Shown: piece after piece, positions 1-44,192 of the stretch
How the letters are laid out: the number at the start of each line of letters is the position of its first letter
How positions within the stretch are numbered: position 1 is the first letter of the stretch
Source of the DNA: Planctomycetia bacterium
GTDB lineage: Bacteria > Planctomycetota > Phycisphaerae > Phycisphaerales > SM1A02
Direction: 5' to 3'
DNA: 44,192 bases
NCBI GenBank assembly: GCA_005792145.1
Contig: SXSS01000086.1
Location: forward strand, 1-44,192
Translations under genes and position numbers: made by a program
The notes under the pieces: generated by a model
Seen by the model: the letters and a program-made list of their open reading frames with translations, nothing else
Told to the model about the DNA's origin: nothing
The model's database searches: none

Positions 1-72
1 AGAAGAATCTATTGGTGGTCAATGGGATCGAATAGTCGCGGCAAATGTGTTTGCAAAAGCAGACTTTGAAGA

Positions 73-1215
73 TCAAGGTCGCGGACCGCCACCACCCGCG
101 CCACCACCCGCGCCACCGCCTGCGCCACCGCCTGCGCCGCCACCTGCGCCGCCACCTGCGCCGCCACCGATAGCACCACTTGTTGAAGCAGGAGAAAATC
201 CTTGCAGTTGTGAGAAAGTCATCGGTACAGTCATTGAAACATAGCGGCCACTCCCGCGTTGTTTTTCGAGCCTCGAAGGAGGAAGGAATGAATATCCACC
301 GAGCGCGCGGTGAACATAATCTGGAGCGCGAACGACAAGAGATTCGTGCGTGTATTCAATTGTTGCCCAGTCATTTTCCCACGCTTCTGGTTCGACGAGA
401 GATTTAATAAGTTCGATCAGGCGCTGTCCCTTGGCAGCATCGGTTGCACGTTCTGGGCTTTCGCCCCCATTTCCAAAGAGGTTGCCGCCACCACCTCCAC
501 CTCCGCCACGACCGCCACCGCCGCCGCCGCCGAATCCGCCGAATCCGCCACCGCCTCCACCACCGCCTCCGCCTCCGCCATTTCCACCGCCCTGATTGAA
601 TGCGGCGTCGATATTGAAGTCGGGCGCATTGTCGAAGTATGGAACTTCATACAGCAGATCCTTTATCGGATAGAGCTTGATTATTCTCGTTCCGCGCCGC
701 GATAAATTATCCTTTGTTCCAACTTCAAGAAATCCGCCGCGAAGTTGCCAAGTGCACGCGTGTTCAGTTGAAATTTCGGCGAGAACTGTTTCGAGCGCAT
801 CGAGAGCGCAGACACGTTGCAACTTGAGTGTGATCAATTCTTCAGAATCCATACCTGTCGAATTCTTTTCAGTGAGCCAACGCGCCACCATCTGTACTCC
901 AACAATTTGTTGGATGTAGTTGATCGCATCTTTTGCAGGTGTCTCATCAAAGTCGATTGAGATTTCGGTGTGAAGCAACGCAAACAAAATATCTTGGTCT
1001 TCGGTCAGCAGTTCTGGAGTGGCTGGCGGAGCGGGAGTCGTTGCCTGCACAGGAGCCGGCTTTGATGAAGCGGCGGGTGTTGCTGGCGTGACTGGCGCAC
1101 GCGCTGCTGGCGTGACTGGCGCACGCGCTGCTGGCGGAGTCTGCGCCACAACTGAAGCGCTCACAGCCGAGCATGCAACGAGTATGGAGGCAATCAATTT
1201 GTGTTCGATATGCAC
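73..1215 (-). CDS. Secreted glycine-rich protein with a secretin-N/STN-like segment
   Basis: 380-aa ORF; N-terminal signal peptide (MHIEHKLIASILVACSAVSASVVAQ); segment ISIDFDETPAKDAINYIQQIVGVQMVARWL resembles STN/N0 folds; central poly-Gly and C-terminal (GGGA)n. Confidence 0.6.
   Translation of the reverse strand: MHIEHKLIASILVACSAVSASVVAQTPPAARAPVTPAARAPVTPATPAASSKPAPVQATTPAPPATPELLTEDQDILFALLHTEISIDFDETPAKDAINYIQQIVGVQMVARWLTEKNSTGMDSEELITLKLQRVCALDALETVLAEISTEHACTWQLRGGFLEVGTKDNLSRRGTRIIKLYPIKDLLYEVPYFDNAPDFNIDAAFNQGGGNGGGGGGGGGGGGFGGFGGGGGGGRGGGGGGGGNLFGNGGESPERATDAAKGQRLIELIKSLVEPEAWENDWATIEYTHESLVVRAPDYVHRALGGYSFLPPSRLEKQRGSGRYVSMTVPMTFSQLQGFSPASTSGAIGGGAGGGAGGGAGGGAGGGAGGGAGGGGPRP
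85..170. repeat. Short tandem repeat (GC-rich, about 6/12 bp) coding (GGGA)n at the C-terminus of the 73-1215 ORF
   Basis: Reiterated cacctgcgccgc/caccgcctgcgc units. Confidence 0.8.
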
Positions 1216-1243
1216 TATGACTCTCCTTCGATTTGAAGAAACG

Positions 1244-3220
1244 CTACTTCGATGATTCTAGCAAGGAATTGAGCGTTTTTATCGAAAATCCAGATTCTTC
1301 AAGACACAAAAGTGCCATTGCATTGCCCGCAACCGCCACTCTGCTATCCCAAGGGGCGGTTCGGATCGCTCCGAGCGTTCGTTGTGGGTCGCGAGCCAAA
1401 TATGACGAGACGTCGTCATACGCCAATTGTCGAAGAAATCTCACGACGCCGATTTGCATCGAACGAGCTCGATACTGCTCGCCGACTGGTGTCAAAAGTG
1501 GATCTGTCATCATCAGCGCAAGCGCAAATCCTGGTCGAGCAGTTTGCGCCGTCGCGCCTTTGCTGGCAAAACCAGAGAGCGAGAATGCCCCAATAAGATC
1601 AGCGGGCACGCGGGTCGTCACTGGAGAATCCGCACCGTCATGCACGCCGATCTGCACGTGCGAGAGCGCGGCACGCGCCGCGCGTGCGATTGACGCATGA
1701 TTCTCTGGAACTGGTCCAAGCTTTTGATCTGCAAGCAAGAGCCAACCAAGAATTCCAACAATTTGGTTGCGCGAACTTCCATTCCAGCATTGATCGATCG
1801 CCTTCACCAATTCCGCACGATCAACCAATGGCTTTCCCGCAGAATCGAGCGAGGCCAACGCTGCGGCGGCGAGTGATTGTTCAAGAGGATCTCCGCGAAG
1901 AATCACTTTGTTTTCTGATGATGACTTATCAATCGCAGCATCTGATGCTTGGGGCTTTCGCAAATCTTTCACATCAGCAGAAACCATTTTTATCAGTAAA
2001 CCCCGCGCATTTGAGGATAAAGATTCCGCTGATGGCGATTCCTTCAGATGATCGCCGTGAACTTCGAGTTCGAGTGCGGCCAGAACGATCCACGCAATCG
2101 ACTTGGGATCCGCGAGCGGATCCTTTTCTATTTCCGAAACATCGTGCAGGGCCGTCAGAATCTCAAGCGCAACGCTCCGTGCGCGAATCGCCATCGCTTC
2201 ATCTGTCGCGTTGAGGGTTGCGCATCGTGCGAGTGCAAACGCGGCGAGCGATTGCTCCGCTGGTGCTGCGTTTATGGAATCATCTTTGTCTTCGGCGGGA
2301 AGATAATCACCGCGTAATCCAAGCGATTGCAATGCGCTTTGTTCGCCTGCTGACTGCGCTTCGTTGCTCTTGCTTGCATGGATCATCGATCTCTCAAACC
2401 ATTTCAGAATTTCATTTGTTCCAGTCTGCGCGCTCCGCACACTCTCGCTGGGTTCTGGTATGGGCTGAAGGCGACTTCCGCGATTGACAAATGTCGGCAA
2501 CATTGTTGATGCTGGTTGCACGATGCGGGTGGCCTCGAAGGTGTAAAGCCCAACACGCTCGGTCGTGGGAAGTGCATCAAGATCCCGCGCTGGAAGACCA
2601 AGTTGCATCACAAGAGAAAGCAAAGTCTGATCGGGAGCTGCCGCAGCATTCAGCGCTTGCAAGACTGCAGGATGAGCAGCGGCCCAAGTGTTTCCGCGGC
2701 GAACTGCGATTCCATCAAGAGCGGGCTCGATCTCTCGAGAAGCCTCCAAATATGTCCCACCGATGAGCGGCTCTGGTTTTGAGCCAAGTTCGAGTTCGAG
2801 CGTGATTTTGTCCCAGTTGATGGGCGCAGAATCGCCATTGATTTTGATAATGCGCTGTCTGGCATCTGCCAAAGCTGTCTGCAGGGCCCCCCGAATGGGG
2901 TCTTTTTCTTGAGAATCTCCGACCCCAATAACCTTTGCATCTTTGCGCAAAATGACCACCGCGGACCATATTTCTGGATTGGCTAAAATCGTGGAATTTG
3001 CGGGGATTTCGCCCAAATCCACATACTTTCTACACTCAACCCAAGCACTCAGGACGTCTGCTGTGGGGGGAGGGGTGGTCGCCCCCAAAGCAACAAAAAA
3101 TACGAAAAAATGGAGGATTGTTTTGGCAATTGTCCAAATTTGGGGCATCTTCCAATTGTACGGGTCAGTCATAAGTTTGACTGCGATGGTCAAGACAAGA
3201 GTGTTGAGATGTTTATACAC
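1244..3220 (-). CDS. Hypothetical protein with N-terminal hydrophobic anchor/signal
   Basis: 658-aa ORF; hydrophobic stretch TILHFFVFFVALGATTPPP; true start probably an internal Met (MTDPYNW or MPQIW). No family recognised. Confidence 0.6.
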   Translation of the reverse strand: MYKHLNTLVLTIAVKLMTDPYNWKMPQIWTIAKTILHFFVFFVALGATTPPPTADVLSAWVECRKYVDLGEIPANSTILANPEIWSAVVILRKDAKVIGVGDSQEKDPIRGALQTALADARQRIIKINGDSAPINWDKITLELELGSKPEPLIGGTYLEASREIEPALDGIAVRRGNTWAAAHPAVLQALNAAAAPDQTLLSLVMQLGLPARDLDALPTTERVGLYTFEATRIVQPASTMLPTFVNRGSRLQPIPEPSESVRSAQTGTNEILKWFERSMIHASKSNEAQSAGEQSALQSLGLRGDYLPAEDKDDSINAAPAEQSLAAFALARCATLNATDEAMAIRARSVALEILTALHDVSEIEKDPLADPKSIAWIVLAALELEVHGDHLKESPSAESLSSNARGLLIKMVSADVKDLRKPQASDAAIDKSSSENKVILRGDPLEQSLAAAALASLDSAGKPLVDRAELVKAIDQCWNGSSRNQIVGILGWLLLADQKLGPVPENHASIARAARAALSHVQIGVHDGADSPVTTRVPADLIGAFSLSGFASKGATAQTARPGFALALMMTDPLLTPVGEQYRARSMQIGVVRFLRQLAYDDVSSYLARDPQRTLGAIRTAPWDSRVAVAGNAMALLCLEESGFSIKTLNSLLESSK

Positions 3221-3398
3221 CGACTAATTCCATATGAGGTAACCAAACAGAAGCTCGCGCTTCTGACGATTCTTTCATTTTTGGCAATACTCTGATTTAT
3301 CAAGCGCCATTTTCGGCACAGCAACCCCCCTTCGGGGGGCGGATGGGCGGATGGGGAGACTCGCCCGGACACGCAAGTGTTACGGGTGCCGAAAAGCG

Positions 3399-3428
3399 CG
3401 ACGGCCTGCGAAATTTCGCAGGCCGTCG
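3399..3428 (-). terminator. Intrinsic terminator downstream of rpsA
   Basis: Perfect 15-bp arm palindrome cgacggcctgcgaaa/tttcgcaggccgtcg just past the rpsA stop (3483); T-run (TTTT) follows on the minus strand. Confidence 0.75.
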
Positions 3429-3482
3429 TTGCTTTTGCAGTAAAGCTTTTTGCCTAAAAGCTTTTGGAATAAAAGTATTCAA

Positions 3483-5270
3483 TCAGTCGAGCTTGATCTT
3501 GTCGGTTCCCAAAGCTCCGTGATCATCCATGCCGCCTTTGGTTGGCTTGGGCTTCTTGGGCAGAATGAACGAATCATCTTCAGCGGCTGGAGTTTCATCA
3601 CGTCCGCCACCCGCTCCGGCCGTCCACTGAGCACGCTTCAAACTCAGCCCGATCTTGCGATCTTCAGTATCAACGCGAAGAATCTTCACGTCGACTTCTT
3701 GGCCAGCCTTCACGATGTCCATTGGATTTTCGACCTTCTGATCGCTCAGTTCGGAGATGTGCAAGAGACCTTCCAAGCCATCTTCAAGTTCGACGAACAC
3801 GCCGAAGTTGGTGATCTTGGTGATGGTTCCCTTGACAATCATTCCAGGGCGATATGCGCTTGGAATCGCTTCAACCCACGGATCCTCCGTCAATTGCTTG
3901 ACGCCAAGTCCAACGCGTTGCTTCTCTTGATCGACTTCGATGACCACGCACTTGATCTCGTCGCCTTTCTTAAAGGCTTCGTTTGGATGCGCAATTTTCT
4001 TGGTCCACGACATATCAGAGATGTGCAGCAGTCCGTCGATGCCGGCTTCGATCTCGATGAACGCGCCGTAGTTGGCGAGATTTCGGACTTTGCCGGTGAT
4101 GACTGTTCCAAGTGGATAATGCTCTGCGACAAGGTCCCATGGATTGACTTCGCACTGCTTCATACCGAGCGAGATTTCCAATTTGTCCTTGTTGAAGTCG
4201 AGAACGACAACATCGATCTCTTGTTCCGCGGCGACGATTTCGCTTGGATGATTGACGCGTCGAGTCCAAGACATTTCGCTGACATGCACAAGTCCTTCGA
4301 TGCCATCTTCGAGTCGCACGAATGCGCCGTATGACATCAAACTGACAACAGCGCCTCGCACGCGGGCACCCACGGGATACTTCTTTTCGATTTCTTCCCA
4401 TGGACTTGGTTCGCGTTGCTTGAGACCCAATGCAACCTTCTCGCGTTCGCGATCGATATTGAGAACCTTCACTTCGATCTCTTGACCGATGCGCACGATT
4501 TCGGATGGATGGTTGACACGGCCCCAAGACATATCGGTGATGTGCAGAAGTCCGTCGATGCCGCCGAGGTCGATGAATGCGCCGAATTCAGCGATATTTG
4601 TGACTGTTCCCTTGACGATGTCGCCTTCCTTGACCTTGGTCAAGAGGTTGCGGCGGGCATCTTCGCGTTCAACTTCGATCAGCTTGCGACGGCTGATGAC
4701 GATGTTGCGTCTTTCGAGATCGATCTTCAATACAGCTGCACGAATCGTGCGGCCGACAAAGTCGCCGACATCGCCTGGACGACGAACATCAACTTGCGAG
4801 GCAGGCAAGAAAACTGGAACGCCGATGTCGACCAACAGTCCGCCCTTGATCTTGCGGAGAACTTTTCCTTCGACGACATCGCCTTCCTTCTTGGACTGCA
4901 GCAACAATTCCCAACCGCGGATGCGATCGGCTTTGCGCTTGGAGAGAACAATGTTCCCGTCCTGATCTTCGATTTCTTCCAAGAGAACATCGACATCATC
5001 GCCGGGCGATACGCCGCCGGCATCATCGAATTCTTCCTTGAGAATTTGTCCTTCACTTTTCAGTCCGACATCGACGATGACATAATCGCCGCTGATGGAT
5101 ACGACGCGTCCTTTGATGACGCTGTTTGGGGAGCCGATCGAAGCGCCGGCTTTGGTCAAGATGGCGGTCAAATCTTCGTCGATTGGCCTTTCACCGAATG
5201 CTTCTCGAAGCATGTTCGCTGTGGCGTTTTGATCGAGTCCGATGTCTTCAATTAAGTTGTAATCAACCAT
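3483..5270 (-). CDS. rpsA: 30S ribosomal protein S1 with six S1 domains
   Basis: Six S1 motifs, e.g. VKGTVTNIAEFGAFIDLGGIDGLLHITDMSWGRVNHPSE. Confidence 0.97.
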   Translation of the reverse strand: MVDYNLIEDIGLDQNATANMLREAFGERPIDEDLTAILTKAGASIGSPNSVIKGRVVSISGDYVIVDVGLKSEGQILKEEFDDAGGVSPGDDVDVLLEEIEDQDGNIVLSKRKADRIRGWELLLQSKKEGDVVEGKVLRKIKGGLLVDIGVPVFLPASQVDVRRPGDVGDFVGRTIRAAVLKIDLERRNIVISRRKLIEVEREDARRNLLTKVKEGDIVKGTVTNIAEFGAFIDLGGIDGLLHITDMSWGRVNHPSEIVRIGQEIEVKVLNIDREREKVALGLKQREPSPWEEIEKKYPVGARVRGAVVSLMSYGAFVRLEDGIEGLVHVSEMSWTRRVNHPSEIVAAEQEIDVVVLDFNKDKLEISLGMKQCEVNPWDLVAEHYPLGTVITGKVRNLANYGAFIEIEAGIDGLLHISDMSWTKKIAHPNEAFKKGDEIKCVVIEVDQEKQRVGLGVKQLTEDPWVEAIPSAYRPGMIVKGTITKITNFGVFVELEDGLEGLLHISELSDQKVENPMDIVKAGQEVDVKILRVDTEDRKIGLSLKRAQWTAGAGGGRDETPAAEDDSFILPKKPKPTKGGMDDHGALGTDKIKLD

Positions 5271-5369
5271 GGTGGGGGGTGCGTTCCAAAATGCGCAGAG
5301 GGAGCACGTTGCTCAATCTGCAAGGCGAGGTGCCGCCGAGACGCTCTCGGTGGCGGGTCGATGAATATA

Positions 5370-6770
5370 TCAGATTTCGTGGGGTTTTCTTGGTGGTATG
5401 TCTTTTCGCATAGATATGAATCCAATGAGCCCGACCACATTGATTATGAAGCAGAGAAAAAAGAACCACGCACCCCAACCCGCTTTCGCCATAGGGTAAT
5501 AGAGCGCAACTGCAACAAATGGCGCAATTGCCCCTCGAATGCCGTTGAGAGTCACATGCAGAGCCATATATTCGCTATCTCGGTGGGCCGGAGCGAAGTC
5601 GTGATGGCCTAGATTCCAAGCAAGCGATCCACCCGCAAATCCAAGTCCAAGCAGGACGCTTGCGAAATACATCAGCCAGAGTGAATCGAGGAGAGTCGCC
5701 AACCACATCGCCAAAGCTGCAAGCACAAATGTCCATCCGTGAACTGATCGAAATGCGACGACATGAGTCTTGACAAGAAATCGCGACCATGCGGGAAGAG
5801 CCAGCGGCATCACTAATAAAGGAATGACGGTTGTTGCGAGGATGCCTTCCAAATATGAAGTATGAAATTGATCGTTGAGCACAATCACTTGCGGTGGACC
5901 CATCATCAGATTTCCAAGTCCAAAGATGGACATCCACCACATAAATCGAGCATAGAAACGATCCTCGCGCAAGAGTGCCAAGAGTCGTCGTGGATCAAGT
6001 CGCGCTTCGCCTTGCTTTCGCCCATCTTGCTCCGCGCGTTGCAGTCGTCGTTGTCCTCGGAGTCGCACTTTTCTATAGATCGCATTTCCTGCAAACCCCG
6101 CCAGCGCAAGCACGGGATAGAGATATCGAAAACTTGCAGGCGCAATATCCATTGCCTGACCAATGACGAATCCCGCCAGCGCAAGAACGACGGCTTGCAC
6201 CATCGCCATTTTGCCTGCAATAAGCGTGCGATTTGCACGCGGGTAATTATTGCGCCAGACGGCGGTTCGGATGGTGATGACTCCAGTCCACGCTGCGCGC
6301 GAGAGGAAGATCAGCGCCGTCAATGCAAAGAGTCCGTACGAATTGATTGGGATGAACGCAACCAAGACGACGCACATACATGTGACAACTTGCAATCTGC
6401 TGATGAACTGAACTTTCTCGCGGCCATGCGCAAGACCTTCCCAAATGAAACTTGTCAGGTTGGCAACATTCGGCGCAGCGATGACAGCAGCGATGGCGAA
6501 ATCCAGTTCGGCTGGACTGATTCCTGGAGTGCCTGCAAACATTTTCTTGACGATGATCGCCATCGTTCCGCCTTCAAGCGCGCCAAGCATCAGAGGCAAG
6601 AGAAACCACGAGAAAAGTTCGCGCGCATAATTCGCGCGGAGCATCGGCGGCAGTGATCGCGGATGAAATCCAGCGACAAAGTGGTTCAGTTTGTTGAAAA
6701 AGAATTGTGTGCCGAAGATATGCACGGGAATGTTTTGTAAGAGCGGGCTGGGTCGAAACAGATTGACCAA
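5370..6770 (-). CDS. MFS-type multi-pass transporter
   Basis: 466 aa with about 12 hydrophobic segments; MFS-like. First codon is TTG; MLRANYAREL (about 6644) is an alternative start. Confidence 0.75.
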   Translation of the reverse strand: MVNLFRPSPLLQNIPVHIFGTQFFFNKLNHFVAGFHPRSLPPMLRANYARELFSWFLLPLMLGALEGGTMAIIVKKMFAGTPGISPAELDFAIAAVIAAPNVANLTSFIWEGLAHGREKVQFISRLQVVTCMCVVLVAFIPINSYGLFALTALIFLSRAAWTGVITIRTAVWRNNYPRANRTLIAGKMAMVQAVVLALAGFVIGQAMDIAPASFRYLYPVLALAGFAGNAIYRKVRLRGQRRLQRAEQDGRKQGEARLDPRRLLALLREDRFYARFMWWMSIFGLGNLMMGPPQVIVLNDQFHTSYLEGILATTVIPLLVMPLALPAWSRFLVKTHVVAFRSVHGWTFVLAALAMWLATLLDSLWLMYFASVLLGLGFAGGSLAWNLGHHDFAPAHRDSEYMALHVTLNGIRGAIAPFVAVALYYPMAKAGWGAWFFFLCFIINVVGLIGFISMRKDIPPRKPHEI

Positions 6771-6828
6771 GAGTAGGGAGAAAGACCGCTGCAGGTGAGT
6801 TGGGTGCTACAGTATTCGTGCGACGTCC

Positions 6829-7052
6829 GGTCCCGCCGGCGGCGATTGGCTATTTCAGCGCTCGAACCTTGCACGAACCCACGGGATCGCAGATCTGCGA
6901 CGAAGATCAAGCCTCCGGCCTTGCGCCGAGTGGAAGATCGGGATCGACGGACTTCGAACCCACCTGCGAGTTGGGTTCGAGCTCACCAGTCAATTTGGGT
7001 CGCTGATCTTCGGATCTCGACCGCGAGCTCGCTCGATCTGCCCGGCGGGACC
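6829..7052 (-). ncRNA. Candidate structured RNA / 5' leader between the HIT gene and the MFS gene
   Basis: Nested perfect inverted repeats: 6829-6839/7042-7052 (11 bp), 6889-6895/7035-7041 (7 bp), 6901-6909/7004-7012 (9 bp), 6954-6962/6972-6980 (9 bp). Strand inferred from the flanking genes. Confidence 0.45.
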
Positions 7053-7063
7053 AGACTTCGCAT

Positions 7064-7585
7064 TCACATCACTGCGCTGCGAAGTATCCGCAAACTTTGT
7101 TCGAGAGAGTCTGGAACGACGCGGACTTCTCCAACAGTCGCCATAAAATTTGTGTCGCCTCCCCAGCGTGGCACGACATGCACATGCAAATGTTCTGGCA
7201 ATCCTGCGCCAGCTGCCCGTCCTTGATTCAATCCGACATTCACGCCTTGCGGACGAAACGCGCGTTCGACTAGACCGACGGCGGTATCGACAAGCGCCCA
7301 CAATTGTGCGCGTTGATCAGTGGAATAGTCCATCAATGTCGGTCGTGGATCGCCCAGTGCGATCAGCAGATGACCATTGGAGTACGGATATCGATTGAGC
7401 ATGATGAGTCCGTGCGCATTTCGAAAAACAACATGGTGCGCAAGGTCGTTGCTCGAATCTTCCCACGCAGCGCGCAGAAAGTTTGTTGGAGTCGAGACGC
7501 CCGAAGCGCGAATATCTGCTTGGCGAGATTCGAGTTCTCGCAGATATGTCATTCTCCACGGTGCCCAGAGATTTTGATTTGCCAT
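7064..7585 (-). CDS. HIT family hydrolase / Ap4A phosphorylase-like protein
   Basis: HIT motif HLHVHVVPRW plus MLNRYPYSNGHLLI. Confidence 0.93.
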   Translation of the reverse strand: MANQNLWAPWRMTYLRELESRQADIRASGVSTPTNFLRAAWEDSSNDLAHHVVFRNAHGLIMLNRYPYSNGHLLIALGDPRPTLMDYSTDQRAQLWALVDTAVGLVERAFRPQGVNVGLNQGRAAGAGLPEHLHVHVVPRWGGDTNFMATVGEVRVVPDSLEQSLRILRSAVM

Positions 7586-7631
7586 ATTGAACGATGTTAG
7601 AAGCGTCGTGTCGAAAATGTGAAAGCGCGGA

Positions 7632-9020
7632 TCAACGCGCGCGCGCCCAGCGCAGTAATTCCAGAGGAGTCGGTGGTTTTCCTTGCATCAGCACGCCAAT
7701 ACGGAAGACACGAGATGCGATCCAAACGAGCGCAATCGTCGAGAATGCATTGACGGCAAGCGCCGCCGCGATTTGCCATAGTGGGATTGGCTCCACCGCT
7801 CCGGTGGTGCGCAATACCATCACAAATGGACCGATCGGCGGGACAAAGCTGGTGATCGTCGCCAACCAACCCGTTGGATTTTCTGAAATTGGAAGCCAAA
7901 GCAACAGTGGAATCATCATGACGATCATGGCAGGTTGCACCAGTGATTGAGCTTCGCGAAGATCGCTGACTGCGCTGCCAACTGCAGCCATAATTGCGGC
8001 AACCATGAAATAGGCAAGCAAGAACCAGAAGAAAAAGAGAATCAGACTTGAAAGAGGAACGATGTCAAGCATCGTCAGGAATGCAAGGCCGGCAATTCCA
8101 GCAGCGCCATATGTAGAGAGCATAAGGAGGCTGACGAATCCTTGTCCAAGGATTTTTCCCGCGAGAAGTTCCAGCGGGCTTGTCGCAGAGAGAAGAACTT
8201 CGATCACCTTGCTTGATTTTTCCTCGATCGTTGTCGTGAGCAATTGATTTGCGCTGGTGAATGCGGCGATCCACATGAGCATCATAAATCCGCCCGGAAT
8301 CATAAAACGCAATTGCAGATTTTCACTTGCCTTTGCACCAGTACTTGTCAAGCGTGCCGTTTGTGCTTGTGGTTGGCGAACAAGAGCCATTGCTTTGGCG
8401 AAATCATTTCCTGTCCGTTCCACGCGCGCAGCAACTGTCGCTCGGCGGGCGACTCGTGTAAAGAGAGCGGTTGTCTTGGCAGGAGAATTGGAGGGGACGA
8501 GAAGCGATATATCCGCATCAGCCGGAGGATCTGCCGCAAGGAGTACTGCTGGAATTTCTATGAGCGCAAGCAGTTCGCCACTTTGAACTTGATCGCGTGT
8601 CGCCGCAAGATCGGCATCGATGGAAATGGACCGCACTGAGACTTCGACAGTTGTTGTAATGTCGGTCAGACCATCAAGTGCATCAAGATCGCCGCTCTGG
8701 TTTTTTTTCAGCGCATCGCTGATCGCCGCGGCAGGCGAGTTTTTCTCTGGATTTTTTGGCTTCTTATATAGATCAAACGCTTTTTCGATTGCGCGCGCCA
8801 CTGAGCCATCGGAGTCCGCGACCACAATTGTTCCGCGAACTGGAACTTCATCATTCGATATCAGGAAAGGCATCACGCCAATAACCACAAACATCACGAG
8901 GGGAAAGAGAATCGCTCCAAAGATAAATCCTTTCGTCAGCACAGTATGGCGAAACTCGCGTATCGCGATCGTGGAGATGCGAGAAAAACGAAATCCACTT
9001 GACTTATTTTTGTCAATCAC
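7632..9020 (-). CDS. ABC-2 type transporter permease (NatB-like)
   Basis: 462 aa; N-terminal TM, large extracytoplasmic region, C-terminal TM block with IEEKSSKVIEVLLSATSPLELLAGKILGQG. Confidence 0.92.
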   Translation of the reverse strand: MIDKNKSSGFRFSRISTIAIREFRHTVLTKGFIFGAILFPLVMFVVIGVMPFLISNDEVPVRGTIVVADSDGSVARAIEKAFDLYKKPKNPEKNSPAAAISDALKKNQSGDLDALDGLTDITTTVEVSVRSISIDADLAATRDQVQSGELLALIEIPAVLLAADPPADADISLLVPSNSPAKTTALFTRVARRATVAARVERTGNDFAKAMALVRQPQAQTARLTSTGAKASENLQLRFMIPGGFMMLMWIAAFTSANQLLTTTIEEKSSKVIEVLLSATSPLELLAGKILGQGFVSLLMLSTYGAAGIAGLAFLTMLDIVPLSSLILFFFWFLLAYFMVAAIMAAVGSAVSDLREAQSLVQPAMIVMMIPLLLWLPISENPTGWLATITSFVPPIGPFVMVLRTTGAVEPIPLWQIAAALAVNAFSTIALVWIASRVFRIGVLMQGKPPTPLELLRWARAR

Positions 9021-9994
9021 GCCGCACCTCGCGCTGGCTGTCGTGCGTGACCGCCGTGTTCTGTGACCAAGCGCACAAAGACATCGTCGAGAGAGACGCG
9101 CGCAATCTCAATTCGTCGGCAGGGGACGGCAGCGAGCGCGTGCGACATCACCGTGTGTGGGTCTGTTCTTTCATTGATAAGCAGAACCGTAGTCCGTCCA
9201 TCGTCGGCAGTTTTCACTGATTCGATTCCTGTGATCGCTTCGAGCGCACGAAGATCGATATTGATTCCTGGAAGTGGTTCGATCTCGACTGCGCGTGGGG
9301 AAAATCTCTGCGAGACTTCTTGTATAGACGAGTCGAGGATTTTTTCTCCACGATTGATCAATACAACGCGCTCGCACAACTGCTCGGCTTGTGCCATCTG
9401 ATGCGTGGAGAGGAAAATTGTGCGTCCTTCACGATGCAAATCTTGAACAGCCGAAATGAGAATGCGTGCATTGACAGGGTCGAGGCCAGAGAATGGTTCA
9501 TCAAGCACGATCAGATCTGGTTCGTGCAGAACTGCGCCAATAAACTGCACTTTTTGCTGCATACCTTTGCTGAGTTCTTGGCAGCGAGATCGAAAAACAC
9601 CAGGAAGCTCAATTCGTTCAAGCCAACTTTCGACACGAGACGTGAGTCCTTGCCTTGGCAGACCCTTCAGTCGTCCGAGATAGATCAGAAATTCCCCAAC
9701 GCGCATTCGTTTATAGAGCCCGCGTTCCTCCGGCAAATATCCAATTCGATCCTTTGCGTCCAGCGCATCTCCACCTAGGACGCGAAGTTCTCCACTGTCT
9801 TGACGAATGAGCGACATAATCATTCGAATTGCGGTGCTCTTGCCAGCGCCATTGGGGCCGAGCAAACCAACCAGAGATCCCCGCGCAACTTCGAGATCAA
9901 GATGTCGGACAGCTTGAACCGCTGCGAATCGTTTCGCAACCCCACGAAGAATCACAGCTGGTTGATTTGTCGAATTCGTGATGAGTGGAATCAC
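9017..9994 (-). CDS. ABC transporter ATP-binding protein (NatA-like)
   Basis: Walker A GPNGAGKS, signature LSKGMQQKVQF, Walker B LIVLDEPFSGLDP; 4-nt overlap with the permease. Confidence 0.96.
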   Translation of the reverse strand: MIPLITNSTNQPAVILRGVAKRFAAVQAVRHLDLEVARGSLVGLLGPNGAGKSTAIRMIMSLIRQDSGELRVLGGDALDAKDRIGYLPEERGLYKRMRVGEFLIYLGRLKGLPRQGLTSRVESWLERIELPGVFRSRCQELSKGMQQKVQFIGAVLHEPDLIVLDEPFSGLDPVNARILISAVQDLHREGRTIFLSTHQMAQAEQLCERVVLINRGEKILDSSIQEVSQRFSPRAVEIEPLPGINIDLRALEAITGIESVKTADDGRTTVLLINERTDPHTVMSHALAAVPCRRIEIARVSLDDVFVRLVTEHGGHARQPARGAA

Positions 9995-10917
9995 TTCTTC
10001 GCAGGTTTCGTTGGTGGGGTCGGGGTTGCTGGTGTCGTTGGAGTTGCAGGCGCAGGGTTCTTCGCCGCATTGACAAGTGCTTGGATTTCAGGAGGCAGCG
10101 CGAAAACTGCTGGGTCGATTGGGCTGAACTCGACTGCGCTGATAGTCAGAACTTGTTTCTGCCCCATCATGGAATTTTCTTGGACTTTGGCAACTGTTCT
10201 GCCTGAAAAAGCCTCGAAATTCTTGTATGTCGTGGTCACTTCAATTTCACCAATCTGTGAATTCACCTTGGCTGATGAACCAATCATGTGTCCTGATTCG
10301 ATGCTGTAAAAACGCGTCGCTTCATCTGCGCCGCACTTCAATTTGACTTGATAGCAAGGAGCTCCTGCAAAGGTTATTTTTCCTTGGACAGTTGGAGCAT
10401 CGCATCCCATCGCTGGATTCAGTTCAGCTGCGATGCTAGATTCGCGAAGGACTCGCGTAAGTTCTTCTGGCGTCATAATGCTCGCTCCACGCATTGGATC
10501 GATCGACCAACCCGTGGTTCCGTTGACACCTTGACGGATTTTTCCAAAGCCTGGAATTTCTGTTTCGATGAGCAACATATTTGGATCGACAGATTTGGTG
10601 ACGATCGTTCCTTTGAGAGATTGTGCCGGCATTTCAATATTTCCAGTTTGCGTTCTGGCTGTCTGCATACGGATCAGGTCCGCTCCGCCACTTGCTTCGA
10701 TCGCCTTGGCGAAAATCTCCTCCGCGCTTGGCATTGTCCCTGATGTATCGAGCGTTCCCTTGCTCGGCGCAGGGGCTGATGGCAACTTCAAAGATGGATC
10801 TGTCTTTTGATCTTCATTTGCTGTTTGACCAATCGCAAAACTCGAGAATGCGATGAGAGCAACAACTGTCAAGAGTGCTGGTGCGAATTGAATTGGGGAT
10901 TTTGCGTTCTGCTTCAT
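9991..10917 (-). CDS. Exported LolA/outer-membrane lipoprotein-sorting-like protein
   Basis: Signal peptide; AEEIFAKAIEASGGADLIRMQTARTQTG pattern; 4-nt overlap with the ATPase gene. Confidence 0.6.
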   Translation of the reverse strand: MKQNAKSPIQFAPALLTVVALIAFSSFAIGQTANEDQKTDPSLKLPSAPAPSKGTLDTSGTMPSAEEIFAKAIEASGGADLIRMQTARTQTGNIEMPAQSLKGTIVTKSVDPNMLLIETEIPGFGKIRQGVNGTTGWSIDPMRGASIMTPEELTRVLRESSIAAELNPAMGCDAPTVQGKITFAGAPCYQVKLKCGADEATRFYSIESGHMIGSSAKVNSQIGEIEVTTTYKNFEAFSGRTVAKVQENSMMGQKQVLTISAVEFSPIDPAVFALPPEIQALVNAAKNPAPATPTTPATPTPPTKPAKK

Positions 10918-10934
10918 AGTGTTTGTTGGCTTTC

Positions 10935-12356
10935 TTATCGGTTTTTTACTTCGGACAAATTTTCAGAGCGTTCGTGCGCGATCCATTGAAGCGCGTCACG
11001 AAGTTCGCAATCGGGAGAGGAAGTGTAGTCGCCACGAGTCGGAGGTGTGCCGATCTGCTGGCTCACCCCGATTCCTTCGACCATATTGCCAGAAGGTGTT
11101 CGAAAGTCACCAATTGCATGAAGGAGGACATCGCCATTTTGCAGATTGTGTGTTGTTGCAGGCAATGCCGCACCCGCGGTTGTCTGGCCGAATGGTTGAG
11201 CACGCTTCACATCCAACAATCCTGCCGCGAAAATTTCAGATGTGCTTCCAGTGTGGCCATCGATGAGGATTGCAACCGGTCCTGTAAAAACTCCGATTGA
11301 ATTGCCAGTGCGATCGACCGTTCGAGGATTGGTGCGAAAGTCGATCTTCATATCTCGGCCGCGCATCGTTCCGAGTGATGTTGGTTCTTGAAGAAAATGT
11401 CCTGCGACTCCAGTTGCCATCAATCCGAGTCCTCCAGGATTGCCGCGAAGATCGATCACGATTCCATCCGCAGTTCGAAATGTGTTCAATGCATCGTCGA
11501 TGGTTGCGGAGAGCGCGGTCATCCAAATGCTGAAGCTGAGATATCCGATGCGTCCAGTTTTCGATGGATCTCCACCGATACTTTTGATCTCATCTTCACT
11601 GAGCCAGCACCACTTGGATTCTGCCGCAAATGGCGGAAGATTTCCCATCTTGACCAATTCGCCTGGTGGGTCGTCGAAGGTGATGAAGATCTCGTGCTCT
11701 TGCGCGTTTGAATCGACGAAGAGATACTTCGGGCTCATTCCAGGACGACCGCCGATGAATGCGCTGACTGCTTGTTCGCGAGCAAGTCGCTCGAGCGATG
11801 TTCGCGGTGGACCAAACTCTTTGATGATTGGGTCGATCGCATCACCGTCGGATGAAATCAGTTTCCAACCCGTCTTGATTCCGGCTATTGCTGCTGGACT
11901 TTTTTCGGCAACGCGTGTGACGATCACATCGCCGCCAAGAACTTGCACTGTGATTCCCGACCAACCGCCAACAGCACCTGGCGAACCCGAAACAGAATTT
12001 GGAATAATTGCAAAGTGACTTTCGCCTAGCGTCTGAAGCATGTCGCGAAGAACGGTCCGAAACATTTCAGCGTCGGTTGCCGCAACGGCGCGGTCGCGAA
12101 ATTGCAGGCGCGTTTCATTCCACTGAACTTTATTGATTGCAGGATCAGGATGCGTGTCGCGAATGATCGCCCAGACTTGGTCAAAGACCATCCCATTCAG
12201 CAACGCCTGCGACTCTTCCAAGGGTTGATCTGCTTGCAGCGCTGGCTTCACTGTTGGCGAAGTCATCGCCGGTGATGCTGTGGGATTCGATTGGCATCCG
12301 CCGAGGAAAGTCGCAGTGACCATCGCAGTCAGGCAGGAGATAAAAGGTTGTGGCAT
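10935..12356 (-). CDS. S41 family (CtpA/TSP-like) peptidase, predicted lipoprotein
   Basis: PDZ-like region; DGIVIDLRGNPGG and GHTGSTSEIFAAGL motifs; lipobox FLGGC. ORF opens to 12383; MPQPFIS (12356) gives a better signal peptide. Confidence 0.88.
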   Translation of the reverse strand: MPQPFISCLTAMVTATFLGGCQSNPTASPAMTSPTVKPALQADQPLEESQALLNGMVFDQVWAIIRDTHPDPAINKVQWNETRLQFRDRAVAATDAEMFRTVLRDMLQTLGESHFAIIPNSVSGSPGAVGGWSGITVQVLGGDVIVTRVAEKSPAAIAGIKTGWKLISSDGDAIDPIIKEFGPPRTSLERLAREQAVSAFIGGRPGMSPKYLFVDSNAQEHEIFITFDDPPGELVKMGNLPPFAAESKWCWLSEDEIKSIGGDPSKTGRIGYLSFSIWMTALSATIDDALNTFRTADGIVIDLRGNPGGLGLMATGVAGHFLQEPTSLGTMRGRDMKIDFRTNPRTVDRTGNSIGVFTGPVAILIDGHTGSTSEIFAAGLLDVKRAQPFGQTTAGAALPATTHNLQNGDVLLHAIGDFRTPSGNMVEGIGVSQQIGTPPTRGDYTSSPDCELRDALQWIAHERSENLSEVKNR

Positions 12357-12401
12357 TGGTGGGATTATCGCATAAAGAGGCATAAAATGGGGATGAAAAG
12401 G

Positions 12402-12429
12402 TCATTCATCCGTTTATCCGGATGAATGA
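12402..12429. promoter_or_regulatory. Inverted repeat between divergent S41 peptidase and metH (candidate operator or leader hairpin)
   Basis: tcattcatccg-tttatc-cggatgaatga, 11-bp perfect arms. Confidence 0.5.
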
Positions 12430-12464
12430 TAGCGCTTTCGTGAAAACGCCGATATCCTTATGTC

Positions 12465-15400
12465 GTGGCTCCAACCTTTCTCGGTCAACTCGATTTGCGA
12501 ACGCTCGTCTTTGACGGAGCGATGGGCACATCAATTCATGCTTGTGCGGATTGCACGCCGGCGGATTACATCGGCCGCGATAATTGCACGGACATCTTGG
12601 TGCGATCGCGACCAGACATCATTCAGCGCATCCACGAAAGTTTTCTTGCAGCAGGTGCGGATGTTGTGGAGACTGACACCTTCGGAACCAACAAGCTTGT
12701 TGCCGCAGACTTTGACGAAGAGATGGTGAGATGGGTATATGACCTGAATGTTGAAGCGGCGCAGATTGCTCGCGCCGCCTGCGCAAAATATTCCGAACCC
12801 GGTCGACCTCGATTCGTCGCAGGTTCGATGGGACCGGGAACGAAACTCATCACGCTCGGTCAAGCATCATGGACGGTGATGACGGATTCGTATCGAGAAC
12901 AGGCGCGCGGTTTGATTGATGGCGGCGCTGATTGTTTCATGATCGAAACTTGCCAAGATCTCCTGCAAATCAAATGCGCGGTGACCGCGTGTTTGGAAGC
13001 GCTCGAAGCGGCAGGAAAAACGGTTCGCGATATGCCGATTCTTGTTTCTGTGACGATGGAGACCACGGGAACGATGCTCTTGGGTTCCGACATCAGCGCG
13101 GTTGTGAACGCGCTTCGACCATTTCCTATCGCTTCGCTTGGATTGAACTGCGCAACAGGACCGACGGAAATGACGCCGCATCTTGCGCACATTGCCAAGC
13201 ATTGGAATCGCCCATTTTCCGTGGTGCCAAATGCTGGATTGCCGATTTTGGTCGAAGGTCGAACTGAATATCCACTGCGCGCGGAGGACTTTTCGCTTGC
13301 AATGCGCCGCTTTATAGAGGAGTTTGGAGCCAACATTGTTGGAGGTTGCTGCGGAACAACCACCGAACACATCGCCGCGCTTCGCAAGGCGGTTCCTTGG
13401 TCTTCGACGAAGGCAAGCAGAGCAATCGAGTTGCCAGTTCCAGCGTGTTCCAGTCTGTATACCGAAACCGAATTTCGCCAAGACAATTCGTTCTTGATCG
13501 TTGCCGAGCGAACGAATGCAAACGGGTCAAAGAAATTCAAGACACTGCTGGACGCGGAGGATTGGGACGGTCTCGCATCGATGGCCAAGGAAGAACTTCG
13601 CGATGGTTCACATGTCTTGGATGTCTGTGTTGATTTCGTCGGTCGAGATGGCGTGCGAGATATGTCCGAAACGATATCGCGATTTGTGCGGCAAGTGAAT
13701 GCACCGTTGATGATCGATTCGACGCAAGCAGATGTGCTTGAGGCGGGATTGCAGCATGCGCCAGGTCGCTGCATCGTGAATTCGATCAATTTGGAGGATG
13801 GCGAGGAGCGGATGAATCGCATTTGTCCACTCCTGAAAAAGTATGGCGCTGCGTGTGTCGCATTGACGATCGACGAGGATCCGCAAGCAGGTATGGCGAA
13901 GACCGCTGTTCGCAAGTTGGAGATCGCCGAACGCATCCATGATTTGTTCACGCGCAAGTGGGGCTTGGACGAATCCGATCTCTTCTGGGATCCGTTGACA
14001 TTTACAATTGCCACTGGAAACGCAGACGATCGAAAGCTGGGACTGGAGACACTCGAAGGAATTCGGCTTATTTCCCAGCGCTTTCCGCGGTGCTCCATCA
14101 TCCTTGGACTTTCGAATATTTCATTTGGTTTGAAACCAGCGGCTCGGGCGGTGCTCAACAGTGTGTTCTTGCACGAAGCGCGAGCGCGTGGATTGACTGC
14201 GGCAATCGTTCATGTCTCGCGCATTCTGCCAGAGAGCAAGATTCCCCCAGAACATTGGCAGGCCGCGCAGTGGCTGATCTTTGATCGCAGAGGCGCGGAT
14301 CGTCCTGAAGGCCAGCCAGAATCATTTGATCCACTTCTACATTTTATTTCCCTCTTTCCAGATGGCGTGGCATCAGTCAAGGCTGCGCCGATGGAGACTC
14401 TTGGAATCGAGGATCGTCTGCAACGGCACATCATCGATGGAGAAGAAAAGTCTCTCGAAGCTTCGCTTGACGAAGCCCTCAAAACATATTCGCCGCTGGC
14501 GATCATCAATGATTATCTCTTGGCGGGAATGAAGACAGTTGGCGAGTTGTTCGGAGCGGGTCGTATGCAATTACCTTTCGTCTTGCAGAGTGCCTCTGTC
14601 ATGAAGAAAGCAGTCGCATTTCTCCAGCCGCATATGGAGCGCGTTGGCGTTGACGCGAAGCCAAAGGCCACAATCGTGCTTGCAACTGTCGCAGGCGATG
14701 TCCATGACATCGGCAAGAATCTTGTTGACATAATTTTGTCAAATAATGGCTATAAAGTCCACAATATCGGCATCAAGCAGAGCCTCGCGCAAATCTTGGA
14801 TGCATGGCGAACCACTGGCGCAGATGCGATCGGTATGAGCGGATTGCTTGTGAAGAGCGTGACGGTGATGGAAGAAAATCTGCGAGAAATGAATCGTCAA
14901 GAGATTCGCGTGCCAATCATGCTTGGTGGCGCTGCGCTGACGCGACATTATGCAGAGGGCCATCTCCGCAAGGTCTATCAAGGCGAACTGTATTACGGCC
15001 GTGATGCGTTCGAAGGACTTTCGGTGTGCGAAGCGATGGCAACTGGAACACTGCCTTCCATCAACTCAGAGATCGATGCGCGTCTTGCCAAGCGTGCGGC
15101 AGTTGATGCCAAGGTCAAAGCGAACGCGCTGCGCGCAAGCGAGATCACCGCTGTTGGTGTTGCATCGAAGAGCAATGAATTCGATCCAGCGTTTCCTGAT
15201 ACCGCAAACTGCGATGCAGGCGCGACCGTTGGCGGAGTCTTGCTCCATAACAATCCGATTCCAGATCCACCGTTCTGGGGATCGCGTTTGGTGGAACGAC
15301 TCGATCTGGACATGATCTATCCCTTCATCAATCGAACCGCGCTTTTCCGCGGGCAGTGGGGATTTCGTCGTGGAGATTTCGATGATGCCGCATATGCCAA

Positions 15401-16052
15401 ATTCCTCGCCGATGAAGTCGAGCCGATTCTCACACGATTGAAGGGGGAATGTCGTCAAGAAAAAATCCTCCGACCTGCTGTGGTGTGGGGATATTTCCCT
15501 TGCAATTCGTCCGATATGGATCTCATCATCTATGACCCAGTCGATCAAGACCGAGAGATTGAACGATTCTCGTTTCCTCGTCAGAAGGCTGGTCGAAAAA
15601 TCTCGATCAGCGATTTCTTCTTGCCCACGACGAGTGGCAAGCGCGATGTGCTCGCGCTGACTTGTGTGACGATGGGAACAGAAGCAAGCGTTCGAGCAAA
15701 GTCACTCTTTGAGCGCAATCAGTACACGGAATATTTGTACTTGCACGGTATGGGAGTCGAGTGCGCGGAGGCTCTCGCGGAAATGTGGCATAAGCGTGTG
15801 CGTATGGAACTTGGCTTTTCGCACGAAGATGACCCGAAAGTCGAGCGACTCTTTCAACAACATTATCGAGGTAGTCGATATTCATTTGGATATCCCGCAT
15901 GCCCGGATATGGCTGATCAAGAAAAACTGTTCCGTCTGCTCAAGCCAGAAAGAATCGGATGTGTGCTGACCGAGAATTATCAAATTGATCCAGAGCAGTC
16001 GACCAGCGCGATCATTGTGCATCATCCGCAGGCGAAGTATTTTTCGGCGTGA
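12465..16052 (+). CDS. metH: Cobalamin-dependent methionine synthase
   Basis: 1195 aa; Hcy domain DGAMGTSIH...GGCCGTTTEHI; pterin-binding region; B12 motif DVHDIGKN; C-terminal activation domain. GTG start. Confidence 0.97.
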   Translation: MAPTFLGQLDLRTLVFDGAMGTSIHACADCTPADYIGRDNCTDILVRSRPDIIQRIHESFLAAGADVVETDTFGTNKLVAADFDEEMVRWVYDLNVEAAQIARAACAKYSEPGRPRFVAGSMGPGTKLITLGQASWTVMTDSYREQARGLIDGGADCFMIETCQDLLQIKCAVTACLEALEAAGKTVRDMPILVSVTMETTGTMLLGSDISAVVNALRPFPIASLGLNCATGPTEMTPHLAHIAKHWNRPFSVVPNAGLPILVEGRTEYPLRAEDFSLAMRRFIEEFGANIVGGCCGTTTEHIAALRKAVPWSSTKASRAIELPVPACSSLYTETEFRQDNSFLIVAERTNANGSKKFKTLLDAEDWDGLASMAKEELRDGSHVLDVCVDFVGRDGVRDMSETISRFVRQVNAPLMIDSTQADVLEAGLQHAPGRCIVNSINLEDGEERMNRICPLLKKYGAACVALTIDEDPQAGMAKTAVRKLEIAERIHDLFTRKWGLDESDLFWDPLTFTIATGNADDRKLGLETLEGIRLISQRFPRCSIILGLSNISFGLKPAARAVLNSVFLHEARARGLTAAIVHVSRILPESKIPPEHWQAAQWLIFDRRGADRPEGQPESFDPLLHFISLFPDGVASVKAAPMETLGIEDRLQRHIIDGEEKSLEASLDEALKTYSPLAIINDYLLAGMKTVGELFGAGRMQLPFVLQSASVMKKAVAFLQPHMERVGVDAKPKATIVLATVAGDVHDIGKNLVDIILSNNGYKVHNIGIKQSLAQILDAWRTTGADAIGMSGLLVKSVTVMEENLREMNRQEIRVPIMLGGAALTRHYAEGHLRKVYQGELYYGRDAFEGLSVCEAMATGTLPSINSEIDARLAKRAAVDAKVKANALRASEITAVGVASKSNEFDPAFPDTANCDAGATVGGVLLHNNPIPDPPFWGSRLVERLDLDMIYPFINRTALFRGQWGFRRGDFDDAAYAKFLADEVEPILTRLKGECRQEKILRPAVVWGYFPCNSSDMDLIIYDPVDQDREIERFSFPRQKAGRKISISDFFLPTTSGKRDVLALTCVTMGTEASVRAKSLFERNQYTEYLYLHGMGVECAEALAEMWHKRVRMELGFSHEDDPKVERLFQQHYRGSRYSFGYPACPDMADQEKLFRLLKPERIGCVLTENYQIDPEQSTSAIIVHHPQAKYFSA

Positions 16053-16097
16053 CGACTTCGTAGCCACAACTCCGCAAAAATCAGCGATAATAAGTTT

Positions 16098-16973
16098 GTG
16101 CAGAATCACGAGTTGCTATTGATCGGTTCAGTGGGGGGCGGCATTGGAGCGTGGGCTCGTATCGTCATTCGCGACGAATTTGTCTCGAAGGGAATCGCAA
16201 GTTGGAAGATCGTCATGGCAATCAATCTGCTTGGCAGCGCAGTGGCTGGCATCGCACTGCGAATGACTGAAGGATCTTTCGGGTGGGCGTTTTTTTCGCT
16301 TGGATTTCTCGGTGGATTCACAACATTCAGTTCGATGTGCGTTGATATTGTTGTGCAGTGGATTGCCGGTCGGCGTCGTTGGGCGGTCACCGTCGCGATG
16401 GGAACCATGATCGGTGGTCCGCTCATTGCTTGGATTTGTTCTTTCATCACTGCGATGTTCTGGGCTCGCAGTTCAATTTCAACCGCGGCAATCGCTTCAC
16501 TTGCAGGTCGACGAGTCGCTCATCACATTTCTGGATTGGTCGGCATCACAATGGGTGGTTTCATCGGCACTGGCATACGCATCTTTATGCAATTCCTTGC
16601 GCCAGCAATCGGATTTCCAGTCTGGACCGCGACCGCGTTGGTCAATGTGATCGGATCTGGATTTGCAGGATTCGTTTTTCGTTGGCTTTGCTCTTTGGAC
16701 GCAAATGGCGTTGCGCTTCACGATCCCTCGCGCAGATTGACCCTTGAGCGTCTTCTGATTTTTGGTTTCGCCGGGGGATTGACCACAATGAGCACGCTCT
16801 CGATCGAGATTGTCGAAGCGATGCACCACTCGCTGCTGACCGCACTCTTGATTGGCGGCGTGAACCTTGTTGTGGGATTGACACTCACAATTCTTGGATG
16901 GTGGATCGCATATCGCTGTTTTCCGGCGCGAGAATCGATCGGTCAAATTCCAATTTCGAATAAAGTGAAATAG
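16098..16973 (+). CDS. crcB: Two-domain fused CrcB/Fluc-family fluoride channel-like protein
   Basis: Two consecutive CrcB motif sets: GGGIGAWARIV...NLLGS...GFLGGFTTFSSM and GGFIGTGIRIF...NVIGSGFAG...GFAGGLTTMSTLSIE. GTG start. Confidence 0.85.
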   Translation: MQNHELLLIGSVGGGIGAWARIVIRDEFVSKGIASWKIVMAINLLGSAVAGIALRMTEGSFGWAFFSLGFLGGFTTFSSMCVDIVVQWIAGRRRWAVTVAMGTMIGGPLIAWICSFITAMFWARSSISTAAIASLAGRRVAHHISGLVGITMGGFIGTGIRIFMQFLAPAIGFPVWTATALVNVIGSGFAGFVFRWLCSLDANGVALHDPSRRLTLERLLIFGFAGGLTTMSTLSIEIVEAMHHSLLTALLIGGVNLVVGLTLTILGWWIAYRCFPARESIGQIPISNKVK

Positions 16974-16981
16974 GAGAGCCT

Positions 16982-17668
16982 ATGAACATTGAACCCCATT
17001 CATCCGCAAGTCCGCACGCATCGACTGAACTCGCGCCGATGCGAGCAGAAGTCTTGCGAAGTCTCTGGAAACTCCGCCGCGATTCGTATGCACAAGCGCA
17101 TTTATATGAGGACGCTCGAATTCGAGTGCATCGATCACTGACATGGCTTGCGATGTCGGAGTCTCGTTGCGCAAACGAACACGACACGAAGTTGATCGAA
17201 CTCTGGGCATCTGCTGGCGCGCTCTTTGGAAGATGGAGCGCGCTGCTTGGAGCGCCGCTTGCCGAACGAGAAGCAACAGCATCATTCGCGCGCCAAGTGA
17301 TTCAGTGGGATCGCGACAGCATCATGCCAAAGTTGATCGGAACTCTGCGCTTGTCTGCGCCGATGATGTGGAACGATCCATATCTGACGCAAGCTCTTGG
17401 GATGGTCACTGCGAATTCATCGGCGAACCGCAGAACTGAAATTCCCGCGGATGATGCGGGATTTCTCGCTGGGCTCTTGGAGCGAATCGGTTTGACCGTT
17501 CATCAACTGACTTTGGGAGCGGCATCTTATGGCGGCAATCAAAATCGAATTGCAGTCGAGCGTTCGATTGTTGCGCTGGTCGAACTCGTTCCCGCATTCT
17601 TGCATGTCATCACCGAACATGGATATGTCGATGACTGGGGGCCGCTTTGTTCGCCGCCTCGCGAGTGA
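16982..17668 (+). CDS. Hypothetical protein
   Basis: 228-aa ORF closely spaced after the crcB-like gene; no family recognised. Confidence 0.65.
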   Translation: MNIEPHSSASPHASTELAPMRAEVLRSLWKLRRDSYAQAHLYEDARIRVHRSLTWLAMSESRCANEHDTKLIELWASAGALFGRWSALLGAPLAEREATASFARQVIQWDRDSIMPKLIGTLRLSAPMMWNDPYLTQALGMVTANSSANRRTEIPADDAGFLAGLLERIGLTVHQLTLGAASYGGNQNRIAVERSIVALVELVPAFLHVITEHGYVDDWGPLCSPPRE

Positions 17669-17675
17669 TGCTCGA

Positions 17676-18728
17676 TCAGAGATCGCCCAACAGAACCGCA
17701 AGCAACTCGATCGTCGCTTCAAGATCCGTTTTGTGAACCATTTCGGTCACAGTATGGATGTAGCGCGTTCCTGGGCCGAATGCGATGCATCTCGCGCCAT
17801 GTCCAGATCGCTGAATCGCTCCAGCATCTTGTCCGCCGCGTGGCAGAATGGCTCGCTGATGCGCGATGCGATGTCGCTTTGCAAGTGCGCATGATTGTCG
17901 CACCAGTTCAATATCAGAAATCATCGATGAATCTTGGATCATCACTGCGACGCCGAGCCCTTGCTTCGTGACGCGTTGATTGTCTGGAATTCCAGGCGTA
18001 TCGCACGCGAGATTCACATCAAGTCCAATGCCGATTTCTGCTCCTGCCGCATTCGCTGCGACTTGCGCTCCACGAAGTCCGACCTCTTCTTGCGTTGTGA
18101 ATGCGACAACGATGTCGCACGAATGGCCAGCGCGTGATTTTGCGACGCGGCGGATCGCTTCGATTGCAGTGAAGACAGCCATTCGATTGTCGATTGCTTT
18201 TGAGACAACCTTCAATGGTGTCTCGAAAAAAGGCTCGTGCATCACCACGAAATCTCCGACCTGCGCAATCTTGCGGACTTCTGCTGGATCGCGACCAAGA
18301 TCAACAAAAAACTCTTCAGTTCCTGGAACTTTATTCCGCTCCGCATCGCTGGAAATATGGATTGGCTTTCCGCCGGGATTCAGCACACCTTGAAAATCGC
18401 CGTGGTCGGTGATGACCATTACGCGTCGAGAAAAAAGATTGCGAGGATCGAATCCTCCTGCGGGATTGAGCCAGAGATATCCTTGCTCGTCAATGTGCCG
18501 AACATAAAATCCGATCTCGTCCATATGCGCGGCGATCAGAACGCGTTTGGTCGCAACGCCTTTTTTCTTTCGCGTCGCTTTCTTGGTGCAAATCAGCGAT
18601 CCCATTGCGTCGGTCGTGGTTGTGTCGAAAAGTCCTTTGATTTCTTTTTGGACAAGCGCTCGCACGCGTTCTTCGCGTCCTGGGATTCCCGCCGTTTCAC
18701 AAAGACGCTTCAGAAGTTCATAGTTCAT
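17676..18728 (-). CDS. M42 family metallopeptidase (glutamyl aminopeptidase/endoglucanase-like)
   Basis: VLIAAHMDEIGFYV, AIDNRMAVFTAIEA, VAFTTQEEVGLRGA motifs. Confidence 0.94.
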   Translation of the reverse strand: MNYELLKRLCETAGIPGREERVRALVQKEIKGLFDTTTTDAMGSLICTKKATRKKKGVATKRVLIAAHMDEIGFYVRHIDEQGYLWLNPAGGFDPRNLFSRRVMVITDHGDFQGVLNPGGKPIHISSDAERNKVPGTEEFFVDLGRDPAEVRKIAQVGDFVVMHEPFFETPLKVVSKAIDNRMAVFTAIEAIRRVAKSRAGHSCDIVVAFTTQEEVGLRGAQVAANAAGAEIGIGLDVNLACDTPGIPDNQRVTKQGLGVAVMIQDSSMISDIELVRQSCALAKRHRIAHQRAILPRGGQDAGAIQRSGHGARCIAFGPGTRYIHTVTEMVHKTDLEATIELLAVLLGDL

Positions 18729-18750
18729 GGCACGAGTCTATGATTCTCCA

Positions 18751-20022
18751 ATGACTTCCGCTTCCTTCCACAGCGAGTCGCCACTGCGCGCGCGACATGA
18801 CGAATTCGCCGCTGGCGAAACTGCTCGGCGAGCCGCCGCGGCAGGCGATGCGCGCGCATCCGCGGAATCCACTCACGCCACGCACGCGGCAAAAGTCGCG
18901 TGGATTCCTTGGGGAGAAATCGCTGAAATTGTCGGCGTGTTTGATCGAGTCGAGACGGAATATGCCGCAATTCGCAGAGGCGCGGCGCTGTGTGATCAGC
19001 CGCAGCGGGGGACTCTGGAAATTGTCGGTCGTGATCGAGTCGAATTTCTTCAGCGGATGCTGACGCAAGACATCAAGGGATTTTCCGCCGGGCAAACGCG
19101 AGAGGCCTTTTGGTTGAATCGCAAAGGTCGTATCGAAGCGGATCTGTTGTTGTGCGAAATCGGTGATCGCATTCTCATTGACTGCGCTGGTGCGGTTGCT
19201 GCGAATACGGCGGCAACTCTGACAAACTTCGTCTTCGCCGAAGATGTGACGATTGCCGATGTATCAAGTCGCGAATATCGCCTTGCCATCCACGGTCCAG
19301 AAGCGTTCCATTTATTGGAATTCGCAGGGGTTGGCGCGCAAGCCATCGAAACGCTCGGCGCACTTCACACTTGCGCCGCAACGACGATCGGTGAGATCTC
19401 GTGCGTGCTTGCTCGCGCCGATTCGTGTGGCGTTTGTGGAATCGAAATTTTCGTTCCTCGTACTGGCGCGCTTGCGCTTTGGAATTCGCTGATGAGTGTC
19501 CACGATCTTCTGCAAGGTGGACAACGACGCGGTCGGCCGTGCGGGTGGCACGCATTCAATATGGCGCGCATCGAAGGCGGAACGCCGCTCTTTGAAGTCG
19601 ACTTCGGTCCAGCAAGTTTGCCGCACGAAACAGGGCTGATTGATCGCCGCGTTTCCTTCACCAAGGGGTGCTATTTGGGGCAAGAAGTCGTCGCTCGCAT
19701 GAACAGTTTGGGCAAGCCGAAGCAAATCGTTCGGTCGTTTCGCATGATGTCAGACGCACTTCCGATTGAAAGCGCGCAGGTCTTTGCAGTTGGCAAGGAA
19801 GGATCGATCGGCGATGAAGTTGGAGTTGTCACAAGCAGCACAATGAGTCCAATGCTTGGCGCAGCTTGCGTTGGATTTGCAACGGTTCGTTACGCTCACT
19901 CCACCGCTGGGAGCGAGTTGATCATTGCCGCAGAGGGTCGTCCCGAACGCGCAACTATTCAAGCGGAATTGGCGGCGGTGAAGAATTCTATTGTGGCGGA
20001 AACTTCTGGAAAGCAAATCTGA
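18751..20022 (+). CDS. ygfZ: YgfZ/GcvT-domain folate-binding protein
   Basis: KGCYLGQEVVARM signature and GcvT-like N-terminus. Longer ORF from 18727 overlaps the divergent M42 start codon. Confidence 0.9.
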   Translation: MTSASFHSESPLRARHDEFAAGETARRAAAAGDARASAESTHATHAAKVAWIPWGEIAEIVGVFDRVETEYAAIRRGAALCDQPQRGTLEIVGRDRVEFLQRMLTQDIKGFSAGQTREAFWLNRKGRIEADLLLCEIGDRILIDCAGAVAANTAATLTNFVFAEDVTIADVSSREYRLAIHGPEAFHLLEFAGVGAQAIETLGALHTCAATTIGEISCVLARADSCGVCGIEIFVPRTGALALWNSLMSVHDLLQGGQRRGRPCGWHAFNMARIEGGTPLFEVDFGPASLPHETGLIDRRVSFTKGCYLGQEVVARMNSLGKPKQIVRSFRMMSDALPIESAQVFAVGKEGSIGDEVGVVTSSTMSPMLGAACVGFATVRYAHSTAGSELIIAAEGRPERATIQAELAAVKNSIVAETSGKQI

Positions 20023-20060
20023 ACCTCCTTCTATAAATCTCCAAGTATGAATCCCCAAGC

Positions 20061-20246
20061 ATGAATCCCCAGGCAATCACCGAAAACGAATGGGCCTTCA
20101 CACCGGATGTGATCTTGTTTATCGCCGCCGCAATACTGTCGGTGGGAGTCACAATCTTTGCGCTCATTCTCTTCCGACACGCGGCGCGAGAGGAGAGGCG
20201 GAAGTTCGAAGCATCAGCAAAGCGAAATGCCGAGAAGAAATCATGA
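20061..20246 (+). CDS. Small single-pass membrane protein
   Basis: 61 aa; TM segment VILFIAAAILSVGVTIFALILF, basic tail; ATGA overlap with the downstream gene. Confidence 0.65.
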   Translation: MNPQAITENEWAFTPDVILFIAAAILSVGVTIFALILFRHAAREERRKFEASAKRNAEKKS

Positions 20247-21124
20247 TCGCCAATCGCGGCAATGTGCGGATCACCGAAGTTGGGCCGCGTGATGGGTTGC
20301 AAAACGAATCGGCGCGCATACCAACTGCGATCAAGATTCAATTCGTCGACCAACTCTCCGCGGCGGGATTTCCAGAGATCGAAGTGACCAGTTTTGTCAG
20401 CGAAAAATGGGTCCCGCAACTTGGCGATGCGACCGAAGTCATGCGTGGCATCACGCGTCGCGCTGGAACAATCTATTCGGCGCTCGTGCCAAATGAACGA
20501 GGTCTTGATGATGCGCTCGAGGCGCGCGTCGACAAAGTTTCGGTCTTTGTCTCCGCGACCGAAGGATTCAGTCGGCGCAATACAAATGGTTCGATTGATG
20601 AAGTGCTCGCGCGCGTCGCTCCCGTCGTGTCACGCGCGCGAAAGGCGGGCAAGCCCGTGCGCGGATATGTCAGTTGCATCGTTGAATGTCCATACGACGG
20701 TCTTGTCGACCCTGCGCAAGTCGTTGCCGTATGCGCGCGACTTCTGGAAATGGGCGTTGAAGAAATCGATCTTGGTGACACGATTGGCGCCGCGGATGCG
20801 GATTCGATCTCGCGGCTTTATCAAGCCGTTGCAAAAATTATCGAACCAAGCAAGACGACCCTGCATTTGCACGACACGCGCGGTCAAGCGATCGCATGCG
20901 CCTTGCGAGCTTTGGAAATTGGCGTTCGCTCCTTTGATTCGAGCGTGGCTGGATTGGGTGGTTGTCCATATGCGCCTGGCGCGGCGGGAAATGTTGCAAC
21001 GGAAACTTTGGCGCGCGCAATTGTCAGCGCGGGCTTCGATACAAATATTGACATTCAACGCGCATCAGATGCGGGTCTTTGGATGCGCCAACAACTTGCG
21101 TCGACGCGCGAATCAAGCACATAA
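20243..21124 (+). CDS. mvaB: Hydroxymethylglutaryl-CoA lyase
   Basis: VRITEVGPRDGLQNE, TLHLHDTRGQA, FDSSVAGLGGCPYAPGAAGNVATE. Confidence 0.94.
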   Translation: MIANRGNVRITEVGPRDGLQNESARIPTAIKIQFVDQLSAAGFPEIEVTSFVSEKWVPQLGDATEVMRGITRRAGTIYSALVPNERGLDDALEARVDKVSVFVSATEGFSRRNTNGSIDEVLARVAPVVSRARKAGKPVRGYVSCIVECPYDGLVDPAQVVAVCARLLEMGVEEIDLGDTIGAADADSISRLYQAVAKIIEPSKTTLHLHDTRGQAIACALRALEIGVRSFDSSVAGLGGCPYAPGAAGNVATETLARAIVSAGFDTNIDIQRASDAGLWMRQQLASTRESST

Positions 21125-21909
21125 ATGCCTCGGCGGTGACGAATCGCGCGCAATTCAACAGAAAGTTCGGTGGAGGAATCTTCGATCAACACCGCGCGAG
21201 GTGATGATGGAAATGTGAATCCACCTGTGTTGATTATGTGTCTTGGAATGCTGGTGGAAGTTGCGCCAGTCATCCAGGATCCTGCCCGATGCGAGTGTCC
21301 GCAGACCAACAATTTTGCGGCGGGTCGAAATCGATCCACAAAGTGAGCGGCCTCGCGCGGATATTTTCTCCACCACGCAAGCACCTTCGCAACTCGAAAT
21401 GGATTGAGCCCAATCGAAACGAGCGCGGTCGGCTCTGTGTATGTCGCCGGCTCATTCCACTGCGACATGGATGCTTCGCCAGCGGCGGCGAGAAAACCTT
21501 CGAGCGTTTTTTCATTTCGCTCGCGCGCCGCAAAGAGAGTTCGGCTTATGACCTTGTGCGCTGGAGTCCAAGGCAACATCGAATCGCTGAATGCGTGACC
21601 GTGCGTCACAAAGATTGCGCCGTCAAAGAGATCGACGAAGTCCAACTGCGCGGGGTCGTAATCGTGATTGCCATTGATGCGTGTCACCGAAATGCCGCGG
21701 CGCGTGACCAGATTCAAGGTCGCATCAAGCAATTTCAGCGCTTGATCTCGGTGATGAATGTGATGAATATCAGCCGCATCTCCATTCAAAATCAAACGAT
21801 CAATCGTTTCGAAAAGGGGAGCGAGCGTTTCCGGCGTTCGCGGCGGTCGACCGCAGGGAACATCAGGCAATCCAAGGTGCAGATCGGATAAAATTAGGGT
21901 TCGCGGCAT
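21055..21909 (-). CDS. Metallophosphoesterase (LpxH-like fold)
   Basis: LILSDLHLG, NGDAADIHH, NGNHDYD, VTHGHAFSD, VCGHSHR. Confidence 0.9.
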   Translation of the reverse strand: MPRTLILSDLHLGLPDVPCGRPPRTPETLAPLFETIDRLILNGDAADIHHIHHRDQALKLLDATLNLVTRRGISVTRINGNHDYDPAQLDFVDLFDGAIFVTHGHAFSDSMLPWTPAHKVISRTLFAARERNEKTLEGFLAAAGEASMSQWNEPATYTEPTALVSIGLNPFRVAKVLAWWRKYPREAAHFVDRFRPAAKLLVCGHSHRAGSWMTGATSTSIPRHIINTGGFTFPSSPRAVLIEDSSTELSVELRAIRHRRGIYVLDSRVDASCWRIQRPASDAR

Positions 21910-21949
21910 TTTCGAGTGCGATGTTGCGTGTCATCCAAGAGTATCTACT

Positions 21950-22104
21950 GGGGGCTAGGCATTCGGCTGACGATCGGATACCCTATACGACTCGCTGCTT
22001 CTAGATGTTCTAGAAGCCCCCTCTAATGGGGTCCGTGGCGAACTTCTTGGTGCGAAACCGCATAAGCCCAAGACGGAATGATTCGCGGTCGGCGCATTGC
22101 GCCG
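21950..22104 (+). promoter_or_regulatory. Structured leader upstream of rpsR
   Basis: GGGGGCT(21950-21956)/AGCCCCC(22015-22021), GCTTCTAGA-tgt-TCTAGAAGC (21997-22017), CCCC(22018-22021)/GGGG(22028-22031), CTTGG-TGCG-aaac-CGCA-taagc-CCAAG (22046-22072), CGGCGC-att-GCGCCG (22090-22104). Confidence 0.5.
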
Positions 22105-22116
22105 TGGAAAGAAAAT

Positions 22117-22353
22117 ATGTCTCAATTTCAAGCACCTCCTCCTCCAGTCATTCGCCGCCAAAAAGATGCGAAGGGTCGCCTCTTCATTGATTACAAGCAG
22201 GTGGATGAACTTCGCAGAGCGATGACCCAAAATGGAAAACTTCTTTCGCGAAAGCGCTTGGAGATGTCCGCTGGAGATCAGTCGATGCTTGGACAGGCTG
22301 TCAAGCGCGCGCGATTTATGGCGCTTCTGCCTTTCACGAACGCCGCAACCTGA
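22117..22353 (+). CDS. rpsR: 30S ribosomal protein S18 (stand-alone)
   Basis: LFIDYKQVDELRRAMTQNGKLLSRKRLEMSAGDQSMLGQAVKRARFMALLPF matches the S18 core pattern; preceded by a ggaaag SD-like sequence. Confidence 0.88.
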   Translation: MSQFQAPPPPVIRRQKDAKGRLFIDYKQVDELRRAMTQNGKLLSRKRLEMSAGDQSMLGQAVKRARFMALLPFTNAAT

Positions 22354-23761
22354 TCGTTCGTTTGAACGATTTGATTGGACCGACAATCCGCTTGATTACA
22401 TTTTCGATTCGAAGCGAATTCGATCGCAGATATTCTTTGATGCGAATCCCCACAATTCGCAGTCGAATTCGTCGCAGTCCTTGATCCGCTGGTTGCAATT
22501 TCAATCCGCGCGCAATCGCCGCGGATGATCTGCGAATTTGTCCATGAGTCATCCCATCAAGAGCAATGTTGTGCAGAGTCTCAATGCAGTTTCTGTTGAT
22601 CGCAAGCACCTGACGGGTCGTGCGCCGACCTGCAACACGATCTCCAGATTCGAATTGAGCCCGCGCGAGTCTTCGCACAAGTCGTTCGTCCTTTGGATGT
22701 CGTTTCAGCGAAGCGGCGAGAATTCGAATCGCCACTGCTGGTCGGCCACATTCAAGCGCGGTTCCCGCAGCGCCCAGCGCAATCGACGGATCTTCAACAA
22801 CTGGTGAATTGGCGGGGATATTCGCGCGGCCAAAGAGTTCTTCAAGATGTCGGCCAGCTTCGTTGCGCAAGTTCAAGCGTGAAAGGGCTTCCACCAAGCG
22901 CAACCGCACGGCTGTGTCCGTTACGCCAAGGGTGATCACAAGCGAATATGCAGCGCGTGCTTCATCCAATCGACCTGCGCGCAAAGCGATATCTCCAAGA
23001 CGAATGTGAGCCGCATGATTCGCAGGTTCGAGTTCGATAATGCGTCGATATTTTTCTTCGGCTTCAACGGTGCGTCCCAATCCTTCAAGCGTGCGTCCAA
23101 GTGCCAGCAATGTGCCAGAATCGCCCGGTTGTTCGCGCAGTGCCTGCATCAAGACTTGGTGTGCGGATTCCAATTGACCCGCTCTCAGATAGACGATTCC
23201 AAGTCGGGTCTTGACCGCAGGCATCTTTGGATTCTGCGACATCGCTTCGCGATAACACCAGATCGACCGATCGAACTTTCCCTGATGCGCGAGAACATTC
23301 GCCATCTCCGCCAAGCACACAGGCATCTCTTGCAGATATTGCTGTGCAAGAAAATAAACCGCCTCGGCATCTTCAAATTTATTGAGCATTCCAAGCGCCA
23401 TAATCCTCATGGAATATGCAGGCTCGAGTTTGGAATCAATCTTTGACGCGCGCTCGCAATACTGCACGCATTCAACAGGATGTCCCGTGCGAATCGATCC
23501 TTGCGCGGCGCCAAGAAGCGCATGCGCGTGATTGGGAAGAAGTTCGATCGCGCGCTCAAAGGAAGCGAGCGCTTCGGGATGTCGCCCCAGCGCATCAAGT
23601 GTCACCGCAAGATTGTGATGCCACTCACCTCGATCTGGATCAGTCGCGAGCGCGCGCCGAAGTTGAGTCGCCGCCTCTTCAAGTTTTCCTGATTGGAACA
23701 AACCACGCGCGCGTTCAACGCGATCTTCTGCACTTGTCCAGTCGCCAGAATTATCTGCCAT
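22334..23761 (-). CDS. Tetratricopeptide repeat protein
   Basis: Multiple TPR units, e.g. ATDPDRGEWHHNLAVTLDALGRHPEALASFERAIELLPNHAHALLGAA. Confidence 0.93.
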   Translation of the reverse strand: MADNSGDWTSAEDRVERARGLFQSGKLEEAATQLRRALATDPDRGEWHHNLAVTLDALGRHPEALASFERAIELLPNHAHALLGAAQGSIRTGHPVECVQYCERASKIDSKLEPAYSMRIMALGMLNKFEDAEAVYFLAQQYLQEMPVCLAEMANVLAHQGKFDRSIWCYREAMSQNPKMPAVKTRLGIVYLRAGQLESAHQVLMQALREQPGDSGTLLALGRTLEGLGRTVEAEEKYRRIIELEPANHAAHIRLGDIALRAGRLDEARAAYSLVITLGVTDTAVRLRLVEALSRLNLRNEAGRHLEELFGRANIPANSPVVEDPSIALGAAGTALECGRPAVAIRILAASLKRHPKDERLVRRLARAQFESGDRVAGRRTTRQVLAINRNCIETLHNIALDGMTHGQIRRSSAAIARGLKLQPADQGLRRIRLRIVGIRIKEYLRSNSLRIENVIKRIVGPIKSFKRTIRLRRS

Positions 23762-23896
23762 AGGTGATCTTCAATTCTAGTATCGACCGCATTGGATGCG
23801 AGGTGAAAAAGTTCTCTTTTTTCATCGTTATCGCCCAATTTTCAGGGGGACTTCGGCAGAAAAACCAATGGGAATCCCCACAAACAGAACGATTTC

Positions 23897-24904
23897 TTAA
23901 TAAACCTCGAGCATGCACCGATGGGTCGGGCGCACTCGGCGTTTGATCTGTTCGGTGGTCCACTCGGACGGTGCAACCGCGGCAATCTCCTCGTGCACAG
24001 TCAGATATTGTCCGCCAAGTCCAGCAACTGCGAGAGCCTTAAAAATCCCAACCTGCATTCCCGCCAAGCCGCAGGCGTAGATCAGAGTCCGTTTGGAATC
24101 CAAGAGCGGTCTGAAAAAATCCAAGCGCGCGTCTACATAATGATGCGTGTGTGGACCGTGACCTGGTTGCGAGAGCGGTTCGCGACTGATGACTGTGTGA
24201 TAAGTGAAATTCGGATGCGCGCTGGCAAGATCACGGAACCAACTGTCGTAGAGCAAATCAGTTCGATATGGACTTCCCATCACAAGATGAATTTTGCTTT
24301 GGCAGGGTCCTTTCCACTGCGCGTGCGAAGGCGAACCTGCAGGAGGACCAATGAGCAACTCGTGAATCATGCCGCGAAAGGGAGCAATACCCGTTCCGGT
24401 TGCCATAAAAATGTAATCATGTTCCGAGGGGTTTGCAGGGAGCACGAATCGTTTTCCGTTGGGACCCGAGACGAGAATTTTATTGCCAACCGATTGATCG
24501 CAAAGCCAATTACTGCAAACTCCCAAGATAAGCGGATGACCATCGGATCGCGTCGGGTCATTTTCGTCTGGAATTTCTTCAATTGTCCGCTTGCAAGTCG
24601 TGGAAATAACTCGCCCGAATCCATCTTCGCCATACGAAGGGCTTGCAATCGAATAGAGGCGGACTTTATGGGGTCGTCCCTTGCTGTCGACACCCGGAAC
24701 GACAACGCCGAATGATTGTCCGGCCAAGAATGTTCCTTCGAGCGGCGTTCCCGCAAGATCGATGCCGATGTGACGCACAAAACTGGCTGATTTGCCGCGG
24801 ATGCAAGAGTCGCTCGATGCAATGCGCGCCAGAACTGGTGCGCCAGGCAGGACGATGTGCATCTTTGCTTCTGGAAGGAGTGGATCGTTGGGGTGGACTG
24901 TCAT
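23897..24904 (-). CDS. Plant/cyanobacterial-type ferredoxin-NADP+ reductase
   Basis: RLYSIASPSYG, GVCSNWLCD, MATGTGIAPFRGM, YACGLAGMQ, C-terminal Tyr (LEVY). Start placed at MTVHPND; open frame extends to 25177. Confidence 0.9.
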   Translation of the reverse strand: MTVHPNDPLLPEAKMHIVLPGAPVLARIASSDSCIRGKSASFVRHIGIDLAGTPLEGTFLAGQSFGVVVPGVDSKGRPHKVRLYSIASPSYGEDGFGRVISTTCKRTIEEIPDENDPTRSDGHPLILGVCSNWLCDQSVGNKILVSGPNGKRFVLPANPSEHDYIFMATGTGIAPFRGMIHELLIGPPAGSPSHAQWKGPCQSKIHLVMGSPYRTDLLYDSWFRDLASAHPNFTYHTVISREPLSQPGHGPHTHHYVDARLDFFRPLLDSKRTLIYACGLAGMQVGIFKALAVAGLGGQYLTVHEEIAAVAPSEWTTEQIKRRVRPTHRCMLEVY

Positions 24905-24948
24905 CGAATCGCAATCGTAGGAAGTTCCAAAGAACTGGGAGAACAAAT

Positions 24949-25008
24949 CTGCGCGAAAATCTGCGCGAAAATCTGCGGGAAAATCTGCGCGAAAATCTGC
25001 TGAAAAAT
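24949..25008. repeat. Five tandem 12-bp units (ctgcgcgaaaat) in the divergent fnr/murA intergenic region
   Basis: Units at 24949, 24961, 24973, 24985, 24997; units 1, 2 and 4 identical, 3 and 5 degenerate. Confidence 0.9.
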
Positions 25009-25160
25009 GTGCCAAAGAAATTGTAAGCCCGCGAGGGTCGAACCGCCGAAATATGTTGCACGAAGTGGCGCGAGTTGCCGCCATGACCGCCTCCCTGGCA
25101 CGCCGTGCGTCAGGATTGGGGTATTCGATAAAGCGCACGACGCGATCAAGGAGGATCGCC

Positions 25161-26525
25161 ATGGACAAGTTCGTCATTCAAGGTGGTCAACGGCTTTCTG
25201 GACGGATCCGAGTGGAAGGTGCGAAGAATGCGGCATTGCCGTTGATGGCAACTTCCCTTCTGACAAATGAACCTGTCACGCTGACAAATGTTGCAAGTCT
25301 GGCGGACATCGCCAATATGCGGCGGTTGCTCAACACGCTCGGCGTCGATGTTCATCTCGGCGATGATCGCGTGACGATGGAAACGAAAGACCCGAATTCC
25401 ATCGAGGCTCCATACGAACAAGTCCGAACGATGCGCGCTTCGATTTGCGTGCTCGGGCCAATGCTCGCTCGCAGAAAGAAAGCAATCATCTCGATGCCAG
25501 GTGGATGCGCGTTTGGAGATCGTCCCGTCGATCTTCACTTGCGCGGATTGGAAAAACTTGGCGCGAAGATCGAACTGCGCAATGGAAACATTCACGCAAG
25601 CGCGGATCGCCTTCGTGGCGCAACGGTTTTCCTTGGTGGTCCATACGGATCGACAGTCTTGGGAACCGCCAATGTGATGAGCGCTGCAACTTTGGCGCTT
25701 GGAAGAACAGTCATCGAAAGCGCCGCGTGCGAGCCAGAAGTTGTTGATCTCGCCGATATGCTGATTTCGATGGGCGCGAAGATTCGCGGTGCGGGTGGTC
25801 CACGCATCATCATCGATGGCGTCGATGAACTGCACGGAACAAGTCACCGCGTTATGCCCGATCGAATCGTGGCGGGCACATACGCAATCGCGGCGGCGAT
25901 CACCAATGGCGAAATTATTATCGATGATTTTCCCTACGATTCTCTGCTCGCCGTGGTTGATCGACTTGGACTGATCGGCGTCGATATTCAGAAAATCACT
26001 CCCGATGCGGACGAGCGTTGCTGCACAGTCCGAGTGACCAGTCAAAGACATCTCAATCCCACGGTCATCACCACGCAACCACATCCAGGATTTCCAACGG
26101 ACCTGCAGGCACAATTTATGGCGCTTCTCTGCAACGCAACCGGCAATTCCGTGATCACCGAAAAAATCTATCCAGAGCGATTTATGCATGTCGCCGAACT
26201 GCTTCGTATGGGAGCGCAACTGCTTCGACATGGTCCAACTGTTGTCGTGACAGGAGTTCCTCGTCTTGTTGGTGCAGAAGTTATGGCGAGCGATCTGCGC
26301 GCATCGGCCAGTCTTGTGTTGGCTGGACTTGCCGCGGAAGGCGAAACCACAGTCAACCGTGTCTATCACCTTGACCGCGGATATCAACGCATGGAAGAGA
26401 CGCTGCGAAGTCTTGGAGCGAAGATCGAACGCGTCAGCGACAAACCTGCAAATGCTGACGCATCAGCTGTGCGTGGCGCTGGTATGGCTTCGGGCGCCGC
26501 TCAATCGATGCAAGAAGAGGGCTGA
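25161..26525 (+). CDS. murA: UDP-N-acetylglucosamine 1-carboxyvinyltransferase
   Basis: [47 protein letters not shown]; strong SD aaggagg at 25148-25154. Confidence 0.97.
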
Positions 26526-27377
26526 GGCAACCGAGACATTCAGGCTTGGTTGGTCGCTTGATTCCATCAATGCGTTTGGCTTGGCCATAGGTATGACCGA
26601 AGTCGCGTCGCACATTGCGCGAATCTCTGCAGAAACTCCCGCACCTTCGGATCCCAAAATCACCGCAATTCTTGGCGCATTTTTGATCGCGGGCAATTGA
26701 AAGACATCGTCGATTGGCACAGCGTCAGTCGTGTTCTCCGCGGCGATCAACGCAAATCCGTATTCACTTCGCAGTCGCTCGAGATCGCCGAGGATGTCAT
26801 TCGATTCTGCCCACGGAACTGTAAACACACGGCCCGCAGAAACGCGAATGACTTTGCGATGCAAAGGGTCCGATGATCCGCCAGCAAGCAGAACTCCAAC
26901 GCCGCCGAACGATCCCGCCGCCCGAAAGATTGCGCCAATGTTGTCTGTCAGAACCACTCCAGATGTCACGAGTAAATTTCCAAACTTCCCAACCACCGCG
27001 AGCATTGATTCGGTCGTGCTCTGGTGCGGTCGATATCCCAGCGCCAAAGCTCCCTTGTGCATTTTGTATCCAGCGAGTTTCGTCACCACAGAATCGTCCG
27101 CGATATAAATTGGAATGTTGGCTTGCAGTTGACCCAAGACATCTTCAAGAGATTCCGCAACAGCGGGGGTGAGCAACAACGAGTGTGGCGCAATAATTGG
27201 CGCGGTGGCGGCAAGGCGTTTGTGCGCCAGCAGGGCATACAAAAAACGCCGCACAACACGCGGGCTTTCCACGCAAAAGAGTTGATCACGACCGCGAAGA
27301 TCCGCGTCACGGACGCCACGAAAAGAAATGATGCGCGGGTCCGCTTCGTCCGCAATGCGGATCGCGTCGGCGCGCAT
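26463..27377 (-). CDS. TrmH/SpoU family RNA methyltransferase
   Basis: [57 protein letters not shown]. Start at MRADAIRIA; ORF open to 27461. Confidence 0.92.
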   Translation of the reverse strand: MRADAIRIADEADPRIISFRGVRDADLRGRDQLFCVESPRVVRRFLYALLAHKRLAATAPIIAPHSLLLTPAVAESLEDVLGQLQANIPIYIADDSVVTKLAGYKMHKGALALGYRPHQSTTESMLAVVGKFGNLLVTSGVVLTDNIGAIFRAAGSFGGVGVLLAGGSSDPLHRKVIRVSAGRVFTVPWAESNDILGDLERLRSEYGFALIAAENTTDAVPIDDVFQLPAIKNAPRIAVILGSEGAGVSAEIRAMCDATSVIPMAKPNALMESSDQPSLNVSVASALFLHRLSGARSHTSATHS

Positions 27378-27379
27378 AA

Positions 27380-28636
27380 TCAGGGTTTCGCCGGTCCAAC
27401 CAAGCGATTTAGGATTTCTTGAGCGGCGACATTTTGATTCGCTCCAGCTCGCGTGATCCACTGATTGAGTAGTTCGATGAGTTCTGGATATCGAACTGCA
27501 AGTTTCGGGTCTTGGGCGAGAAGTTCACGAGTGAAGCCAATTGCAAGATTCAATTCGGTCGTACTGCGAACAAGTTCCCGCGCAATCTTTTTGAATTGAG
27601 CTTGTTCGCCCTTGTCTTCAAACGCACCACCCAAGAGTGTCCACGGCATCAATGTAATTTCACGAACGGTGAGATCGAGTTGCACGCCAGTGATTTGCAT
27701 ATCCGCTTTCGCATTTCCAAAAGAATCCTTTGCATCTTGCAACATGGCAACCGTCGATTCATAGTTTCGCTCGATGATCGCACAGCCCTTCTTGAATCGG
27801 TCAATGAGATCGGCGAGTGGCGGCAGGATTTCATCGTTCCATCGTGATTTGAGAGTCGCGATCAATTCTCCACTTGTTGTGAGATTGGCCTTGATTCGCT
27901 CGAATGCTGGTTGGAGTTTCTCTTGATCGAGACTTTTTCCAGGTCCGAAAAACGCGTAGATTTCATCCAATTTTCCCGATGCGGTGTCATATCCGTCCTG
28001 AATCGAAATCCCTTGAGCACGCCATATATCCCAGTCTGCTCTGAACATTGTCTTGATCGCATCCGAATCGTTCGCTCCAGTCTGTACTCGTTCCTTCAAG
28101 TCCGTGGCTGGAGAGCCGAGACTGAACTTCGTGATCGTGTTGTACGACTCCATGATTTCTTCAGCTCGCTGTGGTCCAAACAACAGAGCAAGAGTTGATT
28201 CACTTGGAGTGACACGCAGCATTTCGTCACTTTTGGAATTCTCAAAAGAAAAAGAGGCGGAACTTACCGGCAGATTGATGATCAGACTCACTCCCGCTCC
28301 GATAGGAGATTGCTTGACAGTGATGGTCGCGGTTCGCGGGATCGACAGCTCAGCTTGCGACAAACAATCCGCCCGAAAATAGGGGGGTTTTCCATCTAGC
28401 GCGGGCATAAAAGTGATAGATTGAACTGTGCCAACATTCAATCCACCCAAGAGAATTGGAGTGCCGCGCTTGATCCCATCAACCCCTCCTTCGAAGGGAA
28501 ACTGGACAGAGGATGAGACCATCTGCGGCCCACTGACCGAAGGAATGCTGACCAACGCAGCGAACAAAACTGCAACTCCGAAGATGACGAATACGCCAGT
28601 GCGAATGTCTTGTCCCTGAGAGCGCATCGATGCCAC
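27380..28636 (-). CDS. MCE/MlaD family substrate-binding protein
   Basis: N-terminal TM and MCE core VDGIKRGTPILLGGLNVGTVQSI. Confidence 0.9.
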   Translation of the reverse strand: MASMRSQGQDIRTGVFVIFGVAVLFAALVSIPSVSGPQMVSSSVQFPFEGGVDGIKRGTPILLGGLNVGTVQSITFMPALDGKPPYFRADCLSQAELSIPRTATITVKQSPIGAGVSLIINLPVSSASFSFENSKSDEMLRVTPSESTLALLFGPQRAEEIMESYNTITKFSLGSPATDLKERVQTGANDSDAIKTMFRADWDIWRAQGISIQDGYDTASGKLDEIYAFFGPGKSLDQEKLQPAFERIKANLTTSGELIATLKSRWNDEILPPLADLIDRFKKGCAIIERNYESTVAMLQDAKDSFGNAKADMQITGVQLDLTVREITLMPWTLLGGAFEDKGEQAQFKKIARELVRSTTELNLAIGFTRELLAQDPKLAVRYPELIELLNQWITRAGANQNVAAQEILNRLVGPAKP

Positions 28637-28639
28637 GGG

Positions 28640-29926
28640 TTATTTCGCCTTTGACTCACCCGCAGGTTCGGGCGACATCAGAACATTGTTCAGCTGTTGT
28701 TGAGCCAATTCGTATTTGGCCAGCGCATCAAGCACCATCGTCTGCACAGCTTCGCGGAAGTTGACATCCGCTTCATAGCGACCTGGATCGCGTTCGATGA
28801 CAAGTCGCAGAGAATCTCCAGCCGATCGCAGATCGCCGGCGGCCATCGCAAAACTTCGAGCGGATTCGTAGAGATTTTCGTGTGCGATTTGATCGCTGTT
28901 GGGTTGGTAGAGAATCTTCCATGGACTGCGTCGAATTTCCATCGAAGACAATTTCAATTGCGCTGCGGTCGTGCGAAGATTTGAAAGCATCTCGGCGATA
29001 TCTGGCGAACGCTCAAGCAGCAAAGTATGCACGATTTCCACGGATTTTCCAAAGCTGTCCACGGATGCTTCCGCATGTCGCAGTGCGCTGTCAAGAAGTG
29101 GAATGGTCTCTTGATTGATGTGATTCAGAGCGTCTTTCGCAATCAACGCGGAACTGTCGAGATTCGTAATGGTCGAATCGATCTTTGGACCATTGCGAAC
29201 GAGAATTTGCTGCGCATCGGTCAGTGAAGAATCGAGTTTCTGCATCGAAGTCTGCGCGGAAGTCAAAGCCGTTGTGATCTTCGTTCTCCAGTCGCTGTAA
29301 TCGGTTCGGATGTCGCCCAAAACAGTTCCTGCATTGTCCAAAATGGGAACGACTTTTGTTTGATAGTCACTTGGAACGCTTTCGAGAAACTTGCTGAAGG
29401 TGACGAAGTTGTCGATGATTTCATTCGCCTTGGTTGCGTTGTATGGCCCGAGCAACGACGCCAAGACGCCACTGCTTTGTTGCGCTTGGATTTGAGAACC
29501 TGCAGGAAGAGGTTCACCTTCAGATCCCAGCGCAACGAAATTGAGCGTTGCAGTCGACCCCAAGAGCGTCAGGATTCTCAAGACTTTTGCATCCTTGAAA
29601 ATCTTGACATCTTCATCCATAACGATATTTGCTTTGATAGCAGTCAGTTGCTTTTGATCGCCAAAGACTGGCACGATGCTTTCAACTCTTCCGCGTGAAA
29701 GACCTCCGATTTGCACCGAGGAACCTTGGCTGAGTCCACTAATTCCATCTTCAACATTGAAGACCACGACATATGGCGTTACTTTTTCAAATAAATTCAG
29801 CTTGGCCAGCGTGACGCCGACGAATGCGAAGAGCGCAACTCCGCTCAGTAAGAAAAAACCGGATTTGATCGCAGGCCCGTTCATAGGAAATAAAGAGTAC
29901 ATCCAACCGCCAATTGCGGTTGGCAA
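28640..29926 (-). CDS. MCE/MlaD family substrate-binding protein
   Basis: N-terminal TM and VEDGISGLSQGSSVQIGGLSRGRVESI. True start may be MYSLFP or MNGPAIK. Confidence 0.9.
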   Translation of the reverse strand: MPTAIGGWMYSLFPMNGPAIKSGFFLLSGVALFAFVGVTLAKLNLFEKVTPYVVVFNVEDGISGLSQGSSVQIGGLSRGRVESIVPVFGDQKQLTAIKANIVMDEDVKIFKDAKVLRILTLLGSTATLNFVALGSEGEPLPAGSQIQAQQSSGVLASLLGPYNATKANEIIDNFVTFSKFLESVPSDYQTKVVPILDNAGTVLGDIRTDYSDWRTKITTALTSAQTSMQKLDSSLTDAQQILVRNGPKIDSTITNLDSSALIAKDALNHINQETIPLLDSALRHAEASVDSFGKSVEIVHTLLLERSPDIAEMLSNLRTTAAQLKLSSMEIRRSPWKILYQPNSDQIAHENLYESARSFAMAAGDLRSAGDSLRLVIERDPGRYEADVNFREAVQTMVLDALAKYELAQQQLNNVLMSPEPAGESKAK

Positions 29927-29932
29927 TGAGGT

Positions 29933-31051
29933 TCAGCTTCCGACAAGTGCTTCGTTGGTGGGGAATCGCTTCAGGGCGGCCAACAGTTGTTCGATTTGCA
30001 CATGCGGGGGCATAGAAATCAACCGTCGTCGAAGAGCGGTGATGGTCTTCAATTCGTGCTCGGAAAGCATCAGGTGCTCTTTGCGAGTTCCGCTTGCGGC
30101 AAGATTGATCGCGGGAAAGAGACGCTTCTCGGCAATCGAACGGTCGAGAATCAATTCCATATTTCCAGTTCCCTTGAACTCTTCGAAGATGATCTGGTCG
30201 GCGCGGCTGCCCGTGTCGATCAGACAACTCGCGATGATCGTCAGCGATCCGCCTTCTTCTGCTCGGCGCGCCGCGCCGAAAAGTTGCTTTGGAATTTCTA
30301 GCGCACGAGAATCAAGTCCACCTGACATGGTTCGTCCGCCAGAACCATATTTGCGCGAGTTGTTGAAGGCTCTTCCAAGTCGGGTGATCGAATCCAAAAG
30401 AACAACAACATTGCGCCCAGCTTCGACCAATCGTCGCGCGCGTTCGATTGCAAGAATGCCAAGAGCGGTGTGTCTTTCGACATCTTGATCGTTGCTCGAC
30501 GCCAAGACTTGCGCAGGAACATTGCGTTTGAAATCGGTGACTTCTTCTGGTCGCTCGTCGATCAACAGAGCGATCAATTCGACATCGGGATGATTGTGTT
30601 TTATGCCATACGCGAGGTTTTGAAGCAGGATTGTTTTCCCAGCCTTTGGCGGCGCAACGATCAATCCTCGCGTGCCGAATCCAATGGGGCAGAAGAGGTC
30701 GATCAACCTGCAAGCGGGCGGGCATCCTGGATATTCCAGTGTCAATCTTGGCGCGGGGTCGAGCGCGGTCAATTCTGCGAACGGCTTTCGCTGGGAAAAC
30801 GATTCAGGAGTCATCCCTTCGATTTCCACAAGTCGTTCGACCATTTGGCGAACATACCGACCACGGCGAGTTTTGGTTTCGACTTCGACAACTTCCGCGA
30901 CAACGCTCATACAGGGTCGAAGCGCAAATGTGTTTGCAAATGATGACGGCACGACTGGATCGTTGGGACTTTCGACCAAGCCATCGTTGAACTGTCTTAT
31001 TCGACCCTCAGGACCAGAGGCCCATTCAAGGATCCCGCGAACTGTACTCAT
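29933..31051 (-). CDS. rho: Transcription termination factor Rho, short form
   Basis: RGLIVAPPKAGKTILLQNLAYGI, LIDERPEEVTDFKR, LLDSITRLGRAFN, EEGGSLTIIASCLIDTGS, FKGTGNMELILDRSIAEKRLFPAI. 372 aa, no Rho_N helical domain. Confidence 0.96.
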   Translation of the reverse strand: MSTVRGILEWASGPEGRIRQFNDGLVESPNDPVVPSSFANTFALRPCMSVVAEVVEVETKTRRGRYVRQMVERLVEIEGMTPESFSQRKPFAELTALDPAPRLTLEYPGCPPACRLIDLFCPIGFGTRGLIVAPPKAGKTILLQNLAYGIKHNHPDVELIALLIDERPEEVTDFKRNVPAQVLASSNDQDVERHTALGILAIERARRLVEAGRNVVVLLDSITRLGRAFNNSRKYGSGGRTMSGGLDSRALEIPKQLFGAARRAEEGGSLTIIASCLIDTGSRADQIIFEEFKGTGNMELILDRSIAEKRLFPAINLAASGTRKEHLMLSEHELKTITALRRRLISMPPHVQIEQLLAALKRFPTNEALVGS

Positions 31052-31056
31052 TTGTG

Positions 31057-31090
31057 TGTCGACCGAGACGAAATGTCCTGCAGGTCGACA
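31057..31090 (-). promoter_or_regulatory. 8-bp inverted repeat immediately upstream of the rho start codon
   Basis: TGTCGACC(31057-31064)/GGTCGACA(31083-31090). Confidence 0.45.
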
Positions 31091-31143
31091 GTATGAGTAG
31101 AGCAGTTTACGAATTGAATGTCAAGGGATGCGAAGGATGGGGG

Positions 31144-31192
31144 GCTTGCGGGCAAAATTCGCCTGCGATGCGCCGATTCTTTGCCCGCAGGC
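31144..31192. promoter_or_regulatory. Long hairpin in the divergent rho/dockerin-FGE intergenic region
   Basis: gcttgcgggcaaa(31144-31156)/tttgcccgcaggc(31180-31192), 13 pairs with one G-U. Confidence 0.5.
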
Positions 31193-31308
31193 TGTGTGGA
31201 GTCATATTTTTTCAATATCGCGCAATTTTCGATGGACTTTTCACATTTTGGGTTTATCTTAAGAATGGTTTAACTTTTACGATTGATTCAACTTGAAGGA
31301 GTCCAAAT

Positions 31309-32385
31309 ATGAAATCGCCAAGTATCTTTCTTTCGCTCGTCGCCGTGGTCACACTGACTTTCGGTTTTTCAACTTCCAGTGTGCAGGGGCAGTGTGCTGC
31401 GGATGTGAATGACGATCATATTGTTAATGGACTGGACCTCGCGAGTCTCTTGTCAGCTTGGGGCACAAGTGGTGTTCCAGGAGGAACCGATGTCAACAGC
31501 GATGGATCTGTCGACGGACTCGACCTTACATTTGTTCTGTCTGGTTGGGGAGTATGCCCAGGTCTAACTTGGGCGACTGTGTTGGAATGGGCGCCAGATG
31601 CGGCCGTGGTGACGAACACCACGATGCGAAACGCAATCACCGCATCGGGTTTGCCGTGGCGCGTGCGCGACAACTCCGCCAATATCGAGATGTTGTTGGT
31701 TCCAGCGGGAACATTCACGATGGGATGCAGTGCGTCGAGTTCGCACGGCTGCTTTTCCGCTGAAAGTCCGACTCACCAAGTGACTCTTGCGAACGCATTT
31801 TATATAGGTCGTTATGAAGTGACTCAGGCTCAGTGGAGTGCGAAGATGGGGAGCAATCCGAGTTATTTCTCTGGATACCCCGACAGCCCATCGCGTCCTG
31901 TCGAAAACGTATCTTGGAATATGATCGCATCAGGATCTACATCATTTATGTCTCTGACAGGTTTGCGCTTGCCGACTGAAGCGGAGTGGGAATACGCATA
32001 TCGCGCGGGAACAACGACAGCGTTTCACAGTTTTCCTGGATATTCGAGTGGCACAAACGACGACAGCCTTCTTGGCAACATTGCGTGGTACACCGCGAAT
32101 TCGGGGAACCAAACCCACGCCGTCGGCGGCAAGTTTGCCAATGCATTAGGTCTTCACGATATGTCAGGCAATGTTTATGAGTGGTGCCAGGATTGGTATG
32201 GCGATACCTACTATACCTCGAGCCCCCTTACAAACCCCACAGGACCCGCGACCGGTTCTTCCCGTTTGTTGCGCGGCGGTATTTGGATCTACAACTCTGG
32301 CGACTCTCGCGCGTCGCGGCGCAACAGCGGCTCGCCCAGCAGCGTCACCTATGTCAGCGGTTTCCGTGTCGTGAGGAATCCGTAG
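31309..32385 (+). CDS. Secreted dockerin-like + formylglycine-generating-enzyme-fold (SUMF1) protein
   Basis: Signal peptide; dockerin repeats ADVNDDHIVNGLDLASLLSAWG and DVNSDGSVDGLDLTFVLSGWG; FGE signatures VPAGTFTMGCS, LRLPTEAEWEYAYRAG, DMSGNVYEWCQDW, LLRGGIW, GFRVVR. Confidence 0.92.
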   Translation: MKSPSIFLSLVAVVTLTFGFSTSSVQGQCAADVNDDHIVNGLDLASLLSAWGTSGVPGGTDVNSDGSVDGLDLTFVLSGWGVCPGLTWATVLEWAPDAAVVTNTTMRNAITASGLPWRVRDNSANIEMLLVPAGTFTMGCSASSSHGCFSAESPTHQVTLANAFYIGRYEVTQAQWSAKMGSNPSYFSGYPDSPSRPVENVSWNMIASGSTSFMSLTGLRLPTEAEWEYAYRAGTTTAFHSFPGYSSGTNDDSLLGNIAWYTANSGNQTHAVGGKFANALGLHDMSGNVYEWCQDWYGDTYYTSSPLTNPTGPATGSSRLLRGGIWIYNSGDSRASRRNSGSPSSVTYVSGFRVVRNP

Positions 32386-32432
32386 GACGACTCCGCGGCC
32401 TCCGCCGCAGATAAATGTTCATTTGTACTTCC

Positions 32433-32511
32433 CCAAACCTTGGCGTCCGCCAAGGTTTGGTGGCTACGAAGGCTGTGGGGCTGTTTTACCCCCACGCTGT
32501 GGAAATTTTTT
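32433..32511 (+). terminator. Double hairpin after the FGE-like gene, probable terminator
   Basis: ccaaaccttggcg-tc-cgccaaggtttgg (32433-32460), then gtgggg...ccccac and a T-run (32506-32511). Confidence 0.5.
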
Positions 32512-32618
32512 GGAAGCAAAAAAAGCCCGTATTTTAATTACAAAAACGATCTCCCCGAGAATTTTATTCCACCCAATACCTTTGAATCAAAAATCTTTCC
32601 AACGCATTTCAATTTCTC

Positions 32619-33626
32619 TCAACGAGTCATCTCGCACGCAACCTTCGCCGCCAGAGAAGCATTCGCAAAGAGTAAGGCAAGGTTTGCCTCGACGACTTCT
32701 TGACCGCCTGTAGCACCCGCAAGCCGTGCCAACAAAAACGGTGTGGTCGCAGAGCCTCGAATTCCCAAAGCCTGCGCGTCAGCCATCGCTGTCGCCAAGG
32801 CGTGTTCTGTTTGCTCCGCAGATAGTGCGAAAGTTTCTGGGCAAGCTTGCATCAAGAGCGCACCACACGAAGGTCGCAAAGTCCAATGCGCGGCGATGAC
32901 GCGCGCGGCCTCGGATGCATCTTGGACCTGATCCGGCAAAAGCAAATTTTGATCTGGAGAGACTGTAAAACGAGGGAAAAAACGACTGCCGAATCCCAAG
33001 GTCGGAATCCCTAAAGTCTCGAGCGCTTCGAGAGTCGCAGGCAAGTCGAGCAAAATTTTCGCTCCCGCGCTGACCACCAACACCGGGTGCGTCGCGATCG
33101 CCATCAAGTCTGCGGAAAAATCCAAAGTCTTTGACCATCCCCGATGCACTCCGCCAATTCCACCTGTGGCAAAGAGAGAAATCCCCGCCTTCGCGGCGAT
33201 ACAACTTGTCGACGCGACCGTCGTTCCGCCTGTTCGCTGATGCGCAATCGCAGACCCCAAGTCGCGAAGTGAAACTTTCGACGCGCTTGCATTCGCACAG
33301 AGTTGTTCAAGTTGCGCCACAGACAATCCCACGCAGACGCGTCCATCCAAGATTGCAATCGTCGCGGGAAGAGCGCCGCTTGCTCGTACAGCGTCTTCCG
33401 CGCCAAGCGCGGCCGCGAGGTTCGCGGGGCGATTTGCGTCCCACATTGGAAACGCCTTCATAAATTTCGCAGACATCGCTCGTGGTTCTCGTGCAAGTCC
33501 GTGGGTGAGAATTGTTGATTCGAGTGCGACGACCGCGCGTCCGTCGCGCAGTGCTTCAGCGACTTCTTGGCTCACTTTCAATCCGTTGATGTTTGCCGTT
33601 TTTTTGGAAAGATTTATTGGAGCCAC
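32619..33626 (-). CDS. psuG: Pseudouridine-5'-phosphate glycosidase
   Basis: VVALESTILTHGL, RTGGTTVASTSCIAAKAGISLFATGGIGGVHRG, LDLPATLEALETLGIPTLGF. Confidence 0.95.
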   Translation of the reverse strand: MAPINLSKKTANINGLKVSQEVAEALRDGRAVVALESTILTHGLAREPRAMSAKFMKAFPMWDANRPANLAAALGAEDAVRASGALPATIAILDGRVCVGLSVAQLEQLCANASASKVSLRDLGSAIAHQRTGGTTVASTSCIAAKAGISLFATGGIGGVHRGWSKTLDFSADLMAIATHPVLVVSAGAKILLDLPATLEALETLGIPTLGFGSRFFPRFTVSPDQNLLLPDQVQDASEAARVIAAHWTLRPSCGALLMQACPETFALSAEQTEHALATAMADAQALGIRGSATTPFLLARLAGATGGQEVVEANLALLFANASLAAKVACEMTR

Positions 33627-33666
33627 CTCTCGTAATCCTTCGGTGTGGTTTGCTTTTCGCCGAGTC

Positions 33667-35043
33667 TTATCTTCGACGAGTGGTCAGTCGTCCGCCGAGT
33701 CGCTTCGGCGGGGGTTGGGTTGGAACGAGTCCGCCTGGAAATCGTGTCAGGTCCGCGGCATCAGGCTTCACTGCAATTGGATTACGCGATTTTGATTCCA
33801 TTGAATTCTGGCGACGCGCTTGATCAAGTTCACGCTGTGCGTGGATGTCCGCGGGCACTTGTCCAGGGACAAAGTCGTCATAGACCGAGACGGGAATTTC
33901 GATGTTGGCCAAACTTTCGATGCCAGTCAAGAGATCGCCTTGGTCCGGGCAAACGAAACTCCACGCAACTCCCTCGCGACCCGCGCGTGCGGTTCGACCG
34001 ATGCGATGCACATAGATTTCCGGATCTTCGGGAAGGTCATAATTGATGACGTGGCTGATGTCATCGACATCCAAACCGCGCGATGCCAAATCACTCGCAA
34101 CGAGCACGGACAGGCCGCCTTCACGCAGTTTGACCATCACCTTGTCGCGCTTGGTTTGATACATATCGCCGTGCATTTGGTGCGCGTCGATGCCGTTCTT
34201 GCCCAAGAAGAGAGTGACTTCGTCGACGGTGCGCTTCATACGACAGAAGACAAGCGTCAACGCTGGTTCTTCTTTGCGAAGAAGATGCAAGAGCAACTTT
34301 CGCTTGTCCCATCGCTCGACTGCGAAGTATGACTGGCGAACTTGAGAGACAGTCAAACTCTGCGCGGTGGTGACAATCTTCTCTGGGTCGCGCAGATATT
34401 GCCGCGCCAACTTTTCGATGTCAGGGGAAATCGTCGCAGAGACAAAGACCGTCTGCGGATGATTCTTCAGCGATCCCAGAATGCGGCGGATGTCCTCTCG
34501 AAAACCGATATCAAGCATTCGATCCACTTCGTCCAGCACGGCATACTGAATGTTCTCGTATGACAACAATCGTCGCTCGTGCAGATCCATCACGCGCCCT
34601 GGAGTTCCGACAATAATCGCTGGACCACGCTGAAGTTTTTGCACTTGGGTCGAGATCGGTTGACCGCCATAAATTGGCACGACTTGATGGCCGGAATGCT
34701 TGGCGAAGTCGTGAATTTCTTTCGCGACCTGGATTGCAAGTTCGCGCGTTGGCACAAGAATCAGCACCGAAAGCGCGGAGTCCTTGGGAATCATCTGCAG
34801 GACCGGCAATGCGAATGCCGCAGTTTTTCCCGTTCCAGTCTTTGCTTGCCCGAGACAATCTTTGCCCGAGAGAACGATCGGAATCAAGCTTGCTTGAATT
34901 TTCGTCGGATGGGTATAACCACGCTCGGTGATGGAGCGAACAATTGGTTCAGAGAGTCCCAGTGAGGCGAAAGTCTGATCCGCAGCGAAAATGTCCTGGG
35001 ACCGTCCAGCGTTTCCGCTGGGAGGGGTTTTATCAGTTGTCAC
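33667..35043 (-). CDS. DEAD-box ATP-dependent RNA helicase
   Basis: AKTGTGKTAAF, PTRELAIQ, GTPGRVMD, LDEVDRMLDIGF, SATIS, HRIGRTARAGR. Confidence 0.96.
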   Translation of the reverse strand: MTTDKTPPSGNAGRSQDIFAADQTFASLGLSEPIVRSITERGYTHPTKIQASLIPIVLSGKDCLGQAKTGTGKTAAFALPVLQMIPKDSALSVLILVPTRELAIQVAKEIHDFAKHSGHQVVPIYGGQPISTQVQKLQRGPAIIVGTPGRVMDLHERRLLSYENIQYAVLDEVDRMLDIGFREDIRRILGSLKNHPQTVFVSATISPDIEKLARQYLRDPEKIVTTAQSLTVSQVRQSYFAVERWDKRKLLLHLLRKEEPALTLVFCRMKRTVDEVTLFLGKNGIDAHQMHGDMYQTKRDKVMVKLREGGLSVLVASDLASRGLDVDDISHVINYDLPEDPEIYVHRIGRTARAGREGVAWSFVCPDQGDLLTGIESLANIEIPVSVYDDFVPGQVPADIHAQRELDQARRQNSMESKSRNPIAVKPDAADLTRFPGGLVPTQPPPKRLGGRLTTRRR

Positions 35044-35096
35044 GAACCTTTATGGTAGCGAGAACATGATGCCGATACAACTATGGGCCCGCAAGG

Positions 35097-36359
35097 ATGC
35101 GAACCACAAGCTGTCTCAACATCAACCTCGCCGCACTCGACAGAAATGTCAGTGTCATTCGTGAATTGATCGCGCCTCACTGCGATCTCTGCGCTGTGGT
35201 CAAAGCAGACGCGTATGGCATGGGCGCGGCTCGAATCGCCCGACAACTTGCAGAAAGTGGCGTGAGTATGTTGGCGGTCTACAACCTTGCACAAGCAGAA
35301 TCCATTTCGCTGGCGGGAATCACGACTCCGCAACTTGTCCTGATGCCCGTTCGCGAGATCGAACTTGGTGGAGAGATTCATCGGCTCTTGCTTGCTGGTC
35401 GGTTGCACCTTGTCGTTCACGGAGAATCGCATGCGCGGGAACTTGCCGCCATTGCACAGCAACTCGGCGGTGGGCCGATTCCAGTGCATCTGGAAATCGA
35501 TACAGGAATGTCGCGCGGAGGTGTGATCGCAAGCGAGGCCGGCCGAACATTGGCATTGATCGCCGATGAACGACGGTTGCGACTTGTTGGAATCTTCACC
35601 CACTTTTCTGATAGTCGTGCGGATGATGCGCGCACGCATAATCAGATGGACGCGTTCGAGAATTTGCTTGCAGATCACGGCGCGCATATTCCAAGTGACG
35701 CGTTGATTCATGTCGCGAATTCCCACGCAATTCTGCGGGATTCTCGCTTTCATCGCAAAATGGTGCGAACGGGACTTGCGTGGACCGGGTTGGTCGAATC
35801 GCAGTCAATCGATGGTTGGAAACCGCCTCTCGAATCAATCGTTCGGTGGGAATCCTCCATCGTTCACACAAAGACATTGCCGTGCGATGTTGCGGTTGGA
35901 TATGGATCATTGTGGAGCACGCGTCGTCCGACTCGTATTGGAATTGTTCCAGTTGGATATTTCGACGGCTATCCAGTGGGATCGGCGCAGAGCGATCGTC
36001 GTTGGATTCGAGTGATTGCAGAATCGCCAACAGGCGCGGCAAGTGGTTCGCGCGCGTGGGATGTGCCGATTGTTGGCGCGATCAATATGGATCAGATCAT
36101 GGTGGATTTGACGGATGTGCCGCCATCAATCGCATATGGCGATGGTCATATTGGAATGACCGCGGAGTTGTATGGCGCACAGCCATCCGCGCGCAACTTT
36201 CTTCCACGCGTTGCCGAAGCGGTTGGTGCGCATTCATACGAACTGCTTTGTCGATTGAATCCTCGAATTCCCCGCCAATATTTTGGCGAAGCGACTGGAA
36301 CAATCACCGCCGACACCTTGCGAATGGATCTTCAATCGCCTGGCGCGATGACCGGCTGA
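35097..36359 (+). CDS. alr: Alanine racemase
   Basis: INLAALDRNV, CAVVKADAYGMG (PLP Lys), IFTHFSDS, VAVGYGSLW, NMDQIMVDLTDVP. Confidence 0.95.
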   Translation: MRTTSCLNINLAALDRNVSVIRELIAPHCDLCAVVKADAYGMGAARIARQLAESGVSMLAVYNLAQAESISLAGITTPQLVLMPVREIELGGEIHRLLLAGRLHLVVHGESHARELAAIAQQLGGGPIPVHLEIDTGMSRGGVIASEAGRTLALIADERRLRLVGIFTHFSDSRADDARTHNQMDAFENLLADHGAHIPSDALIHVANSHAILRDSRFHRKMVRTGLAWTGLVESQSIDGWKPPLESIVRWESSIVHTKTLPCDVAVGYGSLWSTRRPTRIGIVPVGYFDGYPVGSAQSDRRWIRVIAESPTGAASGSRAWDVPIVGAINMDQIMVDLTDVPPSIAYGDGHIGMTAELYGAQPSARNFLPRVAEAVGAHSYELLCRLNPRIPRQYFGEATGTITADTLRMDLQSPGAMTG

Positions 36360-36381
36360 GTCGTCGTACCCTTCAAAATAT

Positions 36382-38028
36382 ATGCCGAGATCTGGTGCTT
36401 TCATCCTCGATGAAATGCGAAGTTTGGCGAAGCAATTGGCGTTCGTGCCAAGCGACGCCGCACGACGCCAATTGAACGCGCTACGCAATCTTTTGGAAGA
36501 AATCAATCCAAGCGAACTGTATGGATGGGATGATGTCGTCTGGCGCATCACCCAGTTTCGAGTCGAGAAACGGTCCAAACAAAGCGAACTGAAAATTGTT
36601 GGCGAATCTTTGCGGTGCGATCTTGTCGAACTCGCGCTGCGACTGAGTCGGCGTGCGCCAGAAGACTTTGGAAGTGGAGTGACAATTCCAAAGCTTGCCA
36701 AAGAGTGGCAAGTGACCGAGCGCACAATTCATCGCTGGCGCAAAGTCGGATTGGCTTCGTGTTGGATGCGGCGTTCGACAGCGCTTCGTTCAGGTCCACT
36801 TGTGATGGCGATTCGTAAAGTTGATGCGGCGGCGTTCGCGGCGAGTCACGCGCCAAAGCTTGCGCACGCGGCGCGAACAAAGCGATTGACGCCGGTGGTG
36901 CGAGAAGCGATCACGCGTTATGCGGGCGAGTTTGCCGCGAAGGGCGAGCGGAGAATTTCTGTCGCCGCACGAGCGATCGCCAAAGATGTTGGTGTCAGCA
37001 CCGAAAGTGTTCGTGCGTTCTTGGTGAAAAACCCCGCGGCGTCGAAGGGGAAACTTCTGGGACGCAAGTCTCGCGCTGTACGCGTTGAAACGCTGGCGTT
37101 CGCCGCGTGGTGCCGTGGTCTAGGGCCAGCGCAAATTGCCCGAAAAATTGGCTGTTCTCAGCCCGCTGTTGATCGGCTTTTGCACAAGGCTCGCGCGCAG
37201 TTCTTGGCTCATTATGCCGATGCGTTCTCGCCCAAAGGAGTGGAAATCCCAACGACATTTTCTCGTCAAGACGCGCGCGATGTGATTCTTGCCAGTGATG
37301 CCGTCTGCAAAAATCTGTGTGGCGCATCGCCGATGCGTGACGCGCGCGAGTGGTTTGTATCGAAGGGAGAGAAAGCGACTGGCGTTGGCGCTCAATTGAT
37401 GGCGGTGAGATTTCTGTTGTGGAGCGCGCAGCAATCGACGCGGCAGCTTTTTGCGAATCTCCCTTCGAATCGCCCAAGCGAAAAAACTCTTGATCGAATC
37501 GAAACGGACTTGCGCTGGGCAAGATTGCTGCTGCGATCACTCTTGATTCAGTCGATGCCGATGATTGTGACACGACTGAAAATTTGGAGTGGGGGAGAAA
37601 TCGAATCAATCACACCAGACGCACAGAGGAAAGTGCTTCTTCTCTGCGCTGAATCCCTGCTGATGATTGTGCGCGAATCGAGTCCTGCCAACATCGCCAG
37701 CGGTCGTGTGCGCATCGAGCGCGCACTTTCGCTCGCAGTCGAGCGACGCTTGATTTCGCAGACTCCAGATTTGAACGCATCAAAGCGGATCATTCGTCGT
37801 CCAATTCCCATTCGCGATCCAATCGACGCGGTCTGTCCCTGGCAAATCACATCGGATGCGCTCGCTCGTCGCGTGGGAAAAATCTCGGCGGGGGCAAGTG
37901 GGCGAGAAATGTGGTGGTTGCGAATTGGTTGGGATGGAAATGCACCGATGACCATCGAGGAGATGTCGCAGTTGCAAGGAAAGCCGATCAGCGTGATCGC
38001 AGGAATACTCGGGCGGGCGATTCGCTGA
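36382..38028 (+). CDS. Multi-HTH, sigma-70-like-helix DNA-binding protein
   Basis: Several HTH-like segments: VTIPKLAKEWQVTERTIHRWRKVG, ISVAARAIAKDVGVSTESVRAFL, GLGPAQIARKIGCSQPAVDRLLHKARA, MTIEEMSQLQGKPISVIAGILGRA. Confidence 0.7.
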   Translation: MPRSGAFILDEMRSLAKQLAFVPSDAARRQLNALRNLLEEINPSELYGWDDVVWRITQFRVEKRSKQSELKIVGESLRCDLVELALRLSRRAPEDFGSGVTIPKLAKEWQVTERTIHRWRKVGLASCWMRRSTALRSGPLVMAIRKVDAAAFAASHAPKLAHAARTKRLTPVVREAITRYAGEFAAKGERRISVAARAIAKDVGVSTESVRAFLVKNPAASKGKLLGRKSRAVRVETLAFAAWCRGLGPAQIARKIGCSQPAVDRLLHKARAQFLAHYADAFSPKGVEIPTTFSRQDARDVILASDAVCKNLCGASPMRDAREWFVSKGEKATGVGAQLMAVRFLLWSAQQSTRQLFANLPSNRPSEKTLDRIETDLRWARLLLRSLLIQSMPMIVTRLKIWSGGEIESITPDAQRKVLLLCAESLLMIVRESSPANIASGRVRIERALSLAVERRLISQTPDLNASKRIIRRPIPIRDPIDAVCPWQITSDALARRVGKISAGASGREMWWLRIGWDGNAPMTIEEMSQLQGKPISVIAGILGRAIR

Positions 38029-38105
38029 ATTGCTTGCGCGGCGAGTGCGCAACGATAAACCTGCGCCATAAAATGGCCGCAACTTCGAAGTGAAAACAAA
38101 CTGAA

Positions 38106-38597
38106 TCAGCGCTTCGAGAACTGGAATCGACGACGAGCGCCAGATTGTCCGTACTTCTTACGCTCGACCTTGCGCGAATCTCGCGTCAAGAAAGAGTTGG
38201 ATCGAAGGACAGGTTCCAGGTTGGAGTCGTACGCGAAAAGTGATCGCGCCAGACCCATCATGACGGCTCCGGCTTGCCCGGTGAATCCACCGCCAGCGAC
38301 AGTCACGCGGACATCCATCTTTCCCTTGAGGGAGCACTTGTCTATCACGCCAAGAAGCGACTTTTGATCGCGGTCTTCGACGAAGAATTCGACAAGCGGA
38401 GTTTCGTTGATCAAGAATTCGCCACTGCCTGGCTTCACACGCACACGCGCGGTCGCGGTCTTGCGACGGCCAGTTCCCCAGTACCAACCTTTTTTGTCGG
38501 CGACAGTCTTGAGAGAAGACTTTGTTGTTCCCATTGCTTGAACGCCGACCGTTTCCTTGGTGGCGACTTTGACTGATCCAATATTGAGAGTTGTCAT
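38106..38597 (-). CDS. rpsI: 30S ribosomal protein S9
   Basis: WGTGRRKTATARVRVKPGSGEFLINE...C-terminal RRRFQFSKR. Confidence 0.97.
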   Translation of the reverse strand: MTTLNIGSVKVATKETVGVQAMGTTKSSLKTVADKKGWYWGTGRRKTATARVRVKPGSGEFLINETPLVEFFVEDRDQKSLLGVIDKCSLKGKMDVRVTVAGGGFTGQAGAVMMGLARSLFAYDSNLEPVLRSNSFLTRDSRKVERKKYGQSGARRRFQFSKR

Positions 38598-38601
38598 GGG
38601 A

Positions 38602-39042
38602 TTATGCCTTGGTCTTCATTGTGGTTGGCTGTTGTGCTTGATGTTCGTGCTCTGTTCCCGCGAAAACGCGCAGATTGCGCTGGATTCTTCGGCCGAGTCG
38701 TCCGCGAGGAAGCATTCGAATGATCGCTTCGGTCACGAGCGCTGTCGGATCATCACGAAGCAAAGTGTCGTATGTTCGAACGCGCAAGCCACCTGGATAT
38801 CCACTCCATTTGCGGAGAGTCTTCAGCGAACCCTTGCGACCAGTCAACACGATCTTTGCGGCGTTGGTGATGATGATCGAATCGCCACAAAGAACATTTG
38901 GCGTGTATTCGGGACGATGCTTTCCCATCAGTGCTGTGGCGATTTCAGTCGCAAGACGACCGAGGACTTTTCCTTCGGCATCGACGATGCGCCATGTGGC
39001 AGGGAGCTGTCCGGGCTTGACGAATGTTGTTTGACGGGGCAT
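38602..39042 (-). CDS. rplM: 50S ribosomal protein L13
   Basis: WRIVDAEGKVLGRLATEIATALMGKHRPEYTPN...GDSIIITNAAKIVLTGRK. Confidence 0.97.
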   Translation of the reverse strand: MPRQTTFVKPGQLPATWRIVDAEGKVLGRLATEIATALMGKHRPEYTPNVLCGDSIIITNAAKIVLTGRKGSLKTLRKWSGYPGGLRVRTYDTLLRDDPTALVTEAIIRMLPRGRLGRRIQRNLRVFAGTEHEHQAQQPTTMKTKA

Positions 39043-39155
39043 GGTGATCTTGTCCTTCGAAAACTCTTCTTTGTGCGAAACTCTCCCAACAGGAGGGAAC
39101 GTAAAAGCGTACCGAAAACGCGGAAAGTGTCAAGGGAATGGCGTGGTGATACCGT

Positions 39156-40622
39156 GTGCGTATGTCGAAATCTCAAAAGTCGGTCTTGGGCGCGTGGGGA
39201 GTGATAATTTCTTGCGTTGCGCTCTATTTGTGCCTGGATTTCATTCTTTTTTCTGGGGAAAATCCCGCCGGCACAGAGAATGCGGCAATCGAGGAGGTTG
39301 AAGTCCAAGAGGCCGAGGATGGTTCGATGGTGGGTTTCAAGGATGTCGTACAGGGAAAGATGGTCTCGGCAGTGCTCGCTGGTGGTCCAGCTCAGATGAT
39401 GACTGGAATTGCGATCCAGCAAATAGAGCCGATGCAAGATGTTGGACAGAGTCCAGTCACCAATCTTTGCGCGGCAATTCTGCTTGCAAGGGCGGGGGAA
39501 AATGCGAAGGCATCGTCAGAAATTGATGCGCTGATCGTTCGAGTTGAAGCAGATCCAAAATCCGCGTCGCCTGCGTTTCTCAAATGCGCGCGGATTGTGC
39601 AGATGTTGATTCATCAGAAGTCCGACGCTTCGGCGGCGAGCGCCGCGACGGCAATTTCTTCACAAGAGGCGGAGTTTCTCAAAGAGAATTTGAATTGGTA
39701 TGGCGAGCTGTTGATCTCGACCGTTTCGCCCGATCCAAAATTTGAAGCCGCTCTTGAGAAATCGCAATTGTTGCTGATCGCTTCGTTGTTCACATTTGGT
39801 TTCATCGTGTTCATCGCAGGACTTGCAGGATTTGTTTGGCTGGTGATTGTGGCGGTGCGATGGACGGCGAATACATTGGCAAATCCTCTGCGGCAACCGA
39901 CCATCTTGAGTGAATCGCTGCCGTGGATTTTCGCAGGATGGTTCATCGCTGTGATATTGGTCGCGCTCGCAGTCGGGTTGTTTGGCAGCCGCGCAGAGAG
40001 ATTGTCTGGAGGGCTTGCGCTTTTCATTCAAATAGCCGCAATGTTTCTGCCTCTCATCGCGCTTGCTTTGCCAATGCGATCTGGAAAGTCATGGCAACAA
40101 ATTCGCGTTGACATCGGCTTGCACTGCGGAAGCGGATTCTGGCGGGAGTTTTTCTATGGAGCAACGGTCTATGCGACGGCGATACCACTTGTCATTGTGG
40201 GCGCGGTCTTTGCGCTTTTACTTTCGCTGATTTTTCCGCAGGAACTCGCTTCGGCTTCGCATCCGATTCAGAAGGCGCTCGCCGATGGCGATGTTTCACA
40301 GCGAATGCTGTTGCTGTTCATCGCCGCAGTCGCCGCGCCAATCGTTGAAGAGATCATTTTCCGCGGCGTGCTCTTCGCGCATTTGCGCGATCTTTCGCGT
40401 CGTTGGGGCCGTTTTCTTTCATTCCTATTCTCGGCACTCGGATCAAGTCTGATCTTCGCCGCAATCCATCCGCAGGGAATTGTTTTCATTCCCATCCTCG
40501 GCGCGCTCGCCGTTGCATTCTGTCTTGCGCGCGAAATGCGTGGCAGTTTGATCTCGTGCATAGTCGCGCACGGAATCAACAATGCGTTGGTTGTTGGATT
40601 GAATATCGCGCTGGCTGGATAA
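39156..40622 (+). CDS. CPBP family intramembrane metalloprotease
   Basis: Multi-TM; EEIIFRGVLFAHLRD, IFAAIHPQG, CIVAHGINNALVV. Confidence 0.9.
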   Translation: MRMSKSQKSVLGAWGVIISCVALYLCLDFILFSGENPAGTENAAIEEVEVQEAEDGSMVGFKDVVQGKMVSAVLAGGPAQMMTGIAIQQIEPMQDVGQSPVTNLCAAILLARAGENAKASSEIDALIVRVEADPKSASPAFLKCARIVQMLIHQKSDASAASAATAISSQEAEFLKENLNWYGELLISTVSPDPKFEAALEKSQLLLIASLFTFGFIVFIAGLAGFVWLVIVAVRWTANTLANPLRQPTILSESLPWIFAGWFIAVILVALAVGLFGSRAERLSGGLALFIQIAAMFLPLIALALPMRSGKSWQQIRVDIGLHCGSGFWREFFYGATVYATAIPLVIVGAVFALLLSLIFPQELASASHPIQKALADGDVSQRMLLLFIAAVAAPIVEEIIFRGVLFAHLRDLSRRWGRFLSFLFSALGSSLIFAAIHPQGIVFIPILGALAVAFCLAREMRGSLISCIVAHGINNALVVGLNIALAG

Positions 40623-41279
40623 TTATTCCAACTCGATCGTCCAGTACGCCTCGTCCAAGAAAGCCTTCCAGCTTTGATACTTCGGGCTTCCTAAACGAAG
40701 CGCAATCGCGGGATTTCTCTTTGGTTTGATTGCCGCGCGGATCAGCTTCATACGCGCTTGCGCGGGAGTTCGCCCACCTTTTTTCGCGTTGCACTTCACG
40801 CATGCACAAACCAAGTTGGTCCACGAATTGTCGCCGCCTTGAACGCGCGGCAAGACATGGTCGAGCGTCAATTCTTTGGTCGAAAATGACGAGCCACAAT
40901 ATTGACATTGATTCGCATCGCGCGCATAAATATTTCGCCGATTCAATTTGACCTGCTCGCGTGGGAATCGGTCATAGCCCAGAAGTCGAATGATCTTTGG
41001 GACGGCGATCACCAATCGCGTTGTCGTGACCCAGTCGTGCACTTCGTGTTCGTGCGCGCGTTGATATTCCGCGGCGTCGGACCAAGTTGCAAGGTCATAC
41101 GAAACATAATTTCCAGCTTCGACGGAGATGACTTCGGCGACATTGTTTGCCAGAAGTGTGAAGGCACGGCGTCCACTGACGACACGCAAAGCGGTGTACA
41201 CCTTGTTGAGAACCAAGACTTTCGAGTCAAGACCGCTTACCAGCAACGTCAACTCAATCTCCTTAGGCGAAGCGATCAA
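40623..41279 (-). CDS. HNH endonuclease family protein
   Basis: NIYARDANQCQYCG...LTLDHVLPRVQGGDNSWTNLVCACVKCNAKKGGRTP. Confidence 0.94.
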   Translation of the reverse strand: MIASPKEIELTLLVSGLDSKVLVLNKVYTALRVVSGRRAFTLLANNVAEVISVEAGNYVSYDLATWSDAAEYQRAHEHEVHDWVTTTRLVIAVPKIIRLLGYDRFPREQVKLNRRNIYARDANQCQYCGSSFSTKELTLDHVLPRVQGGDNSWTNLVCACVKCNAKKGGRTPAQARMKLIRAAIKPKRNPAIALRLGSPKYQSWKAFLDEAYWTIELE

Positions 41280-41365
41280 GCTTCGTCAGATGAAGTCTAT
41301 ACCGATCTTTGAAAGACGCCAATCGAAGGCGCAGGTTCCCGCAAATTGATGGACTTCGGCAGGTT

Positions 41366-42082
41366 TCAGCAGAAAAATGGCGGGTCGGTGCTGATGATCA
41401 CTGGCGTCGATGCGGGAAGATGTTCGCCAAGCAACCGTTCGATCAGCGCGTGCGGCAGGATTCCTGTTCCCCACGGAGCGCGCTGAAAGCGTTGTTCGTC
41501 CTGCGAACCCACGGGCGGAGCGATGTCTTCCAAAATGCAAAGCGAACAGCGGGGGCCAAGATTGGAGATCGAACGGATGAGGTGATCGTCGATGTCCTTC
41601 ATCATCGAAGGTGCGATCAAACCAGATGGATACAGAATCGTGGCGAGTCCTTGATCTTTTCGATTGTGCCAAAGGCGCATCTGACCAGCAACATCGCTGA
41701 GCAAATGAGTGTGGTGAGGAATCAATCCCAATCGACGAATTCCCTGGCCAGACTTTGCTTGGACATCGCACAATTTCGGCAGGGTTTCATCCAGCCAACT
41801 TTCAAGCGCAGTGTGACCAGACTTTGTCCAATTTCGAATGTCGCCGTCGAAAAGTTCCGCGGCGAATGTTCCACTCCAACAAAGTGCGATGGATTCTTCG
41901 CCATCATCTGGCGCGGGAATGTGCGCCGATGCAATCCATTGATCATCGCGAGGATTGCCGCCGAGCCAAAGAAAAGACCCGCCTGATGGAGGCGGGTCTT
42001 GGGGTTGCTTCGACAAATCAGTTCGCAGAATTGCGTGAGGGTTGGAGCTTGCAGATGGAAGTTCGCGTCGAAGATCGTTCAT
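41366..42082 (-). CDS. Hypothetical protein
   Basis: 238-aa ORF; its 5' part overlaps an intrinsic-terminator-like hairpin, so start or expression is uncertain. Confidence 0.6.
   Translation of the reverse strand: MNDLRRELPSASSNPHAILRTDLSKQPQDPPPSGGSFLWLGGNPRDDQWIASAHIPAPDDGEESIALCWSGTFAAELFDGDIRNWTKSGHTALESWLDETLPKLCDVQAKSGQGIRRLGLIPHHTHLLSDVAGQMRLWHNRKDQGLATILYPSGLIAPSMMKDIDDHLIRSISNLGPRCSLCILEDIAPPVGSQDEQRFQRAPWGTGILPHALIERLLGEHLPASTPVIISTDPPFFC
41974..42000 (-). terminator. Intrinsic terminator downstream of rplS, inside the next ORF
   Basis: aagacccgcc-tgatgga-ggcgggtctt perfect 10-bp arms; followed on the minus strand by TTCTTTGG after the TT of the arm (TTTTCTTT). Confidence 0.85.
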
Positions 42083-42121
42083 AAGGGATCAACTTTGCGT
42101 ACGAATCTCACGCTGTCAAAA

Positions 42122-42499
42122 TCACTCTGTTTCTGCGGTTTCTCTGCGTGTTTCCTTCAATCGTCGTGCCTTGCCAGTCAATCCGCGCAAGTAATACAAC
42201 TTTGCTCGGCGAACTTCGGCGTGACGAAGAACTTCCACCTTTGCCACTCGTGCGGAGTGCAATGGGAAGACGCGCTCGACACCTTCGTTGGCGACGATGC
42301 GACGGATGGTGATCGTGCGATTGACGCCACGACCCTTGGTGGAAAGCAAGACGCCTTGGAAAACCTGCACGCGCTCCTTGTCACCTTCGACGATTCGATA
42401 ATGCACGTCAACCGTGTCACCGATGCGAAGGGTTGGGATTTCTGCGGCAGGCTTCAAGTGCTTGGCCTCCACGCTCTCCATGATGGCGGTTCGATTCAT
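42122..42499 (-). CDS. rplS: 50S ribosomal protein L19
   Basis: LRIGDTVDVHYRIVEGDKERVQVFQGVLLSTKGRGVNRTITIRRI. Start MNRTAIMESV overlaps the trmD stop (ATGA). Confidence 0.97.
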   Translation of the reverse strand: MNRTAIMESVEAKHLKPAAEIPTLRIGDTVDVHYRIVEGDKERVQVFQGVLLSTKGRGVNRTITIRRIVANEGVERVFPLHSARVAKVEVLRHAEVRRAKLYYLRGLTGKARRLKETRRETAETE

Positions 42500-43350
42500 G
42501 AGTGATTCCTCTCGTGGGCAATGTGCCCGGGTAAAACTGTGCCCGAACAGCATGACGCGCTGGAAGAGTTTCCAGCGAGTGGCAGGCCGACAGAGCGATG
42601 CAACATTGAGGCCTCGTCCTCAAGTGGTTGCCCATGGAGTAAGTCGAGGTCCGGACGGCGTTGGCGCGTCCGGCTGATGCTCTCTTCTCGGCGCCACTTG
42701 GCAATTGCCTGGTGGTCGCCGGAAAGAAGTACGTCTGGAACAATTCGTCCGCGCCATTCGCGTGGACGGGTGTAATGCGGACAGTCGAGAAGTGGGGTTC
42801 CTTCTTCGCTGGTCAGCGAAAACGAATCTTCGGCGGCGGAATCCTCGTGGCCGAGTGCGCCAGGAATCAAACGAGCCGCGGCGTCGACGATTGCAAGCGC
42901 GGGAAGTTCTCCGCCGGAGAGAACGAAGTCGCCGATGGAAATTTCTTCCAGCTTCATCTCGTCGATGACGCGTTGGTCGACCCCTTCATAATGCCCACAA
43001 ATCAGCATTATTCGTTCACTTTTCGCAATGGTCGCCGCGGCGGATTGCGAGAACTTCGATCCAGCTGGCGAGAGCAAAATCCGCCGCGATGGACGAGGGT
43101 CTTGCGCTTCGACGGCTTCGATCGCGGCGCAAAGTGGTTCGCACATAAAGACCATTCCGGGTCCGCCGCCAAATGGTCGATCATCAACCCTGTTGTGACC
43201 TCCAGCTTCGCGACCGATGGACCATTTGCGAATGTCATACACATTCACTTCGAGCAATCCTTGTGCAATCGCTCGACCAACAATGCTGGTGCCCAAGACG
43301 GGCGCGAACATTTCGGGGAACAATGTGAGGATGTCGATTCGCAGGGGCAT
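42496..43350 (-). CDS. trmD: tRNA (guanine-N1)-methyltransferase
   Basis: LRIDILTLFPEMFAPVLGTSIVGRA, DDRPFGGGPGMVF, LICGHYEGVDQRV, IGDFVLSGGELPAL. Confidence 0.97.
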   Translation of the reverse strand: MPLRIDILTLFPEMFAPVLGTSIVGRAIAQGLLEVNVYDIRKWSIGREAGGHNRVDDRPFGGGPGMVFMCEPLCAAIEAVEAQDPRPSRRILLSPAGSKFSQSAAATIAKSERIMLICGHYEGVDQRVIDEMKLEEISIGDFVLSGGELPALAIVDAAARLIPGALGHEDSAAEDSFSLTSEEGTPLLDCPHYTRPREWRGRIVPDVLLSGDHQAIAKWRREESISRTRQRRPDLDLLHGQPLEDEASMLHRSVGLPLAGNSSSASCCSGTVLPGHIAHERNHS

Positions 43351-43357
43351 AAAAAAC

Positions 43358-43396
43358 TTTTTACTTCTTGTTTTTACTTTTTGCTTTTACTTTTTG
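43358..43396. repeat. Three tandem 13-bp units at the rpsP/trmD junction
   Basis: tttttacttcttg / tttttactttttg / cttttactttttg. Confidence 0.85.
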
Positions 43397-43731
43397 GCAG
43401 TTTCCGCCGCCTTGACTTTCTTTGGCGCATTGCGTCGCGCCTTCTGGCGAACCGCAGCGAGCGAAGGCGTTCCCTTTGGTCCAACGGTGTTGGCAATTTC
43501 CGCTCGTCGCAAAAGAGAGACGACAGTTTCGGAAGGTTGCGCGCCTACGGAGAGCCAGTGCGTGACTCGGTCGGCCTTCAATTTCCATTGTTGACCTTCA
43601 GGTGCGGTTGGACTGAACCAGCCAAGTTGCTCGATCACGCGTCCATCATTTGGTGAACGCTTGTCGGCGGCGGCGAGACGATAGAACGGTGAGTGAATGC
43701 GACCGTAACGTTTGAGGCGAAGAACGACCAT
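43387..43731 (-). CDS. rpsP: 30S ribosomal protein S16
   Basis: MVVLRLKRYGRIHSPFYRLAAADKRSPNDGRVIEQLGWFSP. Confidence 0.97.
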   Translation of the reverse strand: MVVLRLKRYGRIHSPFYRLAAADKRSPNDGRVIEQLGWFSPTAPEGQQWKLKADRVTHWLSVGAQPSETVVSLLRRAEIANTVGPKGTPSLAAVRQKARRNAPKKVKAAETAKK

Positions 43732-43903
43732 GTGGGGGACTCCCTATAAGACATGCTTCCTGCGGTGAGTCATTCGTCCATTTGGACGGGACCGACCGGA
43801 TTCGCCGTGGGGTTCGATGTCGTTTCGAGACCGTGCGGCAAATCTTGGGGATGCGGGTTGCGAGCCACAAAGAGTAGCAGAAATTTGGCTACGCTCAAGT
43901 GCT

Positions 43904-44192
43904 ATGACAGGATGGTGGATTGCTGATCTTTGGCAGCGTGGCGAAACGGTCCTTCTTATGAGTTGGATTTTCTGGGTGATTGCGTCGATCGTTCTTCACG
44001 AATTGGGTCACGGAGTCGCCGCTTTATGGGAAGGCGACACCACTCCGCGCGATACGGGGCATATGACGATCAATCCAATTGTGCATATGGGATGGTTCAG
44101 CATTATCGCGCTCTTGATTATGGGAATCGCGTGGGGATTGATGCCAGTCAATCCGAGTCGCTTTCGACATGGCCGCCGCGGATGGGCGGTTG
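43904..44192 (+). CDS. Site-2 protease / M50 family metallopeptidase, truncated at window edge
   Basis: Frame MTGWWIADLWQRGETVLLMSWIFWVIASIVLHELGHGVAALWEGDTTPRDTGHMTINPIVHMGW; HELGH zinc motif. Not in the ORF track because it has no stop in the window. Confidence 0.88.
   Translation, partial: MTGWWIADLWQRGETVLLMSWIFWVIASIVLHELGHGVAALWEGDTTPRDTGHMTINPIVHMGWFSIIALLIMGIAWGLMPVNPSRFRHGRRGWAV

Follow-up and report, generated by a model that had tools for sequence, protein, structure and literature searches.

A divergent 6S RNA between the HIT and MFS genes of a freshwater Phycisphaerales genome and its probable repeated loss among congeners

The 6S (SsrS) RNA is a promoter mimic that binds the RNA polymerase holoenzyme containing the primary sigma factor and is freed through the synthesis of pRNA. 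The general role of 6S RNA is also given in sections of PMC8998176 and PMC10406553. Ms1 of actinobacteria is an independent structured RNA with a shape related to that of 6S and, according to a section of PMC9130861, binds the polymerase core and not the primary sigma holoenzyme. As for Planctomycetota, the 2017 genome paper on Thermogutta terrifontis reports no 6S homologue (PMC5673643), and Wehner et al. 2014, as cited in a passage of the same paper, found no 6S in Pirellula and Rhodopirellula. No description of 6S RNA in Phycisphaera or Planctomycetota was found in the literature covered, this coverage being incomplete.

The window analyzed here is a stretch of 44,192 nt from a freshwater Phycisphaerales MAG. 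It contains, in the gap between a HIT-domain gene and an MFS transporter gene, a block that is almost certainly the 6S RNA gene of this organism (6819-7062, + strand), with a presumed promoter of its own near 6808. The features of the locus are as follows.

5370..6770, - strand: MFS transporter (PF07690, Pfam E 3.5e-13), divergent from the 6S gene
6808..6813, + strand: -10-like box (TACAGT), the presumed 6S promoter, separated from the closing stem by about 5 nt
6819..7062, + strand: 6S (SsrS) RNA gene, about 244 nt, with the ends placed from the closing stem
7064..7585, - strand: HIT-domain protein (PF01230, Pfam E 3e-11), convergent with the 6S gene

As in described 6S / SsrS RNAs (RF00013), the model is matched over its full length, there is one copy per genome, and a closing stem is present; the central bubble consensus ACCCACCT and, in the apical arm, CAAGCC and GTGGAAG are conserved. 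Unlike the RF00013 family, the element scores below the cut-off and spans about 244 nt versus 187 model positions, the surplus being on the 3' side, where it has, between the core and the closing stem, one or more extra hairpins, possibly UUCG-capped. Its neighbours, HIT and MFS, also differ from those of known 6S / SsrS RNA. In contrast to Ms1, 6S is the only Rfam family that the element matches.

Locus and homology to 6S RNA

The HIT-MFS gap measures 293 nt, as given in the first-pass annotation, and the four inverted-repeat pairs reported there are all exact at their coordinates. The outer repeat is longer than was described, with 19 of 21 columns paired between 6819-6839 and 7042-7062. The 6S RNA is encoded on the strand opposite to both HIT and MFS. 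Neighbour comparison in relatives shows that the order HIT - 6S - MFS is kept across the family, and MFS adjoins the element also in several order-level relatives. The block occurs once in its own genome (a 2.5 Mb MAG). The search for tRNA and tmRNA returned none, and the comparison with phage records gave no matches.

Rfam applied at the gathering threshold to the whole window yields no matches. The permissive Rfam search of 6700-7150 yields RF00013 (6S) at 6834-7009 of the + strand (model positions 1-187, i.e. the full length; 26.6 bits, E 0.0014), and no other family matched in that interval. The first-pass annotation had seen no known RNA signature here; RF00013 does match from end to end, though below the gathering score, and the structured RNA of this block belongs to a known family, with this copy previously unannotated. 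Because the score stays below the curated gathering cut-off, which is an annotation rule and not a biological trait (26.6 vs 46.4 bits), the 6S of the window is overlooked by default annotation, and homology to 6S was therefore tested independently. The block is the only RF00013 match in its genome. At the orthologous site, most congeners and three other genera score 23-38 bits; low scores are typical of most orthologues in the order, and some order-level orthologues exceed the cut-off. Among 197 genomes drawn across the phylum, 100 have RF00013 matches with E of 0.01 or better, 54 of them above the cut-off, and thus 6S RNA is common in Planctomycetota.

DNA relatives of the block are present in the genus and the family, with conservation peaking at about 6858-6981. 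The motifs GCTCGAACC, CAAGCC, GTGGAAG, CCCACCT and GGGTTCGAG are common to these DNA relatives and to the relatives above the Rfam cut-off. A covariance model, R1, was built from sequences of 20 relatives. It matches the window at 6858-6983 of the + strand with 116.5 bits, but the scores of the window and of two further loci, L035 and L038, are not independent, since all three belong to the training set. Five loci outside the training set (L032, L033, L036, L037, L039) receive 46-69 bits from Rfam and 67-101 bits from R1 at the same place. In two distant planctomycetes the matches of both models overlap as well (86.9 Rfam bits and 48.4 R1 bits in G189, 72.4 and 38.6 in G130). Judged from sequence models, the element is homologous to accepted 6S RNAs, as R1 and RF00013 coincide in matches above the cut-off.

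Of 101 related genomes, 84 have exactly one R1 match, while RF00013 exceeds its cut-off in only 8 of the 101, one of the 8 being a probable contaminant. Hence most 6S genes of this planctomycete order go undetected at the Rfam cut-off, and a lineage-specific model provides a direct means to recheck reported absences of 6S. With the block assigned to 6S, a candidate "new" RNA is removed. The copy is too divergent for standard annotation; what is unusual about it is its absence from several close relatives (see below).

The probable contaminant is the 1457-bp contig C185 of the congener G006 (L034), which has an RF00013 match of 52.5 bits and only 20.8 bits with R1; the true 6S orthologue of this genome sits on contig C98. 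The RF00013 match on C185 adjoins a cobalamin riboswitch.

Conserved fold and proposed role

Both strands of the block fold better than 200 of 200 dinucleotide shuffles, the + strand with -113.1 kcal/mol (z -3.35) and the - strand with -118.9 kcal/mol (z -4.67), and the first-pass judgement that this is a structured, non-coding block was correct. The elements of the fold are listed below.

6819..6839, + strand: 5' arm of the closing stem, its inner half being the first helix of the first-pass annotation
6858..6983, + strand: conserved 6S core (R1 match; 20-sequence alignment, 27 pairs)
6860-6868/6974-6982, + strand: core helix, a conserved 6S helix
6869-6882 and 6962-6973, + strand: unpaired central bubble with ACCCACCT, the CCCACCT-type sequence being conserved (alignment A4)
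6883-6961, + strand: apical arm of the core (20-sequence alignment)
6954..6980, + strand: fourth helix of the first-pass annotation, TCGAACCCA/TGGGTTCGA, a possible alternative hairpin on the 3' side of the bubble
6996..7035, + strand: candidate additional hairpins on the 3' side, located between core and closing stem (GGTCG..GATC-TTCG-GATC..CGACC; CGAG-CTCG-CTCG)
7042..7062, + strand: 3' arm of the closing stem, pairing with 6819-6839

The 6S traits for which the fold was tested, a long closing stem and a central bubble with conserved sequence, are both present. In 11 congeners, the 19 pairs of the closing stem are formed in 96.7% of cells, with changes on both sides in 8 of them; other relatives have a long helix between the flanks as well. 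In the core, the 27 pairs are formed in 96.1% of cells over 20 sequences, and 11 of them show both-side changes. The covariation score of the core, 0.308, exceeds those of shuffles (0.139) and of slid partners (no more than 0.080). The shuffle control is inflated by relatedness, and therefore the slid controls and the pair counts carry the weight.

The four helices had been proposed to nest in one structure. The outermost is indeed a part of the conserved fold, while the other three lie outside it. In particular, helix 1 is 100% paired in the congeners and covaries. Helices 2 and 3 are paired in 76% and 82% of cells in the 11 congeners, and break through mismatches in a sister lineage. Helix 4 is 99% paired in the same congeners, yet eight of its nine pairs are invariant. 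Since it is nearly invariant and mutually exclusive with the conserved 6S helix 6860-6868/6974-6982, it may be at most an alternative state.

In 10 of 11 congeners, a UUCG-capped hairpin is predicted by folding between the core and the 3' arm of the closing stem, its stem sequence varying from one congener to another; the predicted fold of only some congeners also includes the second hairpin of 6996-7035. The UUCG-capped hairpin may in part account for the low Rfam score.

By analogy with the family, the RNA would form a closed rod whose central bubble imitates an open promoter, and would bind the holoenzyme of RNA polymerase with the primary sigma factor, lowering transcription as growth slows. 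The polymerase would then use the RNA as a template for a short pRNA, whereupon the 6S RNA would be released. As a guess, helix 4 may form in the 3' strand of the bubble upon this release.

Strand, promoter and alternative readings

When the core alignment is read as the + strand, its pair substitutions give about 28 G-U cells against 4 A-C cells, and this excess places the RNA on the + strand. R1 discriminates the strands in the same direction (116.5 bits on +, 15.8 bits on -), and the position of the -10-like box before the 5' closing arm also indicates the + strand. Each of the 29 relatives compared has a TANNNT box 49-69 nt ahead of the core; in 9 of the 29, agreement with TATAAT is at least 5/6 (1.7 expected from shuffles), including four perfect TATAAT boxes. 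Simple scans detected neither a sigma-70 consensus site with a -35 element nor a terminator. The first-pass annotation had also considered a 5' leader or riboswitch on the - strand, with the nested helices switching the expression of MFS. Such a leader would agree with the location of the block, which in the family immediately precedes the MFS gene, and with the somewhat better energy of the - strand (z -4.67 vs -3.35), but the substitutions are G-U and not A-C in the + reading, R1 and the Rfam 6S match favor the + strand, the -10-like boxes face the same way, and eight congeners retain MFS without the element. This reading, which puts the RNA on the wrong strand, as it is divergent from MFS, is exceedingly unlikely.

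The near-perfect terminal inverted repeats of 21 columns, together with the presence of the element in some congeners and its absence from others at the same site, would suit a MITE-like mobile element, another of the three options of the first-pass annotation. However, each genome carrying the element has one copy, the site is constant across the family, both the ends and the core show compensatory changes, and the element is homologous to Rfam 6S, which reduces the probability of a mobile element to practically nil. Equally negligible is a protein-coding role of the 143-codon GTG frame that stays open across the block on the + strand (6795-7226): the frame overlaps HIT in antisense, conservation follows base pairs, and indels in orthologues, being not divisible by three, break the frame and refute it. 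The remaining option of the first-pass annotation, an independent ncRNA, was the right one, the RNA being the product of a 6S gene. It is very unlikely that this RNA merely resembles 6S, leaving the housekeeping holoenzyme unbound and serving another function, related to the polymerase or not (cf. Ms1). Its length in excess of canonical 6S, the extra 3'-side sequence and the sub-threshold Rfam score would be compatible with such a look-alike, but the relatives form a continuous gradation whose upper end lies far above the Rfam cut-off for 6S, with shared motifs and with matches of the two models that overlap.

Distribution of 6S in the genus and family

The named close relatives are MAGs, several of them from lakes. 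R1 gives no match in 8 of 19 congeners, and five of these eight are among the 14 congeners that are at least 90% complete. The HIT-MFS junctions of the eight 6S-minus genomes (L115-L117 and L119-L123) each lie on a single contig. The distance from the HIT stop to the first aligned MFS residue is -26 to 39 nt in them, except for 146 nt in G016; in congeners with 6S it is 276-370 nt. No 6S emerged from the 6S-minus junctions when they were searched with unfiltered R1 and with Rfam at permissive settings.

On the MetH tree, the presence and absence of 6S cannot be explained by fewer than three changes, and the branches with good support already enforce three, a count that applies to one gene tree of MAGs with no outgroup. 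Among the relatives lacking the gene, G018 retains 6S. Since the family has 6S at the HIT-MFS site, several separate losses are likely. We consider it fairly probable that, within one freshwater Phycisphaerales genus, repeated clean deletions have removed the 6S RNA from the HIT-MFS gap. The recurrent loss is the most interesting part of the result: if true, it gives a series of sister species with and without 6S, set up by nature in one genus, and with it a natural experiment on the conditions under which 6S can be dispensed with.

In another family, f2, whose genomes are order-level relatives, R1 has no match in six nearly complete genomes (G037, G042, G046, G050, G054, G089), while other f2 genomes do match. 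A further loss or a 6S of divergent sequence may account for this gap.

In the 146-nt junction of G016 (L116:1361-1506), a hairpin is present, along with a weak resemblance to the 3' portion of the core of 6S. The resemblance is suggestive only of a possible 6S remnant, with 11 of 500 shuffled sequences being as good.

Follow-up and report, generated by a model that had tools for sequence, protein, structure and literature searches.

The window, a 44,192-nucleotide stretch of planctomycete DNA, carries an open reading frame that encodes two CrcB (Fluc) domains in tandem. The gene, its domains and its neighbours are as follows.

12465..16052, + strand: metH, cobalamin-dependent methionine synthase, directly upstream and not part of the channel; synteny kept in locus L029
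16098..16973, + strand: fused crcB-crcB gene, 291 aa, GTG start, stop included; one-frame homologues in 16 other genomes
16128..16436, + strand: half 1, CrcB domain, residues 11-113, PF02537 match
16545..16901, + strand: half 2, CrcB domain, residues 150-268, PF02537 match
16982..17668, + strand: 228-aa ORF without a Pfam family, directly downstream and not part of the channel; kept in L029

The translated ORF contains the two motif sets described in the initial annotation, AINLLGS (N43) and TTFSSM (residues 75-80) in half 1, and LVNVIGS (N183) and TTMSTL (229-234) in half 2; the ORF, its strand, its length and both Phe boxes proved correct. When the halves were scanned separately against the Pfam profile PF02537 (curated cut-off 32.9 bits), half 1 scored 53.7 bits (E = 2.8e-14) and half 2 scored 56.4 bits (E = 4.1e-15), which refutes the possibility that one of them is not CrcB. 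The protein is a two-domain Fluc, both Fluc domains sharing one reading frame. The NCBIfam equivalog TIGR00494, which models one 117-aa domain, gave 73.4 bits for the whole fused protein, below its cut-off of 80.45, and 46.0 and 37.7 bits for halves 1 and 2. This shortfall weakens the claim to an ordinary CrcB equivalog and leaves membership of the CrcB domain family untouched. Relatives with solved structures are Fluc chains, matched via half 1. The pore asparagine of TM2, which the annotation had seen in both halves (N43 and N183), and the arginine of TM1 are each retained in both halves of all 17 fused genus members.

A genome search detected no second CrcB locus, and the fused gene is the sole CrcB of its genome. 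The order metH, fused crcB, 228-aa ORF, M42 peptidase is shared with L029. No fluoride riboswitch was found in the window at the gathering threshold, nor in the genus over the cut-off. On another contig of the same genome, G000:C43:4000-4040 (L110) matched the fluoride riboswitch at a sub-threshold 27.1 bits versus 34, probably by chance.

Distribution and origin of the fused gene

Among the 61 genomes searched, the fused protein is present in 17 of the 19 from the genus (g1), the window included, as one frame each; its relatives there share 33-85% identity with the window protein. The remaining two genus genomes (G014, G015) gave no match. Judged by its sequence, the fused gene is under purifying selection, with dN/dS of about 0.13-0.23 among the six closest members. 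Half 1 is likewise under purifying selection, and dN/dS was smaller for half 2 than for half 1 in most comparisons. The survey of fused CrcB in Planctomycetota that the initial annotation had proposed limited fusions to two genera among 392 sampled genomes, the second being g6 (L095, L096). No full-length fusion was found in that sample beyond g1 and g6, and the 18 loci with the top phylum-scan matches, checked for a same-frame second domain, revealed none besides the window and g6. A search for further relatives returned no match in viral contigs or plasmids.

Such an ORF could result from a sequencing or assembly error that fused two overlapping crcB genes, a refutation the initial annotation had itself named. 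Sister genera do carry crcB pairs with a 4-nt overlap, where a single indel would fuse them. However, the same fusion, in one open frame and at 33-85% identity, recurs in another 16 genomes of the genus, the window junction has no RTGA stop/start overlap, and residues 120 to 147 contain no in-frame start codon. We consider an artefact extremely improbable; the fused gene is real, occurs genus-wide and encodes a bacterial Fluc of two domains.

Half 2 is unlikely to be translated on its own from an internal start in the window, where residues 120-147 are without a start codon. Four other loci (L015-L018) have a conserved in-frame ATG just before TM1' of half 2, near the ancestral downstream start and absent from the window; it is possibly a relic or an internal start.

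Across 181 genomes of the family, crcB is found as a single gene, as an adjacent pair or as a fusion. The stop/start overlap was exactly 4 nt (ATGA or GTGA) in 26/26 sister-genus pairs read (L054, L062-L075, L077-L081, L091, L100, L101, L103, L104 and L106), a constancy that is a sign of translational coupling of both heterodimer subunits. Because a 4-nt overlap places the paired genes in different frames, we infer that an indel at the overlap would suffice to fuse them. In a single-domain tree half 1 clusters with the upstream genes of the g18 and g60 pairs and half 2 with the downstream genes; support for these groupings is modest (SH-aLRT 83-84) on a short alignment of 132 columns. The fused gene would have arisen from such an adjacent pair with a 4-nt overlap, through loss of the stop/start boundary, and the g1 and g6 fusions may represent either a single event or two. 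The lone CrcB of genus g59 (L087, L092, L093; tree leaf G183 is L087) branches among the downstream (B) genes, placed as if its upstream partner had been lost, a reading made unsure by its long branch.

Topology and orientation of the two halves

Two features between the halves bear on how the chain crosses the membrane.

16380..16460, + strand: TM4 of half 1, residues 95-121; of all helices it changes fastest (38% mean pairwise identity), and L026 lacks it
16467..16514, + strand: linker RSSISTAAIASLAGRR, residues 124-139, between TM4 and TM1', short and weakly hydrophobic

Four hydrophobic segments are visible in each half of the window protein, in agreement with the 4+4 helices and short linker first counted by eye. 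The linker makes a poor TM helix: the second 19-residue hydrophobicity peak after TM4 has a mean KD of 1.11 in the window, and 0.4-1.45 across 4+4 members. The topology question raised at the outset is accordingly a real one. The g6 fusions possess a strong second segment (KD 2.22 and 1.76), giving 4+1+4 with a true linker helix. In one MAG (G017, L026:1465-2289) half 1 lacks TM4 (SRRRAGNGPADGGGKWAAALPDRRV), leaving 3+4, or seven predicted helices. The accompanying assertion, that antiparallel halves require an additional helix, fits g6, which has one, but was too strict, since the number of crossings is odd in L026 through the absence of TM4 from half 1. In most members the region running from loop 3-4 to TM1' carries an arginine at each end, as would fit a chain that comes back to the cytoplasmic side through a very short crossing or a re-entrant TM4. 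Two solutions are conceivable: a membrane-crossing linker, short as it is, or a half-1 TM4 that is re-entrant or does not span the membrane. An AlphaFold2 model from the window protein and four relatives (five sequences) was too poor for use (pLDDT 41, pTM 0.27).

Orientation was addressed by counting K+R in alternate loops, with TM boundaries placed by hand from the alignment, following published logic for Fluc proteins (PMC3755343; PMC3962082). The bias was +2 to +6 for half 1 and -8 to -3 for half 2 in 17/17 fused genus members. As these proteins are related, this counts as one well-conserved signal and not as 17 independent ones. The g6 fusions have the same signs (+5 and +6 versus -4 and -1). 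Single-gene CrcB proteins have a bias near 0, with 10 of 12 lying within -2 to +1 and the other two at -4 and -8. Of 18 loop K/R in the window protein, an antiparallel arrangement places 16 inside and 2 outside, versus 12 and 6 for a parallel one; the corresponding chance tails are 0.001 and 0.24. The antiparallel arrangement was the better fit in 17/17. The opposite bias predicts an antiparallel single-chain channel, and the halves are probably oppositely oriented.

The two halves could instead share one orientation (4+4, with the linker outside the membrane), two chains then pairing antiparallel to give two Fluc dimers. Such a parallel tandem is the default outcome of an even number of crossings, and four clear hydrophobic segments per half joined by a short, weak linker speak for it. 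It is at odds with the K+R bias, which differs in sign between the halves of 17/17 members and of both g6 fusions, accounts for the window charges only at a ratio frequent by chance, and is impossible for the 3+4 relative. Synthetic parallel La1-La2 fusions moreover had minimal activity, whereas an antiparallel fusion was fully active (PMC3755343). We therefore regard the parallel tandem as unlikely. In the preferred antiparallel arrangement half 1 would insert N-out and half 2 N-in, so that one chain forms the antiparallel dimer built elsewhere in bacteria from two subunits.

The fusion in genus g1 shows how two overlapping genes can become one without an obvious gain of a connecting helix. 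Fluc is a textbook case of inverted-repeat membrane proteins evolving from dual-topology genes. A single planctomycete family contains single genes, overlapping pairs, a fusion with a linker helix, a fusion with a short, weak linker and one minus a helix, so that bacteria allow a direct test of the fusion step.

Asymmetry of the two pores

The pore assignment given here presumes the geometry of Ec2 and FEX. In Ec2 each pore takes F83 from one subunit and F80 from the other (PMC5417652). Three elements of the window protein correspond to positions in Ec2.

16320..16337, + strand: half-1 Phe box TTFSSM; F77 at the Ec2 F80 position, M80 at the Ec2 F83 position
16782..16799, + strand: half-2 Phe box TTMSTL; M231 at the Ec2 F80 position, L234 at the Ec2 F83 position
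16863..16865, + strand: N256 in TM4', at the Ec2 H106 position; Asn in 15/17

The half-2-side pore would consist of F77, L234, T179, N183, E237 and N256, with F in 16/17 genus members, L in 15/17, T in 16/17, N in 17/17, E in 15/17 and N in 15/17, respectively. The other pore would comprise M231 (M/V/L), M80 (M in 15/17), V39 (I/V/L in 15/17), N43 (17/17) and D83 (D in 14/17). On alignment, then, the pore residues are asymmetric, the half-2-side set being conserved and the other drifted, a statement about conservation and not about function. Two Phe per pore, as in Ec2 (F80/F83), occur on neither side; the sites read F/L and M/M, and many natural pairs of the family also lack the F/F arrangement. 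The asymmetry of the Phe boxes had been noted initially as decay. The asymmetry itself holds, but it is not simply a late decay within one protein: in the unfused pair of sister genus g18 one pore is already F/L and the other L/C. With F/L on the retained side of that pair, this composition predates the fusion or is independent of it. The g6 proteins (L095, L096) have Tyr/Leu and Val/Leu-or-Thr at the Phe-box sites.

Mutants of Ec2 indicate how such substitutions might act: F83L, H106N and F83M are each inactive, and F80M is active with 78% of the conductance (PMC5636608). As F83L and H106N each abolish transport, Ec2-type conduction may be lacking even in the better-conserved pore. Should both pores work with altered coordination (M/M and F/L), the channel would be double-barrelled. 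This is compatible with retention of the pore asparagine in both halves (17/17), with purifying selection on half 1 and with the 78% conductance of F80M in Ec2 (PMC5636608). We nevertheless judge it improbable: F83M is inactive in Ec2 (PMC5636608), the half-1 side lacks T37 (I/V/L in 15/17) and E86 (D in 14/17), and TM4 of half 1 is the most rapidly evolving helix (38% identity), absent altogether from L026. Alternatively, both pores may have lost essential residues and the protein, no longer fluoride-conducting, serves another role. There is no intact F/F pore, and L and N stand at sites where each substitution kills Ec2 transport (PMC5636608), yet the protein is the sole CrcB of its genome, is conserved genus-wide with nearly uniform residues in the counterpart of Pore II, and has natural non-F/F precedents such as the M. 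tuberculosis pair (PMC5636608). Loss of conduction is for us a rather doubtful explanation.

Our preferred interpretation, which we consider likely on the strength of the sequence comparisons, is that the gene encodes a single-chain, FEX-like bacterial Fluc, with antiparallel fused halves and one probable working pore, derived from a crcB pair with a 4-nt overlap. The working pore would probably be formed by TM1', TM2' and TM4' of half 2 with T179, N183, E237, N256 and L234, together with F77 of half 1, and would correspond to FEX Pore II. The other pore (N43, M80, D83 and V39, with M231 of half 2) is probably vestigial. As with other Flucs, fluoride exit would be passive and powered by the membrane potential. 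More tentatively, genus g1 may have arrived, independently of eukaryotes, at a single-chain, single-barrelled antiparallel Fluc without a proper linker helix, TM4 of half 1 being degenerate or deleted, and with a working pore of Phe/Leu and Asn, a combination inactive in the Flucs studied. With this protein, the question of which pore outlasts fusion can be put to a second natural example.

Comparison with known Fluc systems

The two-domain single-chain design, described so far for eukaryotes, occurs here in a planctomycete from fresh water and in almost every sequenced relative within its genus. In the literature on single, paired and eukaryotic fused Flucs, which we covered incompletely, we found no description of a natural fused bacterial form; novelty is thus unproven.

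With the homodimeric Flucs Ec2 and Bpe the window protein shares the domain family, the pore asparagine, the conserved arginine of TM1 and the GG(x)TT(x)S box; those channels differ in having a single domain of 120-130 aa, near-zero charge bias and two identical F/F pores. In the heterodimeric crcB1/crcB2 pairs (La1/La2 of L. acidophilus and those of the sister genera) the two subunits are oppositely charge-biased, like the fused halves, and in the nearest sister-genus pairs the subunit order is that of the halves. In contrast, each subunit of these pairs is a polypeptide of its own, and in the 26 pairs read the two genes share 4 nt. The engineered La1-La2 fusions Laf-TM, LapA and LapB also make Fluc one chain (PMC3755343). 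The active Laf-TM contains an inserted glycophorin helix, unlike the window protein, and the natural linker resembles the 14-residue hydrophilic linker of LapA, a construct of minimal activity, in length but not in hydrophobicity (PMC3755343).

FEX, compared through published motifs, likewise has two Fluc domains per chain (yeast Fex1p; PMC5417652, PMC3755343). Half 1 has F at the first and M at the second Phe position in both (SSFSSM in FEX, TTFSSM here), the C-terminal domain preserves T and E of the retained pore while the other pore has drifted, and the retained side (Pore II) has the same polarity (yeast FEX SSFSSM/STISTF; PMC5417652). Three differences stand beside these likenesses: FEX has a linker TM helix, whereas the linker here is short and weakly hydrophobic; domain 2 of FEX has Phe at the second position (STISTF), where the window protein has Leu (TTMSTL); and the Ec2 H106 site is Asn in the window protein.
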